Below are positions 1-64,000 of a stretch of DNA of 64,000 nucleotides, in pieces. The notes under the pieces are model-generated. The model had not been told where the DNA came from and did not search any database. It worked only from the letters and a program-made list of their open reading frames with translations. A program made the translations under genes and the position numbers. Source of the DNA: an uncultured Nitrospira sp. (GTDB lineage Bacteria > Nitrospirota > Nitrospiria > Nitrospirales > Nitrospiraceae); the NCBI GenBank assembly GCA_902500775.1, contig CABVRZ010000020.1:1-64000 (forward strand). Reading direction: 5' to 3'. Within the stretch, counting starts at the first letter, position 1. Every line of letters begins with the position of its first letter.

Positions 1-948
1 TCATTTTGGCCGTGTTTTTGATCCTTTACTACTTTGATTTTCTGTAAGTTCTTCCTGTTTTCCCTTCTCTTCACCGACCGTACCGACAGGTGAATTTGCA
101 CAGCGAAATCCGATCGTTTCATCTCGAAAATCTTGCATCATCTTGCTTCGGCTGGTAATCCGAACATCGCCACCTGCTGTCGTGTGTCCTCCCCCACGAA
201 GCACCCGGTAGGTGCCGTACTCAGGACTCGGTGGATTCTGATCCGGCGAGCTCTTATAGTAGGTCTCATCGTACCAATCCGCCACCCACTCCATGACATT
301 GCCGGCACCATCCATCACTCCATAGGGACTCTTGTCGCTCTGAAATGTACCGACACGCGCCGACGCTTCATGACCATCCTGCACACGAGCCCAATTGGCC
401 CCATCGGGTTGATCCGTATCTCCCCATGGCCAGAGCCTTCCATCCGTGCCGCGCATAGCCTTTTCCCACTCAGCTTCGGTAGGAAGCCGCTTGCCCTTCC
501 AACGACAGTACCCGTCTGCGTCTTCCCATGACACATAGACGATGGGCTGATTCATCCCACGCACCTTGGCACCGCTCTTAGCATAGCGCGACGGAAGTCC
601 AGGTTTTCGATGCCCCGTCGCCACAACAAACTGCTGATACTGGTAGTTCGTCACCTCGTACCGATCAATAGCAAACGCATTCAGATAAATGGTTCGTTGA
701 GGACGTTCATCGAAACCTCCACTCTCAGTTCCACGAATGAACGCCCCCGCCGGAATTGCGACCATCTCACCCAAAAGCGGTTCTTCTCCCGGCGCACTAT
801 CCGCCATCGACACAACTTCGGCAACGGTATCAGACGTCGCCTTCTCATACGGCGTGACCGTAGTCCCCCGCATAATGGCTACGATGGGCATGGCCGCGCA
901 GGCCAAGACGACAAACAAGAAGACCAGTTTAAATTTTGAGTCGAGCAT
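1..948 (-). CDS. SUMF1/FGE-fold protein, membrane-anchored, copy 1
   Basis: A 315-residue protein with one N-terminal hydrophobic segment (about residues 8-27), so probably anchored in the membrane or exported. The rest is a SUMF1 (formylglycine-generating enzyme-like) domain, shown by RLPTEAEWEKAMRG near residue 155, GNVMEWVADWYDE near 220, LRGGG near 250 and IGFRCA near 285. True formylglycine-generating enzymes have a Cys pair shortly after the RGG motif; this protein has none there, so catalysis of that reaction is unlikely. It is the last gene of the bd-like oxidase cluster and follows a second SUMF1 gene by 13 bp. The low-complexity Lys/Glu/Ser tail after residue 290 looks disordered. 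Family assignment is firm; the role is inferred to be structural or ligand-binding. Confidence 0.85.
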   Translation of the reverse strand: MLDSKFKLVFLFVVLACAAMPIVAIMRGTTVTPYEKATSDTVAEVVSMADSAPGEEPLLGEMVAIPAGAFIRGTESGGFDERPQRTIYLNAFAIDRYEVTNYQYQQFVVATGHRKPGLPSRYAKSGAKVRGMNQPIVYVSWEDADGYCRWKGKRLPTEAEWEKAMRGTDGRLWPWGDTDQPDGANWARVQDGHEASARVGTFQSDKSPYGVMDGAGNVMEWVADWYDETYYKSSPDQNPPSPEYGTYRVLRGGGHTTAGGDVRITSRSKMMQDFRDETIGFRCANSPVGTVGEEKGKQEELTENQSSKGSKTRPK

Positions 949-961
949 GCCAGCCTATCAC

Positions 962-1891
962 TCAGCTCCCGGTTGAAGCTGGATCTAAATCACTCGCGCA
1001 GCGGACACCGATCGTGACATCAGTACGCCAATGTTTCGCGGCAAACCGCTTAGACAGCCTTGCCTGATGCTCCGTCTCCCTCCACGAGCCTCCCCGCACA
1101 ACTTTCAAATCTGCATTGTCAGGCCCCTTGGGATCACGAAACGGAGATTTCTTGTAGTAATGCTCGTCGTAAGAGTCTTCAACCCACTCTGCCACGTTTC
1201 CCGTCATGTCATGAATACCGTACGGACTGCGCCCACCCTCAAAGGCTCCTGGAGGAGCCAGATACTTATAGCCATCTTCCGTCCCATCGACATTGGCAGC
1301 GTTGACGACGAACTTGTCTCCCCACGGATATCTTCGCTTACTCTCACCTCGACCGGCTTTTTCCCATTCCGCTTCCGTAGGCAGACGCTTCCCCGCCCAC
1401 TTGCAATAGGCCGCCGCTTCATCCCACGAGACACTCATCGCCGCAAACTCGGGCTTCAAGATCTTTGATTGATCGTCGTCAAATACCTCGATCCTCGGCA
1501 TCCCTCGCTTCGTCATCTTGGCAAACCGCTGATATTCTTGTTGCGTGACCTCGTCCCGATCGATATAGAACCCTTTCAAATAGACCTGATGCTCGGGCGC
1601 CTCATCGGGATCACCATCATTGCTTCCCATCGTAAAAGGCCCTTCCGGAACTTGCACCATCTCCCGCCCTTCGTCTCCGATCCTTGTCTTGTACATGGAG
1701 AAATCCTGAGTAGGCAGACTGCTGGCCGTCGGTCGCGCTTCGGACGTGACCGACGCCGCAAGCTGTTTCATCTGCTTGGCCTTATAGGATTCGTAGGCCA
1801 ATAGACCGATCATGAGAAAAAACGATGCAAACACAAAGATAATGGAGCCAACTAAGACACCCTTGTTTTCCACAAATACCTCGATAAGCAA
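962..1891 (-). CDS. SUMF1/FGE-fold protein, membrane-anchored, copy 2
   Basis: A 309-residue protein with an N-terminal transmembrane anchor at about residues 13-35 and a SUMF1 domain after it. Visible motifs are VQVPEGPFTMGSNDGDPDE near residue 80, RLPTEAEWEKAGRGE near 170, MTGNVAEWVEDSYDE near 230, VVRGGSWRE near 265 and IGVRCASD at the end. The Cys pair of true formylglycine-generating enzymes is missing after the RGGS motif. It is clearly a paralogue of the gene just downstream (1-948) and lies 12 bp after a small membrane protein gene. Both SUMF1 genes are probably co-transcribed with the bd-like oxidase. The function is not known; an accessory or structural role at the outer face of the membrane is an inference. 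Confidence 0.85.
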   Translation of the reverse strand: MLIEVFVENKGVLVGSIIFVFASFFLMIGLLAYESYKAKQMKQLAASVTSEARPTASSLPTQDFSMYKTRIGDEGREMVQVPEGPFTMGSNDGDPDEAPEHQVYLKGFYIDRDEVTQQEYQRFAKMTKRGMPRIEVFDDDQSKILKPEFAAMSVSWDEAAAYCKWAGKRLPTEAEWEKAGRGESKRRYPWGDKFVVNAANVDGTEDGYKYLAPPGAFEGGRSPYGIHDMTGNVAEWVEDSYDEHYYKKSPFRDPKGPDNADLKVVRGGSWRETEHQARLSKRFAAKHWRTDVTIGVRCASDLDPASTGS

Positions 1892-1903
1892 TAACGATAA
1901 ACG

Positions 1904-2263
1904 CTACGATGGCGACGTCTCAGCCTCTTCTGCCGCGGCTTTCTTGGCTGCGCGCACATCAAGCAACATCGAAATCTGGACACCAAGAAAGCCACCCATG
2001 GCCGCTCCGGCGCCAGCACCAACCCAGATTCGATCAGCCCCGGCCATCAACCAGGCTAATAGCCCTCCACTGATCGTGCCGACGAGAATGCTGACGAGAA
2101 AACGGCGGCCACCAAGAAAACCGATCACGACACCCAGGCCAAGCCCAACGACAATGGCCACCAGCATCAGCCCTCCACCCATCGTCGTCCCGATCAGGGT
2201 CCCAACTGTCCCCATCACAAGGATTCCGAGGGCAATATCAACGATTTTACGACTTTCCATCAC
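1904..2263 (-). CDS. small glycine-rich membrane protein
   Basis: A 119-residue protein made mostly of Gly/Ala/Val/Leu hydrophobic segments (about residues 8-30, 31-50, 53-75, 76-95), with a short charged C-terminus ([12 protein letters not shown]). The glycine-zipper look ([25 protein letters not shown]) suggests close helix packing in the membrane. I do not recognise the family. It lies between the DUF3047 gene and the two SUMF1 genes on the same strand, in close spacing, so it is likely part of the oxidase operon. It may be a structural or assembly subunit. Confidence 0.7.
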
Positions 2264-2292
2264 ACGGATCTCTCAGAGGCTACCAGCATTCG

Positions 2293-2943
2293 TCACCGTC
2301 CTGGAAGGGCGACGAGCGGACCAAAATCGATCTCCACTCCAGGCGCTGCGATAATGGAGATGCCCCAGGCCTTTTCCGACGGCTCATGCTTATGAATCCG
2401 TTTAAAGTCCTCATACACATTGACCCGCTCTTCAAACCACTGTCCAAGCTCTTTCGTCCCAGACTGGACCACGATTTCTGATCCGCTGAACATCCCGCCT
2501 TCAGTCAAGGTGCCCTCCGGTTTCGATTCGCTCCACACATATTTCGTGAACACGGGAATGAACAAAAGATCCGTGTCGAGGGACGCATAGACAGCCGCGA
2601 GCGGCTCGTTTCCGGTCGCCGCCTTCGTCAGACGCCACCGCCAGGTTAGAACCGGATACGCTTTCGGATCCCAATCGATTTTCTTCTTCTTGATCCGCTG
2701 CCCCGCATCATTTGCCGACAAAAAGCTGGCGCCGTCTTCCGACCGCACCTTGTAGGCGTCACGGCCCTTTGCCTGACTTCGTTGATTTTCATGCTCCCAA
2801 AGTGAGGGAAATCCGTCCGCCTCTTTTGCTTGGAAGTCTTCCAATACCAGAGTTGGTTCTCCTGCAAACGTCGGTACAGCCCCACTCGCGAGAACGATTG
2901 AGCCGAGCATGGCTGCCGCAGCCATACACACAGTACGTATCAT
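2293..2943 (-). CDS. DUF3047 family exported protein
   Basis: A 216-residue protein with an N-terminal signal peptide (hydrophobic to about residue 22, with AVPTFAGE as a likely cleavage zone). The body resembles DUF3047: WDPKAYPVLTWRWRL around residue 95, ASLDTDLLFIPVFTKYVW around 118-135, NVYEDFKRI around 178 and a C-terminal GISIIAAPGVEIDFGPL. DUF3047 proteins are exported beta-rich proteins of unknown function. The gene sits 15 bp downstream of the bd-like oxidase gene on the same strand, so co-expression is likely. The family call is good; the role is unknown. Confidence 0.75.
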   Translation of the reverse strand: MIRTVCMAAAAMLGSIVLASGAVPTFAGEPTLVLEDFQAKEADGFPSLWEHENQRSQAKGRDAYKVRSEDGASFLSANDAGQRIKKKKIDWDPKAYPVLTWRWRLTKAATGNEPLAAVYASLDTDLLFIPVFTKYVWSESKPEGTLTEGGMFSGSEIVVQSGTKELGQWFEERVNVYEDFKRIHKHEPSEKAWGISIIAAPGVEIDFGPLVALPGR

Positions 2944-2958
2944 ACCCTGATTCCCTTT

Positions 2959-4833
2959 CTATGTTTCTTGCGATGGAATCGGAGTCAGCATGGGTGACTC
3001 TTTCTCACTCGCATCTTCAGCCATCACCGGCTGCTGCCCCCGCTCGCACATCCAGAACAGCGCGAGAACCGCCGCCCAGAACACCACCATATTCAGCGTC
3101 ACCATTTTGGTCGCGTATTGGAGATCGGGAGTGAAGGCCCAGGGCGAGACATCGGCCATCAACTCACTGACGTGCCACGACAAACGCCCCGAGGAACGGA
3201 TGTACCCCATCAGCCCCATCACCCAACTGAACGATGCCGCCAACCCGAATAAGCCGACCATGCCTCGTAGCGGAATCTTCCCCCACTGAATCGGGCCATG
3301 CACCACCGCGCGCCTGAGCATCAACCGATTGATCACGACGCCGGCCAGAATGACCGTGAACGTGGTGAAGGCTTGTGGAGCGGAGAGACCGACACGAATT
3401 TTCGCTGGCAGGTAGAACCCATAGATGGACAACCAAATGACATTCGCAGCCCCAACCAGATAGAGCACCGTGATCACGATGTTTCCGTTCCTAATCCACG
3501 AGATGGTCATGGTGCGGTTCGCACGACGGTAGTAGAGGAAGCTCAGCGCGGTTACGAGGATGAGGATATTCACGGCTCCATTTTTGGCCGACATGACCCC
3601 ATAGTTGCCGACCACCGGATGTTGGGCACCTCCCATCGCCTTGGCCTCACTGGGAGAGGTCAACAGCGTGTGCGGCGTCAACCAAATGAAGAGTGCCAGC
3701 ATCAACACGCCCAGAAGGAGTTGATAATAGGGCTGATACCTCTCGCCTCCCTTGATTCGAGCCATGCTCTGCCACAAATAGTAGTTGATCCCCAGAAACA
3801 AGACGCCGATCAGGAGAGCCTGCACCACAAAGAGCCAGGTGAGCAGTCCTCCCATCATCGTCACCCCCATAGTCTGACGAAACACGAAGACCGACTTCAT
3901 CAGCCAGTACCCTGCAAACGGCATGGGAATAAGGGCACAAACCGTGACGAAGAGGAACACATAGCCGACCCAATCGAAATAGGCACGCTCCTCGTCGGTC
4001 TTACTGGTAAAAAATCGGTAACAGGCATAGGCAAGCACCACCGCCCCACCAGACATCATATCCGCCAAGAAGCGATGGACGTTCAAAGGATTCCAGAGCG
4101 CGGAGTGCAAGAGATGCCATGCATTACCCAGAAACCGCCCCTGCGCATCGACCCCGGCCGGTGACATCATGAACGCAGACCAGGCGTTGGCCATCATCAG
4201 TAAGGCGGTCCCCACGATGTTCGTCAGAATGCCGATGGAGGCATGAATCCATTTCATGCCTCGGTCTGTCATCCGGTTCCAACCGTAGTAATAGATGACC
4301 AACAGCAGCGCTTCCCCAAAAAATACGGCAGCATAGGCCAGCATGAATCCTTTGAAAGTTCCGCCCATATACTTCATGAAACTCGGATAGAGCATGATAA
4401 ACATCGTCAGCATCAGACTGCCGATCAGTGCAGTGACCGACATGGCCAAGACCGCCACCTTCGCGAGATCTCTCGCCAAACCGTCGTAACGAAGGGCCAA
4501 GGCCGGCTTTTTCGTGATCAACCCCAAAAACTCGAGCAACGCGCAAAACAACGGCAAGGCGAGAACGAATCCGCCAAAATAGGTATGTTGCTGTGTCACG
4601 AACCACACGAGGAGCCGGCTATCCAATGAACCGACTTGAGGATAGACCGTTTCCTGAGGAGTCGGAGCCGCCGGCCCTTGTGGGATTCCTTCGGTTCCAA
4701 AGTACACATCGGTGGAGGAGTCGGCAAAAGATAAATCGGAGCCATGCCCCAGACAACCAAGAGCAACCGAGACGACTGCAATGCCCAGTGCCACACGAAG
4801 CAAGGAACTGTTGATCCTAAATCCTTGGCCCAT
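2959..4833 (-). CDS. cytochrome bd-like terminal oxidase subunit (CydA-related)
   Basis: A 624-residue polytopic membrane protein with about 13 hydrophobic segments. It shows landmarks of cytochrome bd subunit I: a His in the first core helix (QQHTYFGGF, near residue 77), FFGEALLLVIYYYGWNRM near 170, MMANAWSAFMMSPAGVD near 213 and NPLNVHRFLADM near 250. It is longer than a typical CydA, with an exported-looking N-terminus (residues 10-45) and extra C-terminal helices, and no ordinary CydB follows. Divergent bd-like oxidases of this kind are known from Nitrospira and have been proposed to act in respiration during nitrite oxidation. The neighbours DUF3047, SUMF1, PCP_red and DUF420 form a conserved-looking cluster. 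Bd relatedness is well supported; electron donor and heme content are inference. Confidence 0.8.
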   Translation of the reverse strand: MGQGFRINSSLLRVALGIAVVSVALGCLGHGSDLSFADSSTDVYFGTEGIPQGPAAPTPQETVYPQVGSLDSRLLVWFVTQQHTYFGGFVLALPLFCALLEFLGLITKKPALALRYDGLARDLAKVAVLAMSVTALIGSLMLTMFIMLYPSFMKYMGGTFKGFMLAYAAVFFGEALLLVIYYYGWNRMTDRGMKWIHASIGILTNIVGTALLMMANAWSAFMMSPAGVDAQGRFLGNAWHLLHSALWNPLNVHRFLADMMSGGAVVLAYACYRFFTSKTDEERAYFDWVGYVFLFVTVCALIPMPFAGYWLMKSVFVFRQTMGVTMMGGLLTWLFVVQALLIGVLFLGINYYLWQSMARIKGGERYQPYYQLLLGVLMLALFIWLTPHTLLTSPSEAKAMGGAQHPVVGNYGVMSAKNGAVNILILVTALSFLYYRRANRTMTISWIRNGNIVITVLYLVGAANVIWLSIYGFYLPAKIRVGLSAPQAFTTFTVILAGVVINRLMLRRAVVHGPIQWGKIPLRGMVGLFGLAASFSWVMGLMGYIRSSGRLSWHVSELMADVSPWAFTPDLQYATKMVTLNMVVFWAAVLALFWMCERGQQPVMAEDASEKESPMLTPIPSQET

Positions 4834-4837
4834 ACAC

Positions 4838-5959
4838 CTACCCCTTCATCCCAGTCTTACCGAGTGCCAACTCCCCAGATGTATCGGTGGAGCCGATAGT
4901 CTTGCCCAGAATGCCCATCACAAACGGACATCGTAACATTCCACTGGACAGCTGAGGCGCCTGTTCATCTTCCACATGGCGGCGATCCCCCAGATAGTAC
5001 CCATACAACGCCATGATGGCTGTCACGATTGCCCCCATCCCAACTGCTGAACCTGTCGTGATCGTCGGCTGCCGCAAGACAAACAACAACAGCCCCATCG
5101 CGACCAGATAATAGGTCGAGGCAAAGGCCATCCCAGGCCACCACCAATATTTCACCAGCTCACCCGGTGCCGTCCGGCGAAGCGTCTCCACCCACGGAGT
5201 CGATGGATAGAGCCCACCAAAATACGCGCAGAGCGTCAGCCCTCCACCAAGAACAGTCACAGCGAACAACTGAGCCAACGCTGCTCCCTGAACATCCGCA
5301 ATGAGCATCCCCGGAAAGGCTGCCAGCATACCCAGACCGAGTCCGGCGAGAACCCATGGTCCCAGCTGCCCGGTCTTGTGCTGCAGCAGCATCCGAAGCG
5401 AGGTAGCATCCGGGAACGTGAGAAAGGGCCGCCCCATCTGTGCGAGCCGACGCACATGCCCAATCTCAAATGCATCGCGCGCGACGGATGTACAGGAGAT
5501 TATGATAGCCATCATCGCCGGTCCATCAGGATGCTGGAGATAGCTGTAGCTCATGATCCACAAGAGCGTCAGCACCAGAAGGGAGAGCTGGATGCCATAA
5601 ACGGCACCGATCCATCCGACGAGCCAGCTGAGCAACCGGACGCCATCGTGGCGGACGATCTCCGACCAGGACGCAGCACGCCCGACCCGGTAGGCCAAGA
5701 CCGCTGTCACCATGGCAACCAGCGCACTCACGGCCAAGAGCACCAGCGGCTCGGCGATTGGAACAAGATGCTTGGCAAGGCGATAGACCCCAAAGGCAAT
5801 CAGCCCAGGGACAAACATCACGATGCGTTTTTTCTTGCGCACGGCCTCTTCCGTTACCGCCAAACTCAAGCTCGGAAGCACCCGCAACGCCATTCGATGC
5901 AGCATAAATATACTCAGGACTGAGCCAGCAGGACCGAGGGCCGAGGTTGGAGCGTACAT
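4838..5959 (-). CDS. polytopic membrane protein of the oxidase cluster
   Basis: A 373-residue protein with about nine hydrophobic segments, among them residues 47-63, 72-92, 108-140, 205-225, 230-250, 275-295 and 300-325. I do not recognise a named family. Its stop is only 4 bp before the start of the bd-like oxidase gene, so translation is probably coupled. That makes it the best candidate for a partner subunit taking the place of CydB, although no CydB signature is visible. The C-terminal 50 residues are soluble and contain one Cys. A later Met (residue 19) could also serve as the start. Confidence 0.7.
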   Translation of the reverse strand: MYAPTSALGPAGSVLSIFMLHRMALRVLPSLSLAVTEEAVRKKKRIVMFVPGLIAFGVYRLAKHLVPIAEPLVLLAVSALVAMVTAVLAYRVGRAASWSEIVRHDGVRLLSWLVGWIGAVYGIQLSLLVLTLLWIMSYSYLQHPDGPAMMAIIISCTSVARDAFEIGHVRRLAQMGRPFLTFPDATSLRMLLQHKTGQLGPWVLAGLGLGMLAAFPGMLIADVQGAALAQLFAVTVLGGGLTLCAYFGGLYPSTPWVETLRRTAPGELVKYWWWPGMAFASTYYLVAMGLLLFVLRQPTITTGSAVGMGAIVTAIMALYGYYLGDRRHVEDEQAPQLSSGMLRCPFVMGILGKTIGSTDTSGELALGKTGMKG

Positions 5960-6008
5960 CGTGTCACGTCAAATCTCCTTCTCAGCACTCAGTCCTCATC
6001 ACTCGTTA

Positions 6009-6500
6009 CTATTTCGAGGCGCCCATTCCAAAATACTTTGCCTTCACTTCTTCCATGAGGGAGACCGTGATACGTGCGAGCCCGCGATCAGCCGCCGTTC
6101 GCTCAAGTTCGATACGCGCCATGGCACGAACCGGAGCAGGCACTCGATCCAATCGTCGCTCGGCTTCAGGATCCCATTCAACTCGAGTTCCCCCACGAGG
6201 CTGAAGCAACAGCTCGTAGGTGATGACGGGAATGTTCCGTTGACGAGCCTCCTGCTCCACCTCTTCCTTGACGAGCGTTGCAAGATACGGCGGCATCCGG
6301 TCCCGTCGATGCAAGGCTTCGTCGGTCCACATCAACCGATCGACCAACTGACTCGGCTGCCCTCCAGGCACATCGACGCCAACTTTTAAGCCACATCCTC
6401 TACACTCAGAACGGATGAACCACTGGAGGCCGCCATCTTCGTAGGCACGTTCCTCGATCCCTTCAGTATGCATCCATCGGCCACAGCCGCAGGTCAACAT
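6009..6500 (-). CDS. PCP_red domain protein with N-terminal zinc ribbon-like motif
   Basis: A 163-residue soluble protein. Two Cys pairs at the N-terminus (CGCG at residues 4-7, CRGCG at about 33-37) look like a small zinc ribbon. The C-terminal 60 residues match the PCP_red domain: WDPEAERRLDRVPAPVR, then ARIELERTAADRG and an ending with ITVSLMEEVKAKYFGM. That domain was first described at the end of light-independent protochlorophyllide reductase subunits, but it also occurs in many non-photosynthetic bacteria, where its role is unclear. It lies between the DUF420 gene and the membrane gene of the oxidase cluster, all on one strand. A redox or metal-handling role is an inference. Confidence 0.75.
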   Translation of the reverse strand: MLTCGCGRWMHTEGIEERAYEDGGLQWFIRSECRGCGLKVGVDVPGGQPSQLVDRLMWTDEALHRRDRMPPYLATLVKEEVEQEARQRNIPVITYELLLQPRGGTRVEWDPEAERRLDRVPAPVRAMARIELERTAADRGLARITVSLMEEVKAKYFGMGASK

Positions 6501-6542
6501 ACCAAGCCCCAGTGAAGCGTTTCTGGGCGGATTGCCATAAAG

Positions 6543-7256
6543 TCACCCGATCTTCCCTGGGTACAGGATGTATAGCATGGTGTAAGTGAAGCTGCCCGTG
6601 ACGAACAGGACACAATAAATCACCATGGTGAAGCGGCCGAGCGCTCGATGTCGCTGTGCGCCATCCGGCCAGATTCGCTGAATAGTCATCTCGATGGCAA
6701 ACACAAAGGCGACCAGTCCCAGAAAGATTAAATAAACTTCTAGTTTTCGCATCGAAAATCCGGCGGTCGCCACACGCGAAAAAAACAACCCCAGCACGAC
6801 TACGGCCACCACACCGAACGCGATCCCAATCTTCTTCCATGTGGTCATGAGTCGTGATTCCCGAAGCGACCGCACGCCGTCGATGAATTGCTGAGAACGA
6901 AACCCCAAGACCATCATATACACCGCCATGATCAGCCCGATGATGACCAGGATAATATGGAGGGTCAGTACCGGGATGAAGACATAGTCATAGAGCGATT
7001 GCGAACCGCCGAACCCTTCCTTCCCCTCGACCGCCAGCACGCCGAGTTGCCGGAACAGATAATAGGCCACAAAGAAACTGAGCATGGACATCATGCCGCC
7101 CAACATCAGCCAATGGTGGGTATCGGCATGACGTCGCCGAGCCTGGACCCATCCCACGACGAAGAGCGTCGTAAACAGCGTGGCCATGAACTGACTGAGA
7201 TCGGCCCCAGCCGTCGCATGCGTGCCAAAAAACCCCGGCCCCCGTAACCAATCCAT
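6543..7256 (-). CDS. DUF420 family membrane protein (CtaM-like)
   Basis: A 237-residue membrane protein with six or seven helices and conserved His residues in DUF420 positions (GTHATAGADLS near residue 12, DTHHWLMLGG near 46, LTLHIILV near 97, RHRALGRFTM near 205). DUF420 members include CtaM, needed in staphylococci to mature a heme-copper oxidase. As the first gene of the minus-strand cluster leading to the bd-like oxidase, it could help assemble or heme-load that oxidase. The family call is solid; the assembly role here is inferred from neighbours. Confidence 0.8.
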   Translation of the reverse strand: MDWLRGPGFFGTHATAGADLSQFMATLFTTLFVVGWVQARRRHADTHHWLMLGGMMSMLSFFVAYYLFRQLGVLAVEGKEGFGGSQSLYDYVFIPVLTLHIILVIIGLIMAVYMMVLGFRSQQFIDGVRSLRESRLMTTWKKIGIAFGVVAVVVLGLFFSRVATAGFSMRKLEVYLIFLGLVAFVFAIEMTIQRIWPDGAQRHRALGRFTMVIYCVLFVTGSFTYTMLYILYPGKIG

Positions 7257-7373
7257 TCCGTTTCCTCAACAAACAACGCCTCATCGGTTCATGGCTCACT
7301 CGTTTCGCGGAAACCCGCTTCATCTCGACGCGAGTTATGCCCCACTTACGAGTAGCGCCTGACGAGTCGTGGT

Positions 7374-8354
7374 CTATGGCTTCACCCCTTGAACAACAGC
7401 CGTCTTCTCCAGTTCCTCGGTAGAGACGCATCCGGCATGCGCCAGCCATTGCATGGCCTCGCTCGTCTTGTAGCAACCGCCATGCTGCGTATTGATCAAG
7501 ATATGAATCGTAAATGCCGTCGTCCAAGCGGGACCAGTGCCGGCTTCATCAAGAAACCGATCCTTGATGATCAACCGCCCACCCGGCGCCAACGAGACCA
7601 CGGCCTTTGCCACTAAATCCTGGTTCATCTGAAACGTTTGATAATGCAGAATATCCGACATCAGGACCACATCATACGGCCCGCCAAGTTGGTCTCTATT
7701 GAAATCACCTGACTGGAGTGAGATCCGAGATTCCAATCCGGCTTCCTTCACCGTTTTTTCCGTCAGTTTGAGCGTCGCCGGAAGGTCAAACACCGTTGCA
7801 CGAAGTTCCGGATACACCTGGCAGAAAGCAATCGCGTTTGTGCCAACCCCTCCCCCTAAATCCAGCAATCGCTCCCGGCCGACAAGTTTCAGCCGCTTCG
7901 CGAAGTCAGGGCCGCTTTGCTGACCAATACGGTTCAACACCGCCAACACATTCCCACCCAATTCCGGATCCGTCTCAAAGACATGCCGGTCCACGGACCG
8001 GTTACCAGTCCGAACCGTCTCTTCAAGTTGTCCCCAGTTGTTCCATTCCGCATCGTGCAGCAACAGCAAGTGACCGACGTACTGGGGGGAGTGCCGCACG
8101 AGATGCTTTAACGCCGTCGAAGAGTTACGATACGACTCGCCCTCTTTAGTGAGGAGTTTCATGGCCACAAGTGCGTTCAATAGAAGAGACAAGGTCGGTG
8201 CGTTGGCGCGCAATCGACCTGCAATGTCATCGAGATCCCGAGACTGTTCGCCGATTGCAGAAAAGACGTCGAGCTTGACGGCGGTCAAGAGGATCTTCGT
8301 CTCCCAGTAGTACCCAAGCTGAAAGATTTCTGCGAGTGAGAGCTCTCGTGACAC
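7374..8354 (-). CDS. SAM-dependent O-methyltransferase (acetylserotonin/hydroxyneurosporene type)
   Basis: A 326-residue class I methyltransferase. The N-terminal 100 residues form the winged-helix dimerisation domain of plant-type O-methyltransferases. The Rossmann part has the SAM loop LLDLGGGVGTNAIAF at about residue 163, then AVTF-like strand VFDLPATLKL, GDFNRDQLGG, LMSDILHYQ and APGGRLIIKDRF. The substrate cannot be read from the sequence; relatives act on quinone-like, carotenoid or phenolic hydroxyls. It has a diverged relative at 54187-55254. It lies 117 bp upstream of the DUF420 gene on the same strand and could share its transcript. Confidence 0.85.
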   Translation of the reverse strand: MSRELSLAEIFQLGYYWETKILLTAVKLDVFSAIGEQSRDLDDIAGRLRANAPTLSLLLNALVAMKLLTKEGESYRNSSTALKHLVRHSPQYVGHLLLLHDAEWNNWGQLEETVRTGNRSVDRHVFETDPELGGNVLAVLNRIGQQSGPDFAKRLKLVGRERLLDLGGGVGTNAIAFCQVYPELRATVFDLPATLKLTEKTVKEAGLESRISLQSGDFNRDQLGGPYDVVLMSDILHYQTFQMNQDLVAKAVVSLAPGGRLIIKDRFLDEAGTGPAWTTAFTIHILINTQHGGCYKTSEAMQWLAHAGCVSTEELEKTAVVQGVKP

Positions 8355-8453
8355 ACCACCTCCCGCAAGCGATCTGCCTGAAAAAGAGGCATCTTACCTA
8401 GAGGGGAAAGGGAAAGGCAAGGCGAGGCAACGACAGCTAACTCACTGAAAACA

Positions 8454-8484
8454 CGAAGGGCAGCGGATTACCCGCTGCCCTTCG
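8454..8484 (-). terminator. intrinsic terminator-like hairpin
   Basis: A perfect 13-bp stem (8454-8466 pairing with 8472-8484) with a 5-nt loop lies 25 bp after the stop of the exported protein gene 8510-9304. Read on the minus strand, the stem is followed by TGTTTTC, a short U-run. It probably ends that transcript before the methyltransferase gene. Confidence 0.75.
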
Positions 8485-8509
8485 ATGACTCGCACTTGCT
8501 GAAACGAAC

Positions 8510-9304
8510 TTACTTGATTTCAGCCTGGAGCTTGGCGGTTCCGCCATCAGTCACATCGACGTCAAATTCGATCTTCTTCGCCTTCCCGGCGAATGGATGC
8601 CAAGCAATCACCTTATGCTTGCCAGCCGGAACATCCTTGATCTCGAATGACCCATCGTCCTTCGCCACGGCAAAGTGTGCATTCGACACCGGGAGGAAGA
8701 AGGACTGCATGAACTCATGTTGGTCGCACTGCAAACGGTAGTATCCTTCCTTCTCGGCACCGCCACGGAAGGTCACCGGCTTGTCCAACTTATCGCCCTT
8801 CTTTGCCAGACCGATGTTGAAACCGGTCGCGGAAGAGTTCCCTTTCACGGTAAAGCTATGGGGATTGTGCAGCACGCCGGCCACGGACTTAGGATCATCG
8901 GCATCGGCATCGGTGTTTTCAACTTTGAATGGGCGGGTATTCACCACCACGCCACTGAACGGCTGGAAATCACAGAACGCTGCCACGACTTCCGTTCCGG
9001 CATAGCCGTCCATCCAGGCCTTATCCTCGATGTCCACAACGGCCACGACAGCGCCCTTCAATCCGCCATCCTTGCTCACTTCGATTTGCTTCAAGAACCG
9101 CTTGTCGCCATCCGCCTTGCTCTTGTCAGGAATCTGGGGACAAAACTTCGGATTCGGGAACTTCGAGAACAAGAATTCCTTTTGTTCCGACTTCCCGGAA
9201 AATGTCACCTTCCCCGCAATCGTTCCGCCCGCATACGAGGTGAGAGGCGCCGCGACCAAGGCGACGGCTGCCACACCAAACATGATTGATAACGCACTCT
9301 TCAT
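8510..9304 (-). CDS. exported cupredoxin-like protein with carboxypeptidase-regulatory-like end
   Basis: A 264-residue protein with a clear Sec signal peptide (residues 1-25, ending PLTSYAGG). The central part has a potential mononuclear copper site: HNPHSFTVKG near residue 145 and, further on, LQCDQHEFMQSFF near 198, a C-x2-H-x2-M pattern seen in bacterial cupredoxins. The last 60 residues (DDGSFEIKDVPAGKHKVIAWHP) match the carboxypeptidase regulatory-like (Ig-like) fold. A strong Shine-Dalgarno, AAGGAGG, sits 8 nt before the ATG. It is monocistronic, with a terminator hairpin at 8454-8484. It is likely a periplasmic or surface metal or electron protein; copper binding is inferred from the motif only. 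Confidence 0.75.
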   Translation of the reverse strand: MKSALSIMFGVAAVALVAAPLTSYAGGTIAGKVTFSGKSEQKEFLFSKFPNPKFCPQIPDKSKADGDKRFLKQIEVSKDGGLKGAVVAVVDIEDKAWMDGYAGTEVVAAFCDFQPFSGVVVNTRPFKVENTDADADDPKSVAGVLHNPHSFTVKGNSSATGFNIGLAKKGDKLDKPVTFRGGAEKEGYYRLQCDQHEFMQSFFLPVSNAHFAVAKDDGSFEIKDVPAGKHKVIAWHPFAGKAKKIEFDVDVTDGGTAKLQAEIK

Positions 9305-9597
9305 TTGACTGCCTCCTTGTAATTAACCAACATTCTGCCTCCGACTGACCTATTCCTCTGGCTTCTCTTCACCAAAGAACTTTTGGTTCACAGTACTTGA
9401 TACCATCGATCACACCGTGGCGGTGTCTAGATAGACCGAGTATGTATATGAAATCTTACCGTCCGCTGTCAACCGAATCAAGAGTCGCCTGGGAAGGCCT
9501 GCCAGAGTAGCTATTTCCATATTGTCCTGATACATTGGCGAAAGTTATACCCCCAGGTGGACGTCAGACCTATGCCACTTCCCTCACGTACCCTCAC

Positions 9598-10476
9598 ATG
9601 ATAGCGACAACTATCTCTACAAGCGGGCTCAAACGTACCTACCCGGTCTATGTCACGGTGATGCTCTTCAGCATTATCGTGGGAAGCGCCGTGATCGGAG
9701 TACCGCTATTTGGCTTCCTCTATGGCTATACGTGGTTCGACTGGACGATGTTTGCGCTCCTCTATGTTGTCACAGGATTGGGCATTACCGTCGGATATCA
9801 CCGTCTCATCTCACACCGCAGCTTCAGTTGTCCCGATGGAGTGAAGGCTGTCTTCCTTATCGCCGGAGGATGGGCCCTCCAACAATCCGCACTCAAGTGG
9901 GGAGCGGACCACATCCGCCATCACGCCGCCTGCGACCAGGACGCGGATCCCTACAACGCGAAGCTAGGGTTCTGGCACAGCCACTGTGGGTGGCTCTTTG
10001 CAGACAAGAAGTACTCCGACGAAAAATACGCAACCAGGCTCAGGCAGGATCCGGTCGTGATGTGGCAACACCGATACTACACCCTCATCTTCCTCTCGGG
10101 GTTGGCGTTCCCGTTCCTGGTGGGCTATCTGTACAACGGTTGGCTTGGAGGGATGAGCTGCTTTATGTTGGCGGGCATAGGCCGAACCTTCGCTGTGCTA
10201 AACTCGACATTTTGCATCAACTCAGTCTGCCATCTGTGGGGAAGCCAACCCCATAGTCATGCCGATTCCAGCCGAGACAGCTGGATGGTATCCCTGCTCA
10301 CCTTTGGTGAGGGCTATCACAACTACCATCACAGCCATCCCACCGACTACCGCAACGGCCCCCTCTGGTATAACTTCGACCCATCAAAATGGGTCATTTT
10401 CACCCTGTCCCTCCTAGGACTCGCCTGGTCGCTTCGAACAGCCAATGCTGCTGATCCACAGGCTTCCAACCTATAG
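9598..10476 (+). CDS. acyl-CoA (delta-9 type) fatty-acid desaturase
   Basis: A membrane di-iron desaturase with the three His boxes: HRLISH (first box), HIRHH (second) and HNYHH (third). Four hydrophobic segments surround them, as in stearoyl-CoA desaturases. It introduces a double bond in acyl chains using O2 and reduced ferredoxin or a similar donor, and adjusts membrane fluidity. I start it at the ATG at 9598 (292 aa). An in-frame TTG at 9535 would add 21 residues, but neither start has a clear Shine-Dalgarno. It is divergent from the cupredoxin-like gene; the 230-bp spacer should hold both promoters. Confidence 0.88.
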   Translation: MIATTISTSGLKRTYPVYVTVMLFSIIVGSAVIGVPLFGFLYGYTWFDWTMFALLYVVTGLGITVGYHRLISHRSFSCPDGVKAVFLIAGGWALQQSALKWGADHIRHHAACDQDADPYNAKLGFWHSHCGWLFADKKYSDEKYATRLRQDPVVMWQHRYYTLIFLSGLAFPFLVGYLYNGWLGGMSCFMLAGIGRTFAVLNSTFCINSVCHLWGSQPHSHADSSRDSWMVSLLTFGEGYHNYHHSHPTDYRNGPLWYNFDPSKWVIFTLSLLGLAWSLRTANAADPQASNL

Positions 10477-10539
10477 GGTTGCCTTCGGACCTAGCACAAT
10501 CGAAGAAAAAAACCGGAATCGGGCACGTAGTCTAAGGGA

Positions 10540-10770
10540 CTGATCTGTCTTTTCAGATGGTCATGGCCGAAGGTCTGCGACCCGCGTCTGTCCGTCAGGC
10601 TGGTCCGATCCCCCACGCCGTTATAGACATAGTCGGCCTTATTGATCTGAGCACTCGTGGCGGTGAGCTGATGGAGGATATTGATGACCTGCGAGGCGGG
10701 ATCATACCTGAACTCCGCTACAAGGTGATCGTAGGTGAAGGCTGCATCCTGAGAGGTGTTTCGTGGCGGA
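10540..10770 (-). pseudogene. RHS-repeat gene fragment 1
   Basis: The minus strand translates to an RHS/YD-repeat stretch containing FRYDPASQVINILHQLTATS, then NKADYVYNGVGDRTSLTD and GSQTFGHDHL. This matches the RHS gene at 15669-17065 in the part around 16430-16560. There is no start and no continuation on either side, so it is a relic. A related relic lies at 12649-12745. Confidence 0.75.
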
Positions 10771-10815
10771 CACGAGAAGCAGACAGCGGCCAGGAGACAG
10801 GATTCTAGCAGTCGC
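10661..10815. repeat. imperfect direct repeat, left copy
   Basis: About 150 bp resembling 12649-12790 in the same orientation. Both copies contain GATCATACCTGAAC in the RHS-derived part and continue beyond it into GCAGACAGCGG. The two copies flank the dehydrogenase gene and the IS110 remnant. Confidence 0.6.
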
Positions 10816-11090
10816 GTGGAACTTTACAAGAACAGTGGTGCTGCCAGCGGTGTAACGTCAAGAACCGACCCTATCTTTTCTCAATTGTAGCGAGGGCAAC
10901 GCTGAATGCACCGTTATCCAGCAGAATATCAGCCGAGATTGGAAGACCTTGCGAGGAGAGCATAGCAAGGCTACTCAGTAGCGCTATCTCACAAGTGTTT
11001 ATTTAAAAGACCTGACCATTTTCAGATTCGTTCCCGTGATTCCCTGGCCCCTAATAGAACATGTTAAATTGAGCCAGTGGTTTTTTAGCT
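10816..11090. other. spacer upstream of dehydrogenase
   Basis: No gene can be supported here. The stretch becomes AT-rich towards the dehydrogenase start, unlike the RHS-derived DNA before it, which suggests a junction of DNA of different origin. Confidence 0.4.
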
Positions 11091-12200
11091 ATGAAACAAT
11101 TGTTTTTTGTAAAGAAGGGAAAGTTGGAATGGAGGGATGCTGCATTGCCCCAACTGACGCATGCGCACGAGGCATTGGTAAGACCATTTGCCGTCGCCAA
11201 ATGCGATCTCGATGATTTGTATCTGTTCGACCACATAGTCCCCAAACTTACAATCGGTAAACTCTTCGGCATCGTTGATCCCTTGTTTAACCAGTATTTC
11301 GGGAAGATGATCTCCGGACCTTTTGCCTTCGGTCATGAATGTGTCGCGGAAGTCCTGGAAGTAGGCGATCAGGTCACACACGTGAAAGCAGGAGCTGTGG
11401 TCTCCGTTCCTTTTCAGCTGTCTTGCGGATCTTGTGTGAATTGTACAAACGGTATAACAAGTTCCTGCCAGCACTTTCCGAAGTTGTCAACCTATGGCTT
11501 AGGCTTACATCTGCAATTCGGAGGCGCCATGTCGGATGTCGTCAAAGTACCCTATGCAGACACGATGTTGTTGGAAATCCCTGCTCACATTGATCCTGTT
11601 CACCTCGCCAGTCTAAGCGACAATGTTCCGGATGCCTACAGAGCCATCGTTCCTTATTTGGAAAAGAATGCCAGTCAATCGGTGCTCATCCTCGGAGGAA
11701 GGCCGAGGAGCATCGGCTTGTATTGCATACTCCTGGCGAAAGCCATGGGCGCCAGGGAGATTGTATACGTGGATGAGATCAATGATGATTTGGCATTGGC
11801 AAAGAACATAGGCGCAGATACGTGTCATGCGTCCCTGACAGAAGTGAAAGATAGATATGACATCGTGGTAGAAGCGACCTCCAGCGGTAAAGGATTGAAC
11901 GTTGCCCTGACCAGTGTGAAGAACTACGGTGTCTGTACAAGCGTTGGCATTTATCCCAAGAAATTTGCACTGCCATTGGTACACATGTACATCAATGGCA
12001 TTACGCATAAAACAGGTTTAGCCAATGCAAGAACGGATGCGGGGAAAGTGCTCACCCTAATCCGGGAACACAAGCTTGATCTCAGTCAGGTGACAACAAA
12101 ACTGGATACCTGGAACAATGCCGTCGATGCATTCTTAAGTAAAACCTCAAAAGTGATCGTCACGCGGGACCGATTGTTTCACGATTCTCTTGCAACATGA
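11091..12200 (+). CDS. zinc-dependent MDR alcohol dehydrogenase-like protein
   Basis: A 369-residue medium-chain dehydrogenase. It has the GHE motif (FAFGHECVAEV, about residue 82) of the catalytic zinc site and four structural-zinc cysteines (CGSCVNCTNG plus SSC, about 108-122). The cofactor domain has a strand-turn LILGGRPRSIGLY near 200; the usual GxGxxG is altered to GGRPRSIG. It probably oxidises an alcohol or polyol, or reduces an aldehyde, with NAD(P); substrate unknown. The reading frame is AT-richer than the window average and lies between two RHS relics and an IS110 relic, so it was probably acquired horizontally. No partner genes are adjacent. Confidence 0.8.
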   Translation: MKQLFFVKKGKLEWRDAALPQLTHAHEALVRPFAVAKCDLDDLYLFDHIVPKLTIGKLFGIVDPLFNQYFGKMISGPFAFGHECVAEVLEVGDQVTHVKAGAVVSVPFQLSCGSCVNCTNGITSSCQHFPKLSTYGLGLHLQFGGAMSDVVKVPYADTMLLEIPAHIDPVHLASLSDNVPDAYRAIVPYLEKNASQSVLILGGRPRSIGLYCILLAKAMGAREIVYVDEINDDLALAKNIGADTCHASLTEVKDRYDIVVEATSSGKGLNVALTSVKNYGVCTSVGIYPKKFALPLVHMYINGITHKTGLANARTDAGKVLTLIREHKLDLSQVTTKLDTWNNAVDAFLSKTSKVIVTRDRLFHDSLAT

Positions 12201-12231
12201 GGAAATCTGGGGCCAGCAACTGTCTTCAAAG

Positions 12232-12648
<417 letters not shown>

Positions 12649-12790
12649 GTGAGTTGATGGAGGATCTGGGTGACCTGCGAGGCGGGATCATACCTGAACC
12701 CCTCTGTCAGTTGATCGTAGGTTAAGGTCGAGTCCAGATGGGTTGTTCGTCGCGGACCGGGTGAGCAGACAGCGGACATGAGTGGGAATT
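12649..12790 (-). pseudogene. RHS-repeat gene fragment 2 and direct-repeat right copy
   Basis: The minus strand encodes LDSTLTYDQLTEGFRYDPAS followed by QVTQILHQLTASS, an RHS/YD-repeat piece, then switches abruptly to IS110 sequence. Similarity to 10661-10815 continues past the RHS part to about 12790, so both belong to the same RHS lineage and form an imperfect direct repeat around the dehydrogenase. Confidence 0.65.
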
Positions 12791-12949
12791 GTAGCAACTT
12801 CGCTATGATTTACAAATAGGGATGACGGAAAGCGGTATTCAGTTCAGCGAACACAGAGGCCAAGAAACTTTGACCAGTACGGGTGAGCTTGTTATCATGG
12901 GTCTGTCGTCAAACATGATGTGTTCTACTGTCCGGTCGCGGAGGGTCCT

Positions 12950-13174
12950 ATGCGCTACGAACGAATCAGCATTGACCCGCACATCTGCAGCGGGAAGCCG
13001 TGCATCCGCGGAACGCGGATTATGGTGACCAATATCCTAGGGTTGATCGCCGGTGGGTACTCCCACGACCAGATTCTTCAGACCTATCCAGAATTGACTC
13101 GCCAGGATATTGCCGCCGCGTTGGACTATGTCAGCCAGGTCGTGGACGAAGACAAAGTGATTCCTCGTGCCTGA
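12950..13174 (+). CDS. DUF433 antitoxin
   Basis: A 74-residue DUF433 protein: ICSGKPCIRGTRIMV near residue 9, then ILGLIAGGYSHDQILQTYPE and LTRQDIAAALDY, the winged helix-turn-helix DNA-binding fold of VapB-like antitoxins. I chose the ATG at 12950 because GGAGGG lies just before it; an upstream in-frame ATG at 12920 would add 10 residues. It overlaps the next gene by 8 bp, the normal layout of a TA operon. It likely neutralises the DUF5615 partner and represses its own promoter. Confidence 0.85.
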   Translation: MRYERISIDPHICSGKPCIRGTRIMVTNILGLIAGGYSHDQILQTYPELTRQDIAAALDYVSQVVDEDKVIPRA

Positions 13175-13544
13175 CGCCCTCACGGTTCTCCTGGATCAGA
13201 ACGTACCCCGTGTCATTGCCGACTGGCTCCGTGCTCGTCGCCCGCACTGGACCATCTTCCACACGTCGGACGTCGCATTATCAGGACGCCCCGATGAGGA
13301 ACTCTTTGCCTGGGCCCAACAACAGCACGCGATCATTGTGACCTTTGACGAGGATTTTTCTGACCTACGTATGTTCCCTATCGGCTCGCATGCCGGCATC
13401 ATCCGATTACGCGTGTGGCCCACGACCATCGAAGAAACGCAAGACGCCCTCGCGCGGCTGCTCGCCGAAGTGCCCGACACCGAGCTAGCTCACGCACTCG
13501 TGATCATTGACCGCCAAGCCATCAGGGTCAGGCGAGGCCTGTAA
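13167..13544 (+). CDS. DUF5615 PIN-like toxin
   Basis: A 125-residue PIN-like protein of the DUF5615 family. LLDQNVPRVIADWL near residue 8 carries the first acidic residue, SGRPDEELFAWAQQQ follows, and IIVTFDEDFSDL near 56 carries the later acidic cluster. These are typical metal-ligand positions of PIN nucleases. Translation starts at a GTG inside the antitoxin gene (8-bp overlap). It is predicted to be an RNase held in check by the upstream DUF433 protein. The length is complete and no damage is visible. Confidence 0.85.
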   Translation: MPDALTVLLDQNVPRVIADWLRARRPHWTIFHTSDVALSGRPDEELFAWAQQQHAIIVTFDEDFSDLRMFPIGSHAGIIRLRVWPTTIEETQDALARLLAEVPDTELAHALVIIDRQAIRVRRGL

Positions 13545-13564
13545 TCCACACATCACACCTTCGT

Positions 13565-14291
13565 AAAAGGGGACAGGCTATTTTTTCATTGCATCGTGCC
13601 GCTGCCCTGCGTATCCTTGCCCCTATGCCCCGCATCCCTCGCGGCCATCTGGCTGGCCATGCCTTTCATGTCCTCAATCGTGGTAACGGCGGCGCCACCG
13701 TGTTTCACACCGACGGCGACTACCGAGCCTTTCTGGAGCTGCTTGCCGCCGCCAACGCCAAGCATCCTGTCAAGATACTCGCGTTTTGTCTGATGCCCAA
13801 CCATTTTCATCTGGTGCTCCAACCGATCCGTGATGCCTCCCTCAGCCCCTTCATGCACTGGTGGATGACCAGTCATGTCCGTCGCTATCATCGGTACTAC
13901 CACCGTCATGGGCATGTGTGGCAAGGCCGATTCAAAAGTTTCCCGATTCAACAAGACAGCCATCTGCTCACCGTCCTCCGCTATGTCCTGCTCAATCCCG
14001 TCCGAGCCCGGTTGGTGAAGCAGGCCAACGAGTGGCCCTGGTCCAGTCTGCAATATCCCCATCTGATCGCTCCCCGCTCGGCGTCACGATCAGCCGAGGG
14101 GCGCCAGGGGCTCGACGCTCCCATCCTCGCCGACGACCTCACCACCCTCCGCACCTGTGTGAATCGGCAGCAACCGTTCGGGTCCCCGCAGTGGCAACGC
14201 CGCATTGCAGCCCGGCTCGGGCTAGAGTCCACGTTGCGCCCCCGCGGCCGCCCACGGCAATCCCGACTTGCAAAGTAGCCTGTCCCCTTTT
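13565..14291 (+). mobile_element. REP-associated transposase unit with 16-bp inverted ends
   Basis: AAAAGGGGACAGGCTA at 13565-13580 is the exact reverse complement of 14276-14291. The pair brackets one transposase gene of the RAYT group. The stop codon of the transposase (TAG at 14276) lies inside the right arm. Such ends act as the mobilised REP-like substrate in this family. Confidence 0.75.
13625..14278 (+). CDS. REP-associated tyrosine transposase (RAYT, Y1_Tnp)
   Basis: A HUH single-strand transposase: GHAFHVLNRGNGG at the N-terminus, MPNHFHLVLQP with the His-x-His metal pair, GHVWQGRFKSFPI, and YVLLNPVRARLV with the likely catalytic Tyr. It nicks and joins single-stranded DNA at REP-type hairpins. 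I start at the ATG at 13625 (MPRIPRGHLAGHAF); the frame is open up to 13589. The frame is intact, so the gene may be active. Basic residues dominate the C-terminus. Confidence 0.85.
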   Translation: MPRIPRGHLAGHAFHVLNRGNGGATVFHTDGDYRAFLELLAAANAKHPVKILAFCLMPNHFHLVLQPIRDASLSPFMHWWMTSHVRRYHRYYHRHGHVWQGRFKSFPIQQDSHLLTVLRYVLLNPVRARLVKQANEWPWSSLQYPHLIAPRSASRSAEGRQGLDAPILADDLTTLRTCVNRQQPFGSPQWQRRIAARLGLESTLRPRGRPRQSRLAK

Positions 14292-14395
14292 CTTCTTATT
14301 AGGTTGAGGCTGGAACTAGTAGTGTGAGTGTGGAGGACAACCCAGGCATGGGACAACCTTCTGGCAAGTTCTCGATTGGGCGCAAGCACAGTGAG

Positions 14396-14713
14396 CTATT
14401 CAGCGAATTTAAAAAATACTGTAACTGAGTTACTTCCTTCCTCCCAAATCGCATTCATTCGAGCTCTCATCGCGTAATGATATATGGCGCCAAAGTCACC
14501 GATGAACAAGGCGTATACACTACACTTCAGCCCCTCCAATTTTCCCGGCTTCTGCTCGTTAATACCCGAGAGATACGCAAAGAATGGCCGCATCCGCTTG
14601 ACGAGCTTAGCACTGAATCCCTCTATTACCACTGCGAATGGCTCACCTCGAGCAATTGCCTGTTTAGAACTCTCGAACGCGTTATTGTTCGACTTTATAT
14701 TGAGTGTGAGCAT
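14396..14713 (-). CDS. hypothetical protein after RHS tip, possible immunity protein
   Basis: A 105-residue protein, no family recognised. It is soluble in character, with AIARGEPFAVVIEGF near residue 20 and a hydrophobic-aromatic second half. It starts 18 bp after the stop of the RHS C-terminal piece on the same strand and is AT-richer than its neighbours. In RHS loci the small gene directly after the variable tip is often the cognate immunity gene, so that role is possible but only inferred from position. Confidence 0.45.
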   Translation of the reverse strand: MLTLNIKSNNNAFESSKQAIARGEPFAVVIEGFSAKLVKRMRPFFAYLSGINEQKPGKLEGLKCSVYALFIGDFGAIYHYAMRARMNAIWEEGSNSVTVFFKFAE

Positions 14714-14731
14714 ATAGTGCCTTATCTTGGG

Positions 14732-15130
14732 CTAATCCCCATCCTCATCAGGCTTACTAGCTACACAGGCTAGATACACCGCAAAACATAGTGGGCGGCA
14801 AGTTGCCTTTAAGTCTTTGCCTTTTATTTTTATTGGAGGGCACCAACTCTCACAAGTCTTAATGCACCGTTCATAAAGCCCATCACAAAACTTTGTTTGT
14901 CGAGGTTTCGGCCGTGGGAGCGGGTCGGGATCGATCGTGCCACTTTGGTTCGAATTTTGCTGCGGATTCTTTGGGTCATACACTTCCCCCGTTCTAGGAT
15001 CACGAGCCTTTTTGTTATCATCGTTTGGCGGAGGCGCCGATGGGCTACTGCCAGGCCCAGATGGGCGCCTTGGCTTTTGCCCTGTAAAGTCGATCAGATT
15101 ACTGGGATTGTTTCGAGCATATTCATAAAG
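14732..15130 (-). pseudogene. RHS protein C-terminal piece, cut off by IS200/IS605
   Basis: The minus strand begins with YEYARNNPSNLIDFTG, the classic end of the RHS core, then continues as a variable tip of about 115 residues. The tip has a Pro/Ser/Asn-rich linker and a Cys-rich end (FCDGLYERCIKTCESWC, then ATCRPLCFAVYLAC), with eight Cys in about 45 residues. It is in the proper register with the RHS core that ends in AGGDFNL at about 15669; the IS200/IS605 copy sits exactly between. The stop is TAG at 14732. Without the insertion it would be the tip of the gene at 15669-17065. Confidence 0.75.
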
Positions 15131-15668
15131 AATGAAGCTCCCCGCAGCAAGCTGCGGGGTATCACAGAACTAAAACATGCGGAGTTGTCGGAGATCTTCG
15201 GAGGGGGCCCCTTGCCGCTGCACATACCGTTCGACGGTCTGCCAATTCGCTCGCTCCCCCACCGTCGCCACATAAGTACCCATCCGTCCAAAACTCCCCA
15301 CCCCACAGTACTCGTTTCACAGCTGGCTTCCGTCGAAAGATTTCCCGGGCCGTGAGACTCTTGAAAATCTGCACACTCCGTCCCGGTGCCATCTTCGGAT
15401 GGGCACTGCACAGCAGATGAATATGATTCTTGTCCATTCCGATCGCTTCCATCTCGATCGGAAATCGTTCCTCAATCTCGTTCGCCGTCTCTCGGATCAT
15501 TGCCGTCACCTCGTCGTCCAGCAAGGCTTTGCGATATTTCACCGGAAACACAATGTGGTAGTGGATTTGCCACGCACAGTGTGCGCCCTTCCTAACTTCC
15601 TCGCCCCTCTGATCCTCCATGTACCAGAGGGTACCAGAGAACAGGATCCCCGTAGCAAGCTACGGGGA
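15131..15668 (-). mobile_element. IS200/IS605-type insertion within RHS gene
   Basis: A short element of about 540 bp with one transposase frame and a perfect hairpin near each end: a 9-bp stem at 15140-15159 and another 9-bp stem at 15648-15667, each with an AA loop. These are the subterminal structures of IS200/IS605 elements. It splits the RHS frame between FNL and YEYARNN. There is no clear target duplication, as expected for the family; exact ends are uncertain by a few bases. Confidence 0.8.
15170..15620 (-). pseudogene. IS200/IS605 TnpA, frameshifted
   Basis: The frame starts like a normal TnpA: IHYHIVFPVKYRKALLDDEV, then MDKNHIHLLCSAHPK with the HUH His pair, PGRSVQIFKSLTARE and LWGGEFWTDGY. 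After that the frame is wrong. Dropping one T in the TACTTATG context restores VATVGERANWQTVERYVQRQ and an ending LRQLRMF with stop at 15170. The restored part holds the expected catalytic Tyr (YVQRQ), so the existing frame lacks it and the protein should be inactive in trans-free conditions. Confidence 0.8.
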
Positions 15669-17065
15669 ATCACAAGTTGAAGTCGCCTCCTGCAAAAAGG
15701 ATCGGATCCTCCTGCAAGAACCTCCCCGTTGCTGGATCATAGTAGCGGGCGCGGTAGTAATAGAGCCCGCTCTCGCTGTCAAACTCCCGGCCTGTATACG
15801 TATACGGCTGCTCGACGGTACCAGGGGATTCGAGGATATTCCCGTACGCATCGTAGCTGTAGCTCTTGGCTGTCACACCCACAGTGTCGGTCAGATCAGT
15901 CACAGAACCCAACCCATCCTGGTGATAGAAGAAGGTGCTGCCGCCCTTCGTCACCGCAATCGGTTCATCGATGCCAGGCCCGTGGGTATAGCGGGCTTGC
16001 AACGTGTTCGTTCCATCGTATTCCAACAGAATATCTTCCCCATCATAGATGTAGCGTTTCGTTTGGCCATTCGCCACCTTTTCGATGCGGCGACCGAGGC
16101 CATCGTACCGATAGGTGCTGCTGAACGCGGGCGTGGAATTGCCCGCCACGAAGTCTTCGACTTTCACGAGTCTATTTTCTGGATCGTAGCTGTACTGCGT
16201 GTAGGTGCCGGTCGCGAGGAGCGTCTTCCGCGTCAGATTCCCATTGTCGTCGTATTGATACGCATGAGTCGAGTCCGTCGTGAGCTGGTTCCCGGGGTTC
16301 GTCACGTTGCCTGCGGTGGTTCTGTTCCCCACGGGATCATAGGCGAATGATTGCGCCGTTCCGAGGAGCGGATGACTCGCACTCGTCAGCCGATCCAGAG
16401 TGTCGTACCCAAACGTCTGGGCTCCTCTTTTATCTGTCAGACTCGTGCGATTCCCCACGCCGTTGTAGAGGTAGTCGGCTTTGTTGATCTGCGTGCTGGT
16501 GGCCGTGAGCTGATGGAGGATATTGGTCACTTGCGAAGCGGGATCGTAGGTGTACGTCGTCTGCGTCCCGTTGGGCAGCGTGAGGGAGGTTCTCCGGCTC
16601 AGCGCGTCATAGGCGAAGGTGTTCGCGCCCGCTGGGCTCGTGAGACTGGCGAGACGATTGAGCGGATCGTAGGTCGCGGTATTCGTGTTCGTGCCATCCG
16701 CCAGCGTGAGTCGATTCCCGTTCTTGTCGTAGGCATACGTCAGCGTCACGCTCGGCTGATTGAGGCTGCCCGCCGTGCTGGTGGTCAAGAGCCGATTGGC
16801 TTGGTCATACGTCATCGTCAGTGCGCTGTCCGGATCCGTCACCGTGAGCAGATTGCCCACAGCGTCATACGTGTAGCTGGTGGCCAGAGTACCAGGAAGC
16901 GTCTTGCTCAGCAATTGATTCACGGCGTCGTAGGCAAAGACAATCTGGTCCATTTTGGGCGTGATCCGCTTGGTCAGATTGTCGTTGCCGTCGTACTCGT
17001 AGGTTTCCGCTTTACCGACTTGATCGCTGAGCGGAGCCATCCCGGATGGTAGGCGAGCATACTGT
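15669..17065 (-). pseudogene. RHS/YD-repeat protein, 5' truncated, 3' interrupted
   Basis: About 465 residues of RHS/YD repeats read from about 17065 down to 15669: YEYDGNDNLTKRI, FAYDAVNQLLSKT, YTYDAVGNLLTVTDPDS, YDPENRLVKVED, YIYDGEDILLEY, then the RHS core end YTGREFDSESGLYYYRARYY and PATGRFLQEDPILFAGGDF. The open frame extends upstream to 17472, but that part shows no repeats and is antisense to a TA pair, so I do not count it. RHS proteins are secreted or surface cages for toxins in contact-dependent competition. Here the 5' part is lost, and an IS200/IS605 copy separates the tip at 14732-15130. Confidence 0.85.
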
Positions 17066-17109
17066 GGACATGCTATACGTGCGTCGCACGGGAACGGAAG
17101 AGGGCCGCG

Positions 17110-17367
17110 ATGAAAGCCGTGAAACAGACAAGAAGATCCGGGGTGGTCATTCCCTCCGCATGGGTCAAGAGCTGGGGCAAACCCGTTATCGCTTATCGTG
17201 GGGCCGAGATCTTGATCTTGGAATCCCCTGCGCGTACCGCAAGTTGCAAACGGCTCGCTCGCATGGTCAGCAAATTGCGTCGCGCCACGCGCGAGCTCGG
17301 CATCACCCCCGATCAGATCGCCGCCGAGGTCGAGGCGGTACGGCGCGAGCGTGCGCGTCGTTCTTGA
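17110..17367 (+). CDS. antitoxin-like protein
   Basis: An 85-residue protein. The N-terminus, TRRSGVVIPSAWVKSWGKPV, resembles a short swapped-hairpin (AbrB/SpoVT-like) DNA-binding part, and the C-terminal half is a charged helix (ITPDQIAAEVEAVRRERARR). It overlaps the start of a PIN toxin gene by 17 bp, as in VapBC-type operons. The antitoxin role rests on position and general look. Confidence 0.6.
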   Translation: MKAVKQTRRSGVVIPSAWVKSWGKPVIAYRGAEILILESPARTASCKRLARMVSKLRRATRELGITPDQIAAEVEAVRRERARRS

Positions 17368-17702
17368 TACCAACATCTTCGTGTCCGGCCTGTTGTCCGC
17401 CGTGGGACATCCCGCGCGGATTGTGCGTGCGGTCTTGCAGCGCCGCCTCATTCCAGTCATGAGTCCGGCCACCTTCGCCGAACTGGAAATGGTCGTCTAC
17501 CGCCTAAAACTCCAACCGGCCTTTGCCCGAGCCGGCGTGAATCCCGCGAACTTCTTGGCCACCATGCGAGCTGAAACCCAGTTCGTCGATCCCATTCCAA
17601 TTGAGACACCTATCCGTGACGAGCGGGATTGCCCGTTCCTTGGGCTGCTGGCCACGATCCCCCCACCTGAGTACTTCGTGACTGGCGACGACGCCCTCAC
17701 AG
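17351..17702 (+). pseudogene. PIN-domain (VapC-like) toxin, C-terminally truncated
   Basis: Starts at a GTG as MRVVLDTNIFVSGLLSAVGH, a PIN domain of the PIN_3/COG1569 type. MSPATFAELEMVVYR gives the second acidic residue, RDERDCPFLGLL the third and YFVTGDDAL the fourth. After residue 117 the usual end of the domain is missing, and the frame runs into transposase-derived DNA up to 17860. The four acidic positions are still present, but the last strand is lost, so activity is doubtful. Confidence 0.7.
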
Positions 17703-18489
17703 ATGGAGACCGACCTCACCGTCACGTCTCGTCTTCGCCCAGCCCAAACCGACGTGGGTCAGGAATGAGGTGGTTCGCCTCAAGGCGCGAATGCCGGAGG
17801 CGGGCTGTCGCACGATCGCGCATCACTTCAATCGCCGCTGGGCGGCACGACGGTACATGACGGTGAGTAAGACGTATGTGGCGGACACCTGTCGCAAGCA
17901 CCAGTATCTGATCTACGAAGCCCGGCGGAAGGTGAAGCATCGCGTGCCTCGGCCAATGCCACGCAACCGGATCTGGGGCTGCGATCTGTTAACGAAAACG
18001 GATCGACGAGGAGTTGCGCATGTGGCCCTCGCGCTCGTGGACCATGCCAGCCTGGCCTGTCTTCGGTTGCAGGCCCTCGCGGACAAGTCGTCGTGGCGGA
18101 TGCTTCAGGAGTTGGTGCTGGCGGTGAAGCAGTATAGCCGACCACAATTCCTAAGGACGGACAACGAGGCGGTGTTCGTCTCCCGCTGATCTCGACTCGG
18201 CCTCTGGCTGTTGGGGATCCGCCATCAACGCACGGAACCGGGCTGTCCCTGGCATTACGGGCGGGTGGAATGGTTTATCGGCACGGTGAAGCGAGCGCTG
18301 GCGACGGAGCCGATTGCCGATGAACGTGAGTTCACCAGTGCTCTGCAGGATATCCGCGGCTGGTACAACCATGATTGACCGCATGATCACTTGCAGAGGC
18401 GAACCCCAGCGGAGGTCTGGGCGGGCGTTGATGTGTTTGCACCTCAGGCGTGGACAGAAGGCCGTATCCAACGACAGGAATCAGGCTGA
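17703..18489 (+). pseudogene. DDE (rve-type) transposase remnant with two stops
   Basis: Continuous similarity to an integrase-core transposase read over stops: RLKARMPEAGCRTIAHHFNR, MTVSKTYVADTCRKH, IWGCDLL (first Asp), HVALALVDHASLACL, FLRTDNEAVF (second Asp), a TGA near 18187, then LGLWLLGIRHQRTEPGCPWH, YGRVEWFIGTVKRAL (Glu), WYNHD, a second TGA near 18376, and TPAEVWAGV. The 5' end is lost in the PIN gene. It is dead, but all three acidic catalytic residues can still be read. Confidence 0.75.
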
Positions 18490-18763
18490 AAAGCGCGGTT
18501 GCAGGGAGAACTGTGTGAGAAAGGATAGTGTCCGTGAGGATCGCGGACGAGTGTGTGCGAAAAGCGGTGAACACGGTGAAAAAGAAGCGCAGACACTACC
18601 AAAATCGGTCAGACGGGAGAAGAATTCAGGTCATGAAGCGGCGGTGAAGGGGGATTCGGAGAAAGATCTGCTCCCGAATCTCACGGACACCTCCGCCGAA
18701 CAGGCGGACGGGACAGAGCGGTTCGTGTGTGGAGCGGTGATCCTGGTTAATCACCAGGTCGGC
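18490..18763. other. spacer after transposase relic
   Basis: No gene can be supported. The stretch is purine-rich on the plus strand (many GAGAA/GGAGAA runs). It ends where ureD, running on the opposite strand, stops. Confidence 0.35.
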
Positions 18764-19729
18764 CTAGTACTTTCGCAGTGACACCGGCGGGAGCTTCAGC
18801 ACAGCTTCGCGAGCGGCTGCCCATAAGGCCTCCATCATGGCCAAGAGATCCGGCGCTGTTCGGGCCACCAACTTGACGGCAAGGCCAGGCACTGGTGCGG
18901 TTGAGACCCCGCCTAATACAGCTCCTGGCTTGGTGTCCAGAAGCGCTGCCATGTTCGACTCCAACCCAGTCCAGACTTCTGGCGACATGGCGTCGTTCAC
19001 CACGTAGAACGAGGCTACATAATCCCATTCTTCAGCCAGACCGACCGCCCCTAAGTCCGTTGCCGGATCTAGCACATATCGTTCAAGCAGCGAACTGCCG
19101 GAGGCCGTGATGATGTGGATTTCATTCTCTAGATCGGTAAAGGCCCACCGCTCTCCTCTGGCAATACGACCAGAAGCAAGCGCATCCCACAGGAAGAGCG
19201 TCGCGCCAGGTTCCACCGTGGCTCGGAGACTCTGCCGAAACCGAGATCCCGCAAAGGGAATCGTATGTTCAGGAAACCATTCGAGAATCGCGCCGGGCTC
19301 GACCGCGATGGCGACGTGCTGTTCAGATACCGCACCTTCCGTTTGATACACCCGGTTGGCGGAGGGAGCCGAAATGAGGACATGCGCATGCTGCTCCACC
19401 GTCATGTCGATGGATAGATGATCTCCCCCGACAAGACCACCGGATGGATTGACCAGTAAGGTATAGGCAGACCCGGTATCATCGAGATAGATAGGAGGCA
19501 GCAGTTTCCAGGGCGTGGTGAAATACGAGTGAGAGATCACCGTACGGTGATCAAGCTTTGTATACGTCAGCTTCAGCTCACCGACCCGCCCGACTAACTC
19601 GGTCGCAAACCGTCCAGGAGTTTTTTTCTTCCGAACAGACGTGCGTGCCCGAGACGGTGTCCTTGGTTGAGACGTACCTGTTTTCCGAGCCGCCCGCTTC
19701 CGCTGTCCCTGCCGCGTCGGCATAGTCAT
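18764..19729 (-). CDS. ureD: urease accessory protein UreD
   Basis: A 321-residue UreD/UreH-type accessory protein. After a basic N-terminal tail (residues 1-37, rich in Arg/Lys/Thr) comes the UreD domain: [20 protein letters not shown], then [13 protein letters not shown] near residue 110, the diagnostic motif, then [15 protein letters not shown] near 165 and [15 protein letters not shown] near 195. UreD binds apo-urease and, with UreF and UreG, delivers nickel. Its start overlaps the end of ureG by 4 bp (ATGA). The basic tail is longer than usual. Confidence 0.93.
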
Positions 19730-20436
19730 GAACGCTTGACTCGTTGCGGAATGCGCTGCTCAAGCCACGCCACCACCGCATCCATCCCCTCGCCGGACAG
19801 GATATTGGTGAAGGCAAAGGGAAGCTCCCCGCGCATCTTGCGGGTATCCTGATCCATGACGGAGAGATCTGCGCGCACATGCGGGGCCAAATCCATTTTG
19901 TTGATGACGAGGAAATCAGATCGCGTGATCCCCGGTCCACCCTTCCGGGGAATCTTGTCACCGCCGGACACATCAATCACATAGATGACATAGTCCACCA
20001 GTTCGGGGCTGAACGTGGCCGCAAGATTATCCCCACCACTTTCCAAGAAGATCAGCTCCACATCCGGATGCCGGCGCAGCAAATCATCGATGGCTTCCTG
20101 GTTATGGGACGCATCTTCACGGATCGCCGTATGGGGACAGCCTCCGGTCTCTACACCAAGAATCCGATCGACCGGAAGTGCGGCGCGTTTGGTCAGGATT
20201 TCGGCGTCAATTTTCGTAAAAATATCGTTGGTCACGGCCGCGAGGCTGAAACGATCGCGCAGTCGTTGACACAGGGCTTCCACGAGCGCCGTCTTTCCCG
20301 ATCCAACAGGCCCGCCAATACCAATGACCGGTATACCTTGTTTCCTCGCTTGAGTCGGAGTCCAATTGTGATGATGTTCACGATTGAGATCATGCATAAT
20401 AATACGAAGAGCGAATGGCCAATGGCTGATAGCCAC
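19726..20436 (-). CDS. ureG: urease accessory GTPase UreG
   Basis: A UreG metallochaperone GTPase with P-loop [46 protein letters not shown] with the Cys-Pro-His nickel site, [15 protein letters not shown], and NKMDLAPHV for guanine specificity. An N-terminal His patch (REHHHNW) could hold nickel and partly stand in for UreE, which is not seen in this window. A GTG at 20436 is preceded by AGGAG; an ATG at 20397 ([10 protein letters not shown]) would give 223 residues without a clear Shine-Dalgarno. Its last bases overlap ureD. Confidence 0.95.
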
Positions 20437-20496
20437 GAGCCTCTTCTCCTTCCTCCCGTTGTATGCTATATGTTATCAGCTATCTGCTTTTTATCC

Positions 20497-21183
20497 TTAC
20501 GACCGAAACAGTCTCCATTCCAGGGAGCCATGTCGCATCGCATAAATATCTTGGATCGGTGACCACGAGCTCATTGCCGTATCGAGGTCAACCTCCCGGC
20601 TGATCCGTTCAATCAATGGAAGCCATTCGCCTAGGATACATTGACCCTCATGTTGACCGATAGGACTTAGTCGCATCGCCGAGGAGATGAACCCCACAGC
20701 CGTTTGATACAAAAAGGCCCCGGCAGTTTCTTCCGGGTTCCAGCCACACGAACCCATGGTGAGTCCAAACGTCACCGCGAGATGCCCTGGAGCGCGGTCG
20801 GCTTCTACTTCATCACGATATTCATTCAGGATCGACTTGGCTCGGATCTGATCCGCCGCGACCCTGATCACTTGTCGCCCCATCTGGCGACTAGCCATGC
20901 GCGATTCACGACCAAGCTTCGTCGACTCAAGCGCTCGATCGATCTGGACCGCACCCTCCAGTAATCCCTTTGAAGCCGCACGATTCGCTTGCTTGACGGC
21001 AAGCACCTCCCGACGGCTCATCCCCCCACGCAGCAAATCCTCAACATACTTGGCCAGCTGATCAGACGTCTTGACAGCCCCGCCCTGGACCGCTGCTTCC
21101 AGCCCCGAGGAAAAGGCATAGCCTCCGGAGGGGAAAAACGTATCGACAAATCGCAACCCTTCGAGTAATGCAGGGGTATTCAT
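20497..21183 (-). CDS. ureF: urease accessory protein UreF
   Basis: A 228-residue all-helical UreF, starting at the ATG at 21183 (MNTPALLEGLRFVDTFFPSG). It carries the conserved FPSGGYAFSSGLE, DLLRGGMSRREV, GHLAVTFGLTMGSCG and FLYQTAVGFISSAMRLSPIG motifs. UreF forms the UreD-UreF-UreG complex that controls GTP-dependent nickel loading. It lies between ureC and ureG on the same strand, 85 bp after ureC. The frame is open further upstream, but the extra residues do not look like UreF. Confidence 0.93.
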   Translation of the reverse strand: MNTPALLEGLRFVDTFFPSGGYAFSSGLEAAVQGGAVKTSDQLAKYVEDLLRGGMSRREVLAVKQANRAASKGLLEGAVQIDRALESTKLGRESRMASRQMGRQVIRVAADQIRAKSILNEYRDEVEADRAPGHLAVTFGLTMGSCGWNPEETAGAFLYQTAVGFISSAMRLSPIGQHEGQCILGEWLPLIERISREVDLDTAMSSWSPIQDIYAMRHGSLEWRLFRS

Positions 21184-21267
21184 GTTACACGAGCAAAAAA
21201 CAACAACAGCCGGCCCACTACCGTGACGATCACTCCAAACCAATAGTCGAGCCGGCTGTCTTGTTCG

Positions 21268-22992
21268 TTAGAACAATTGATACCGTTGTGCCAACGGCAA
21301 CACAATGGCCGGCTCACAGGTGAGCGGCACACCGTCCGCAGTTACAACGTAGGTCTCTGGATTCACCTCCATTTTAGGAAGTGCGTCATTCAGCTTAAGA
21401 TCACGTTTCCCAAGGTTCCGGCAGTTCTTGACCGCCGCCACCCGCCGCTGCAAACCAAGCCGCTTTGGAATCTCATGATCTATAGCCGCCTGTGACAGGA
21501 AGGTGAAGCTGGTGCTCGTTAACGCACGGCCAAAAGCGCCGAACATCGGCCGACTGATGGTCGGTTCCGGTGTCGGGATGGAGGCATTCGGATCACCCAT
21601 CTGGGCTTGTGCAATAAATCCGTTCTTCAAGACCATCTCAGGTTTTACTCCGAAGAACTCCGGCTTCCAGACGACGAGGTCCGCGATCTTTCCAACCTCG
21701 ATAGAGCCAACCTCATGGGCGATACCATGGGTGATGGCCGGATTGATCGTATACTTGGCCACATAACGTCTGGCCCGAAAGTTATCGTTCTGGCCGGAGT
21801 CTTTCCCACCCACCGGTGTGAGGTGTCCCCGTTGAACCTTCATCTTATGCGCCGTTTGCCACGTTCTCGTGATGACTTCTCCGATACGACCCATGGCCTG
21901 CGAATCCGATGACATGATGCTGATCGCACCCAAGTCATGCAGGATATCTTCCGCCGCGATGGTTTCACGTCGGATACGGGACTCCGCAAACGCGACGTCT
22001 TCAGGAATGCGTGGGTTCAAATTGTGACACACGATCAACATGTCCAAATGCTCGTCCATCGTGTTGACGGTAAACGGCATCGTGGGGTTGGTCGAAGACG
22101 GGAGCACATTCGGCTCACCGCAAATCTTGATGATGTCCGGCGCATGACCACCACCGGCACCTTCCGTATGGAAGCTGTGGATCGCTCGCCCCTTGATCGC
22201 CTTGATCGTATCTTCGATGTAGCCGGCTTCGTTGAGCGTATCGGTATGGATGGCCACTTGCACATCGTAGCGGTCAGCCACGCTCAAGCAGGTATCGATG
22301 GCCTTGGGGGTTGTGCCCCAGTCTTCATGCAGTTTCAAGCCGATGGCGCCGGCTTCAATCTGTTCGTTCAAGCCCTCGGGCCGTGAGGCATTACCCTTCC
22401 CCATGAAGCCGAGATTGATGGGAATGCCTTCCGACGCTTCCAACATCCGATGGATGTTCCAGGGGCCAGGCGTACAGGTCGTGGCACTGGTTCCACTTGA
22501 AGGACCGGTCCCACCACCGATCATGGTGGTCAAACCAGCCGAAAGCGCTTCCCAACATTGCTGTGGGCAAATGAAGTGGATGTGTGTATCGATACCACCG
22601 GCCGTGATGATCCTGCCTTCGCCTGAAATCGCTTCAGTTCCTGGACCGATTTCCATGCCCGGCGTCACGCCTGGCATAAGATCCGAGTTGCCCGCCTTGC
22701 CGATCCCGACGATACGGCCGTCCTTAATACCGATGTCGGCCTTGATGACGCCGGTATAGTCGAGGATGAGCGCGTTCGTGATCACACAGTCGAGCTGCCC
22801 GCTGGCGCTGGTCGCCCGAGCCGACTGCCCCATACCGTCACGAATGGTTTTTCCGCCGCCGAAGACCGCTTCCTCTCCGGGAACGGTCCGATCTTCTTCG
22901 ACCTCGATAACCAAGTCCGTGTCGGCCAGTCGAACACGATCGCCCGTCGTGGGACCATATAGAGATGCATATTGCTTGCGTGAAATTTTCAC
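21268..22992 (-). CDS. ureC: urease alpha subunit UreC
   Basis: The 574-residue catalytic subunit, which hydrolyses urea to ammonia and carbamate with a di-nickel centre. Ligands are visible: [13 protein letters not shown] (two His), GLKLHEDWG (the Lys that is carbamylated), [25 protein letters not shown], and [10 protein letters not shown] (Asp). [19 protein letters not shown] is the flap region, with its Cys replaced or shifted relative to common ureases. It starts with a GTG that overlaps the ureB stop (GTGA). It has no signal peptide. Full length and intact. Confidence 0.97.
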
Positions 22993-23663
22993 CGGGCGCC
23001 TCCTTTTCCAAATCCTCGTTCAGCGGCGAGTGCAACAGCCTTCGTTTTGACTTTCGGATCATCCAACAACCCTTCGGTCAATCCGTTCACTCCTTGGGCC
23101 AGTCGATTACCAGCGAGAGCCACGAGCATCACTTTTTTCTCTTCTCCCGGCTCAAAGCGGACTGCCGTACCGGCCGGAATAGCCAGCCTGAATCCGAACG
23201 CCTGTTCGCGATCGAACTTGAGCGCACGGTTGGACTCGAAGAAGTGACAGTGCGAACCGACCTGAATCGGGCGATCACCTAAGTTCTTGATCGTCAGTTC
23301 CTTCGTCTCACGTCCTTTCAACATATCGATATCGCCGGCTACCGTCATGATCTCTCCAGGGATAATGGGGGCGTTCAGCTCAGCCCTGACCGCTGCAGCT
23401 AATGCCTCCTTCGATCTCGTAACAGGATCCTGGAGCTTCTTCTGTTTAGCTGCTCCCGCTCCGCTGACCCTCGTAACCAACGAGTCATTCCCCGCGAATA
23501 CCATATTGGGGTGACCCGCATTGCTTAAGATCGAGGCAGCCCCCACCCCAGCAGCGACACGCCCGCTCTGAGCAAGAAACTGTCGTCTCGATGTCCCAGT
23601 CCCCTCAGAAGGATTTTGTTGTCCCTTGAACTCTCCAGAACCTTGAGGCTCTTTCGTTTCCAT
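22989..23663 (-). CDS. ureB: urease beta subunit UreB with N-terminal Tat leader
   Basis: 224 residues, about twice the usual 100-110. The C-terminal half, from about residue 97, is a normal Ure[35 protein letters not shown] and [19 protein letters not shown]. The first 60 residues form a twin-arginine signal peptide: [20 protein letters not shown], then a small-residue stretch. This closely matches the UrtA leader ([20 protein letters not shown]). Start choice is well supported: AAAGGAGTGAG sits just before the ATG, and the same context precedes urtA. Urease is normally cytoplasmic, so the leader is unexpected. Whether it is used is unknown. Confidence 0.93.
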
Positions 23664-23809
23664 ATTGTCTCACTCCTTTACATCCAGATGTGCCGTATTT
23701 ACAACACAGGTCCCATCTCTTGCGTCACCTGCGTTATCAGAACATCAAACATTCTTCGCAATTTCCCCATGAACGCTTCATGTCCGACAACAAACGTCAG
23801 CTCCAACGC

Positions 23810-24112
23810 CTAGGGGATTGGGTTATGAACAGTCACAAGCTTGGTTCCATCTGGGAACGTCCCCTCAACCTGAAAGTCACGAATCATCTCCGGCACACCA
23901 GGCATCACATCTTTACGCGACAAGAGCTGCGTGCCGTAGCTCATCAATTCTGCCACGGTTTTACCGTCACGAATTCCTTCCAACACAGCGGCCGTCATGT
24001 ATGCGACAGCCTCCGGATGGTTAAGCTTGAGGCCACGCTTCTTGCGATCGGTCGCGAGCTGCGCCGCAACATAAATCATCAGTTTGTCTTGCTCTCTCGG
24101 ACTAAGACGCAT
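23810..24112 (-). CDS. ureA: urease gamma subunit UreA
   Basis: A 100-residue UreA, full length: [20 protein letters not shown], then [36 protein letters not shown] and [20 protein letters not shown]-like end. It is the small structural subunit of the (UreABC)3 assembly. It has no signal peptide. The gap of 146 bp to ureB is larger than others in the operon and coincides with the extra leader of UreB. Confidence 0.96.
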
Positions 24113-24234
24113 AAAACCTCCTCCTCTTCTAAGAATTAGGTTCCAAGTTCGATACCCACTGACTCACAGATATGGTGAACTCTCAGGTCACCGAGAAGCT
24201 TCGCAGTAACCCCGTATCAGGACGCCCCGCAGGT

Positions 24235-24942
24235 TCACTGCCCCGCAGCCGACCGGGCCAACGTGACCAACATCCAGAAACCAACTGAAACACTAGCGAG
24301 ACTGGCCAACCCTTGCACACCCATGAACAGTCGCTGATTGATCGACCGTGAATAAATGACCGGAACACTGATCGTCAACCCGATCATCATCATGCCGAGG
24401 ATCGAACCGATGCCGAAAATCAGAATTGATAAGAGTCCGGACATCATATCGGTTGTCGTCGCCAGGATCATCAGCATCAATGCCGCTGATCCAGCTAACC
24501 CGTGGGCCATCCCGATACAGAGGGGACGGATCGAGTCCACGATCCAATGCCGATGACCGTGACCGTCTTGTCGCTGATGGCTATGGAAGTGGACGTGCCG
24601 CTCACCATCATGCTGATGGCTGTGCACGTGCCATCGTTCCCGATAGAGTTTTCTGGCGAGCGTCCCACCGAGAATGATCAGCAGCAGGGCGACCCCTGTT
24701 TCGGCGACCATTTCGAATTGAGCAGGAATGTGCAGTCCCCAGGCAAGTACGGCCGATCCGACGAGTAGCAGCGTCAGGGTATGGCCGATCCCCCACCATA
24801 ATCCAACGGCGCCCGATGCCAGGAGCGAGGGTCGCTCGGCAAGCACGGTGGAGACCGCCGCTAGATGGTCGGTATCCAAGGCATGTCGGAGCCCAAGCAG
24901 GAAGCCGATCCCGAGTAAGGTCAAGAATTCTGTTTCATGCAT
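24235..24942 (-). CDS. nickel permease, UreH/NiCoT-like
   Basis: A 235-residue membrane protein with six or more helices and the nickel/cobalt transporter signature RHALDTDHLAAV near residue 19. A His-rich loop follows (about residues 105-130, with more than ten His). IGMAHGLAGSAALM near 145 is a second conserved stretch. Located directly upstream of ureA on the same strand, it most likely imports nickel for urease. It could also be placed in the UreH subgroup. It shows no homology to UreE. Confidence 0.88.
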   Translation of the reverse strand: MHETEFLTLLGIGFLLGLRHALDTDHLAAVSTVLAERPSLLASGAVGLWWGIGHTLTLLLVGSAVLAWGLHIPAQFEMVAETGVALLLIILGGTLARKLYRERWHVHSHQHDGERHVHFHSHQRQDGHGHRHWIVDSIRPLCIGMAHGLAGSAALMLMILATTTDMMSGLLSILIFGIGSILGMMMIGLTISVPVIYSRSINQRLFMGVQGLASLASVSVGFWMLVTLARSAAGQ

Positions 24943-25317
24943 ACGAGGCCGAGGAATGCTCGATCATGGTCACCGTATCCACTGCAAGCAACCAGCCTTG
25001 CACGGAGTGCCTACAGAACAACGAAATCTTCCAACAGCTCGCTCGATACAACAACGTATTCGGAACGGTAGCCGAATTGATTAAAAATTTCAATCCTATT
25101 TACCCTGAGATACCATGGTCTTTCCCCTGAGGCTGAGAGGAATGGCAACGTCTCGAACCTGGTGCTGCGTGGGGAATTAAGGATTGAAGCTTCGCAAGGA
25201 CAAACCTTCTCGCTGAGCAGCCCTCACAATTTTCCAAGAAAAAGAAAGAATGAGGAAAGAGAGAAACCACTGCGGCACAGGACGAACGCGTGGAAAATCG
25301 GGTGACCGTACGTGCCC
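24943..25317. other. spacer between urease and urt operons
   Basis: A plus-strand frame from 24966 to 25130 (54 residues, beginning MVTVSTASNQPCTEC) is possible, but has no recognisable family and a poor ribosome site. A CTGAGAGG...GAACCTG stretch at about 25130-25162 recalls half of a TPP riboswitch but lacks the rest. The ureA-side promoter for the nickel permease and urease genes should lie here. Confidence 0.35.
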
Positions 25318-26052
25318 CTACACCGTCAGGTGCTGTCTGACCATGTCGGCGCTCAGCTCGTTGCTCTTGCCCTGCGCCATCACCGCGCCTTTGGCCATGA
25401 TGACGTACTTCTCTGCGAGGCGTGCCGCAAAATGCAGTCCCTGCTCCACCAACAGAATGGCAAACCGACGTGACTGCTTGAACCCGATGATGACGTCCTC
25501 GATTTGGTCGACGATCGACGGTTGAATCCCTTCCGTCGGCTCGTCCAACAACAGCAACTTGGGACTCGACAAGATCGCCCGACCGATGGCCAACTGCTGT
25601 TGCTCGCCGCCGCTGAGCACCCCACCGGGACGATGGAGGATCTGAGGCAACTTCGGAAAGAGCTGATAGACCTCATCAAACGCCTCCTTTTCGGAGACAT
25701 CTCCACTGATGACCGGCCGATTCCAATAGCCGAGCTGCAGATTTTGGTACACCGTCAAATGCGGAATGATCTCACGACCTTGCGGGACATACGCCAACCC
25801 TTGTCGCGCCCGGAGATCCGTCCGGTCATGGGTGATCTCCGCCCCATCGAACGTGATCTTGCCTCCCCGCACGGGAAGCAACCCGGTCAGCGTTTTCAGC
25901 GTCGTGGTCTTGCCGACCCCGTTTCGCCCCATAAGACACACGACTTCACCCGGGTCAATCGTAAAGGACACATTCCGGAGAATATGGCTTTCTCCGTAGT
26001 AGGCATTGACGTTCTCCAGCATCAGCGTGACCCGTTTCGTGTCCTGTGCCAT
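25318..26052 (-). CDS. urtE: urea ABC transporter ATPase UrtE
   Basis: A 244-residue ABC ATPase of the LivF/UrtE type: Walker A GRNGVGKTTTLKTLTG, Q-loop in YVPQGREIIPHLTV, signature LSGGEQQQLAIGRAI and Walker B LLLLDEPTEGIQPS. It is the last gene of urtABCDE and pairs with UrtD to power urea import through UrtBC. It is 24 bp downstream of urtD. Tandem order with the other urt genes and the nearby urease supports urea as substrate over branched-chain amino acids. Confidence 0.94.
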   Translation of the reverse strand: MAQDTKRVTLMLENVNAYYGESHILRNVSFTIDPGEVVCLMGRNGVGKTTTLKTLTGLLPVRGGKITFDGAEITHDRTDLRARQGLAYVPQGREIIPHLTVYQNLQLGYWNRPVISGDVSEKEAFDEVYQLFPKLPQILHRPGGVLSGGEQQQLAIGRAILSSPKLLLLDEPTEGIQPSIVDQIEDVIIGFKQSRRFAILLVEQGLHFAARLAEKYVIMAKGAVMAQGKSNELSADMVRQHLTV

Positions 26053-26076
26053 ACGTCACCCCACTCCTTTTCTCGA

Positions 26077-26841
26077 CTAATGGGCGACTTTTGCCCGTCC
26101 CAGGTAGATGGCGCGGACGTGTTCATCCGCTTGCACGGTTTCGACCGTGCCTTCGCATACGACCGTCCCTTCAGCCAGCACGGTGACGATGTTTGCGATC
26201 TGTCGCACAAAGTCCATGTCATGCTCGATCACGACGATCGCCTGTTTCCCCGAGAGCTTCGTCAGCAACTGACCGGTCTGTTCCGTTTCCTTGTCGCTCA
26301 TGCCCGCCACCGGCTCATCAACGAGGAGGAGAGAGGGATCCTGCAAGATCACCATCCCGATCTCCAACCATTGCTTCTGACCGTGCGACAAGGAACCGGC
26401 ACGATCATGGACATGCTCCGTCAATCCAATGGTTTCCAATGTCTCATCAATCCGTTCACGCTCCGCAGGAGTCGACCGTCCCATCAAGGTCGGGAACACG
26501 CCCTTGCTTGCTCGCTTGACCGACAAATCTAAATTTTGCCACACGGACAAGTTGGCATAGATGGACGGGGCTTGGAACTTCCGTCCGACGCCGAGCTTCG
26601 TGATGTCCTCCGCATTCTTGCCGACCAGATTGACTCCGTTCCCGAATAAGACCTTACCCGACGTCGGCTTGGTTTTCCCACAGATCACATCGAGCAACGT
26701 GGTTTTGCCGGCCCCGTTCGGACCAATCACGACACGGAGCTCGTTGTAATGGACACTAAAGTTACAGTTGTTCAACGCCTTGAATCCGTCGTAATCCATG
26801 ACGACGTTTTGGCAGTTCAGGATCAGATTATCGTCCGTCAC
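26077..26841 (-). CDS. urtD: urea ABC transporter ATPase UrtD
   Basis: An ABC ATPase of the LivG/UrtD type. I start at the GTG at 26841, which overlaps the urtC stop (GTGA), giving 254 residues beginning MTDDNLILNCQNVVMDYDGF. Motifs are Walker A GPNGAGKTTLLDVICG, LSHGQKQWLEIGMVI as signature and LLLVDEPVAGM as Walker B. The longer open frame up to 26979 lies within urtC and is unlikely to be used. Confidence 0.93.
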   Translation of the reverse strand: MTDDNLILNCQNVVMDYDGFKALNNCNFSVHYNELRVVIGPNGAGKTTLLDVICGKTKPTSGKVLFGNGVNLVGKNAEDITKLGVGRKFQAPSIYANLSVWQNLDLSVKRASKGVFPTLMGRSTPAERERIDETLETIGLTEHVHDRAGSLSHGQKQWLEIGMVILQDPSLLLVDEPVAGMSDKETEQTGQLLTKLSGKQAIVVIEHDMDFVRQIANIVTVLAEGTVVCEGTVETVQADEHVRAIYLGRAKVAH

Positions 26842-27971
26842 GCCGCTGTACTCCCTTCCGCTTTGATCAACGGTGTCGGGGTCTTCTTTCGATCGGTCAA
26901 TTTCCTGATCATCCCGAGCAGCCCATCCGGAAACATGGTCACCACGATCACAAAGAGTCCACCAAGAATAAACGGCCAAGCCTCAGGGAAATAGTTGGTC
27001 AACACACTGCGGCCATAGTTGACGGCCACCGCTCCCAAGATCGCTCCTATCAGCGTCCCGCGCCCTCCGACCGCCACCCAGATCACCACTTCCAGCGACG
27101 GCAAGACCCCGATCTGCGCCGGAGTGATGATGCCGACCTGCGGAACATAGAGCATCCCTGCAAGCCCTGCGAGTCCGGCCGCCACGACAAACACAAAGAG
27201 CTTGAACATCCAGGGCGTATAGCCTGAAAAGGTCACGCGAGATTCACTGTCTCGTATCGCGATTAAGACCTTTCCGGCTCGAGATGCGACGATCCAACGA
27301 CACACCAAATAGGATGCGATGAGGGCGACGACCGTAATGATGTAGAGTCCTCGTTGCGTCGAGGGATCGGACAGTCGGTAGCCCAGCAACTGCTTGAAGT
27401 CCGTCAGCCCGTTGGTTCCACCAAGCCTAGTCTCATTCCGGTTGAACACCAGCCAGGCCGCAAACGCCAAGGCCTGCGTGATAATGGCGAAGTACACACC
27501 CTTGATTCTGCTGCGAAACGCCAGAAAGCCAAAGATGGTCGCAAAGAGCGCAGGAACAAGGATGGCTCCTAGGAAGCCACCCACAAAGCTTTTGAATGGA
27601 TACCAGAACAGGGGCAACTCCTTCACCTGTGTCCAGACCATGAAATCGGGGAGTTCGCTCCCATAAACACTTTCCTTCCCGATCTGCAGCGTCAGGTACA
27701 TCCCCATGCAATAGGCGCCGAACCCGAAAAACACTCCTTGGCCCATGCTGAGCACGCCGCAATACCCCCAAATCAAATCCAGCCCAAGGGCGAGAATGGC
27801 GAAGGCCAAAAACTTGCCGAATTGATTGAGTCGAAAGTCACTGATATGCAGCCACGAATCTTCGGTGGGCAGGATATTCAGCAGCGGAACGACGATCAAG
27901 AACAAGACGCCGACTGCGTAGAGCAATAAGGTTTCTCGGCTGTCCTGGTGAGTGACCACTTGTTCAGGCAT
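26838..27971 (-). CDS. urtC: urea ABC transporter permease UrtC
   Basis: A LivM/UrtC-type permease of 377 residues with about nine to ten helices. Typical features are LDLIWGYCGVLSMGQGVFFG near residue 65, RIKGVYFAIITQALAFA near 170, NETRLGGTNGLTDF near 200 and GGRGTLIGAILGAVAVN near 310. I start at the ATG at 27971, with AAAGGA before it and an 8-bp overlap with urtB; an upstream start at 27995 is possible. It forms the membrane channel with UrtB. Confidence 0.93.
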   Translation of the reverse strand: MPEQVVTHQDSRETLLLYAVGVLFLIVVPLLNILPTEDSWLHISDFRLNQFGKFLAFAILALGLDLIWGYCGVLSMGQGVFFGFGAYCMGMYLTLQIGKESVYGSELPDFMVWTQVKELPLFWYPFKSFVGGFLGAILVPALFATIFGFLAFRSRIKGVYFAIITQALAFAAWLVFNRNETRLGGTNGLTDFKQLLGYRLSDPSTQRGLYIITVVALIASYLVCRWIVASRAGKVLIAIRDSESRVTFSGYTPWMFKLFVFVVAAGLAGLAGMLYVPQVGIITPAQIGVLPSLEVVIWVAVGGRGTLIGAILGAVAVNYGRSVLTNYFPEAWPFILGGLFVIVVTMFPDGLLGMIRKLTDRKKTPTPLIKAEGSTAA

Positions 27972-29544
27972 CGGCGTTACGTCCTTTCGCGGCAAAGAGG
28001 CCCTGCGGCCGCCACTGCAGGAATAAAATCACACCGACCAGAATGAAGACTTTCCCGTAGACGGCCCCACTGATCGGCTCGATCAGCTTGTTCAGCCCAC
28101 CGATCCCTAATGAAGCCCAGATAGTTCCAGCGAGCTTTCCGACTCCACCGGTCACCACCACCATGAAGGCATCAACGATATAGTTCTGCCCGAGTCCTGG
28201 ATCGACATTTCCCACCATCGTCAGCGCCCACCCCGCGATACCGGCCAACCCAGATGCAAAGGCAAACGTGTACGAATCGACTTTTCTGGTCGGAATACCG
28301 AGACAGGCGCTCATGTTGCGATTCTGGGTGACCGATCGCACCCGAACGCCCAAGTTTGAGCGAAAGAGTAGGAAGTAGATTCCCAACACACAGACGATGG
28401 ACAGAATGATGATAAAAATTCGATTGTAGGGAAGGTATACCCCCACCATGACCTGCGCCCCCCCACGCAACGCCTGAGGAGCCACGACCGCGGTCAAATC
28501 CCCGAAGTACACCCGGGCCGCCTGCATCAGAATCAAGCTCACCCCCCAGGTCGCCAAGAGCGTCTCGAGCAGTCGCCCGTAGAGAAACCGAATCACGGTG
28601 GCTTCTAACACCCATCCAAACAGAGCCGCCGACAGAAACGCGACGGGCAAGGCCACGGGGAAATACCAATCGAAGTTCTCCGGAGAAAACCATGCAACGA
28701 ACGCCTGTTGCGTGATGAAGGTGGCATAGGCCCCGACCATCATCAACTCACCGTGCGCCATGTTGATGACACCCATCAAGCCGAACACAATGGCCAGGCC
28801 GAGCGACATAATCAAGAGAATAGAGCTGAGGCTGATGCCCCTGAACAGCGTCTCAATGCTGCCGGCCCACCAACTCCACGAATCGATTTGTCCGATGGAC
28901 GCTTGGACAGAATCCACCAAGGCTCGCTGCTGCTCGGTGGCTCCACTTTGCGTTCCTGCTTCCAACAGTTCCTTGAGAGCCGATAACCCGTTCAGACTTC
29001 TGAGCTCCCCAAGTTTTTTGATGGCTGACAGTTTGACGGCATGATCCTCAGACCGAAGCTGGATCAGCTGTGCAGACTCCTCCATCGTATACTTCACCCA
29101 CCACACCTGTTCCTTCGCAGCAGCCGCTTCAAGCCATGTAATGGCCTCCGGCCGTCCTGCGCCGACCAAATCGGCGGCGGCGGACCGTCTGGTATCTGCT
29201 TGTTCACTGGTCAGATTTGCATGGTTTTTGAGCAGATCGATCACGGGCTTGATGGCCAGCCTGACGACTCGATCGGCTTCCGCCCGGATCTCATCGAGTT
29301 TAGGGATGAGACTCGCATCTCCATTTTCAATCAAGAGCGCCACTGCTTTGTCACGAACAGCCACATCATCACTTTTGACATCGATGAGGGCCTGCTCGAT
29401 TGACGTGGCAGGTGAAACCGACTCTGCCGTGGCAGAAGGCACCGCATCGGCAGCAAGCGCTGACGCGGACAGAAGGCCTATCGGAAAGATGGCCAAAAGA
29501 ATGAGCGCAAGGACATATTTTGAGGCACGCTCCAGACCCATCAC
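27964..29544 (-). CDS. urtB: urea ABC transporter permease UrtB
   Basis: A 526-residue protein: a signal-like hydrophobic start (residues 8-31), an exported helical-repeat region (about 45-230), then the LivH/UrtB permease part with FGLMGVINMAHGELMMVGAY near 258, YGRLLETLLATWGVSL near 335 and NMSACLGIPTRKVDSYTF near 410. The extra N-terminal region is common in UrtB proteins and separates them from LivH. The gap to urtA is 151 bp and holds a stable stem-loop at 29586-29616. Confidence 0.94.
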   Translation of the reverse strand: MMGLERASKYVLALILLAIFPIGLLSASALAADAVPSATAESVSPATSIEQALIDVKSDDVAVRDKAVALLIENGDASLIPKLDEIRAEADRVVRLAIKPVIDLLKNHANLTSEQADTRRSAAADLVGAGRPEAITWLEAAAAKEQVWWVKYTMEESAQLIQLRSEDHAVKLSAIKKLGELRSLNGLSALKELLEAGTQSGATEQQRALVDSVQASIGQIDSWSWWAGSIETLFRGISLSSILLIMSLGLAIVFGLMGVINMAHGELMMVGAYATFITQQAFVAWFSPENFDWYFPVALPVAFLSAALFGWVLEATVIRFLYGRLLETLLATWGVSLILMQAARVYFGDLTAVVAPQALRGGAQVMVGVYLPYNRIFIIILSIVCVLGIYFLLFRSNLGVRVRSVTQNRNMSACLGIPTRKVDSYTFAFASGLAGIAGWALTMVGNVDPGLGQNYIVDAFMVVVTGGVGKLAGTIWASLGIGGLNKLIEPISGAVYGKVFILVGVILFLQWRPQGLFAAKGRNADA

Positions 29545-29585
29545 TAAGATGACCTCCCTACAATGACTTCAGCACAAATCAGGAG

Positions 29586-29616
29586 CCCGGTCTCTCTCAA
29601 TGTGAGAGAGACCGGG
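29586..29616 (-). terminator. intercistronic stem-loop between urtA and urtB
   Basis: A perfect 14-bp stem (29586-29599 with 29603-29616) and a 3-nt loop in the urtA-urtB gap. No good U-run follows on the minus strand, so it is more likely a partial terminator or an mRNA-stabilising element that lets urtA be expressed above the permease genes. The role is inferred. Confidence 0.6.
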
Positions 29617-29695
29617 GCATTCCCAACAGAGACCGGACCCACTGCGAGAGCGGCTCGTGGGACTGAGCGTCGCTCTACATTATTAACAAGTCATC

Positions 29696-31063
29696 CTACT
29701 TCTGATAGGTCCCTTGATGACTAATCCAATCGCAGCCCTTTTCCGGGTTCGTGTACTCGCTCCAGGGTTCGGGCTTGACGAGCCCTTTGGACCGGTGAAC
29801 GACCTTAAATTGGCCGTTTTTCAAAATTTCACCGATCAGCACCGGTTTATGGGTATGCTGATTGCAGCAATCCATCATGATTTCCCCACCCGGCGCCAGG
29901 AACTTCTGGTTGTACACTGCTGCCCGCACCTTGTCCACTTCGATGGAGCCCGCCTTTTCAACTGCCTGCTTCCACACATACACGCCGAAGTAGGCCGCTT
30001 CCATCGGATCATCCGTCACCCGATTCTCGCCATCCGGCAGATTGTTCCTCTTGCAATAAGCTTTGAAGTTCGTCACGAACTTCTTGTTCTGTGGCGTGTC
30101 CACGCTCTGATAGTAATTCCAGGCTGCCAAATGCCCGACGAGAGCACTGGTATCCATGCCGCGCAGTTCGTCTTCCGCCACACTGAACGCCATGATCGGA
30201 GCATCTTCCGCGCGCAAGCCTTGGTTGCCGAATTCCTTATAGAACGGGACGTTGCTGTCCCCGTTGATGGTACTGATGACCGCCGCGCCTCCACCGGCGG
30301 AAAACTTCTTGATCTTGCCGCAAATGGTTTGATAGTCCTGATGGTGGAACGGGGTGTATTCTTCCTCGATATTGGACGCGGGTACTTTCTTGGCCAACAA
30401 CATGGCGCGAAGAATTTTGTTGGTCGTGCGCGGATACACATAGTCCGTCCCGAGCAGGTAGAATTTCTTGTAGCCGCCGCCTTCGTGACTCATCAAGTAT
30501 TCGACCGCCGGCGCCGCCTGCTGATTGACGGCCGCCCCGGTGTAGAACACATTCCGGGAGCACTCCTCGCCTTCGTATTGGACCGGATAGAACAGCATCC
30601 CATTATTCTTTTCAAAGACCGGCAACACGGATTTTCGGCTGACCGATGTCCAACAGCCGAACACCACCGAGACTTTATCTTCAAGGAGTAACTGCTTGGC
30701 CTTTTCCGCGAAGAGATCCCAGTTCGAGGCCGGATCGACGACTTTGGCCTCAACCTGCCTCCCCATCACGCCGCCCGCCTTGTTGATCTCCTCCACCGCC
30801 ATCAAGACGACGTCGCGAAGCGAGACTTCGCTGATCGCCATCGTACCGCTCAAGGAGTGCAGGATCCCGATCTTGATCGGTGGGCCACCGGCTGCGTACG
30901 ACAGCGCATAGTTACCCAGATTCCCTAAGAGCGCCGCCACGCCGACTCCGGCCGCGACTCTCCCGCTCTGTCCAAGGAATTCTCTTCTCGATGATCCCGT
31001 CTGTTCTGTAGTGGCAGTAGCTTCTTCGATGCCTGGTACATCTTGTGGCAGGTTTTTGTCCAT
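29696..31063 (-). CDS. urtA: urea-binding protein UrtA with Tat signal
   Basis: A 455-residue periplasmic binding protein of the UrtA/AmiC type. A twin-arginine leader ([20 protein letters not shown], residues 23-42) precedes the mature part: KIGILHSLSGTMAISEVSL near 63, FGCWTSVSRKSVLPVFE near 137, YPVQYEGEECSRNVFYTGA near 158, then GSNVP-like and FLAPGGEIMMDCCNQHTHKP near 395. It captures urea and presents it to UrtBC. AAGGAGTG lies before the ATG. As first gene of the operon it is followed by a stem-loop. Confidence 0.95.
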   Translation of the reverse strand: MDKNLPQDVPGIEEATATTEQTGSSRREFLGQSGRVAAGVGVAALLGNLGNYALSYAAGGPPIKIGILHSLSGTMAISEVSLRDVVLMAVEEINKAGGVMGRQVEAKVVDPASNWDLFAEKAKQLLLEDKVSVVFGCWTSVSRKSVLPVFEKNNGMLFYPVQYEGEECSRNVFYTGAAVNQQAAPAVEYLMSHEGGGYKKFYLLGTDYVYPRTTNKILRAMLLAKKVPASNIEEEYTPFHHQDYQTICGKIKKFSAGGGAAVISTINGDSNVPFYKEFGNQGLRAEDAPIMAFSVAEDELRGMDTSALVGHLAAWNYYQSVDTPQNKKFVTNFKAYCKRNNLPDGENRVTDDPMEAAYFGVYVWKQAVEKAGSIEVDKVRAAVYNQKFLAPGGEIMMDCCNQHTHKPVLIGEILKNGQFKVVHRSKGLVKPEPWSEYTNPEKGCDWISHQGTYQK

Positions 31064-31902
31064 GTTGCATCACTCCTTATTCGAATGCGTGAGTTGCAAA
31101 CTTCGGGTGGATGCCGTTCTCTTCGAATCCTGTCCAGACCAGTCCGCTGCACAGGCGCCAGTGGTTCGTCCTTGAGCCTTGTTCAACACAATTTCGGCCC
31201 AAGACTGGAATGACCGACTTGGCCCATGCTCAGACGCATCCCCTCCTTTCGCAACAGGGTCTGAACGCTGATGGAACCTAGGTGATACATACGTGAGACA
31301 TATGAAAAGCGCTTTCGAGCCGGCGTCACAGGCCATTGGCAAGTGTATTTACTTAGAATTGATTTAGTCTCCGGCACAAGTCCGCTCATACAAATATTCT
31401 ACTGCGGACTTGGATGCCGGATTGTATACATTGCCATTCACTGCGTCAAGGACTGTTCCCTACCGATGAGACAAGACCACTCCTTGTAAACCCAAGCCAG
31501 AAAACCCTTCCTGCCAATGCAACTATTTCGTCTTCCTTTCCAAACAAGATCTCTGCAAGTGCAGTACAGACTCCGTCGGAACATGAATGATCCTACTCAT
31601 CGGATGAGTGACGATCCGCAGACCTACTGAAATTACACATCCACAAATCCTTCTCCACCACGAAACAATCCAACCCCTGCGGTCGAATGCTTTCAACAGA
31701 GCCAGTCCATGAGCCCCTTCTTGCCTGTTCTCGATTGGTTCACGTAAGACGAAAGGATCGAGCCCTCATTCTGACGCGCAGCGCCCATTGATCTACCTGC
31801 GAAACGCAGCGGTCTAGTGAGAGTGGACGCGACTACATTTTTTGTTTTTACCAACTCTTCCTGCTACACTGGATTTCATTTTTCACATCCGAGTAAGACA
31901 AC
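31064..31902. other. 839-bp intergenic region upstream of urtA
   Basis: No supportable gene on either strand. It should hold the urtA promoter (minus strand) and the promoter of the lipoprotein gene at 31903 (plus strand). I found no convincing sigma-54 site and no long repeat by eye. Confidence 0.4.
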
Positions 31903-32823
31903 ATGATGAATCGCACGCAAGGCTCGTCGTATACGTTGCTGCTGGGTTTGCTGATGCTCGGCTGTCTACCGCTCCTGACAGATGGTTGCGCCAGCTCTCG
32001 CCCGACCACCTCAATTCATGAGGCATCCCTTGGTTCGGTCTTCCTAGAGGAGGTCTCGGACAGCTCCTTCCAGGCTTCACATCCCATCAAACTGTCGGAA
32101 ACCACCATTGCCGACGTCTTGAGGGGGATCCACACTAAAGAAAAAGCCGGATTCCTCTTGCTCTTGGGCAAAGCCGCAAAATCTACAAATTTGAATGATA
32201 TTCGGACCTTCTCCGAGGACGATATTGCGTTTCTAACTCCACATATTACCGCCGCCTTGGCTCAAGCCAATGCCACTCAGCGAATTGGGTTCCGTAGCTA
32301 TTCCACGGCATACGTTGCGCCAACAGCAAAGACTGTCCAACAACGGGAGACAACAGCGGGCTATCTGTTCGCGGACGGCCTGTCCTTGCATGTCATCCTG
32401 ACGCAATACCGCCACTACCCGGGGAAGGCCTCCACCTCAAGTCAAAAAGAACCACGCCCGCTCCCGGATACTGATGGTCTACGAGACCGAGAGGTGACGT
32501 TCTTACCGGAAGGAGCGGTTCGCTCTGACGTGTATGATCGATCCAGCTGGGTCGGAAAATCAGAAGATCGGTCGCTTGCTATCGACTACCAGCTCTTGGC
32601 GAGGCTGCTCACACCGCCGCCGCCCGTTCCAGCTCCGCAACCGGTCCCAGTGGTGACGACCCCGCCGCCTCCACCACCCCAAGCACCACCGGTCGTGAAG
32701 CAGGATACCGAGCTACAAGCGTTTAAAGAAGAAATGAAGGCGCTGCGGAAAAAAGTCGACGACCAGGAAGCTGAGCTTCAGCGCCTGAAGAATTCTCCAC
32801 CCAAGAAAAAGCCAGCTCCATAG
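31903..32823 (+). CDS. putative lipoprotein with C-terminal coiled coil
   Basis: A 306-residue protein. The N-terminus has a hydrophobic leader ending LLTDGCASS, a weak lipobox with Cys29. A globular part of about 180 residues follows (family not recognised), then a Pro-rich linker (about 235-265, PPPPVPAPQP and PPPPPPQAPP) and a coiled-coil of about 35 residues (ELQAFKEEMKALRKKVDD), ending Pro/Lys. This layout suits an outer-membrane-linked or cell-wall-spanning protein. Function unknown. Confidence 0.7.
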   Translation: MMNRTQGSSYTLLLGLLMLGCLPLLTDGCASSRPTTSIHEASLGSVFLEEVSDSSFQASHPIKLSETTIADVLRGIHTKEKAGFLLLLGKAAKSTNLNDIRTFSEDDIAFLTPHITAALAQANATQRIGFRSYSTAYVAPTAKTVQQRETTAGYLFADGLSLHVILTQYRHYPGKASTSSQKEPRPLPDTDGLRDREVTFLPEGAVRSDVYDRSSWVGKSEDRSLAIDYQLLARLLTPPPPVPAPQPVPVVTTPPPPPPQAPPVVKQDTELQAFKEEMKALRKKVDDQEAELQRLKNSPPKKKPAP

Positions 32824-32963
32824 CTACTACAAACCCTGTTCGAGCTTGCCAACGAGCCAACCGCAACTAATAATTGTCGAGAGGCAACGGATCCCCAGAC
32901 CTCGACATCGGGGCGCGCTCACCGCATGAGGCGTACGACTCAAGAATGTCGGTTGATGTTCCT

Positions 32964-33818
32964 TCAGGATTCAGGATTTGAGAGCGGATCGAATGCCTCT
33001 TCTAGAGGAATAGCTGCTGGGAGCTCATCGCTCACTGACGGTTCTACCTCTGCCTCAACCGTGTTGACCGTCGCAACCGCCCCATCATCTGCAGACTCTA
33101 CAGACTGACTCTCAGCACCATCCATCGGCAAGAGTGCCTGTTCAGCCTCACCAAGCTCTTTGAACTCACGCAGAGGCGGTAATTGCGAGAGATCACTCAA
33201 CCCAAAATGCTCCAGAAAGAACTTGGTCGTCCCATACATGATCGGACGGCCGGGAACTTCCTTGCGCCCTACAATTCGCACCAGTTTACGTTCTAAGAGT
33301 GTCCGGATGACCCCCGATGCTTCCACCCCTCTGATTTCTTCGACCTCCGCCCGCACTAACGGTTGCTTATACGCGATGATGGCCAACGATTCCAACGCCG
33401 ATCGAGACAGTTTTGCCGCCGTCTTTGCCTTGTCCAATCGCTTCACCCAGGAGGCATAATCCTGTTTGGTCACCAGCCGATAGCCACCAGCGACCGCTAC
33501 CAATCGCACCCCTCGTCCCTCTTGATCGAGCGCCCGAGCGAGGTGATGCAAGGCTTCTTCCACTTCGCCCTTTGAGACAGTGCCCAGTACGGCGACAAGA
33601 CGATTCACTGGCAGTGGTTCGGCCGAGACGAAGAGCAGTGCTTCCAGAATGGCTTGGAGCTCGGCCATACTGTGTGGCCGCTCACCAGTGAAACTCTCCA
33701 CATGCGGCGCTCCATTGACCCCCTCCATGTTCACGATCTCTTCCGTATTCGCCCCGTTCACAACCTCGGTCTCCGGCACCTCGACCTCCTGAACCACATC
33801 CGCCGTCGGTGGCGTCAT
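32964..33818 (-). CDS. scpB: segregation and condensation protein ScpB
   Basis: ScpB with tandem winged helices: AELQAILEALLFVSAEPLP, GGYRLVTKQDYASWV, LSRSALESLAIIAYKQPL, RAEVEEIRGVEASGVIRTL and PGRPIMYGTTKFFLEHFGL. It dimerises and binds ScpA in the SMC condensin complex. I start at the ATG at 33818, which overlaps the scpA stop (ATGA) and has GGAGG before it; an ATG 12 bp upstream is possible. N- and C-terminal extensions are long, acidic and probably disordered. Confidence 0.93.
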   Translation of the reverse strand: MTPPTADVVQEVEVPETEVVNGANTEEIVNMEGVNGAPHVESFTGERPHSMAELQAILEALLFVSAEPLPVNRLVAVLGTVSKGEVEEALHHLARALDQEGRGVRLVAVAGGYRLVTKQDYASWVKRLDKAKTAAKLSRSALESLAIIAYKQPLVRAEVEEIRGVEASGVIRTLLERKLVRIVGRKEVPGRPIMYGTTKFFLEHFGLSDLSQLPPLREFKELGEAEQALLPMDGAESQSVESADDGAVATVNTVEAEVEPSVSDELPAAIPLEEAFDPLSNPES

Positions 33819-34624
33819 GCTTTCCTCCATTCCGCATCAACATCGTCAAGCTCTGCTGGATCAGGTACCAACGAAAACATCCGCGAGACCAAAATCGGTC
33901 CGAAGGTTTCAGCCTGGAACACACGGGCCACTCGTAATCGCATCAATTCCAGTAAGGCCAAAAACGTTACGACGACGACCATCCGATGCATCGCCCCTTC
34001 GAACAGCGCTCCGAATGAGACCGAGTCTTTGCCCTCAAGCGTTTCCAGAATGAGATTCATCCGTTCACGAACCGTGAGATTATCTGGCATGATTTCGATC
34101 AGCCGACTGTCCGGATTGCGATCAAGTACTTCCTTGAGCGCATCGACGAGATCGAAGAGCGAGACACTTTCGAGAGGAAGATCCTCCTCTGCGACCGCTT
34201 CGACCGGCAAGGCCTCCTCACGCCAAAAAATCTCACGCCACATTTTCTCTTGATCGTCCAGCTGCCGCGCCGCCTCTTTGTACGTCTTGTATTCCAGCAA
34301 CCGACGGACCAACTCTTCGCGTGGATCCGGCCCTTCCTCTTCATCCTCGGTGGCCTCATCGGCCGGCAGCAACATCTTGGACTTGATTTGCAGCAACGTC
34401 GCCGCCATCACCAAAAAATCTCCCGCGACGTTGAGATTGAGTTCCTCCATCGCCTCCAGGTACCCGATGTACTGCTGGGTAATCATGGCGATCGGGATAT
34501 CGTAGATATTGATCTCGTTTTTCTTGATGAGATGGAGCAGGAGGTCGAGGGGTCCCTCGAAGTTTTCGATGCGGACCTTATACGGCAGCTCTGTTTGCTC
34601 AAACCCGTCGGCTTGCGATTCCAC
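33815..34624 (-). CDS. scpA: segregation and condensation protein ScpA
   Basis: A 269-residue kleisin: PYKVRIENFEGPLDLLLHLI and NEINIYDIPIAMITQQYI at the N-terminus, DFLVMAATLLQIKSKMLLP near 85, an acidic middle (ATEDEEEGPDP), and a winged-helix C-terminus with SFGALFEGAMHRMVVVVTFL. It bridges SMC heads and binds ScpB, encoded downstream with a 4-bp overlap. Both act in chromosome compaction and segregation. Confidence 0.94.
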   Translation of the reverse strand: MESQADGFEQTELPYKVRIENFEGPLDLLLHLIKKNEINIYDIPIAMITQQYIGYLEAMEELNLNVAGDFLVMAATLLQIKSKMLLPADEATEDEEEGPDPREELVRRLLEYKTYKEAARQLDDQEKMWREIFWREEALPVEAVAEEDLPLESVSLFDLVDALKEVLDRNPDSRLIEIMPDNLTVRERMNLILETLEGKDSVSFGALFEGAMHRMVVVVTFLALLELMRLRVARVFQAETFGPILVSRMFSLVPDPAELDDVDAEWRKA

Positions 34625-34695
34625 GGCCTGGTTATATCAACTTATGGGGAGGTGGGCAAGTCTGATTCTATATATTGGGGATAAACAAGCCCGTC

Positions 34696-35784
34696 TCATT
34701 TGAGCTTTATCGCATAGGCTACAAGCAACGCTGCCGAAACGAGCAACCCAAACGTGAGGACATACTGCCCATTCTTGCTCTGAAAGAAGCTGTCCGCCTG
34801 GGCCGGCTCACGACGCTTTGTCTGACCGAGGAGCGCCGGCTGGTCAAACCGTGCCTGAGCGAGGTCGTCTTGCTGCCTAAACTCAGCGTTCGAAAAATCT
34901 GCAGGCCCCAGAAATTGGGCGCCGGTAAACACCGTCTCCCCCTCGAAGGCGGTGAAGGTAAAGAACGTCTCACGGCTGAAGATTGCGTCACGAAAACTGA
35001 CGTGACTCTTGAAACGGCTACCAGAAAACCCGGTCCCCAAGCCAAACCTCGACCGTTCAAACGCCACCGGTTGTTCACACATCACTTCCAAAAATTCTGC
35101 CATGCCGTCAAAGAGTGCCCCCGTACAATCCATGGAACCATGAAACGTCGATCGATGAAATCTCGTGCTCGGCCCAAACCTTGTCTCTCGACAGGCCAAC
35201 GGCCCGATGAATTGTCCTTGGACAAATTGGGTCTCTTTCTCAAAGGTGGCCCCCGATAATTCAACCGCTCCCTCAAAAACCGACCATGATAGATCGATTC
35301 CCTCATGAAAGTGAGATCCCTGAAAATCGACGGGTCCTTCAAATCGCAAGGTACTGCCGACTGAACGATGGCGTACCGCTCCCCGTACCAGGGAATCACG
35401 TATACGGAGTCCTGCGCGAACGAGTCGCTGTTGCTGGCTGAGCGTAGGGTTGCTCTGACTCGAAGGCTCCGACCCCATCGGTGATTGGGGCATGGCCTGG
35501 GGATGAAGGCGATCGAACAGAATGTCTCCTTGAACAATCACCCCAACAAGGTCGACCTGGTGCCCTCTCCCGAGCGCATCCATAATCTGTTCGCCGCGCA
35601 CGATGTGTGCTTCCCGCTCGGGCTGGGTACAGGTAGGAGCGAGATGGAGGATAAGACCGGCCTCTCGTGCTTTCGCCGCTCCCTCCTCGGCAAGACAGGC
35701 GGCGTCCACTTCAGACAGACCTAACCCGATGGCATAGGCGGCGGCAAGCACCACTGCCCCATAAACCCTCATCCTTCTTAACAT
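34696..35784 (-). CDS. exported pentapeptide-repeat protein with C-terminal anchor
   Basis: About 362 residues from the ATG at 35784 (MLRRMRVYGAVVLAAAYAIG), a start that gives a good signal peptide; the frame is open to 36000, but the extra part does not look like protein. After residue 130 come many five-residue repeats with Phe or Leu at the centre (GPVDFQGSHFHEGIDLS, FRDAIFSRETFFT, FTGAQFLGPADFSNAEF), predicting a right-handed quadrilateral helix. A hydrophobic segment at the end (YVLTFGLLVSAALLVAYAI) anchors it. Function unknown. Confidence 0.75.
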   Translation of the reverse strand: MLRRMRVYGAVVLAAAYAIGLGLSEVDAACLAEEGAAKAREAGLILHLAPTCTQPEREAHIVRGEQIMDALGRGHQVDLVGVIVQGDILFDRLHPQAMPQSPMGSEPSSQSNPTLSQQQRLVRAGLRIRDSLVRGAVRHRSVGSTLRFEGPVDFQGSHFHEGIDLSWSVFEGAVELSGATFEKETQFVQGQFIGPLACRETRFGPSTRFHRSTFHGSMDCTGALFDGMAEFLEVMCEQPVAFERSRFGLGTGFSGSRFKSHVSFRDAIFSRETFFTFTAFEGETVFTGAQFLGPADFSNAEFRQQDDLAQARFDQPALLGQTKRREPAQADSFFQSKNGQYVLTFGLLVSAALLVAYAIKLK

Positions 35785-36018
35785 GAGACTCAACAAACCT
35801 TGAACGAGGGGAGAGACGGGAAAACTCCTATTGAAATGGAACCATGAGGCAATACTGAAGAACGGCCAAATGCCGCTGCTGGAACGAACCGACATCCAGC
35901 AGCGCTGCAGAGTCGCACGAGTAAACTCACTGCTGACGGCCCTGTTCACGCCACGGGCTATACGCATCGACCGGGACGAGCAGACACTGCGCCAGGTCAA
36001 TCACCGGACCCCTACCTG

Positions 36019-36543
36019 TCAATTGTGACGATAATCGTCGTCCAGCAAGTCTTCCGACTTATCGATGAGTGCATCGCCGTCATCATCATCCGTGTCGAGA
36101 GCCAACTCATCCCGGACATCGTCCTCGTCGAGCTCATCCTCCATCTCTAACTCATCGTCGACGACATCTTCATCCTCTAAATCAGCTTCATCCGGCTCCA
36201 TCGGCATAGCCGGTTTCACCGAGACGACCTTCCGGGGTGTCATCTCCTCTTCATCGGCAATGTGCTTCACAGGCTCGCTCGAAGGACTAGGCTTCGGAGG
36301 CATTTTCTTGGCTGATTTGGCAATCGCTTTCTTGACTGATTTAGACGCTGCTTTCTTGGCTGCCGGCTTCTTCTTTGAGGCGGGTTTGGACGCCTTGACA
36401 ACCGCTCGCTTCTTCACGGCCTTCTTCACCGCTGCCTTCTTGGCTACGACTTTCTTGGCGGCTACTTTTTTCTTCGGCAACGGTGCAGATTTTTTCGCCT
36501 TGGACGACGCTTTCGCGACGGCTTTCTTCTTTTTGTTCGCCAT
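36019..36543 (-). CDS. bipartite basic/acidic histone H1-like protein
   Basis: A 174-residue low-complexity protein beginning MANKKKKAVAKASSKAKK. The first 90 residues are Lys/Ala/Val-rich, like histone H1 tails, and the last 75 are Asp/Glu-rich (DEADLEDEDVVDDELEMEDE). I chose the ATG at 36543 because GAGGAGGG precedes it; the frame is open to 36648. The basic half should bind DNA or RNA, and the acidic half may self-neutralise or recruit partners. Similar Lys-rich proteins occur in many bacteria, but the strong acidic tail is less usual. Confidence 0.75.
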   Translation of the reverse strand: MANKKKKAVAKASSKAKKSAPLPKKKVAAKKVVAKKAAVKKAVKKRAVVKASKPASKKKPAAKKAASKSVKKAIAKSAKKMPPKPSPSSEPVKHIADEEEMTPRKVVSVKPAMPMEPDEADLEDEDVVDDELEMEDELDEDDVRDELALDTDDDDGDALIDKSEDLLDDDYRHN

Positions 36544-36756
36544 TCCGATCCCTCCTCTTCGTTTCAGCGCGGCGCAACGGCCTCCATCTAGCATGAACGA
36601 ACGGGCTCTTGCAACCACCTCGATCATGATTTCTACCGACCTCTGCATCTCTCGTTACTTTGGGTTCAATAAAACTGTGTGTTCTGCCAATGCAGGACAG
36701 CTGAACGCCAGCGGCGTACTCACTCGGGCCGGTCAAACTCTCAATGGCGGCGTGCT

Positions 36757-37221
36757 ATGATGATGGGATTGATCGTTGAATCCTTGACCCACTTTATGGC
36801 TCTTATCAAGCGCGGATATGACGCATTCAGGAGTACATCGCCTGTGAACCGACTGCCTATCGTCACAGTTGCGTTGGGGATGGTAGCCACTGTAGGAGGG
36901 CCGGCTCTCGATCTGTCTCCCGCCACACAGATTCTTATGGAAAATGGCTCACCCTATTACGTTCCGGCCGCTGCAACGGTGGTCAGTGGCACACCCATCC
37001 GCTGGGAAAACCCGACACCAACACACCACACCGTGACACATAATGACTGCGTAAGCGACGAGCGCTCCTGCCTCTTTGATTCGGGGACGGTCCCACCCGG
37101 AGGCCAATACACCATCTCGGGCCTTGCTCCCGGCCGATATGCCTACCACTGTGGGATCCACCCAATTATGCGAGGACAGTTGATTGTAACGGAAGATCCG
37201 TCAACCCCCGCTCACCTGTAA
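36757..37221 (+). CDS. cupredoxin (plastocyanin-like) protein
   Basis: A 154-residue protein starting MMMGLIVESL, with a hydrophobic N-terminal region around residues 28-45 that may act as an uncleaved anchor or signal. The cupredoxin fold follows: YYVPAAATVVSGTPIRWENP, THHTVTHNDC with one His, and YAYHCGIHPIMRGQLIV with the Cys, His and Met ligands of a type 1 copper site. It likely carries electrons or copper in the periplasm. An earlier start at 36679 is possible but has no supporting features. Confidence 0.83.
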   Translation: MMMGLIVESLTHFMALIKRGYDAFRSTSPVNRLPIVTVALGMVATVGGPALDLSPATQILMENGSPYYVPAAATVVSGTPIRWENPTPTHHTVTHNDCVSDERSCLFDSGTVPPGGQYTISGLAPGRYAYHCGIHPIMRGQLIVTEDPSTPAHL

Positions 37222-37295
37222 ACCACCGCCCCTTGCCCGCTTGCGAAGGTGCCAACCGCTCCTGTAGCTTACGCTGTGCCCAATAGAGAGAGCTC

Positions 37296-38792
37296 GTGAG
37301 CATGAAGGCTGCCGCCGCCATCCGCAATCCATTGACCTTGACTGGAGAGAGGCTGACCCTAAGGGCTTGGCATATTCCGGACCTGGTCGCCTACCAACAC
37401 CAACCAGACGAATGGTGGTTAGCTCCACTCGACGACGACCTCCCGTTGATCCGGCTAAACCGTACTGGGGTGGACCTGCTCAAGGCAATGGATGGCCATA
37501 CAACGGTTGGGACACTCGTTGAACAGTATGGCACCAAGATCTGTGGGCCCGATGGGCAGCCTGGGTCCTGGCACCTGGAGCGATGGGCAACCCCCAACTA
37601 CTCCCTCTGCTATTACGGGGCCGAGCCACCTGGAGGCCATCGCCATAAAGCCAAGTGGGATGTTCTGCTTCAACAAGTCCGCGAAGGCTGGTCAGGGCAA
37701 GAAGGCTTTGAGGGTGAGGACCATCTGGAGGACTTCCATCACCATGAGCTGACCGAGAGCTCGGAAGACGACGACCATTTTGATTTGATTGAAACGACCG
37801 TCTCCCATCTCTTCCGTGAACCAAGTGAGGCCTTGGGCGGTCTGACCTACGGCCGACTGCTCATGCGACAGCTGAGACGACTCGGCTGGTTCAATCCCAA
37901 GCCGAAAGTTCTGTTGGAGATCGGGGGTGGCCTTGGGTACCTTGCGCAGGCACTCGGGAAGGATCTCCTGCCGTTCGAAAAGCAAGGGATCACCTACCTC
38001 TCACTCGATATCACGCAACCATTTCTGAAGCGCCAAATTACTCGAGCCAAGGCCGGAGGATGGGGTGCCTCAGGGACCAGAGCCAATGCTGAACAGCTGC
38101 CCTTGGCCGATCACTCTGTCGATCTTGTGATCGACAATGAAAACATGGCCGACATGACACCGGTGCAGCTGAGTAAGAAGGAACTGGCATCTGGGATCGG
38201 AGAAACCCCACAACATCAGGAAGCACTCGATTGGATCAGGCGGCTTCGCCTGCCCATCGAGGCCAACCCGCCGGACTCGGTGATCTTTAACCTAGGACCG
38301 ATACGTTTCGTGGCAGAATTGTGGAGGGTACTGAAGCCAGGTGGCCGGGCGTTTCTCACCGAATTTGGCATCGAAGAAGGCTGGCCGGCCCCTGTCAAAC
38401 TCCCGGGACATACGGAGTACGAAGTGCAATACAGTCACCTGCGCCAAGCCGTACGCTGGCTCGGATTTCAAGAACGGTATCTGTCTCTCCCACAATTTCT
38501 TGGCCTCAAACCAGATACGAAGGTTCTCTGCACCGGCGCCACCTATACGATCCAACGGTTCTGTCAGGCCATCAACCACCCCTTCGCTGTGCGAGCTTAC
38601 AGCGAGAAGGAATTACAACAAACGTTAGGTGACCTCCTCCCCAAACTGCAAGGCCTCCACTACCATGACTTGGCCGACCCGGCCTGGTTCGGCCTCCAAG
38701 ATTTTAAAGTGCTGTTACTCGAAAAACCCGGCGGCGCGCCAAAAGCCCAGTTCACCGAGAACAAAGGCTATCGGTGGTATTCGCAGAAATGA
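37296..38792 (+). CDS. SAM methyltransferase with PqqD-like N-terminal domain
   Basis: A 498-residue protein. Residues about 15-85 resemble a PqqD/RRE winged fold (LTLRAWHIPDLVAYQ, then LIRLNRTGVDLLKAMDGHTT, then VGTLVEQYG). From about 200 on it is a class I methyltransferase: KVLLEIGGGLGYLAQALG for SAM, TYLSLDITQPFLK, SVDLVIDNENMADM and ELWRVLKPGGRAFLTEFGIE. The last 75 residues (HDLADPAWFGLQDFKVLLLE to the end) also occur as isolated fragments at 40405-40629 and 45652-45771. A GTG at 37296 or an ATG at 37302 may start it. The substrate is unknown; the PqqD-like part suggests peptide binding, but this is my reading and no precursor gene is visible. Confidence 0.75.
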   Translation: MSMKAAAAIRNPLTLTGERLTLRAWHIPDLVAYQHQPDEWWLAPLDDDLPLIRLNRTGVDLLKAMDGHTTVGTLVEQYGTKICGPDGQPGSWHLERWATPNYSLCYYGAEPPGGHRHKAKWDVLLQQVREGWSGQEGFEGEDHLEDFHHHELTESSEDDDHFDLIETTVSHLFREPSEALGGLTYGRLLMRQLRRLGWFNPKPKVLLEIGGGLGYLAQALGKDLLPFEKQGITYLSLDITQPFLKRQITRAKAGGWGASGTRANAEQLPLADHSVDLVIDNENMADMTPVQLSKKELASGIGETPQHQEALDWIRRLRLPIEANPPDSVIFNLGPIRFVAELWRVLKPGGRAFLTEFGIEEGWPAPVKLPGHTEYEVQYSHLRQAVRWLGFQERYLSLPQFLGLKPDTKVLCTGATYTIQRFCQAINHPFAVRAYSEKELQQTLGDLLPKLQGLHYHDLADPAWFGLQDFKVLLLEKPGGAPKAQFTENKGYRWYSQK

Positions 38793-38837
38793 GGGGATTG
38801 AGGGCAGCCTGGTTAGTTCTCTGTGCTCGCCGACCGC
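38568..38837 (+). repeat. methyltransferase 3'-end repeat, copy 1
   Basis: The last 74 codons of the methyltransferase plus about 45 bp after its stop match 40405-40675. Against copy 2, 27 of 74 codons differ and 23 of those changes are silent. A shorter part (39 codons) recurs at 45652-45771. Confidence 0.85.
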
Positions 38838-38870
38838 CCAGAGCTCCAACTTTTCGCCCAGGCTTGGAGC

Positions 38871-39243
38871 TTACGATACGACTTTGACACGAAGTGCTTG
38901 TGTCGGAACCTCGGTCAATGCAAGCAACCGTTGATCGTTGGTCAATAAGGTCGCCTCCAACGCCAGGGCGGTGGCAGCCACGATCGAATCCGGCAACTTC
39001 ACGCCATAGCGCCTGCGAAGATTCACAGCGTGACCCCTTGATGGTCTGAGTCAGATCTGTGACTGCGATATCCGACAAGAAGGATCGAACGCGCTGCTCT
39101 TCAGCTGAGGCCAACCCTGGATAAGCCAAGAGCTCCAATTCTGAGATCACGGAGATAACATACGAACCGACAGGAAGAGATTCTGCGAGACGACCACCGA
39201 GAAAATAGAGAATTATATTGGTGTCGAGGACAAAGCGGCGCAC
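38871..39243 (-). pseudogene. VapC-like PIN toxin, frameshifted
   Basis: Starts VRRFVLDTNIILYFLGGRLA (first Asp), then YVISVISELELLAYPGL (Glu), then the frame slips after DLTQTIKG. Removing one base in the GGGGTCACGC context restores AVNLRRRYGVKLPDSIVAAT (Asp) and LLTNDQRLLALTE, with the stop at 38871. With the frame restored the domain is complete. The GTG start overlaps the antitoxin stop (TAGTG). A sequencing error or programmed slippage cannot be excluded. Confidence 0.75.
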
Positions 39244-39473
39244 TAGGCCCACTCATCTCGCAAGCGACGCTGGTAGGTGATGGGATCTTCTGATAACTGA
39301 ATAACACCTTCGTGACACTGGAGCTGTTTCGTCCCATTAGTCCCAGTTGCGGCCCCTAGCTGTTCCTCAATGCGCAACCATTCTTCGTAGGGAGTCAGCA
39401 CCCCGACCGGACGCCCTTCTTCATCAGTCACAAGCTGTTTATGAATCGTGCCCATGAGCTGCATTATAGACAA
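39243..39473 (-). CDS. VapB-like antitoxin
   Basis: A 76-residue protein: MQLMGTIHKQLVTDEEGRPV near the start and VLTPYEEWLRIEEQLG in the middle, then a flexible C-terminal part ending YQRRLRDEWA. It precedes the PIN gene with a 1-bp overlap, as in VapBC operons. The antitoxin role is inferred from the partner. Confidence 0.7.
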   Translation of the reverse strand: MSIMQLMGTIHKQLVTDEEGRPVGVLTPYEEWLRIEEQLGAATGTNGTKQLQCHEGVIQLSEDPITYQRRLRDEWA

Positions 39474-39535
39474 CCTGCTGCAAAAGAGGAAGTTTAGGTC
39501 AGATACGAGCGTTCCATGAGTGTATGAGTTCTCCC

Positions 39536-40338
39536 TATAGCCAAGCCCTCAATTACTGATTGCCATTGACGGTGGACTGTGGCGATCATGGGGGCATGCG
39601 ATGCTCACCAGATGTGCGCCAACGGGTCATCGATGTTGTCCGAGGCGGGGGCAGTAAGGCCGAAGCGGCTCGGCGGTTCAAGGTGGGTGAGGCCAGCGTG
39701 TACCGCTGGCTCAAGCCTGGCGGCATCACCTCCAAACGTCCAGGCCCGCGCGGTCCTCGCAAGCTGGATTGGGAGCACTTGCGCCGTCATGTCGCGGAAC
39801 CCCCTGATCGCACCCAAGCCGAACGGGCGCGGCATTTCCACGTCTCCCGGCATGGCATCTGGCACGCGCTGCGAAGACTGGCGGTCACGCATAAACAAAA
39901 GGATGGGCTACCGAGAGCGCGACCCTCTCCGACGAAAACGGTTCCTCCGTCTTCGCGAACGGTTCCTGCGCCGCGGCAAACAACCCGTCTACATCGATGA
40001 ATGTGGGGTTGCGCCTTAACGGTGCGGGGGTATGGGTACGCGCCCAAAGGCCAGCGCGTGGATGGCCTGGTTTCCGGGCATCGACGGCCCCGCCCCTCGC
40101 TCATTGCCGCTCGCATCGATGGGCGACTGACAGAGCCCTGTCTGTTCGAAGGCACCTGTGATACGGCGCAGCTCATCGCGGCGACGGGCGCGACCCTGCT
40201 GTTTCTCGCCCCGTATTCTCCAGACCTGAACCCGAGCGAACATGATTTCGCGGCCCTCAAGAAACGCCGGGAGTATCACGACCAGGCCACCCGCGACGAC
40301 ATCGTCAAGGCCTATCACTGATTGAGGGCTTAGCTATA
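39536..40338 (+). mobile_element. IS630-type element, defective
   Basis: An 18-bp inverted repeat with one mismatch (39536-39553 and 40321-40338, TATAGCCAAGCCCTCAAT type) bounds it; both ends have TA as expected for IS630/Tc1 insertion. The inside encodes a broken transposase. At about 0.8 kb it is shorter than a whole IS630 copy. Confidence 0.8.
39596..40321 (+). pseudogene. IS630-family transposase, frameshifted and internally deleted
   Basis: Frame 1 gives MRCSPDVRQRVIDVVRGGG, SKAEAARRFKVGEASVYRWL (helix-turn-helix) and GIWHALRRLAVTHKQK. The next part shifts frame to RERDPLRRKRFLRLRERFLR and PVYIDECG (first Asp), then again to YGYAPKGQRVDGLVSGHRRP, CLFEGTCDTAQLIAATGATL and SPDLNPSEHDFAALKKR (Glu). 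The segment that should lie between EGTC and AQLIAATG, with the second catalytic Asp, is deleted. Inactive. Confidence 0.8.
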
Positions 40339-40404
40339 AACTCTTTCTCGAAATACGCACGGTCTTCTACATGACGCCGATCGAAATGCACGTGGAATCT
40401 ATCG

Positions 40405-40629
40405 GCCATCAATCACCCCTTCGCCGTCCGAGCTTATAGTGAAAAGGAACTGCAGCAGGCTTTGGGCGATCTCCTCCCCAAACTGCAGGGCCTCTACCAT
40501 CACGACCTCGCCGACCCAGCCTGGTTCGGCCTCCAAGACTTCAAAGTGCTGCTACTAGAAAAACCCGGCGGCGCGCCAAAGGCCCAATTCACCGAGAACA
40601 AAGGCTACCAGTGGTATTCGCAGAAATGA
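40405..40629 (+). pseudogene. methyltransferase 3'-end fragment, copy 2
   Basis: Seventy-four codons plus stop that correspond to the end of the methyltransferase at 37296-38792. They differ at 27 codons, with only four amino-acid changes, and similarity runs about 45 bp past the stop. The upstream 64 bp (40339-40403) are not methyltransferase-like. The silent bias shows that this piece diverged as part of a working gene before it was cut off. Confidence 0.85.
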
Positions 40630-40639
40630 GGGCTTGGGC

Positions 40640-41279
40640 AGTCTGCTTGGTTCTCTGTGCTCGCTGACCGCGCACACAGGAATTACCAAATTCTCAAACA
40701 AAGATGGTACTCAGCCAATGTGTGCAGTGGAGAACCAACCAAGCTGCCCTCATTAGGAGAAGAGGGAAGAAATCAGGAAAGCTTCTGCTGCCATGCCTGC
40801 TCTTTTGCACGACGAATCTCACGCATCACTGTGATCATGGCATCGCCCTGCGGATCATCCTGCTGCAACACCGATCGGCGTAAGGCTAACCCGCGTTCGG
40901 GGAGTTCGATGGTACGGCACAAGTTATCGGCGATCCAGGCGTTTTCCGCATTGTCCTTTGGTCCTCGCATTGCGCGCATCCTTTCAAAAGCGATCTGCGC
41001 AAAGTGTACAAGACTCCCTGAATCGGAGCAACGTGAGCCCGTTTCTTGCCACAGTAAATAGTCCGGGGCCGCACCTCGAAGGCAGAGGGAAAGCAGGATG
41101 ATCGATTGCCTGAACTATCTGGATCGCCGTTGACAAGATACGCGGACGGCGGCATAACGGCTTGGCCTTCACACCGCTTCCCTGCAAGAAATTCTTGCAC
41201 GCGGCAGAAATCAGGACAAGAGAACGTTGACTGTGGAGTCTGAAATCAGCACAATCGTGCAACACTCAGATCCTCACTT
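40640..41279. other. spacer between 3'-end copy 2 and SNF2 gene
   Basis: Mostly without recognisable genes apart from one possible small frame on the minus strand (40773-40970). The first 35 bp still match the region after the stop of copy 1. Confidence 0.35.
40773..40970 (-). CDS. small hypothetical protein
   Basis: A 65-residue frame starting at an ATG with AAAGGA 9 nt before it (MRGPKDNAENAWIADNLCRT). It is Arg/Lys/Gln-rich and helical at the end (MITVMREIRRAKEQAWQQ). No family recognised. It could be a small regulator or a chance frame. Confidence 0.3.
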   Translation of the reverse strand: MRGPKDNAENAWIADNLCRTIELPERGLALRRSVLQQDDPQGDAMITVMREIRRAKEQAWQQKLS

Positions 41280-41314
41280 GGTGTCAGGCGCCCTTCTTCC
41301 AGACGCCTGACACC
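41280..41314. repeat. 11-bp perfect palindrome before SNF2 gene
   Basis: GGTGTCAGGCG (41280-41290) pairs exactly with CGCCTGACACC (41304-41314) over a 13-nt loop, 15 bp before the SNF2 start, and is followed by GTTATTTTA. It may terminate transcription entering from upstream, or be a REP-like element. Confidence 0.55.
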
Positions 41315-41329
41315 GTTATTTTAGGCAAG

Positions 41330-44107
41330 ATGAGACGCGAGTCTGTTGTTCAGAACATGATCGATGCGCAGGGGACAGCGATCAATGCCCTCGCACCGAT
41401 ACTGACGCCGCACGGGCGTGTGCTGTTGGCGACCGACGAGACCGACGCCTCCTCGCTTACGCCTGATCTTTCATACCGGCTGCAACAGTCCTTTTCACGC
41501 GGCAGTGGGCACGGATTACTGCAGCTTGGCGCAGGAGAAGTCGGTATCGCAATGCCAGCAGTATTCGGCTACTGGCGTGAGTTCGGCGCTCGTTATGTCG
41601 CGGCAGTCTGCGCGCTGTCGAGCGCGGCAGCCGAGTCTGACTCCGACGCATCCACCGCCGACCCGGCAATTCCACCACCACCTGCCGAGGAACTGGAAGC
41701 CCTCGCCGCCGCCGCGCCGCCGATGACCGGCGCGGAGTATCTGACAGCGTCTGTGCTGCGCTCGTTATGGCACGAGATGGCGGCCGCATGGCAGGCTGAA
41801 TTCATCGAGTCCGGCCTGACGATCCGGAATTTTCTCAAAGCGAAACACCCCTCCTGGAATCTGGTCGGACGGGTGCATTTCAATCTCGCTGAAAACAGAA
41901 AAGACACTGAAGCGCCGTTTGCGTTTCTGGCGACATACACCACGCGATTATCGGCGCACGCCAAGGCCCAGCATGTGCCGCTAGGGCAGGCGCTGCGCGA
42001 GTACGCCGGCGCCGCCAACAAGGAGCAGCTGCTGTCGCTGTTATTGCCGGTGCAGCGGGCGGCGCAACAGTGTCCATGGCTCAAAACGATGGTGACGGAG
42101 GGGGAAATTTTTCACCCGCTGCGCTGGACACCAGCGGAGGCGCTTCAGCTTCTCTCAGACGTCCCGCATCTCGAAGCCGCCGGCGTGATACTGCGCGTAC
42201 CTGGCGCATGGAAGACAGGCCGCCCGCCACGTCCCAAAGTAAGCGCCACCGTCGGCAACACAACACCAGGCACATTCGGCAACGATGCGCTGCTTGATTT
42301 CAAGATGGGAGTGACGCTTGATGGCGAGCCGTTGACCGAAGATGAAATTTCCACATTACTCGCCGGCTCGGACGGCCTTGCGCTGGTGCGCGGTCGCTGG
42401 GTTGAAGTTGACCGAGAAAAACTCAGCGGCATGCTGGCTCGCTTTCGGCAAGCTGAAAACACAGCCGCACAAGGCGGCTTCACTTTTGCGGAGGCGATGC
42501 GCATGCTGGCCGGCGCGCATGGCGAACCAGACGACGCGCCTAGCGCCGATCCCGACTGGTCGAGCGTCGTGGCGGGGCCCTGGTTGGCCGAAACACTTGC
42601 CGGCCTGCGCAGCCCGGAGGGACTGGCGCGCATCGAGCCGGGCAACGCACTGAATGCTGAGCTTCGCCCCTATCAGAAGGCGGGGGTACGCTGGCTGTAT
42701 TTTCTGCACCGTCTGGGATTGGGTGCTTGTCTCGCAGACGACATGGGCTTGGGCAAGACCATTCAGGTGCTGGCTCTGCTGCTGGTGTTGCGCGAACAAC
42801 GTCAACCCGGCATACAGCCGCCGACGAGCATACTGATCGCGCCGGCATCGCTGCTGGCAAACTGGGCCGATGAAATCACACGCTTTGCGCCGACATTGAA
42901 CGCACGGGTGGTGCATCCTTCGGCGATGTCGGCTGTTGAATTGAATGCAATCTCTCCGCAACAACTTGTCGACGTGGATGTGGTCATCACCAGCTACGGC
43001 TCGCTGCTGCGCCTGCCCTGGATGACCGACACCCGCTGGCATCTGGCGATTCTGGACGAAGCGCAAGCGATTAAAAACCCCGATGCGAAACAGACACGCG
43101 CCGTCAAAAAACTCAAGGCCACGACGCGCATCGCGCTGACGGGCACACCCGTCGAAAACCGCCTCACAGATGTCTGGTCGATTTTCGATTTCATCAACCC
43201 CGGCCTGCTCGGTTCGAGCAAGGAATTCGCCAATTTCACCAAACGCTTAGCCGAACGCCCCCATCACCCCTACGCCCCGCTCCGTGAATTGACACGTCCG
43301 TATATCTTGCGCCGTTTGAAGACCGACAAGTCGGTCATCGCCGACCTTCCGGACAAGACCGAATTAAAAGCGTGCTGCCGTTTGAGCCGGAAGCAGACGG
43401 CGCTCTACCAGCAAGCGGTGCAGGAACTCGCCGTACAATTAGAAAACGCCGAAGGCATCACGCGCAGAGGTGCAATCCTGGCGTTCCTGTTACGCTTCAA
43501 GCAAATCTGTAATCATCCGTCGCAATGGTTGGGCGACGGCACCTGGCATGAGGCCGATAGCGGAAAATTTGCGCGGCTGCGTGAGATTGCCGAAGTCATT
43601 GCCGCCCGGCAGGAGAAAGTTCTGGTGTTCACGCAGTTTCGTGAGATCACTGAGCCTGTCGCCGGTTTTTTGGGGTCCGTGTTCGGGCGTCCCGGTTTGG
43701 TGCTGCACGGAGGAACGCCGGTCAAAAATCGCCGCCGACTGTTGCAGGACTTCCAGAAAGACGAGCGGGTTCCGTTCTTTGTCCTCTCCCTCAAGGCGGG
43801 AGGCACGGGGCTGAATCTGACCGCCGCGACACACGTCGTCCACTTCGACCGCTGGTGGAACCCCGCAGTGGAAAATCAGGCTACTGACCGCGCGTTTCGG
43901 ATCGGCCAGAGCAAACACGTGATGGTGCATAAATTTGTGTGCAGCGGCACAATGGAAGAGAAAATAGACGCGCTGATCGAGTCCAAGCAACAACTGTCGA
44001 ACGATGTATTGAAGGGCGGCACCGAAATGCTGCTCACGGAAATGAAGGACGACGAACTGCTCCAGCTCGTCGCGCTTGATGTTCACGCTGCGCTGCAGGG
44101 GGAATAA
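41330..44107 (+). CDS. SNF2-family DEAD/DEAH-type ATPase
   Basis: 925 residues. The N-terminal 430 residues form the bacterial SNF2-associated region (ILTPHGRVLLATDE, GSGHGLLQLGAGEVG, LRYYRPRS absent). The motor starts with LRPYQKAGVRWLYFLHRLGL, Walker A ADDMGLGKTIQVLAL, box II LAILDEAQAIKNP, ALTGTPVENRLTDVWSIFDF, then helicase C motifs VLVFTQFREIT, SLKAGGTGLNLTAATHVVHF and ATDRAFRIGQ. It translocates on double-stranded DNA and probably remodels protein-DNA complexes. Its partner, the SWIM protein, begins 5 bp after its stop. It lies within the 3'-end-repeat-bounded island and is probably acquired. A start at the ATG at 41357 is an alternative. Confidence 0.9.
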   Translation: MRRESVVQNMIDAQGTAINALAPILTPHGRVLLATDETDASSLTPDLSYRLQQSFSRGSGHGLLQLGAGEVGIAMPAVFGYWREFGARYVAAVCALSSAAAESDSDASTADPAIPPPPAEELEALAAAAPPMTGAEYLTASVLRSLWHEMAAAWQAEFIESGLTIRNFLKAKHPSWNLVGRVHFNLAENRKDTEAPFAFLATYTTRLSAHAKAQHVPLGQALREYAGAANKEQLLSLLLPVQRAAQQCPWLKTMVTEGEIFHPLRWTPAEALQLLSDVPHLEAAGVILRVPGAWKTGRPPRPKVSATVGNTTPGTFGNDALLDFKMGVTLDGEPLTEDEISTLLAGSDGLALVRGRWVEVDREKLSGMLARFRQAENTAAQGGFTFAEAMRMLAGAHGEPDDAPSADPDWSSVVAGPWLAETLAGLRSPEGLARIEPGNALNAELRPYQKAGVRWLYFLHRLGLGACLADDMGLGKTIQVLALLLVLREQRQPGIQPPTSILIAPASLLANWADEITRFAPTLNARVVHPSAMSAVELNAISPQQLVDVDVVITSYGSLLRLPWMTDTRWHLAILDEAQAIKNPDAKQTRAVKKLKATTRIALTGTPVENRLTDVWSIFDFINPGLLGSSKEFANFTKRLAERPHHPYAPLRELTRPYILRRLKTDKSVIADLPDKTELKACCRLSRKQTALYQQAVQELAVQLENAEGITRRGAILAFLLRFKQICNHPSQWLGDGTWHEADSGKFARLREIAEVIAARQEKVLVFTQFREITEPVAGFLGSVFGRPGLVLHGGTPVKNRRRLLQDFQKDERVPFFVLSLKAGGTGLNLTAATHVVHFDRWWNPAVENQATDRAFRIGQSKHVMVHKFVCSGTMEEKIDALIESKQQLSNDVLKGGTEMLLTEMKDDELLQLVALDVHAALQGE

Positions 44108-44112
44108 CCGGG

Positions 44113-44934
44113 ATGTTTTATGATTGGAAACCCTACGTGTCCGTCGCCGAGCGCAAACGCAAAGCTGAACGCGAGTTTGCCAAATCGAAGAAAAATGGCG
44201 CGACCATGACACCCGTTGTCATCGCCGGTCGTGCCATCGCCACAACGTTCTGGGGCAAGGCCTGGTGCCAAAACATCGAACGCTATAGCGATTACGCCAA
44301 CCGCTTGCCACGCGGGCGCAGTTATGTACGTAACCGCGCGGTACTTGATCTGCACATTGCCGACGGCGTGGTCAAGGCGCTGGTCATGGGTTCACGGCGT
44401 TACCAGGTCGAAATCACGGTCACGGCGGTGCCGCAGGCGCACTGGAACGCCGTCTGCAAGGATTGCTCGGACGCAATCGATTCACTGGTCGAATTGTTGC
44501 AGGGGCGCTTCTCCGAACACGTCATGGAGCGTATCTGCCGGCCGGGCACCGGCCTGTTTCCCATCCCCAAAGACATCACCTTCGCCTGTTCCTGCCCGGA
44601 CTGGGCATCCATGTGTAAACACGTCGCAGCGGTACTCTACGGCATCGGCGCGCGTCTCGACGAACAACCGCAACTACTGTTCATGCTCCGCAACGTGGAC
44701 GAAAAGGACCTCATCGCCAAAGCCGGGAAAGGCTTACCCCTGTCGAGTCAGTCGCCCAAAACGCGCAGGGTACTCAAAGACACGGAACTGGCCGATGTCT
44801 TCGGTATCGAGATGGCGGGAATAACCAAACCCCTGACGAAGCAGAAGGCAGCGCGCAAGATCAGGCAAAAGTCTACGACTAAATCCGCGAAAAAGAACGC
44901 CCCGAAGGCGCGTAACCCGAGAGTCAAGGCTTGA
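44113..44934 (+). CDS. SWIM zinc-finger protein paired with SNF2 ATPase
   Basis: 273 residues. FWGKAWCQNIERYSDYANRL near residue 43 and RGRSYVRNRAVLDLHI near 66 are typical of this group. The SWIM motif FACSCPDWASMCKHVAAVLY near 155-175 supplies the CxC...CxH zinc ligands. A Lys-rich tail (from about 240) should bind DNA. Prokaryotic SWIM proteins are known to be encoded beside SNF2 ATPases, and the 5-bp gap here supports a complex. The biological job, possibly defence or DNA maintenance, is not established. Confidence 0.88.
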   Translation: MFYDWKPYVSVAERKRKAEREFAKSKKNGATMTPVVIAGRAIATTFWGKAWCQNIERYSDYANRLPRGRSYVRNRAVLDLHIADGVVKALVMGSRRYQVEITVTAVPQAHWNAVCKDCSDAIDSLVELLQGRFSEHVMERICRPGTGLFPIPKDITFACSCPDWASMCKHVAAVLYGIGARLDEQPQLLFMLRNVDEKDLIAKAGKGLPLSSQSPKTRRVLKDTELADVFGIEMAGITKPLTKQKAARKIRQKSTTKSAKKNAPKARNPRVKA

Positions 44935-44994
44935 TAGACGCGTTCGTCAACGTGTGATTCCCTACTTTGCCGTTCTCCTCAGCAAGCAGCTTTC

Positions 44995-45279
44995 TCACGC
45001 TGCAAATTCGACTCGAATCGTCCTCCCGAGGCGCGCCTCAAGCGTAATGAGCATTTCGAGGCTGAATTTGTCCCATTTCCCTCGAACGAGGTCAGATACG
45101 CGCGATTGTGCAATACCCAGTCGCTTCGCTGCTTCCAATTGAGTCAACTTGTGCTTTTCGATATAGAGACGCAGGTCGCTCATAAGACTTGATCGCATGT
45201 GAAGCACGGCGGCTTCGGCTGGATCAAAACCGAGATCCACAAAAACATTCCCGCTCGATTTGGTAATTTTCTTCTTCAT
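44995..45279 (-). CDS. XRE-family antitoxin (HigA-like)
   Basis: A 94-residue protein with helix-turn-helix LTQLEAAKRLGIAQSRVSDL near residue 45 and GKWDKFSLEMLITLEARLG after it. It follows the toxin gene with a 4-bp overlap (ATGA). In HigBA-type pairs the antitoxin comes second, as here. It is expected to bind the operon promoter. Confidence 0.85.
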   Translation of the reverse strand: MKKKITKSSGNVFVDLGFDPAEAAVLHMRSSLMSDLRLYIEKHKLTQLEAAKRLGIAQSRVSDLVRGKWDKFSLEMLITLEARLGRTIRVEFAA

Positions 45280-45596
45280 GCTCGTTCTCCGATCTGGCGA
45301 TACCGATCACGCGCCAATATGATGTCTTCCTTCCTTGTCTTCTGCGTTTTCTTCTGGAAGGCATGAAGAACATAGACTGCCTTCGCAAATTTGGCCACAT
45401 ACAGTACGCGCCATTCTCCTGAGACATGAATACGAATCTCCCGAACACCGGGACCCACTGCATTGATAGGCTTCCAGTCCGAAGGCTCCAGCCCTCGTTG
45501 AACGAAACCCAACTCAAAGCCAGCGGCACGCTTGGCCTCCGCCGGAAATGCCCTGAGATCGTCACGGCTTGATCCGACGAAGGCTAGCGACTTCAT
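45276..45596 (-). CDS. RelE/HigB-like toxin (Gp49 family)
   Basis: A 106-residue phage-derived Gp49-like toxin: LAFVGSSRDDLRAFPAEAKR, KPINAVGPGVREIRIHVSGE, WRVLYVAKFAKAVYVLHAFQ, KKTQKTRKEDIILARDRYRQ. These are standard landmarks of ribosome-dependent mRNA interferases. It comes first in the operon, followed by the XRE antitoxin. Confidence 0.87.
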   Translation of the reverse strand: MKSLAFVGSSRDDLRAFPAEAKRAAGFELGFVQRGLEPSDWKPINAVGPGVREIRIHVSGEWRVLYVAKFAKAVYVLHAFQKKTQKTRKEDIILARDRYRQIGERA

Positions 45597-45651
45597 CGGG
45601 TAGATTATATAAGTTTATTGATACACAATTCAATGCGTGTCATCAGGGAAA

Positions 45652-45771
45652 GCCGACCCGGACTGGTTCGGCCTGCAAGATTTTAAAGTGCTATTGCTCG
45701 AAAAGCCCGGCGGCGCCCCAAAAGCCCAGTTCACCGAGAGCAAGGGCTACCGGTGGTATTCACAGAAGTAG
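45652..45771 (+). pseudogene. methyltransferase 3'-end fragment, copy 3
   Basis: Thirty-nine codons plus a TAG stop match the end of the methyltransferase gene (codons for DPDWFGLQDFKVLLLEKPGG and on to WYSQK). Against copy 1, 11 codons differ and nine are silent. It lies right after the HigBA-type pair and marks the far side of the SNF2-SWIM module. Confidence 0.85.
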
Positions 45772-45804
45772 TGGCTGACGGTAGCGTACCTTTCTGCATG
45801 ACAA

Positions 45805-45859
45805 GAGCAGAAAGCTTCACACTGTTCGGAGTCCCTTTCGGGACAATAGATTTCTGCTC
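45805..45859. repeat. nested palindrome after 3'-end copy 3
   Basis: GAGCAGAAA (45805-45813) pairs with TTTCTGCTC (45851-45859), and inside lies a second hairpin, GTCCC...GGGAC, at 45830-45843. It is 4 bp from the stop of the DUF2971 gene (minus strand) and could be its terminator; the nested form is unusual. Confidence 0.5.
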
Positions 45860-45863
45860 TCCC

Positions 45864-46871
45864 TTACCTGCCTCGAAAAGGTGTGGCTGACACCATGACA
45901 TCAGCATCAATACCGTGGTTCTTCAATAGAATCTCAACTGCCTTCCTACGTTTCTCTTTATCCAGATGTGGGCCCACAATAATTCGTCGAATCGGGAGTG
46001 TTTCTAGCTCCTGATCTTCAAACAGATGAATACACGGCACAGCTATTCCGTCCCGAGCAAATGCATATATTTTGCGAAAAGGCGTAGTGACCTCATTGGC
46101 TAGTTCTCGTTGAGTTTTAGGTGATGGCTCACCTATTACTATTCGCACTTCTCTCTCCTCATTGAAGCCTCTATGTTTCCAAAATGTGGATAACACGGCA
46201 ACACTGTCAAACGCTTTATAGTCTTCCCAGGGCCCCTCCCCCTTAAGACATTCAGCGAAGCTATCACGCACACTTTGAAGGTGGTTCAGAATCTGTTTAT
46301 CACGAACAAATGATAAACCTTCGACGCCTTCATCATATTGCACATCACCAAATACCAGCGTCTCCTCAGAATCATGATAGTGTCCAGCGTCGTTACGGAG
46401 AAGTGAGTCTAGCCCCTTAGTATCAAAAACAATGGCATAGCCTCCATCCTGACCATATCCACGCCACTGACTCAGTAATCCATTTTGAGAAACCCATTCG
46501 TCGCAGGCTGTACAAAATGAAGTCACATAATGATCCTGCGTTTGTTCTTGTGCCTTTCTGAAAGCTGCAAGAAACTCTGCTAAACATTGTTCCAGCGATT
46601 CAGGAACATGCCTCTGAAGTTCCGGCTTCAGAATCATCCCTAACCGATTGCTAAAAAAACCTATCACCTCTTCAGAATCATTAAGAAATCCAGCATGAGT
46701 CGCCCACAGTGTTTTGCTAGAGACAATCCCGTTAAGTCCATCAGCAGTTGTATAGTGCATTAGCTCTGGATGCTCCTCATGCATGGGCTTATCGGGTGGC
46801 AGACTTAGCTCCGTCATATATTCGTTAGGGAAGGTCTGATTAATTCTGTTTTTTGGCCAATCAGCTCTCAA
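45864..46871 (-). CDS. DUF2971 protein
   Basis: 335 residues, or 317 from the ATG at 46817 (MTELSLPPDKPMHEE). DUF2971 features are visible: LMHYTTADGLNGIVSSKTLW, THAGFLNDSEEVIGFF, YVTSFCTACDEWVSQNGLLS, QWRGYGQDGGYAIVFD and, later, FWKHRGFNEEREVRIVIGE. The reaction is unknown; the HYT...LW...LND pattern recalls ADP-ribosyltransferase-like proteins, which is only my inference. DUF2971 genes are often found among mobile or defence genes. It is AT-richer than ppx/gppA next to it and probably belongs to the island. Confidence 0.78.
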   Translation of the reverse strand: MRADWPKNRINQTFPNEYMTELSLPPDKPMHEEHPELMHYTTADGLNGIVSSKTLWATHAGFLNDSEEVIGFFSNRLGMILKPELQRHVPESLEQCLAEFLAAFRKAQEQTQDHYVTSFCTACDEWVSQNGLLSQWRGYGQDGGYAIVFDTKGLDSLLRNDAGHYHDSEETLVFGDVQYDEGVEGLSFVRDKQILNHLQSVRDSFAECLKGEGPWEDYKAFDSVAVLSTFWKHRGFNEEREVRIVIGEPSPKTQRELANEVTTPFRKIYAFARDGIAVPCIHLFEDQELETLPIRRIIVGPHLDKEKRRKAVEILLKNHGIDADVMVSATPFRGR

Positions 46872-46991
46872 AACACTGGAGATTCGACTGGCCTGGGATC
46901 GAAGATCTGAATAAATCAGACCTTCCTTAGGCTATGTGCGTTTGAAGTGCCATCCTCCACCAACATCTATGTGCTCATGGAATTCGGTTTA

Positions 46992-47945
46992 TCACTCCGT
47001 GATTCGTGTGGTTAGATTAAGCAGCACCCCCTCCCTCAACCCCAAATCACTGACCAGACATTCCTTCTGTCCCAGCGTCTCCATGATTGTTTTAATAATG
47101 ATCGCGCCGGCGGTGATGACCTCTTCTCTGTTTTTCTCCAAGCCTGGCAGGCCAATGCGGTCGGCTTTCTTTCGACTGAGTAATGTCTGCTCGAGTTCTT
47201 GGATCCGGTCGAGTTTCAATACATAGTTGTGAATGCGTGCTGATTCATAGGTCTGGAGCTTCTGTGCCATGGCTGCGAGAGCTGTGATTGTCCCAGCCGT
47301 CCCGATGAATGTCATCCGCCCATAATTTCCCATCTCCGCCACGGCCGTTCTTGTTTCTCCGCTCACCCACTCGCGTGCCTGGGCTACTTCCTCATCGGTA
47401 GGAGGATCATGCCTCAACAGCCGCTCACAGAGGCGGACGACTCCGATATCGATGGATCGCGTGATTGGATCCTGACCAGGCCGATCCAAGATAAACTCCG
47501 TACTCCCGCCACCGATATCCAGCGCCAGGATGTCTGTCACTCCGACAGGCAAGCCGGAACGAATGCCGAGCAATGTCCGTCGCGCTTCTTCCTCGCCCGA
47601 GATGAGTTCGACCTCAAGGCCACATTCTGCTTTGACTCGATCCAAAAACTCCCCTCGATTGCTGGCATCACGAACGGCACTCGTTGCCACTACAGCGGTT
47701 GCTTCAACTTGATGACTGTCGATGACCTTCCGCCACTCTTGGAGACAGTGAATTACGCGATCCATCGCGTCGGCGCTCAGCCGCTTCGTCTGATCGACAC
47801 CTTCTCCTAGTCGGAGAATACGTCGCTCGGACTGAAGCTCGTTGAGGGGATGCCCGGGGGTATGCTCTGCAATCAACAAACGACAGGTGAGTGTTCCGAT
47901 ATCGATGCCGGCCAATCGGCGCGTACGCTTCGCCGGCTCCGTCAT
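46992..47945 (-). CDS. Ppx/GppA-family exopolyphosphatase
   Basis: 317 residues: AGIDIGTLTCRLLIAEH at the N-terminus (phosphate-binding loop 1), VATSAVRDASNRGEFLDRV, LISGEEEARRTLLGI, LALDIGGGSTEFIL (loop 2) and IGTAGTITALAAM. It hydrolyses polyphosphate or pppGpp; the short form without a C-terminal domain is common. Overlaps the next gene by 4 bp. Confidence 0.92.
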   Translation of the reverse strand: MTEPAKRTRRLAGIDIGTLTCRLLIAEHTPGHPLNELQSERRILRLGEGVDQTKRLSADAMDRVIHCLQEWRKVIDSHQVEATAVVATSAVRDASNRGEFLDRVKAECGLEVELISGEEEARRTLLGIRSGLPVGVTDILALDIGGGSTEFILDRPGQDPITRSIDIGVVRLCERLLRHDPPTDEEVAQAREWVSGETRTAVAEMGNYGRMTFIGTAGTITALAAMAQKLQTYESARIHNYVLKLDRIQELEQTLLSRKKADRIGLPGLEKNREEVITAGAIIIKTIMETLGQKECLVSDLGLREGVLLNLTTRITE

Positions 47946-48265
47946 TGCTCGTTCCGAATAGCTTCCATCTCGGCTTCCAACTTCCTCTGCGACTCCTTTA
48001 CGACTTCGACCTCTTTGACGAGACGCACGATCTCGGCATCGTAGACGACACGCTCAGCCGTTTCACCCCGCTCCTTCATATCGACGGCTCGTTCACCGAT
48101 ATCCTTGTACAGATCAGACAGCTGTTGATCGAACTTGCGGAGTTCCAACCGCATACGGAGTAGTTCCGTCTCTTCCAGCGCCCGCCCTGCGGCATAGACC
48201 GTCCCGAGACGGAGTGTGGCAATCCCAGTCCGTAGATCATCCTTTATCCGTTGAAAGAGTCCCAT
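47942..48265 (-). CDS. coiled-coil hypothetical protein
   Basis: A 107-residue protein, almost all helical: GLFQRIKDDLRTGIATLRLG, LEETELLRMRLELRKFDQQL and a long heptad-rich end (VRLVKEVEVVKESQRKLEAE). No family recognised. It lies between recG and ppx/gppA with a 4-bp overlap to the latter and 7 bp from recG, so it is in the same transcript. Confidence 0.75.
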   Translation of the reverse strand: MGLFQRIKDDLRTGIATLRLGTVYAAGRALEETELLRMRLELRKFDQQLSDLYKDIGERAVDMKERGETAERVVYDAEIVRLVKEVEVVKESQRKLEAEMEAIRNEQ

Positions 48266-48272
48266 CGCTCTC

Positions 48273-50810
48273 CTAAACGATCGATCCGAGTTCGAGCTTT
48301 TTCTCCCACTTGCGGAGCATGGCCGCTCGCAGCTCCTGATGGGCTGGTTCTCTCAACCCTGGATCAGATTGTAGCAGGGAAAAGGCTTCCTGTTTGGCCT
48401 GCTCCAGCAAATCACCATCGCGCACCAGATTGGCAACGCGGAACTCAGGCATCCCCCATTGCCGCAACCCAAAGAACTCACCCGGCCCCCGAATGCGCAG
48501 ATCATCCTCGGCAATGACGAACCCATCAGTAGACCGGACAAGTGATTCCAACCGTTCCCTTGCCGCTGACATCGGTTCTTCACTGCCCAAAGTCCGTCTG
48601 CGTGATTTTCTGTTTCTTCGCCCAAGATTCTGCGTCATCAGCAGGCAATAGGCTTGCTGGCTACTCCGCCCCACTCGACCACGCAATTGATGCAACTGTG
48701 CGAGCCCAAACCGTTCGGCATGTTCGATCATGATGACCGTCGCGTTCGGCACATCAACTCCAACTTCGATAACGGTTGTGGCAATCAACATCTGGATGGT
48801 CCCGGACTTAAAGTCGGCCATCACTGTTTCTTTTTCAGACGCTTTCATCCGGCCATGCAACAGGCCGACACGAAATTCTGAAAATTCTCCATTCTGCAGC
48901 TGTTCCGCCCCCTGGATCGCTGCTTGGAGATCAACCTTCTCTGACTCCTCCACGAGCGGGTAGACAACGTAAACTTGTCTGTCAGCGCGCAATTCATCGC
49001 GCATGATCTGATTGGCCTTCCGCCGTTGTCCCTCACTAAACAAGAACGTCTGCACCGGCTTACGCCCCGGAGGCAGAGCATCGATAACCGACACATCCAG
49101 ATCACCATAGACGGTCATTGCCAGTGTTCGGGGAATGGGTGTGGCCGTCAACACAAGCACGTCTGGCCGATATCCCTTTTCAATCATCGCCTTCCGTTGC
49201 AACACCCCAAACTTGTGCTGTTCGTCGATCACCGCCAGCCCCAAATTCTTGAAAGTCACATCTTGCTGCAGAAGCGCATGCGTCCCGATCGCCACATGGA
49301 TGTCTCCCGAAGCGAGCTGCTCTGCCTGTGCGTTCTTGACTGAGGCTTTCTCTCCACCCCGCACCAAGGCAGTTTGCAACCCCAACACTTTCAGCAGTCC
49401 GGACAGGTTTCGGTAATGTTGCTCCGCAAGAATTTCCGTCGGAGCCATCAAAGCAGCCTGATAACCAGACCCACAGGCCATCACGATGGCCTGCAACGCA
49501 ACCGCCGTCTTTCCTGACCCCACGTCCCCCTGGACCAACCGATTCATGGGGCGTGGCGACGTCATGTCTCGAAATATTTCGTGAATGACTCGCTCCTGCG
49601 CTTTCGTAAGGCGAAAGGGTAAGAGACCGCTCAGCTGTACCAACAGTGGAGTCCCTGGGTTGAACTGGACCTCCTTTGGTTCTTCGTGGACCGATCGGTG
49701 TCTGGATGCTAACGCCAGCTGGAGTAGCAAGAGTTCTTCAAACGCCAACCGCCGATGGGCCACCGTCCGTCCTCGCTCCAGCAGAGAGGAATCGGTTCCG
49801 ACCTGTGGAAAATGAACATCCTGAAACGCCTCATGGATCGAGATCAGTCGATGCCTCTCCCGAAGCGGCATCGGCAAGTGATCCATAAGATCAATTCCAT
49901 GGTCCGTCAAGACGTTCCGCACAAGCACTCGCATCTGGCGAGAGGTCCATCCTTTGGTCTCATGATACACAGGAACGATTCGGCCGACATGCAGCGCCGA
50001 TTCCAGGTCTTCTCCGATCACCTCGTATTGTGCGACGTCCATTCGCGGAACTCCCCAGTCCCGCCGGCCAGCGATCACCCGCCCGCTCAACATCACTCGA
50101 GTCCCAACCGTCAGAGTGTCTTCCAGGTAGGGCTGATTGAAGAACACCACCTGGAGACGCCCGGTCTCATCTTCGATGCCGACATCCAGCACGCTCAACC
50201 GGCGATTTCTTGTCCGTTTTGATTCGCATTTCCCAACTGTTCCACAAATTGACGCCACCCTCCCTGGAACAAGATTTCCGATTGGCGTCATGACCGATCG
50301 ATCTTCATACCGCCAGGGGATGGTCCAGAGTACATCTTCTACCGTTTCAATACCCAACCGTTGCAAGACGCTGCTGCGCTTCGGTCCGACTCCCTTGGCA
50401 AATCGAACGGGACGCTGCCAGAGATCGGACCGCCTCCCATCGGCCGATTCGGTGTCACTGACAGATTGCACCGGCGACCTCTTGGGAATCACAGGCTGTT
50501 GTGCCGCCTTTCGAAGAGCCTGAATGTGCAACCCCGCTGCATGCAATCGACGCCGTTGTTCATCGAGTGGAAGGGACGATGGAAAATCAACGAAGAGGTC
50601 ACGAAGTGAAATCAGCCGGGCTTCAATCATGCTTGGATAGGTCTGCCGGCGAAGAGCCAACAAAACTTGGGTGGAGATGAAATCACTCAGATTCGTGACG
50701 GTCTTCAGATGGGCACAATCATCCCGAGTCGCAAATTCAATCGGCCGTGCAATACGGTCGAGCCACTCCTGGAGCGAGGTCAACGGACTCGATTCAGCCT
50801 CCGCCTGCAT
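48273..50810 (-). CDS. recG: ATP-dependent DNA helicase RecG
   Basis: RecG of about 845 residues from the ATG at 50810 (MQAEAESSPLTSLQEWLDRI). The wedge/OB part contains FAKGVGPKRSSVLQRLGI and GVPRMDVAQYEV, followed by helicase motifs RLVQGDVGSGKTAVALQAI (Walker A), MAPTEILAEQHY, VIDEQHKFGV (DExH), VLTATPIPRTLAM, IATTVIEVGVDVPNATVMI-like and HQLRGRVGRSSQQAYC. It regresses stalled forks and branch-migrates junctions. The first 130 residues are longer than in E. coli RecG. Confidence 0.95.
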   Translation of the reverse strand: MQAEAESSPLTSLQEWLDRIARPIEFATRDDCAHLKTVTNLSDFISTQVLLALRRQTYPSMIEARLISLRDLFVDFPSSLPLDEQRRRLHAAGLHIQALRKAAQQPVIPKRSPVQSVSDTESADGRRSDLWQRPVRFAKGVGPKRSSVLQRLGIETVEDVLWTIPWRYEDRSVMTPIGNLVPGRVASICGTVGKCESKRTRNRRLSVLDVGIEDETGRLQVVFFNQPYLEDTLTVGTRVMLSGRVIAGRRDWGVPRMDVAQYEVIGEDLESALHVGRIVPVYHETKGWTSRQMRVLVRNVLTDHGIDLMDHLPMPLRERHRLISIHEAFQDVHFPQVGTDSSLLERGRTVAHRRLAFEELLLLQLALASRHRSVHEEPKEVQFNPGTPLLVQLSGLLPFRLTKAQERVIHEIFRDMTSPRPMNRLVQGDVGSGKTAVALQAIVMACGSGYQAALMAPTEILAEQHYRNLSGLLKVLGLQTALVRGGEKASVKNAQAEQLASGDIHVAIGTHALLQQDVTFKNLGLAVIDEQHKFGVLQRKAMIEKGYRPDVLVLTATPIPRTLAMTVYGDLDVSVIDALPPGRKPVQTFLFSEGQRRKANQIMRDELRADRQVYVVYPLVEESEKVDLQAAIQGAEQLQNGEFSEFRVGLLHGRMKASEKETVMADFKSGTIQMLIATTVIEVGVDVPNATVIMIEHAERFGLAQLHQLRGRVGRSSQQAYCLLMTQNLGRRNRKSRRRTLGSEEPMSAARERLESLVRSTDGFVIAEDDLRIRGPGEFFGLRQWGMPEFRVANLVRDGDLLEQAKQEAFSLLQSDPGLREPAHQELRAAMLRKWEKKLELGSIV

Positions 50811-50939
50811 ATGGCGGAGAATCGTAGCACAGCATGGTGCAGCGTACAACGCAACCAACGCACCCTGGCAAGACTCCGGTCACTTTTCCTAGATTGCTTG
50901 GTCACATTTTCCTAGGGTGCTACACTCCTATACACCCCA

Positions 50940-52355
50940 ATGTACCGCCGCAATATTCGCCATATTCTGATTCCGCTCGCGATCGGCCTGGCTCTCCTGA
51001 TCGGGTACAACCTCTTTCTGAAACCAATTCACCCAGCACTGACGATGAGACCAACGGAAAACGTGGAATCCGTTCCCCCCCCACCCCCGTCGCCACGGAA
51101 CAAACCGTCCGAGAGTGAGCCGCGACTCGTTCGCACGCTCGACCAGACCATCATTCCACCCACTCCGCATCACTCGCTCTTGGAGGAAATTCGTGATGAA
51201 ATTGAAAAGCATAACCTCTCTCTGGCTGAAAACAAGTTGAAAGTGCTCTCGGCATCCGTTCTCTCAGATGGACAAACTAGACCCTTCGTCGCCATCCTGT
51301 GGAACAATCTCGGCTTGCAGCAGGAGCGCCTTCAGAGTACACGCGCTTCCATCGGTGCGTTCAAGAAGGCAGTAGAACTCGATGATGCAAACCCTGTCAT
51401 CCTTATGAACCTTGCCCAAGCCTACTGGGAGCAGCGTGATCAGGCACTGAATATGGAGTTCTTGACGAAACTAATAAAAGTGGCCCCAGACGATCCCTTC
51501 CCACACCTCGCAATGGCCGACTTGTTGCAAGAGCAAGATGATTTGACTGGAGCCACAACACACTTGACTCATGCTACTCAACGAGCACAGCAAGACCCGG
51601 CACTCCGGTCCTATTTGGCCGCCGTCACGGCGAAGATTCAACGGACTCAATCGGCCGAATCTCGCATGATCGCACGAAGCAGCACGCATTTTATCGTAAA
51701 ATTCGATGGAGAAGAGGACCAGAGCACCTGGACGTCAGTGTTGGAGATTCTCGAGGAGGCCTATCGAGACATTGGACAGAAATTTGGGCATTTTCCGACA
51801 AAGCCCATCATGGTCGTCCTTCACGCAAAAGAGTCCTTCCAAGGTTCAACTGGCAGCCCCGCTTGGGCTGACGGACTTTATGATCCCACGCTCGGACGCA
51901 TCCAGATTCCCGCCCAGGGAGCCACAACGGATCGAAAATGGCTTGCCAATGTGCTCCGCCATGAATACGTCCATGCCCTGCTCCATGACCGTTTGGGATC
52001 ACAGGTCGGAGCCCTCCCAACCTGGTTAAACGAAGGCCTCGCTATGCAAATGGCTGGAGATTCTTGGTCTGAGCTTGATACGGCTAGGCACGGCGAAACC
52101 AAGGTGATTCCGTTGACTGCGCTGGAAGGCCCCTGGGGTACATTCTCAGCCGATGCTTCGATTGTGGCCTACTTAGAAGCGAGTTCGGCAACTCACTATA
52201 TGGTAGAGCGATGGGGCATGGCCAGGGTTGACGACCTCATAAAATCCTTCAAAGCAAAGGCTTCTGTGGCAACAGCGTTCCAAGACAAACTATTTATTTC
52301 GTATGAGCAGTTCCATCGTCAATGGCTCGAGCATTTTGAAGAAGCGCGTTCGTAA
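50940..52355 (+). CDS. TPR protein with MA-type metallopeptidase domain
   Basis: 471 residues. An N-terminal signal anchor (about 10-27) is followed by TPR-like helices (about 80-230: LWNNLGLQQERLQSTRASIG, ILMNLAQAYWEQRDQAL). The C-terminal domain has VLRHEYVHALLHDRL with the HExxH zinc site and LPTWLNEGLAMQMAGD with the third-ligand Glu, as in peptidase MA/M61-like gluzincins. It should act in the periplasm on unknown substrates. Divergent from recG. Confidence 0.82.
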   Translation: MYRRNIRHILIPLAIGLALLIGYNLFLKPIHPALTMRPTENVESVPPPPPSPRNKPSESEPRLVRTLDQTIIPPTPHHSLLEEIRDEIEKHNLSLAENKLKVLSASVLSDGQTRPFVAILWNNLGLQQERLQSTRASIGAFKKAVELDDANPVILMNLAQAYWEQRDQALNMEFLTKLIKVAPDDPFPHLAMADLLQEQDDLTGATTHLTHATQRAQQDPALRSYLAAVTAKIQRTQSAESRMIARSSTHFIVKFDGEEDQSTWTSVLEILEEAYRDIGQKFGHFPTKPIMVVLHAKESFQGSTGSPAWADGLYDPTLGRIQIPAQGATTDRKWLANVLRHEYVHALLHDRLGSQVGALPTWLNEGLAMQMAGDSWSELDTARHGETKVIPLTALEGPWGTFSADASIVAYLEASSATHYMVERWGMARVDDLIKSFKAKASVATAFQDKLFISYEQFHRQWLEHFEEARS

Positions 52356-52401
52356 CCTTGCCCAGTTATCCTGACCTGATCGAGAGAGAGCCAAGACGCT
52401 A

Positions 52402-53277
52402 TCAAATCTGAGCCGGAGTTAACTCCTCTTGTTGTTGGTGAGGCCAGAGAGGGAGTAGATCGGCCTGCTCACTCAGCGACTCCTGAACCTCTTCTTCAGG
52501 CTCTGGACGAGACAATTGATCTTCCCAAAGAATCTTCTGCCCACTAGGATCACACATGCGAATTCTAAACTCGAACCGGTGGGAACTGTTTGTCGATACT
52601 TGCCCTAACATCGTAGTCCGATTCGCAATCGAATGGATATGAAGCGTTCTACCCAGGACCGTTGTAAACTCATCCTCCCAGACGAGTGATCCAGTTATCT
52701 CGTCTACCGCACGTAATAAGAACATCGGCTGTGTCGCTGTCTGCCGCTCCGTGCGAACTCTCGTGATGGTAGCCTGACTCAACGACCGAGTCGAAATGGC
52801 TTGTATCCCGCCCTTCGCCTCAGGCTGTACGAGGTTCAGCCTCCCTTCCCATTGAAACATGCCAGTATTCGCGTCGTAGACTCGCAGGACAAAGTTGGAT
52901 AGATCAGTAGCTCCTTGCCCAATACCACCCGCAAAAATCCGAGCACCCCCAGTCCCTCCTGTTCCATCACCTTCCTTCACCATCAGTTCATAGACATCAT
53001 GGGATACAATCACACCTGAGTCCGCCTCGTAAACCTTTACCGCGATCGTGGACACAGCACCGATCTGATAACCAAATCCCGCTGCCACAATTGCCTTTTT
53101 ATCTGTGGAGACCATCTCACCCCAGGCCTGATCGTTCCCACCGGAGAAACCGCATATTCCCACAAAAACCGCCAGCCTCATGATTCTAGAACAACTAAGG
53201 CGAAACGCCTGCCGCTTTTTCGCTGAGCGGTGAGCCGAACAGGAATAACCTGTCGAAAAATCAGATATTTGTGACAT
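52402..53277 (-). CDS. hypothetical exported protein
   Basis: 291 residues; GAGGAGG just before the ATG supports this start. The leader has a long basic part and a hydrophobic stretch (MRLAVFVGICGFSG, about 33-46). The body looks beta-rich and contains two similar blocks (VKVYEADSGVIVSHDVYELM, LRVYDANTGMFQWEGRLNL) and a further one (LRAVDEITGSLVWEDEF), suggesting repeated beta units. The end is acidic. No known family. Confidence 0.7.
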   Translation of the reverse strand: MSQISDFSTGYSCSAHRSAKKRQAFRLSCSRIMRLAVFVGICGFSGGNDQAWGEMVSTDKKAIVAAGFGYQIGAVSTIAVKVYEADSGVIVSHDVYELMVKEGDGTGGTGGARIFAGGIGQGATDLSNFVLRVYDANTGMFQWEGRLNLVQPEAKGGIQAISTRSLSQATITRVRTERQTATQPMFLLRAVDEITGSLVWEDEFTTVLGRTLHIHSIANRTTMLGQVSTNSSHRFEFRIRMCDPSGQKILWEDQLSRPEPEEEVQESLSEQADLLPLWPHQQQEELTPAQI

Positions 53278-53399
53278 GAAGCCTCCTCAGAATGTGAAGA
53301 CATTCTGATAGAGGACTGGTGGCCGGTAAATTCCTCAGTGATGGGATGAATCCCCTCTAAAGAGAGTGAACAAGACGAAACAATCTGGCGGTGTTGGGC

Positions 53400-53813
53400 C
53401 TATCGCCTGGCAGGTTGAGCGACACCGAACCATCGATACCGATAGCGGGCTATGAGGCGATAGCCCCATTCCGCTAACTGCCGTACCGTGCCGATGCGTA
53501 ACCCCCACTGCACCAGCATTCCACCAGGCAGATGAGGAAGAAGAGGGGAAAATGCGTCAAGCCCCTGCAGAACCTTTCCGGAAGGTTGGATGAAGAATGC
53601 TGCCTCAGGTCGATCAACACGATATCGCTGACCAAGCGCGATCCTGGCCGCTTCACTCTGGTAGGCAACAAACCTAATACCCGTTCTGGTGTGATCAACC
53701 CCTCGTCGTTCAAGGGCCAATTTGGTGGACACACAGAGCCGACATTCCCCATCATAAATCAGAAGACAAATCTGCGTTTGCACTAGCCGCTTCTCCTCAT
53801 ACTTAGATTCCAC
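53400..53813 (-). CDS. DCC-family thiol-disulfide oxidoreductase-like protein
   Basis: 137 residues of the DUF393/DCC family, with LIYDGECRLCVSTKLALERR at the N-terminus (the CxxC-type pair in the DxxCxxC motif), FVAYQSEAARIALGQRY and an aromatic, basic end (RLIARYRYRWFG). Predicted to have a thioredoxin-like fold; the partner is unknown. Confidence 0.85.
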   Translation of the reverse strand: MESKYEEKRLVQTQICLLIYDGECRLCVSTKLALERRGVDHTRTGIRFVAYQSEAARIALGQRYRVDRPEAAFFIQPSGKVLQGLDAFSPLLPHLPGGMLVQWGLRIGTVRQLAEWGYRLIARYRYRWFGVAQPARR

Positions 53814-53897
53814 AATACAAGCACGCCCCTAGCTAGAATAGTCGCGACTACATGAGACCTATTGCCGACCTTTTCCCCGACAGTCTATAGTTACCCG

Positions 53898-54302
53898 ATG
53901 CAGCACAACCCTTTGCTTGTTTTGTTACTCAGTACCTTCGTTGTGGAGACAGGATTCTTTTTTCTTGAGAATGGTCCATCCATCACTCCAGGCATGGCAT
54001 GGAAAGTCGGTTTTTTCAGTCTCATGCCTCTCGGACTGTCCCTCCTCGTTTGGCTTCAATTTCGATGGGGCGCAGCGGTTTGCGTCTTTTACGCAACGAT
54101 TGGGTTGGCAATTGATATCGCAACAATGGTTCAGGTCCTCTCAACAACGCGTACCGATGCACTCACTCCCATGATGGCCTCGCTCATCAGCGGACTTTTC
54201 TATTTCTGTTTGATCCTGTTTGGTTGGCAATCCTTCTTGGCCGTGGGCCAGGGACCGATGCCTCCCAAATTCCGTTCTCCCAATCCTCCGTCCCTTTCTT
54301 AA
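53898..54302 (+). CDS. small membrane protein
   Basis: 134 residues from the ATG at 53898 (MQHNPLLVLLLSTFVVETGF) with four hydrophobic helices (about 4-20, 32-50, 56-75 and 95-115). No family recognised. Its last 116 bp overlap the convergent methyltransferase gene on the other strand. Confidence 0.6.
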   Translation: MQHNPLLVLLLSTFVVETGFFFLENGPSITPGMAWKVGFFSLMPLGLSLLVWLQFRWGAAVCVFYATIGLAIDIATMVQVLSTTRTDALTPMMASLISGLFYFCLILFGWQSFLAVGQGPMPPKFRSPNPPSLS

Positions 54303-55254
54303 TCGGAATGGGCTTGATACGGACAAAGCCGGCCTGTTTCAGCCACTTCGCCGTGTCAGAAACTGTATAGGTATTCCCCTGCTCGGTAAACAAGAGCATT
54401 GAGACGGCAAACAAACTGGCTTCGACCGGCTGCACACCTTCGCGGTCATGCAGAAAGGCATCTTGAATGATGAATCGACCTCCAGGCTTCAACGCAGCAT
54501 GAGCGCGACGAAAGATGGCCTGATTCTCTTTCGGTGAGTAAATGTGCAACACATTTGAGTACCAGATCACATCGTACAGGCTAGGAATCGGCTCTTCGGA
54601 AAAATCTAGGGGCAGGTAGGAAAGTCGGCGGCCAGCTGGATGAGTGATTGCAATCTCCTTGGCAACCTCAAGCGCAGCTGCTCGGTCACAGACCGTAGCA
54701 CGCAACCTTGGATTCTTTGCCAGAAATGCCAAGGCGTAGGTAGCAGGCCCCCCACCGAGGTCCAAGAGAGCTTGCGCCTGACCAAGCTGAAGCTGTGCTG
54801 AAATGGCTGGAGCAATTTCCAGCGTCCGGTGATGCATCGCCCAGGTAAATTGGCGCCGATAGTCCGGAGTATCTGGCACATCATGGTCGAGAGGCAACCC
54901 ACTTCGCACGGATTCCGCTAGTCGGACCCAGTCCGTCCAATGACTTTTGATCAGATTGAGATACCCACCTCGATAGGCGCGATGGTTCGCATTGAGGGCT
55001 GTTGCCCCAAGCTTACTGTTTTTATAAACGCTGCCCTTCTTCTGCAGTACTCCGGCAGAAGCAAGGTTACGACAGAGGATGCCGAGACCCCGCTCGCTAA
55101 CTTTCAACGTCTTGGCAAGAGTGGTCAACGGCCAGGATTGATCACCCATCGCCGTAAAAAGATCCAACTCGAGTGCAGTCAACAGCACTCTCGGTAATCG
55201 ATAGTCAGAAATCGCGTCGCGAAATTCGTCGAATGTCCTGATCCGTCGCGTCAC
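54187..55254 (-). CDS. SAM-dependent O-methyltransferase, second paralogue
   Basis: About 355 residues from the GTG at 55254, which overlaps the stop of the upstream gene (GTGA). It has an N-terminal winged-helix dimerisation domain and then a SAM fold: ALLDLGGGPATYALAFLAKN, ATVCDRAAALEVAKEIA, LDFSEEPIPSLYDVIWYSNV, LKPGGRFIIQDAFLHD. Same family as 7374-8354. It is probably co-transcribed with the small protein upstream. The 3' part overlaps a plus-strand gene by 116 bp. Confidence 0.87.
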   Translation of the reverse strand: MTRRIRTFDEFRDAISDYRLPRVLLTALELDLFTAMGDQSWPLTTLAKTLKVSERGLGILCRNLASAGVLQKKGSVYKNSKLGATALNANHRAYRGGYLNLIKSHWTDWVRLAESVRSGLPLDHDVPDTPDYRRQFTWAMHHRTLEIAPAISAQLQLGQAQALLDLGGGPATYALAFLAKNPRLRATVCDRAAALEVAKEIAITHPAGRRLSYLPLDFSEEPIPSLYDVIWYSNVLHIYSPKENQAIFRRAHAALKPGGRFIIQDAFLHDREGVQPVEASLFAVSMLLFTEQGNTYTVSDTAKWLKQAGFVRIKPIPIKKGTEDWENGIWEASVPGPRPRRIANQTGSNRNRKVR

Positions 55255-55688
55255 GAGGACTTCCCAATATGCCCTCGACACCACCGCAGAAGATCCTCAA
55301 GCTTCGAACGATTCTGGAGATCAGCATCTCGCACAAAGGTGACTGCGACGAACTCGTCCGTGATCTCGGTCTCCTCGATAAATCCGGATTGAAGCAGGAG
55401 CGGTCTGTATCGAGACACGGCCGGTTGAAGGAAATATTTCACCTGCTTGGCAACCTCATCCGTTCCCAAGTCCTCTGGAGTTCCGTCGGACATGAGCGCC
55501 ATAACCTCGTCAAGCGCAACCCCATACTGACAGAGCACGCTTCCCTCTGGTCTCACTTCGAGGAGCCACCCATCTTCCCCAAGCTCCATCAGGAGCGGTC
55601 CGTTGGGCTCTAGTTCATAGAATTGTGGGAATGACTGAGTCAAATCCGCTCGAAGTTGCAGCCACGTTGAGGAATCTGGTTCCATCAT
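55251..55688 (-). CDS. hypothetical protein coupled to methyltransferase
   Basis: 145 residues, soluble, acidic: FYELEPNGPLLMELGEDGWL, then VLCQYGVALDEVMALMSDG and TDEFVAVTFVRDADLQ. No family recognised. It overlaps the methyltransferase start by 4 bp and follows the TPR gene by 20 bp, so the three likely form one operon. Confidence 0.65.
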   Translation of the reverse strand: MMEPDSSTWLQLRADLTQSFPQFYELEPNGPLLMELGEDGWLLEVRPEGSVLCQYGVALDEVMALMSDGTPEDLGTDEVAKQVKYFLQPAVSRYRPLLLQSGFIEETEITDEFVAVTFVRDADLQNRSKLEDLLRWCRGHIGKSS

Positions 55689-55708
55689 GCACGTACCTTT
55701 CGAGACAG

Positions 55709-56509
55709 CTACGCCCGAACCGAACCGGCCAGACGGAAACGTAGCAACTTAAGTCGCTGGGTATTCTCTTCTAACTTTGGTAGCTGATACTTCCGATCCA
55801 TAGAGACCACCTGTTCGAGAAGATCGACGGCCTCCTGGAGCTGACCCATTTCCTCATAACACTGAACGAGCACATATCTCGCCCCGCCAGTGCGAAGCTC
55901 GTCCCGTAATCGCTCGGCAATCGACTCACTCGTTTGACAGCAGGCGATAGCGTCCTGGTAGCGTTTTTGTATCACGTATGTGCGTCCGATCATGCGCCAG
56001 GCGTCTGCGACACCTGCCTGATTCCCCAACCGCCGCATCAAGGTCAATGACCGTTCATAACAGCGAATGGCTTCCTCAACATGACCGGTTTCTCGAGCCA
56101 CCAAGCCAAGGTCAGAAAACAAAACTGCTTGTGCCGTCTCATCGTGCGTCTTGGTCATAAGATCCAGGGCCTCAAGGTAGTAGGCTCGGGCTCGATCCCA
56201 TTCCCCGGCATCGGCGCGTAGATTCCCCAAATTGGCTAGAGTCGTCCCGATGCCTTTTTCATCGCCGAGGATTTTTTGGAGCTCCAAAACCTCCTGATAA
56301 TGTGCCTGTGCAGAATCTCGCCGCCCACTGACTGCACAAATATTGCCCAGATTCCCAAGCGTCGCGACCAGAGCCCGCCGGTCACCGCTCAACCTGTCGC
56401 ACTCCAGTGCCTTGGCGTAACAGGTGTAGGCCTCCGTATAATACCCCTTCGAAAAATGCTCATTTCCTTGTCGATTGAGTTCCTCAGATAGGCCATTCCG
56501 CAATGTCAT
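55709..56509 (-). CDS. tetratricopeptide repeat protein
   Basis: 266 residues with about six TPR units: GNEHFSKGYYTEAYTCYAKA, LGNLGNICAVSGRRDSAQAH, LANLGNLRADAGEWDRARAY, DLGLVARETGHVEEAIRCYE, WRMIGRTYVIQKRYQDAIAC and LVQCYEEMGQLQEAVDLLEQ. No signal peptide. It overlaps the upstream metallo-hydrolase stop by 1 bp (TAATG). A scaffold role in an unknown complex is likely. Confidence 0.85.
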   Translation of the reverse strand: MTLRNGLSEELNRQGNEHFSKGYYTEAYTCYAKALECDRLSGDRRALVATLGNLGNICAVSGRRDSAQAHYQEVLELQKILGDEKGIGTTLANLGNLRADAGEWDRARAYYLEALDLMTKTHDETAQAVLFSDLGLVARETGHVEEAIRCYERSLTLMRRLGNQAGVADAWRMIGRTYVIQKRYQDAIACCQTSESIAERLRDELRTGGARYVLVQCYEEMGQLQEAVDLLEQVVSMDRKYQLPKLEENTQRLKLLRFRLAGSVRA

Positions 56510-57108
56510 TATGGCGCCACCAACAGCCGTTCTAACTGAAGTTTGGCCTCCGTGAGGATGGAGGCGCCGTCTCCGACCAGCAAACTGTCAAAGCTGTACT
56601 TCAAAAGACGCTGAAGCGCCTCCTTCGCCTTAGCCGGATCCGCATACTTTTCAGGAGGGAGCAGACGGAGTGCACCTGATGGTTGCCCGATCAGTGCATC
56701 CCCCACAATCAACACCCCTCGTCCCCGCTCAATGAACAAGGCAGATTCGCCAGGAGATTTCTGATCTTTCAACTGAATGACCCACATCCCGCCAGGCAGG
56801 AGTTCGCCATCCTTATATGTCCTGGTCGGGTTCACCTCCATCTGAGCCGCATCCGCTTCAGGCACATACAGCTGGCACTTCCACTCAGCCTGATAGGTCG
56901 GCGCTTCTCGAACGTGATCACGATTGGTGAGCACGATGTAATCAATCGGCTCATGACGCCTGATGACGTCTCGTGCCGCTGGAGTCATGGGTGGGGGATC
57001 GACCAGGATCGTGTGTTCGCCGATCGCCAACAACAGCCCATTGAAGTTCAATTGCTTTTCATCTGAAAACCACGACCATTGCCACATATCAGGCAGGATC
57101 TGTTTCAT
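56509..57108 (-). CDS. MBL-fold-like hydrolase with degenerate metal site
   Basis: About 199 residues from the ATG at 57108 (MKQILPDMWQWSWFSDEKQL). The fold is suggested by GLLLAIGEHTILVDPPPMTP, DYIVLTNRDHVREAPTYQAE, ESALFIERGRGVLIVGDALI and SFDSLLVGDGASIL. Where true MBL enzymes have HxHxDH this protein has NRDHVRE, so the full zinc site is not present. It may be a binding protein or use another ligand set. Confidence 0.75.
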   Translation of the reverse strand: MKQILPDMWQWSWFSDEKQLNFNGLLLAIGEHTILVDPPPMTPAARDVIRRHEPIDYIVLTNRDHVREAPTYQAEWKCQLYVPEADAAQMEVNPTRTYKDGELLPGGMWVIQLKDQKSPGESALFIERGRGVLIVGDALIGQPSGALRLLPPEKYADPAKAKEALQRLLKYSFDSLLVGDGASILTEAKLQLERLLVAP

Positions 57109-57153
57109 GGTGTTACACGCCACTCCAGTTCGCAATGCACAACGCCGACACCA

Positions 57154-57393
57154 TTACAGTGTGGCAACCACTTCTTTGACCATTTTGGTGATCTTCACCT
57201 CAATGGTCGCCTCCTGAGGTAAATCAATCAGATCGTCTTCGGACACCGTGATGAATTTGCGATTCGCCCCCTTCGTCAGCGAGATCAAAAAGAGACTGTT
57301 GGATGGAGTCACGGGGATCACCACTTGTACCGATTGATCAACCCCTCGCACCACCGCAAGGAATTTTTGCTTGCCTTCCTCCATCTCATCCAT
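57154..57393 (-). CDS. small hypothetical protein
   Basis: 79 residues, mixed alpha/beta, soluble: KFLAVVRGVDQSVQVVIPVT, SLFLISLTKGANRKFITVSE and an amphipathic end (IEVKITKMVKEVVATL). No family recognised. It follows the spacer to PilZ and precedes the MBL-like gene on the same strand. Confidence 0.6.
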   Translation of the reverse strand: MDEMEEGKQKFLAVVRGVDQSVQVVIPVTPSNSLFLISLTKGANRKFITVSEDDLIDLPQEATIEVKITKMVKEVVATL

Positions 57394-57604
57394 GGTGACG
57401 TTGGCTCCTTACTATTTCATTGCCCGTTAGTCATTTCCATTGCCTAGCAGCTTCGCAAGCGCTGCAGGAATCACGTTGGCTCCTGCCCAGTCTATAGTCC
57501 CTACTCGTTGCCAATGGATAACTCCCTGATGATGCATGGTATCACGGAAATTTTTCGAGCAGCAACCACAAGGGGGGAGAGAACCCAACTTCCGACAGAG
57601 CTTT

Positions 57605-57937
57605 CTACTGATTCAGCATATCCTGGAGCTGTTGCTTGGCATTACCCTCGAACCGCACGAACTCGAGCCCATATCGATCCCCTTCCTTCCACCGAACAAT
57701 CACCAGGGCAATGATGATCAACGGTCGGGCACTGGGAGGCTGCACATGGAGACTCAACCGGGCGCCAATCGAAAGTGAGAGGTTAGTCTTGATCTCGCCA
57801 CCGGCAAGTGTGAGATTCGTCACGGTTCCGTGGCCTAATCTGTCATCTCCAGTGAATGAAGCAGGATAATCGACGGGCACACGCGACCGACCTCTGGCGT
57901 CCAAGCCATTCGGATCATCGTTCATGGATGTCGCCAT
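57605..57937 (-). CDS. PilZ domain protein
   Basis: 110 residues: RGRSRVPVDYPASFTGDDRL with the Arg-rich cyclic-di-GMP motif, GTVTNLTLAGGEIKTNLSLS with the D/NxSxxG-like second motif, and VRWKEGDRYGLEFVRF. Likely binds c-di-GMP and acts as a small effector. Second motif is slightly altered (NLTLAGG). Confidence 0.83.
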   Translation of the reverse strand: MATSMNDDPNGLDARGRSRVPVDYPASFTGDDRLGHGTVTNLTLAGGEIKTNLSLSIGARLSLHVQPPSARPLIIIALVIVRWKEGDRYGLEFVRFEGNAKQQLQDMLNQ

Positions 57938-57956
57938 GCGTTCCTACAAAGAGGGG

Positions 57957-59387
57957 TCAGCGCGACGGCTCGAACAGGCCCAGCTGCAGTTCTTCTGCAC
58001 GGGTAAATGGGATGGGATACCGCTCGGTAAAACAGGCCGTACAGTACTGATCGGGTGTTCCGGGTGCCGATTTCAACATGCCGTCAAGGCTGAGATAGGC
58101 CAAACTATCGGCAGTGATGTATTTGCGGATTTCTTCGATCGAATGGTCGGAGGCGATCAACTCCTTTTTGGTCGGTGTGTCGATACCATAGAAACAGGGC
58201 GACAGGATCGGCGGAGAACTGATTCGCATGTGAACTTCCTTTGCCCCGGCTTGCCGAATCATTTTCACGATTTTCCTGCTCGTCGTGCCACGGACCAACG
58301 AATCATCGATGACTACGACGCGCTTACCATCCAAGACTTCTGGTACGGCATTGAGCTTGACCTTCACGCCGAAATGACGAATCGACTGTTCAGGTTCGAT
58401 GAAGGTCCTCCCGACATAGTGGTTGCGAATCAACCCGGCTTCGAAGCGCACACCCGCCCCTTCGGCATAACCAAGCGCCGCCGGCACACCGGAATCTGGA
58501 ACCGGAATGACGACATCCGCTGGCACCCATGCCTCTTGAGCCAACTGTCGTCCCAACGCCTTCCGTGTGGTATACACCGCTTCACTTCCAAAAATGCGGC
58601 TATCGGGTCTGGCGAAATAGACATACTCGAACACACACATGGCCGGAGACGTCTTGGGGAATGGATGATGGCTATCAAGTCCCTGATCGCTGATCACGAT
58701 TAACTCGCCCGGTTCGACCTCTCGAACATATTCGGCATCGAGCAAGTCGAATGCACAGGTCTCAGAGGCTACGACCCAGCTACTACGAAGCCGTCCGATA
58801 CACAGCGGCCTTAGCCCATAGGGATCTCGTGCGGCAATGAGTCCGTTATCCGTCATCAACACGACCGAGAACGCCCCTCGCACTTGATTCAACGCATCGA
58901 CAACCCGCGAGAGAAATGAGCCCGCGCGTGAATGCGCGATAAGGTGGATGATAACCTCGCTATCCGATGTCGATTGGAAGATCGCCCCGTAGGCCTCCAA
59001 CTCATGCCGAAGCATCTGAGCATTGATGAGATTCCCGTTATGCGCCAAGGCAAGATTACCGAGTGCAAAATTCACCGTCAGCGGCTGCACATTCTTCAAA
59101 TCGTTGCCACCGGTTGTAGAGTAGCGGTTATGTCCGATCGCCATATGGCCTGGTAGCTTTTCCAAGATCGACTTGTGAAAAATATCAGCCACAAGACCCA
59201 TGCCTTTTTGTATAAAAAACTGCTCCCCGTCCCCCGCAACGATCCCCGATGCCTCCTGCCCTCGATGTTGTAACGCATACAACCCCAAGTAGGTCAGATT
59301 GGCTGCTTCTTCGTGACCGTACACGCCGAAGACCGCACACTCGTCGTGGAACTTATCAGGGGAAATAATCGGCAGCTCTTTCGGCAT
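57957..59387 (-). CDS. purF: amidophosphoribosyltransferase PurF
   Basis: 476 residues. The glutaminase part starts after a short propeptide: [20 protein letters not shown] with the catalytic Cys, [12 protein letters not shown] and [11 protein letters not shown]. The synthase part has [20 protein letters not shown], the PRPP loop, and [20 protein letters not shown] with a conserved Cys. It catalyses the first committed step of purine synthesis. It is 21 bp after purL. Confidence 0.96.
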
Positions 59388-59408
59388 AATCCTTCGTGGC
59401 TCAAACGA

Positions 59409-61661
59409 CTAGACGTGGTTCAATGATCTCTCCAAGGCGCAGGCCCATCGATCCAACAATCCGGACACCGGCTGATCGATCATGCCATCCACTATCTCCT
59501 CATTTTTGACCGAAATGACTAGGCGATCGCCTGATACTGTACCGATCACGTCTGACGGCACCCCCATCGATCTTGCATGGTCGAGCACAGCGTGACGGTG
59601 ACTGGGTTTCACAGAAACCACAACACGAGACTGACTCTCGCCGAACAGGACTGCGTCGTTTCGAAGACGGCCCTTGGTCAAGGTGACCACCGCACCTCGA
59701 GTCCCTTCGGGTCCCGAGATACAACTTTCGGTCAAGGCCACAGCGACACCGCCATCAGAACAATCATGCGCAGATTGCAGAAACCCGCCACGAATCAACG
59801 ATAGAACACAATCTTGGAGTGCCTTCTCGGTATCCAGATTCAAGTAGGGCGGGGAGCCCTGCTCGCGAGCTTGTACCACCTTGATGTACTCCGACCCTCC
59901 CAAGTCCTCCCGCGTGTGGCCGAGCAAGATAATGTCATCGCCTTCGGACTTGAACCACTGCGTCATCGTCCGCTCTGCATCCTCGATTAGTCCGACCATT
60001 CCCAGCATGGGAGTAGGATAGATGGAGAGCCCGTTTGTTTCGTTGTAAAAGCTGACATTCCCGCTCACAATAGGGATCTGGAACCGTTCACAGGCATCTT
60101 TCATACCTTCGATCGCCATCACAAATTGCCACATGATATCCGGACGCTCCGGATTCCCGAAATTCAGACAATCGGTCAACCCGATCGGGGCGGCACCGGA
60201 ACAGACCAGATTCCGCGCCGCTTCAGCCACAGCAAGACGCGCGCCTTCATAGGGATTCAACAGGCAATACCGGCTGTTGCAATCGACCGTCATGGCCACC
60301 GCTTTGTTCGTGCCCTTGATCCTCACCACTGCTGCATCGGACCCTGGGCGGACCATCGTGTTGGTCCGCACCATATGATCGTACTGCTCGTAGACCCACC
60401 GCTTACTGGCGATCGTGGGAGATTCAAGCAATGTCAATAACGCCGCGTTCGCATCCTTGGTATCGGGAATCAAGTCATAATTCAGATTGGTCAGCATATC
60501 TTGATACGCCGGGGGCTGGTAGGGCCGTTCGTAACGAGGGCCATCATCAGCCAATGCCTTCGCCGGAATCTCAGCCACGACGGTTCCCTGATCCAAAACG
60601 CGTAAAATTCCATCAGCAGTCACTTTTCCAACCACCGCCACATCCAGATCCCACTTCTGGCACACCGCGACACATTCGTTTTCCTTGCCGGCTTTGGCCA
60701 CCATCAACATGCGCTCTTGTGACTCAGACAACATGATTTCATACGGCGTCATCCCAGGCTCGCGCCGAGGCACGACCGTGAGGTCCAACTCAATCCCATT
60801 CCCAGCGCGAGAAGCCATTTCACAGGAGGAGCTTGTCAAACCCGCCGCGCCCATATCTTGAATCCCAACGAGCAAATCACGCTCCATCAACTCAAGACAG
60901 GCTTCCAGCAGTAATTTTTCGGTAAAAGGATCACCAACCTGCACGGTCGGACGCTTCTGCTCAGAGGTATCGTCAAACGAGTCACTCGCCATGGTCGCAC
61001 CATGAATCCCATCACGGCCCGTTTTAGAGCCGAAATAGATCACGGGATTCCCGACGCCGGCAGCAGTGCCACGGAAGATCTTGTCTTTCTTGGCAATACC
61101 CAGACAAAACACATTGACCAATGGATTAAGGGCGTAGATGTCGTTGAAGACGATCTCCCCTCCCACCGTCGGCACTCCCATACAATTGCCGTAACCGGCA
61201 ATACCGGAGACCACTCCCTTCACGAGATGGCGATTCTTGGGTGAATGCAGTTCTCCAAACCGTAAGGAGTCCAACAGCGCAATCGGCCTCGCCCCCATTG
61301 TGAAGATATCGCGCAGAATACCGCCGACCCCGGTTGCCGCACCCTGGTAGGGCTCAATGAACGAGGGATGGTTATGCGATTCCATCTTAAAAACCGCACA
61401 GAGTCCCTCGCCGATATCGACCGCACCAGCATTCTCGCCTGGGCCCTGGACTACACGAGGTCCCGTGGTCGGCAATTTCTTCAAATGCACGCGCGAGCTC
61501 TTGTAGGAGCAGTGCTCAGACCACATCACGGAAAACATCCCCAGTTCCGTGAAATTCGGTTCGCGCCCAAGAATAGCGAGGATTTTTTGGTACTCCTCGC
61601 TCGTCAGATTGTGCTGAGCGATGAGGTCCTGGGTGATAGGGGGCATGCCAGCCTGCATCAT
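59409..61661 (-). CDS. purL: phosphoribosylformylglycinamidine synthase PurL (small type)
   Basis: 750 residues, the size of the small PurL that works with PurQ and PurS, both present upstream. Motifs: [80 protein letters not shown] and [17 protein letters not shown]. It uses ATP and glutamine-derived ammonia to make FGAM. An internal start at the third Met is possible. Confidence 0.96.
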
Positions 61662-61764
61662 GACCTAGCGATCACGGCCACAAAGGTTACTCACAATTCT
61701 ATAGTCCGCCGATGACTTTTATGGAGACGTTGAACAGGCTGCTGTTGTACAGGCCACAGAACAG

Positions 61765-61798
61765 GACCGACGAGGCGGCATGAGCAGCCTCGTCGGTC
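61765..61798 (-). terminator. hairpin after exported protein gene
   Basis: A perfect 12-bp stem, 61765-61776 with 61787-61798, loop of 10 nt, lies 35 bp after the stop of the gene at 61833. The U-run that follows on the minus strand is weak (CTGTTCTG), so termination may be partial. Confidence 0.55.
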
Positions 61799-61832
61799 AG
61801 TTTCTTCACAGGAGAAAGAGCCCTCAACTTCT

Positions 61833-62168
61833 CTACTGAACGTTTACATTGACGGCTGCTTCAGCGGCTAACGTTTCATGATCCTTGTTTGCCGCCACAA
61901 CCTTGATCTCATGGGTCCCGGGGGACATGCCCTTGACCGTTCCCTTCCAACCCTTTTGATATTCCCCATCCACAAAACAATGGGCATGCGTCGCCTGGTT
62001 CCCCTTTGTGAGTTCATAGATGATTTCAACGTCACTCCCGACTTTTGCACCAGCCGCCGGGCTCTTGATCGTGAGCTTACTCCCGTCGTCCGTCGCCGCG
62101 AATGCCGCAAGACCCGACCCCAATGTCAACATGCCAACCGCCGCGAATACTGCTACTGCGTGCTTCAT
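61833..62168 (-). CDS. small exported Ig-like protein
   Basis: 111 residues from the ATG at 62168, which has GGGAGGG just before it (MKHAVAVFAAVGMLTLGSGL). The signal peptide ends near AAFAATDDG. The mature part looks like one beta-sandwich: LTIKSPAAGAKVGSDVEIIY, THAHCFVDGEYQKGW with a His-x-His-Cys cluster, and GTHEIKVVAANKDHETLAAE. Function unknown. It sits between purQ and purL on the same strand, followed by a terminator-like hairpin. Confidence 0.75.
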   Translation of the reverse strand: MKHAVAVFAAVGMLTLGSGLAAFAATDDGSKLTIKSPAAGAKVGSDVEIIYELTKGNQATHAHCFVDGEYQKGWKGTVKGMSPGTHEIKVVAANKDHETLAAEAAVNVNVQ

Positions 62169-62302
62169 CTCGACCCTCCCCATTAATATGGATAAAAGAC
62201 ATGTACAACTGAGCCATGCCGACTGACACAATACTTTACCGTGCCACTTTCTATTCTTCAATCCTCTGTATAGGCCCCCCGCCGACACTGGCCCAGGAAC
62301 AG

Positions 62303-63016
62303 TTACCGCACAACCGCCAACTTTTTTTGCTCCAACGATGTGAGCATCGATTGAAAGAGCGCACGCCCATCATCATGGCCCAGCACAGCCTCAACACAGC
62401 GCTCGGGATGCGGCATCATGCCCAGAACATTTCCCCCCGCATTGCAGATGCCTGCAATGTTGTCGAGTGAGCCATTCGGGTTCACCTCCGGTACCACCTT
62501 GCCATCCGCCGTACAATATCGAAAGGTCACTTGGGCATTCGCTTGAAGACCGGCCAATGTCACAGGATCGGTGTAGTAATTTCCGTCCGCATGCGCAACA
62601 GGAATCCTTAAAATCTGGCCTGGCTTATAGAAGCTCGTAAACGGCGTCGCTGCATTCTCAACTCGAACATAGACATCTTTACAGACAAAATGCAGCGAAC
62701 GATTGCGCAACATCGCTCCCGGCAATAGTCCAGCTTCCAATAAGATCTGAAAGCCATTGCAAATCCCGAGCACCAATCCGCCATCGCCAGCAAATTGTTT
62801 GACGGCCTGCATGACTGGAGAAAACCGAGCAATCGCACCGGTCCGCAAATAGTCGCCGTAGGAAAATCCGCCCGGCAAGATGACCGCGTCCAAGCCGGCT
62901 AAGGACGCTTCCTTATGCCAAACCATCGTCACATCATGACCCAGTACGTCTTTGACGACATGCGCACAGTCATGATCGCAATTACTGCCAGGAAAAACCA
63001 CGACGCCAATGTTCAT
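62303..63016 (-). CDS. purQ: FGAM synthase glutaminase subunit PurQ
   Basis: 237 residues of a class I glutamine amidotransferase: [60 protein letters not shown] with the nucleophile Cys, and [19 protein letters not shown] with the His-Glu pair. It supplies ammonia to PurL. Confidence 0.96.
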
Positions 63017-63121
63017 AAATTCAATCCTGAGTACTGAGTGTTAAGTGCCGAGTAAAAAGACTAGGTTCGAGAGTGTTCGATTTCCTCAAACCTCCCAGCA
63101 CTCAGATCTCATCACAGCACA

Positions 63122-63361
63122 CTATCCGAGTTCGTACCGATATTCCTCAATAATGGTATTCGCCAGGAGCTTCTCACACATAGCCTTCACCTCAGCCTCA
63201 GCTTTGGCCTTATCAGTCTGATCAATATCCAGCTCCATATATTTCCCGACGCGGACATTGGCCGCCTTCTTAAACCCCAACGAATCGAGTGCGTGTTCGA
63301 TGGCTTTACCCTGTGGATCGAGAATCCCTTGTTTCAACGTGACGTGAATTTTAGCTTTCAC
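63122..63361 (-). CDS. purS: FGAM synthase subunit PurS
   Basis: 79 residues, full length: KAKIHVTLKQGILDPQGKAI, EHALDSLGFKKAANVRVGKY, and CEKLLANTIIEEYRYEL at the end. PurS bridges PurL and PurQ. Start overlaps the preceding small membrane gene by 4 bp. Confidence 0.94.
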   Translation of the reverse strand: MKAKIHVTLKQGILDPQGKAIEHALDSLGFKKAANVRVGKYMELDIDQTDKAKAEAEVKAMCEKLLANTIIEEYRYELG

Positions 63362-63576
63362 AATCTACTCTCCCGCTCCTCTCCTGCATCATTCAGTCGA
63401 TCCACATATTTCTTGATCCACAGAATCACAGCGATGGTGAGCCCACCACACAACACCAATCCCACGAACGCCCACCGCCAAGGCGACTCGTTCAACCGAT
63501 AGGCCATCACACCGACAATGGCCGCCCAGACCACCACCGACGCGATCAGGCCATAATTCAAATACGCCCGCAGCAT
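63358..63576 (-). CDS. small two-helix membrane protein
   Basis: 72 residues with two hydrophobic helices (about 8-26 and 34-53) and a charged end (KKYVDRLNDAGEERE). No family recognised. It overlaps purS by 4 bp, so it is part of the purine operon. Confidence 0.65.
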   Translation of the reverse strand: MLRAYLNYGLIASVVVWAAIVGVMAYRLNESPWRWAFVGLVLCGGLTIAVILWIKKYVDRLNDAGEERESRL

Positions 63577-63769
63577 TTTTCCTCTTTCTTCACTCTTACT
63601 TTCCTGAAGGAAGCGGCGGAATCCTCTTCAGCTGCTCGCTAGATCTCACCCACCCCTGGCGCGCCGGGACGCGCCACTGTTCCCAGTGAGCATCGCCCGT
63701 TTTGTTCACAATCCCATCAGTCCTGCATGCGTGTTGCGCGAGCAAGGAGGACGACCCTGCCGTCCTCTT

Positions 63770-64000
63770 CTACCCACAGACCCTTTGCAACACCTCCTGG
63801 TAGGCCTCTTCGATCTTCCCCATATCCTTCCGAAACCGATCTTTATCCATCGATTCGCCGGTCGCCATATCCCACAACCGACAGGTGTCCGGAGAAATCT
63901 CGTCTGCCAAGATCAATTTGTTATGAAACACACCAAACTCGAGCTTGAAATCCACCAGCTGCATCTTCCGTTCGGTAAAGAACGGCTTCAGAATCTTATT
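63770..64000 (-). CDS. purC: SAICAR synthetase PurC (partial, C-terminal end)
   Basis: The window end cuts this gene. About 76 C-terminal residues are visible, reading through [40 protein letters not shown] and [28 protein letters not shown] and [11 protein letters not shown] are diagnostic of PurC, which condenses CAIR with aspartate. The upstream part lies beyond 64000. Confidence 0.94.

Follow-up and report, generated by a model that had tools for sequence, protein, structure and literature searches.

Restriction-modification units are addiction units, as toxin-antitoxin (TA) pairs are, and they were reportedly found by Nobusato in 2000 to have inserted with long target duplication. SGI1 in trmE is an example of an integrative element that sits at the 3' end of a gene. 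Insertion with long target duplication has been described for restriction-modification units (PMC3874152, PMC3031569, PMC1643837), and TA cassettes in chromosomal (super)integrons have been discussed (PMC2654758).

The locus analysed here lies in a stretch of 64,000 nucleotides of uncultured Nitrospira DNA (the window) and resembles each of these systems in part. Like the restriction-modification units, the TA pairs of its array are addiction units without a known transposase, target-derived direct repeats of about 100 bp lie on either side of them, and relatives have empty sites; in contrast to those units, they are type II TA pairs, the same core-gene end has been reused to give tandem arrays, and the way in which the repeats have diverged from the host gene implies exchange across species. 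As in the (super)integrons, small TA units split by repeats are gained, lost and reordered, and addiction would stabilize the array, but the repeat derives from a host gene and is not an attC site, and in 11 genomes no PF00589 match of the integron-integrase type came from the contig bearing the array or, where contigs were long enough, from the 60 kb around it. As with SGI1 in trmE, the target gene receives a new 3' end and so stays intact, a remnant end is left behind and accretion is in tandem, although the array units are far too small for an integrase and their junctions differ by cassette type. The repeated copies of a gene end at the edges of inserted TA pairs are unusual and suggest that these pairs move in a cassette-like, integrase-free way, and no description of such arrays was found in the part of the literature covered by our searches. 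This locus bears on how TA pairs can pass from chromosome to chromosome when neither a transposase nor an integrase is at hand, and because empty, single and stacked insertions, all with readable junctions, are found in dozens of related genomes, the mode of insertion, the role of homologous recombination and the stabilizing effect of addiction become testable. The array, with a core-gene end as the repeat of tandem TA cassettes, is more interesting than the RRE-like methyltransferase that the earlier note had singled out, and it was not reported there.

A core gene followed by a variable toxin-antitoxin array

The ORF at 37296-38792 (+ strand, GTG start, 498 aa) is a real gene, and both its coordinates and its reading as a SAM methyltransferase in the earlier note were borne out, the former by the ORF list and the latter by Pfam Methyltransf_11 (residues 207-282, E 8.9e-10, above the cut-off) and by Foldseek, in which the domain matched TleD/RebM-type class I methyltransferases (E about 1e-8). 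The protein is certainly a class I SAM methyltransferase with a Rossmann-type domain, for which NCBIfam gave weak BioC/UbiE-type matches only. A protein search placed the gene in 76 of the 245 genomes of the phylum, all of them within two families of one order, and an orthologue was present in 49 of 56 genomes around a third Nitrospirales family. It is a single-copy, near-universal core gene in these three families, with orthologues 57-94% identical across the Nitrospirales. The plasmid search with the protein gave no matches, and no relative of its last 76 aa was found in the viral contigs searched.

The same search of the phylum returned many partial matches, mostly 3'-terminal, which lie on the same strand just downstream of the methyltransferase gene. 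Such 3'-end fragments occur in 27 of 67 usable Nitrospirales loci, and because they are also present in the one-contig genomes G202 and G108 they are not an assembly artefact. The copied segment comprises the last 65-230 nt (rarely 410) of the gene. Between the methyltransferase gene and ppx there is a variable array of type II TA pairs, mostly convergent to the methyltransferase gene, in which a fragment typically bounds each pair on its promoter side. Most cassettes, of 480-950 bp, contain only a TA pair. The flanks are conserved (ScpA, pentapeptide, cupredoxin and methyltransferase on one side, ppx and recG on the other), and in empty sites the gap from gene to ppx is only 141 bp (L031), 39 bp (L071) or 96 bp (L080, N. 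defluvii).

As assigned from their sequences, HigB-like, Gp49, PIN, RelB-like and HTH-antitoxin families of type II TA systems sit as adjacent pairs in the array. The types are HigB/HigA (Gp49 type), HigB/GraT-like (PF05015) with an HTH antitoxin, and VapC PIN with a RelB-like protein; a fourth combines a DUF2204/AbiEii-type nucleotidyltransferase with a 65-aa partner and would be a TA pair judging by its layout. The partner (65-68 aa; 5039-5233 in L004, 40773-40979 in the window) matched no Pfam or PADLOC family, and the window copy no NCBIfam family; it is a possible new antitoxin.

Two further observations concern the gap as a whole. In L159, L065 and L037 a second, diverged HigB-like pair abuts ppx from the other side of the gap, and in L159 the 3' end of ppx is copied alongside it. 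In four loci of deeper lineages (L019, L037, L041, L050) the gap contains PF10136 'site-specific recombinase' proteins of about 720 aa.

The window contains, in order, the methyltransferase gene, a VapC/RelB-like pair in which a frameshift has broken VapC and an IS630-like element has inserted, fragment 1 with the full palindrome, the nucleotidyltransferase partner alone, an SNF2 helicase with a SWIM protein, HigA/HigB, fragment 2, a DUF2971 gene, ppx and recG. Its features are as follows.

36679..37221, + strand: cupredoxin-like gene, directly upstream of the methyltransferase gene in Nitrospira (Pfam Cupredoxin_1, E 3.7e-7)
37296..38792, + strand: class I SAM methyltransferase with a putative PqqD/RRE-like N-terminus (Pfam, Foldseek, 57-94% identity across the order)
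37386..37529, + strand: putative PqqD/RRE-like core, residues about 31-78 (Pfam, profile comparison, AF2, Foldseek, VIA)
37893..38375, + strand: methyltransferase domain, residues about 200-360 (Pfam, Foldseek)
38799..38842, + strand: left arm of a terminator-like palindrome, curtailed by cassette 1 (39 nt match the left arm that follows fragment 1 at 87%; no right arm here)
38874..39243, - strand: VapC-like PIN toxin gene, broken over two frames (tblastn pieces; homologue in L001 with Pfam PIN, E 8e-13)
39243..39473, - strand: RelB/Phd-like antitoxin gene of cassette 1 (Pfam RelB-like, E 8e-6)
39536..40338, + strand: IS630-like insertion inside cassette 1 (39-nt terminal inverted repeats; IS630 named by inspection)
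40404..40629, + strand: fragment 1, copy of the final 222 nt of the methyltransferase gene with the stop codon (255 bits, shuffled maximum 34)
40636..40752, + strand: complete terminator-like palindrome after fragment 1 (inverted repeat; fold z -3.2)
40773..40979, - strand: small partner gene of the nucleotidyltransferase pair (partner homologues in L004 and other loci; nucleotidyltransferase gene missing here)
41330..44107, + strand: SNF2-family helicase, cargo (Pfam, E 1e-64; copy in L015 94% identical)
44113..44934, + strand: SWIM zinc-finger protein, cargo (Pfam SWIM, E 0.007; paired with the helicase in L015)
44995..45279, - strand: HigA-type antitoxin (Pfam HTH_37, E 7e-19)
45276..45596, - strand: HigB-type toxin, Gp49-like (Pfam Gp49, E 9e-26)
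45652..45771, + strand: fragment 2, copy of the final 117 nt of the methyltransferase gene with the stop codon (150 bits, shuffled maximum 34)
45864..46871, - strand: DUF2971 protein, cargo, distal end of the variable region (Pfam DUF2971, E 3.6e-8)
46992..47945, - strand: Ppx/GppA gene, conserved, bordering the variable region on the right (synteny in most loci)

The protein search of the window's genome recovered the two fragments as additional partial matches, at 40399-40626 and 45649-45768. At the DNA level the homology of fragment 1 extends to 40674 and corresponds to gene nt 1272-1545 (85% identity), that of fragment 2 covers 45652-45767 (91%), and the duplication that belongs to cassette 1 covers both the coding end and the terminator arm. 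The palindrome, imperfect and of about 120 bp, is whole only after fragment 1 and is cut after the methyltransferase gene itself; the idea that it is a dispersed mobile element was rejected, since the genome holds no other copy. The transposase of the IS630-like element lies in two frames (ORFs 39579-40019 and 40001-40321). The SNF2 helicase (DUF3670) and the SWIM protein form a pair amid the TA units that is found again in another species (L015) with about 90% identity. A defence system was also considered for the SNF2 gene and rejected, as the PADLOC matches are those of a generic helicase and no complete defence system was recognised. The ppx gene adjoins the methyltransferase gene in family f2 as well.

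Junctions, turnover and divergence of the gene-end copies

Each TA type tends to keep its own junction with the gene fragment across species, with exceptions. The nucleotidyltransferase pair meets the fragment at -66 to -72, the HigB/GraT-like (HTH) pair mostly at -121 to -129, the HigBA pair mostly at -118 to -120 (with -79 in L027 as an exception) and the VapC/RelB pair at -115, -128 or -149. The recurrence of a junction in scattered species means that it arose once, the unit of TA pair plus fragment being inherited or transferred afterwards. On the gene tree a minimum of 9-12 changes is needed for the presence of fragments, and of 5-11 for that of single cassette types. The order of cassettes varies too, with the nucleotidyltransferase first in L005, and the HigB/GraT-like pair first and the nucleotidyltransferase second in L070 and L124. 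Distances between cassettes mostly track those between the genes (r 0.78-0.97, with outliers such as L065 and L037), so that much of the pattern may reflect vertical descent and loss.

Fragment 1 differs by 14% from the gene end of the window itself, while the gene end of the nearest relative, L003, is 7% away. Of 31 changes relative to the window gene, 26 are silent and 5 alter an amino acid. These distances and the mostly silent changes indicate that this fragment probably once belonged to a working gene in a different lineage. For the fragments of all loci taken together the ratio of silent to replacing changes is 336:269, a mix which shows that other fragments are older and decaying. A diversity-generating retroelement was dropped as a candidate by inspection, since the differences of the window fragments are mostly silent and the gene end is highly conserved.

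Similar brackets were found around TA genes elsewhere, namely at 14 of 44 TA loci away from the methyltransferase gene, compared with 9 of 132 upstream core-gene windows (mostly of low identity) and none of 25 PqqD loci as controls; among the 14, however, a few brackets consist of paralogous genes and not of gene ends, which counts against the insertion account given below. A nucleotidyltransferase pair adjoins lon in L126, an 86-bp repeat from around the lon stop codon lying beyond the pair, and another adjoins a 422-aa gene in L130, with 105 bp repeated. The end of uvrA is duplicated nearby in L131 (lon and uvrA were named from their sequence). HigB-like pairs are bracketed by the copied end of a 301-aa gene in L144 (165 bp, 87%) and by a copied gene end in L158 (74 bp, 88%).

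How the cassettes may have moved

From this architecture we infer, leaning towards it as the best account, that TA units were inserted with long target duplication at the 3' end of a core gene, one with a weak RRE-like core, and were then shuffled by homologous recombination. A TA unit would enter at the 3' end of the methyltransferase gene with a long duplication of the target, leaving the gene whole and the old 3' end behind as a fragment. Homologous recombination between the repeats would then allow cassettes of TA pair plus fragment to be gained, lost and reordered within and between species, and addiction would oppose their loss by deletion between repeats. The direct repeats of about 100 bp that flank inserted TA units are single in relatives (the empty sites L031, L080 and others), and such repeats are natural substrates of RecA, which would explain gain, loss, reordering and exchange between species. 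The divergence of the window fragments from the gene, mostly at silent sites, points to later exchange, and this high silent share argues against a simple local duplication. Against the whole account, the correlation noted above means that vertical descent with loss may explain much, neither insertion nor excision nor a circular form was seen, and long target duplication is a description without a known enzyme. More tentatively, the core-gene end could be the attachment repeat of an integrase-free platform, from which TA-plus-fragment units travel between species by homologous recombination and stack in tandem, and the same route could seed TA pairs at lon, uvrA and other genes.

An unlikely alternative is site-specific integration, in which the 3' end of the gene would serve as attachment site for a tyrosine or serine recombinase supplied in trans and the fragments would be attR remnants of small elements that lack an integrase. 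The restored 3' end of a conserved gene, which is typical of integrases, would fit, as would the many gains and losses of arrays at one gene and the shortest common segment being the last 40-65 bp; but the crossover points vary by TA type from -37 to -409, and the last 23 codons show no sharp silent-site constraint (0.535 against a mean of 0.45, equalled elsewhere in the gene). The PF10136 genes in the gap also speak for such a recombinase, although three of the four loci that have them carry no fragments, and in the 11 genomes neither a PF00589 nor a PF00239 gene turned up on the contig with the array or, as far as contigs reach, in the 60 kb around it. That ordinary IS transposition carried the TA pairs and gene fragments is highly improbable. 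In its favour are the IS630-like element in cassette 1 of the window and the transposase domains, of IS1595 and other types, that some gaps contain (among the 25 commonest Pfam families in 62 other array ORFs); but the IS630-like element sits within the cassette and has its own ends, most of the 480-950 bp cassettes are a TA pair alone, and no IS was recognised in arrays such as L004 and L005. Long target duplication followed by recombination keeps our preference as the reading of the array.

The N-terminal segment of the methyltransferase and its gene neighbours

The earlier note had seen the pattern of PqqD-like recognition domains at residues 15-85, and we found this pattern to be present beyond chance, although it covers the central half of the domain only. 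Pfam PqqD (PF05402) matched residues 52-77 (profile positions 13-38 of 67) with E 0.0086 and 16.8 bits, below the curated cut-off of 23.4 bits; a match with E <1 was obtained for 21 of 48 orthologues (best E 0.0028) and at E <0.1 for none of nine distant orthologues from sister lineages. When real Nitrospirales PqqD domains were gathered and aligned as a profile for comparison, the alignment with the N-terminal profile spanned 27 columns ('vrLNr.G..lL.aMdG..tv..Ll..y', E 2.6e-4) and scored 25.1, above all of 200 column shuffles (mean 10.4, sd 2.0, maximum 18.0) and above the reversed-profile control (11.9). A search of PDB sequences with the N-terminal profile returned ankyrin-type chance matches only.

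The AF2 model of the N-terminus (mean pLDDT 54) has the order b-b-b-a-(b)-a-a, with strands at 18-23, 26-30 and 39-41 and helices at 43-52, 58-65 and 77-84 in fragment numbering, and in the full-length model this part was too weak (pLDDT 52). With the fragment model, Foldseek ranked LynD (4v1u, 4v1v, 4v1t), a heterocyclase bearing an RRE, in first place and TruD lower, at insignificant E values of 1.1 and up, and the best VIA match (Z 2.9) was TbiB1, an RRE protein whose structure was solved together with its leader peptide. RRE proteins came first in the structure searches, but with a model of low confidence.

The fusion of a PqqD/RRE-like core to a class I methyltransferase is partly supported by three lines, each weak, that agree (Pfam in orthologues, profile comparison, and Foldseek with VIA), and on balance the N-terminus is probably an RRE-like winged helix. 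It would share with PqqD/RRE domains the central LNxxG...DGxxTVxxL core and the predicted b-b-b-a-a order; it differs from them in falling below the Pfam cut-off, in its uncertain third helix and in being fused to a methyltransferase, and no precursor peptide was noticed nearby in the loci inspected. There is a sizeable chance, short of even, that LNxxG...MDGxxTVxxLL is instead a coincidence or a very distant helix pair and that the protein is a plain methyltransferase with an accessory domain of its own. The sub-threshold Pfam score, the lack of matches in distant orthologues, the 27 of 67 columns matched, the low pLDDT and the Foldseek E values above 1 all speak for this, as do the many false RRE matches that winged-helix domains yield according to a structure-based survey (PMC12710340). 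It has to face a profile score 7 sd over the shuffles and the fact that sequence profile, Foldseek and VIA each lead to PqqD/RRE proteins.

In Nitrospira a cupredoxin-like gene precedes the methyltransferase gene in nearly all loci with enough sequence. In two sister families (f2 and f39), a PF14518 iron-containing redox enzyme lies directly before it in eight of the loci inspected. Like CADD and BesC, this operon partner belongs to PF14518 and is haem-oxygenase-like; unlike them, its NCBIfam scores for CADD and BesC fall well short of the cut-offs, and PF14518 was not matched in the window's genome. In one f39 locus (L243, on G297 contig 68) the methyltransferase and oxidase pair adjoins a full pqqA-B-C-D-E set and a dehydrogenase, as assigned from gene order and sequence inspection.

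The absence of any other RiPP gene nearby, as the earlier note had it, holds for the window genes inspected. Its proposal that the protein works alone or in trans as a RiPP methyltransferase and binds a ribosomal precursor peptide appears improbable: the weak RRE-like core remains in its favour, together with the operon shared with an oxidase of PqqC-like fold in f2 and f39 and the pqqA-E neighbourhood of L243, but pqq adjacency is limited to one of five f39 loci, which also led us to drop a general link between methyltransferase and pqq, and no conserved short peptide was noticed beside the gene in the loci inspected. Moreover, the gene is near-universal in the order, including genomes without a recognisable PqqD locus, so that a housekeeping enzyme fits better than specialised RiPP tailoring. 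The enzyme would methylate some substrate, perhaps held through the RRE-like domain. The partnership with the PF14518 oxidase is the best lead on its function, a two-enzyme modification pathway of oxidase and methyltransferase being plausible in the sister families, and their conserved operon points to a definite pathway that can be looked for in a major nitrifier group. In some f39 genomes, a Cys-rich protein of 157 aa precedes the oxidase gene.
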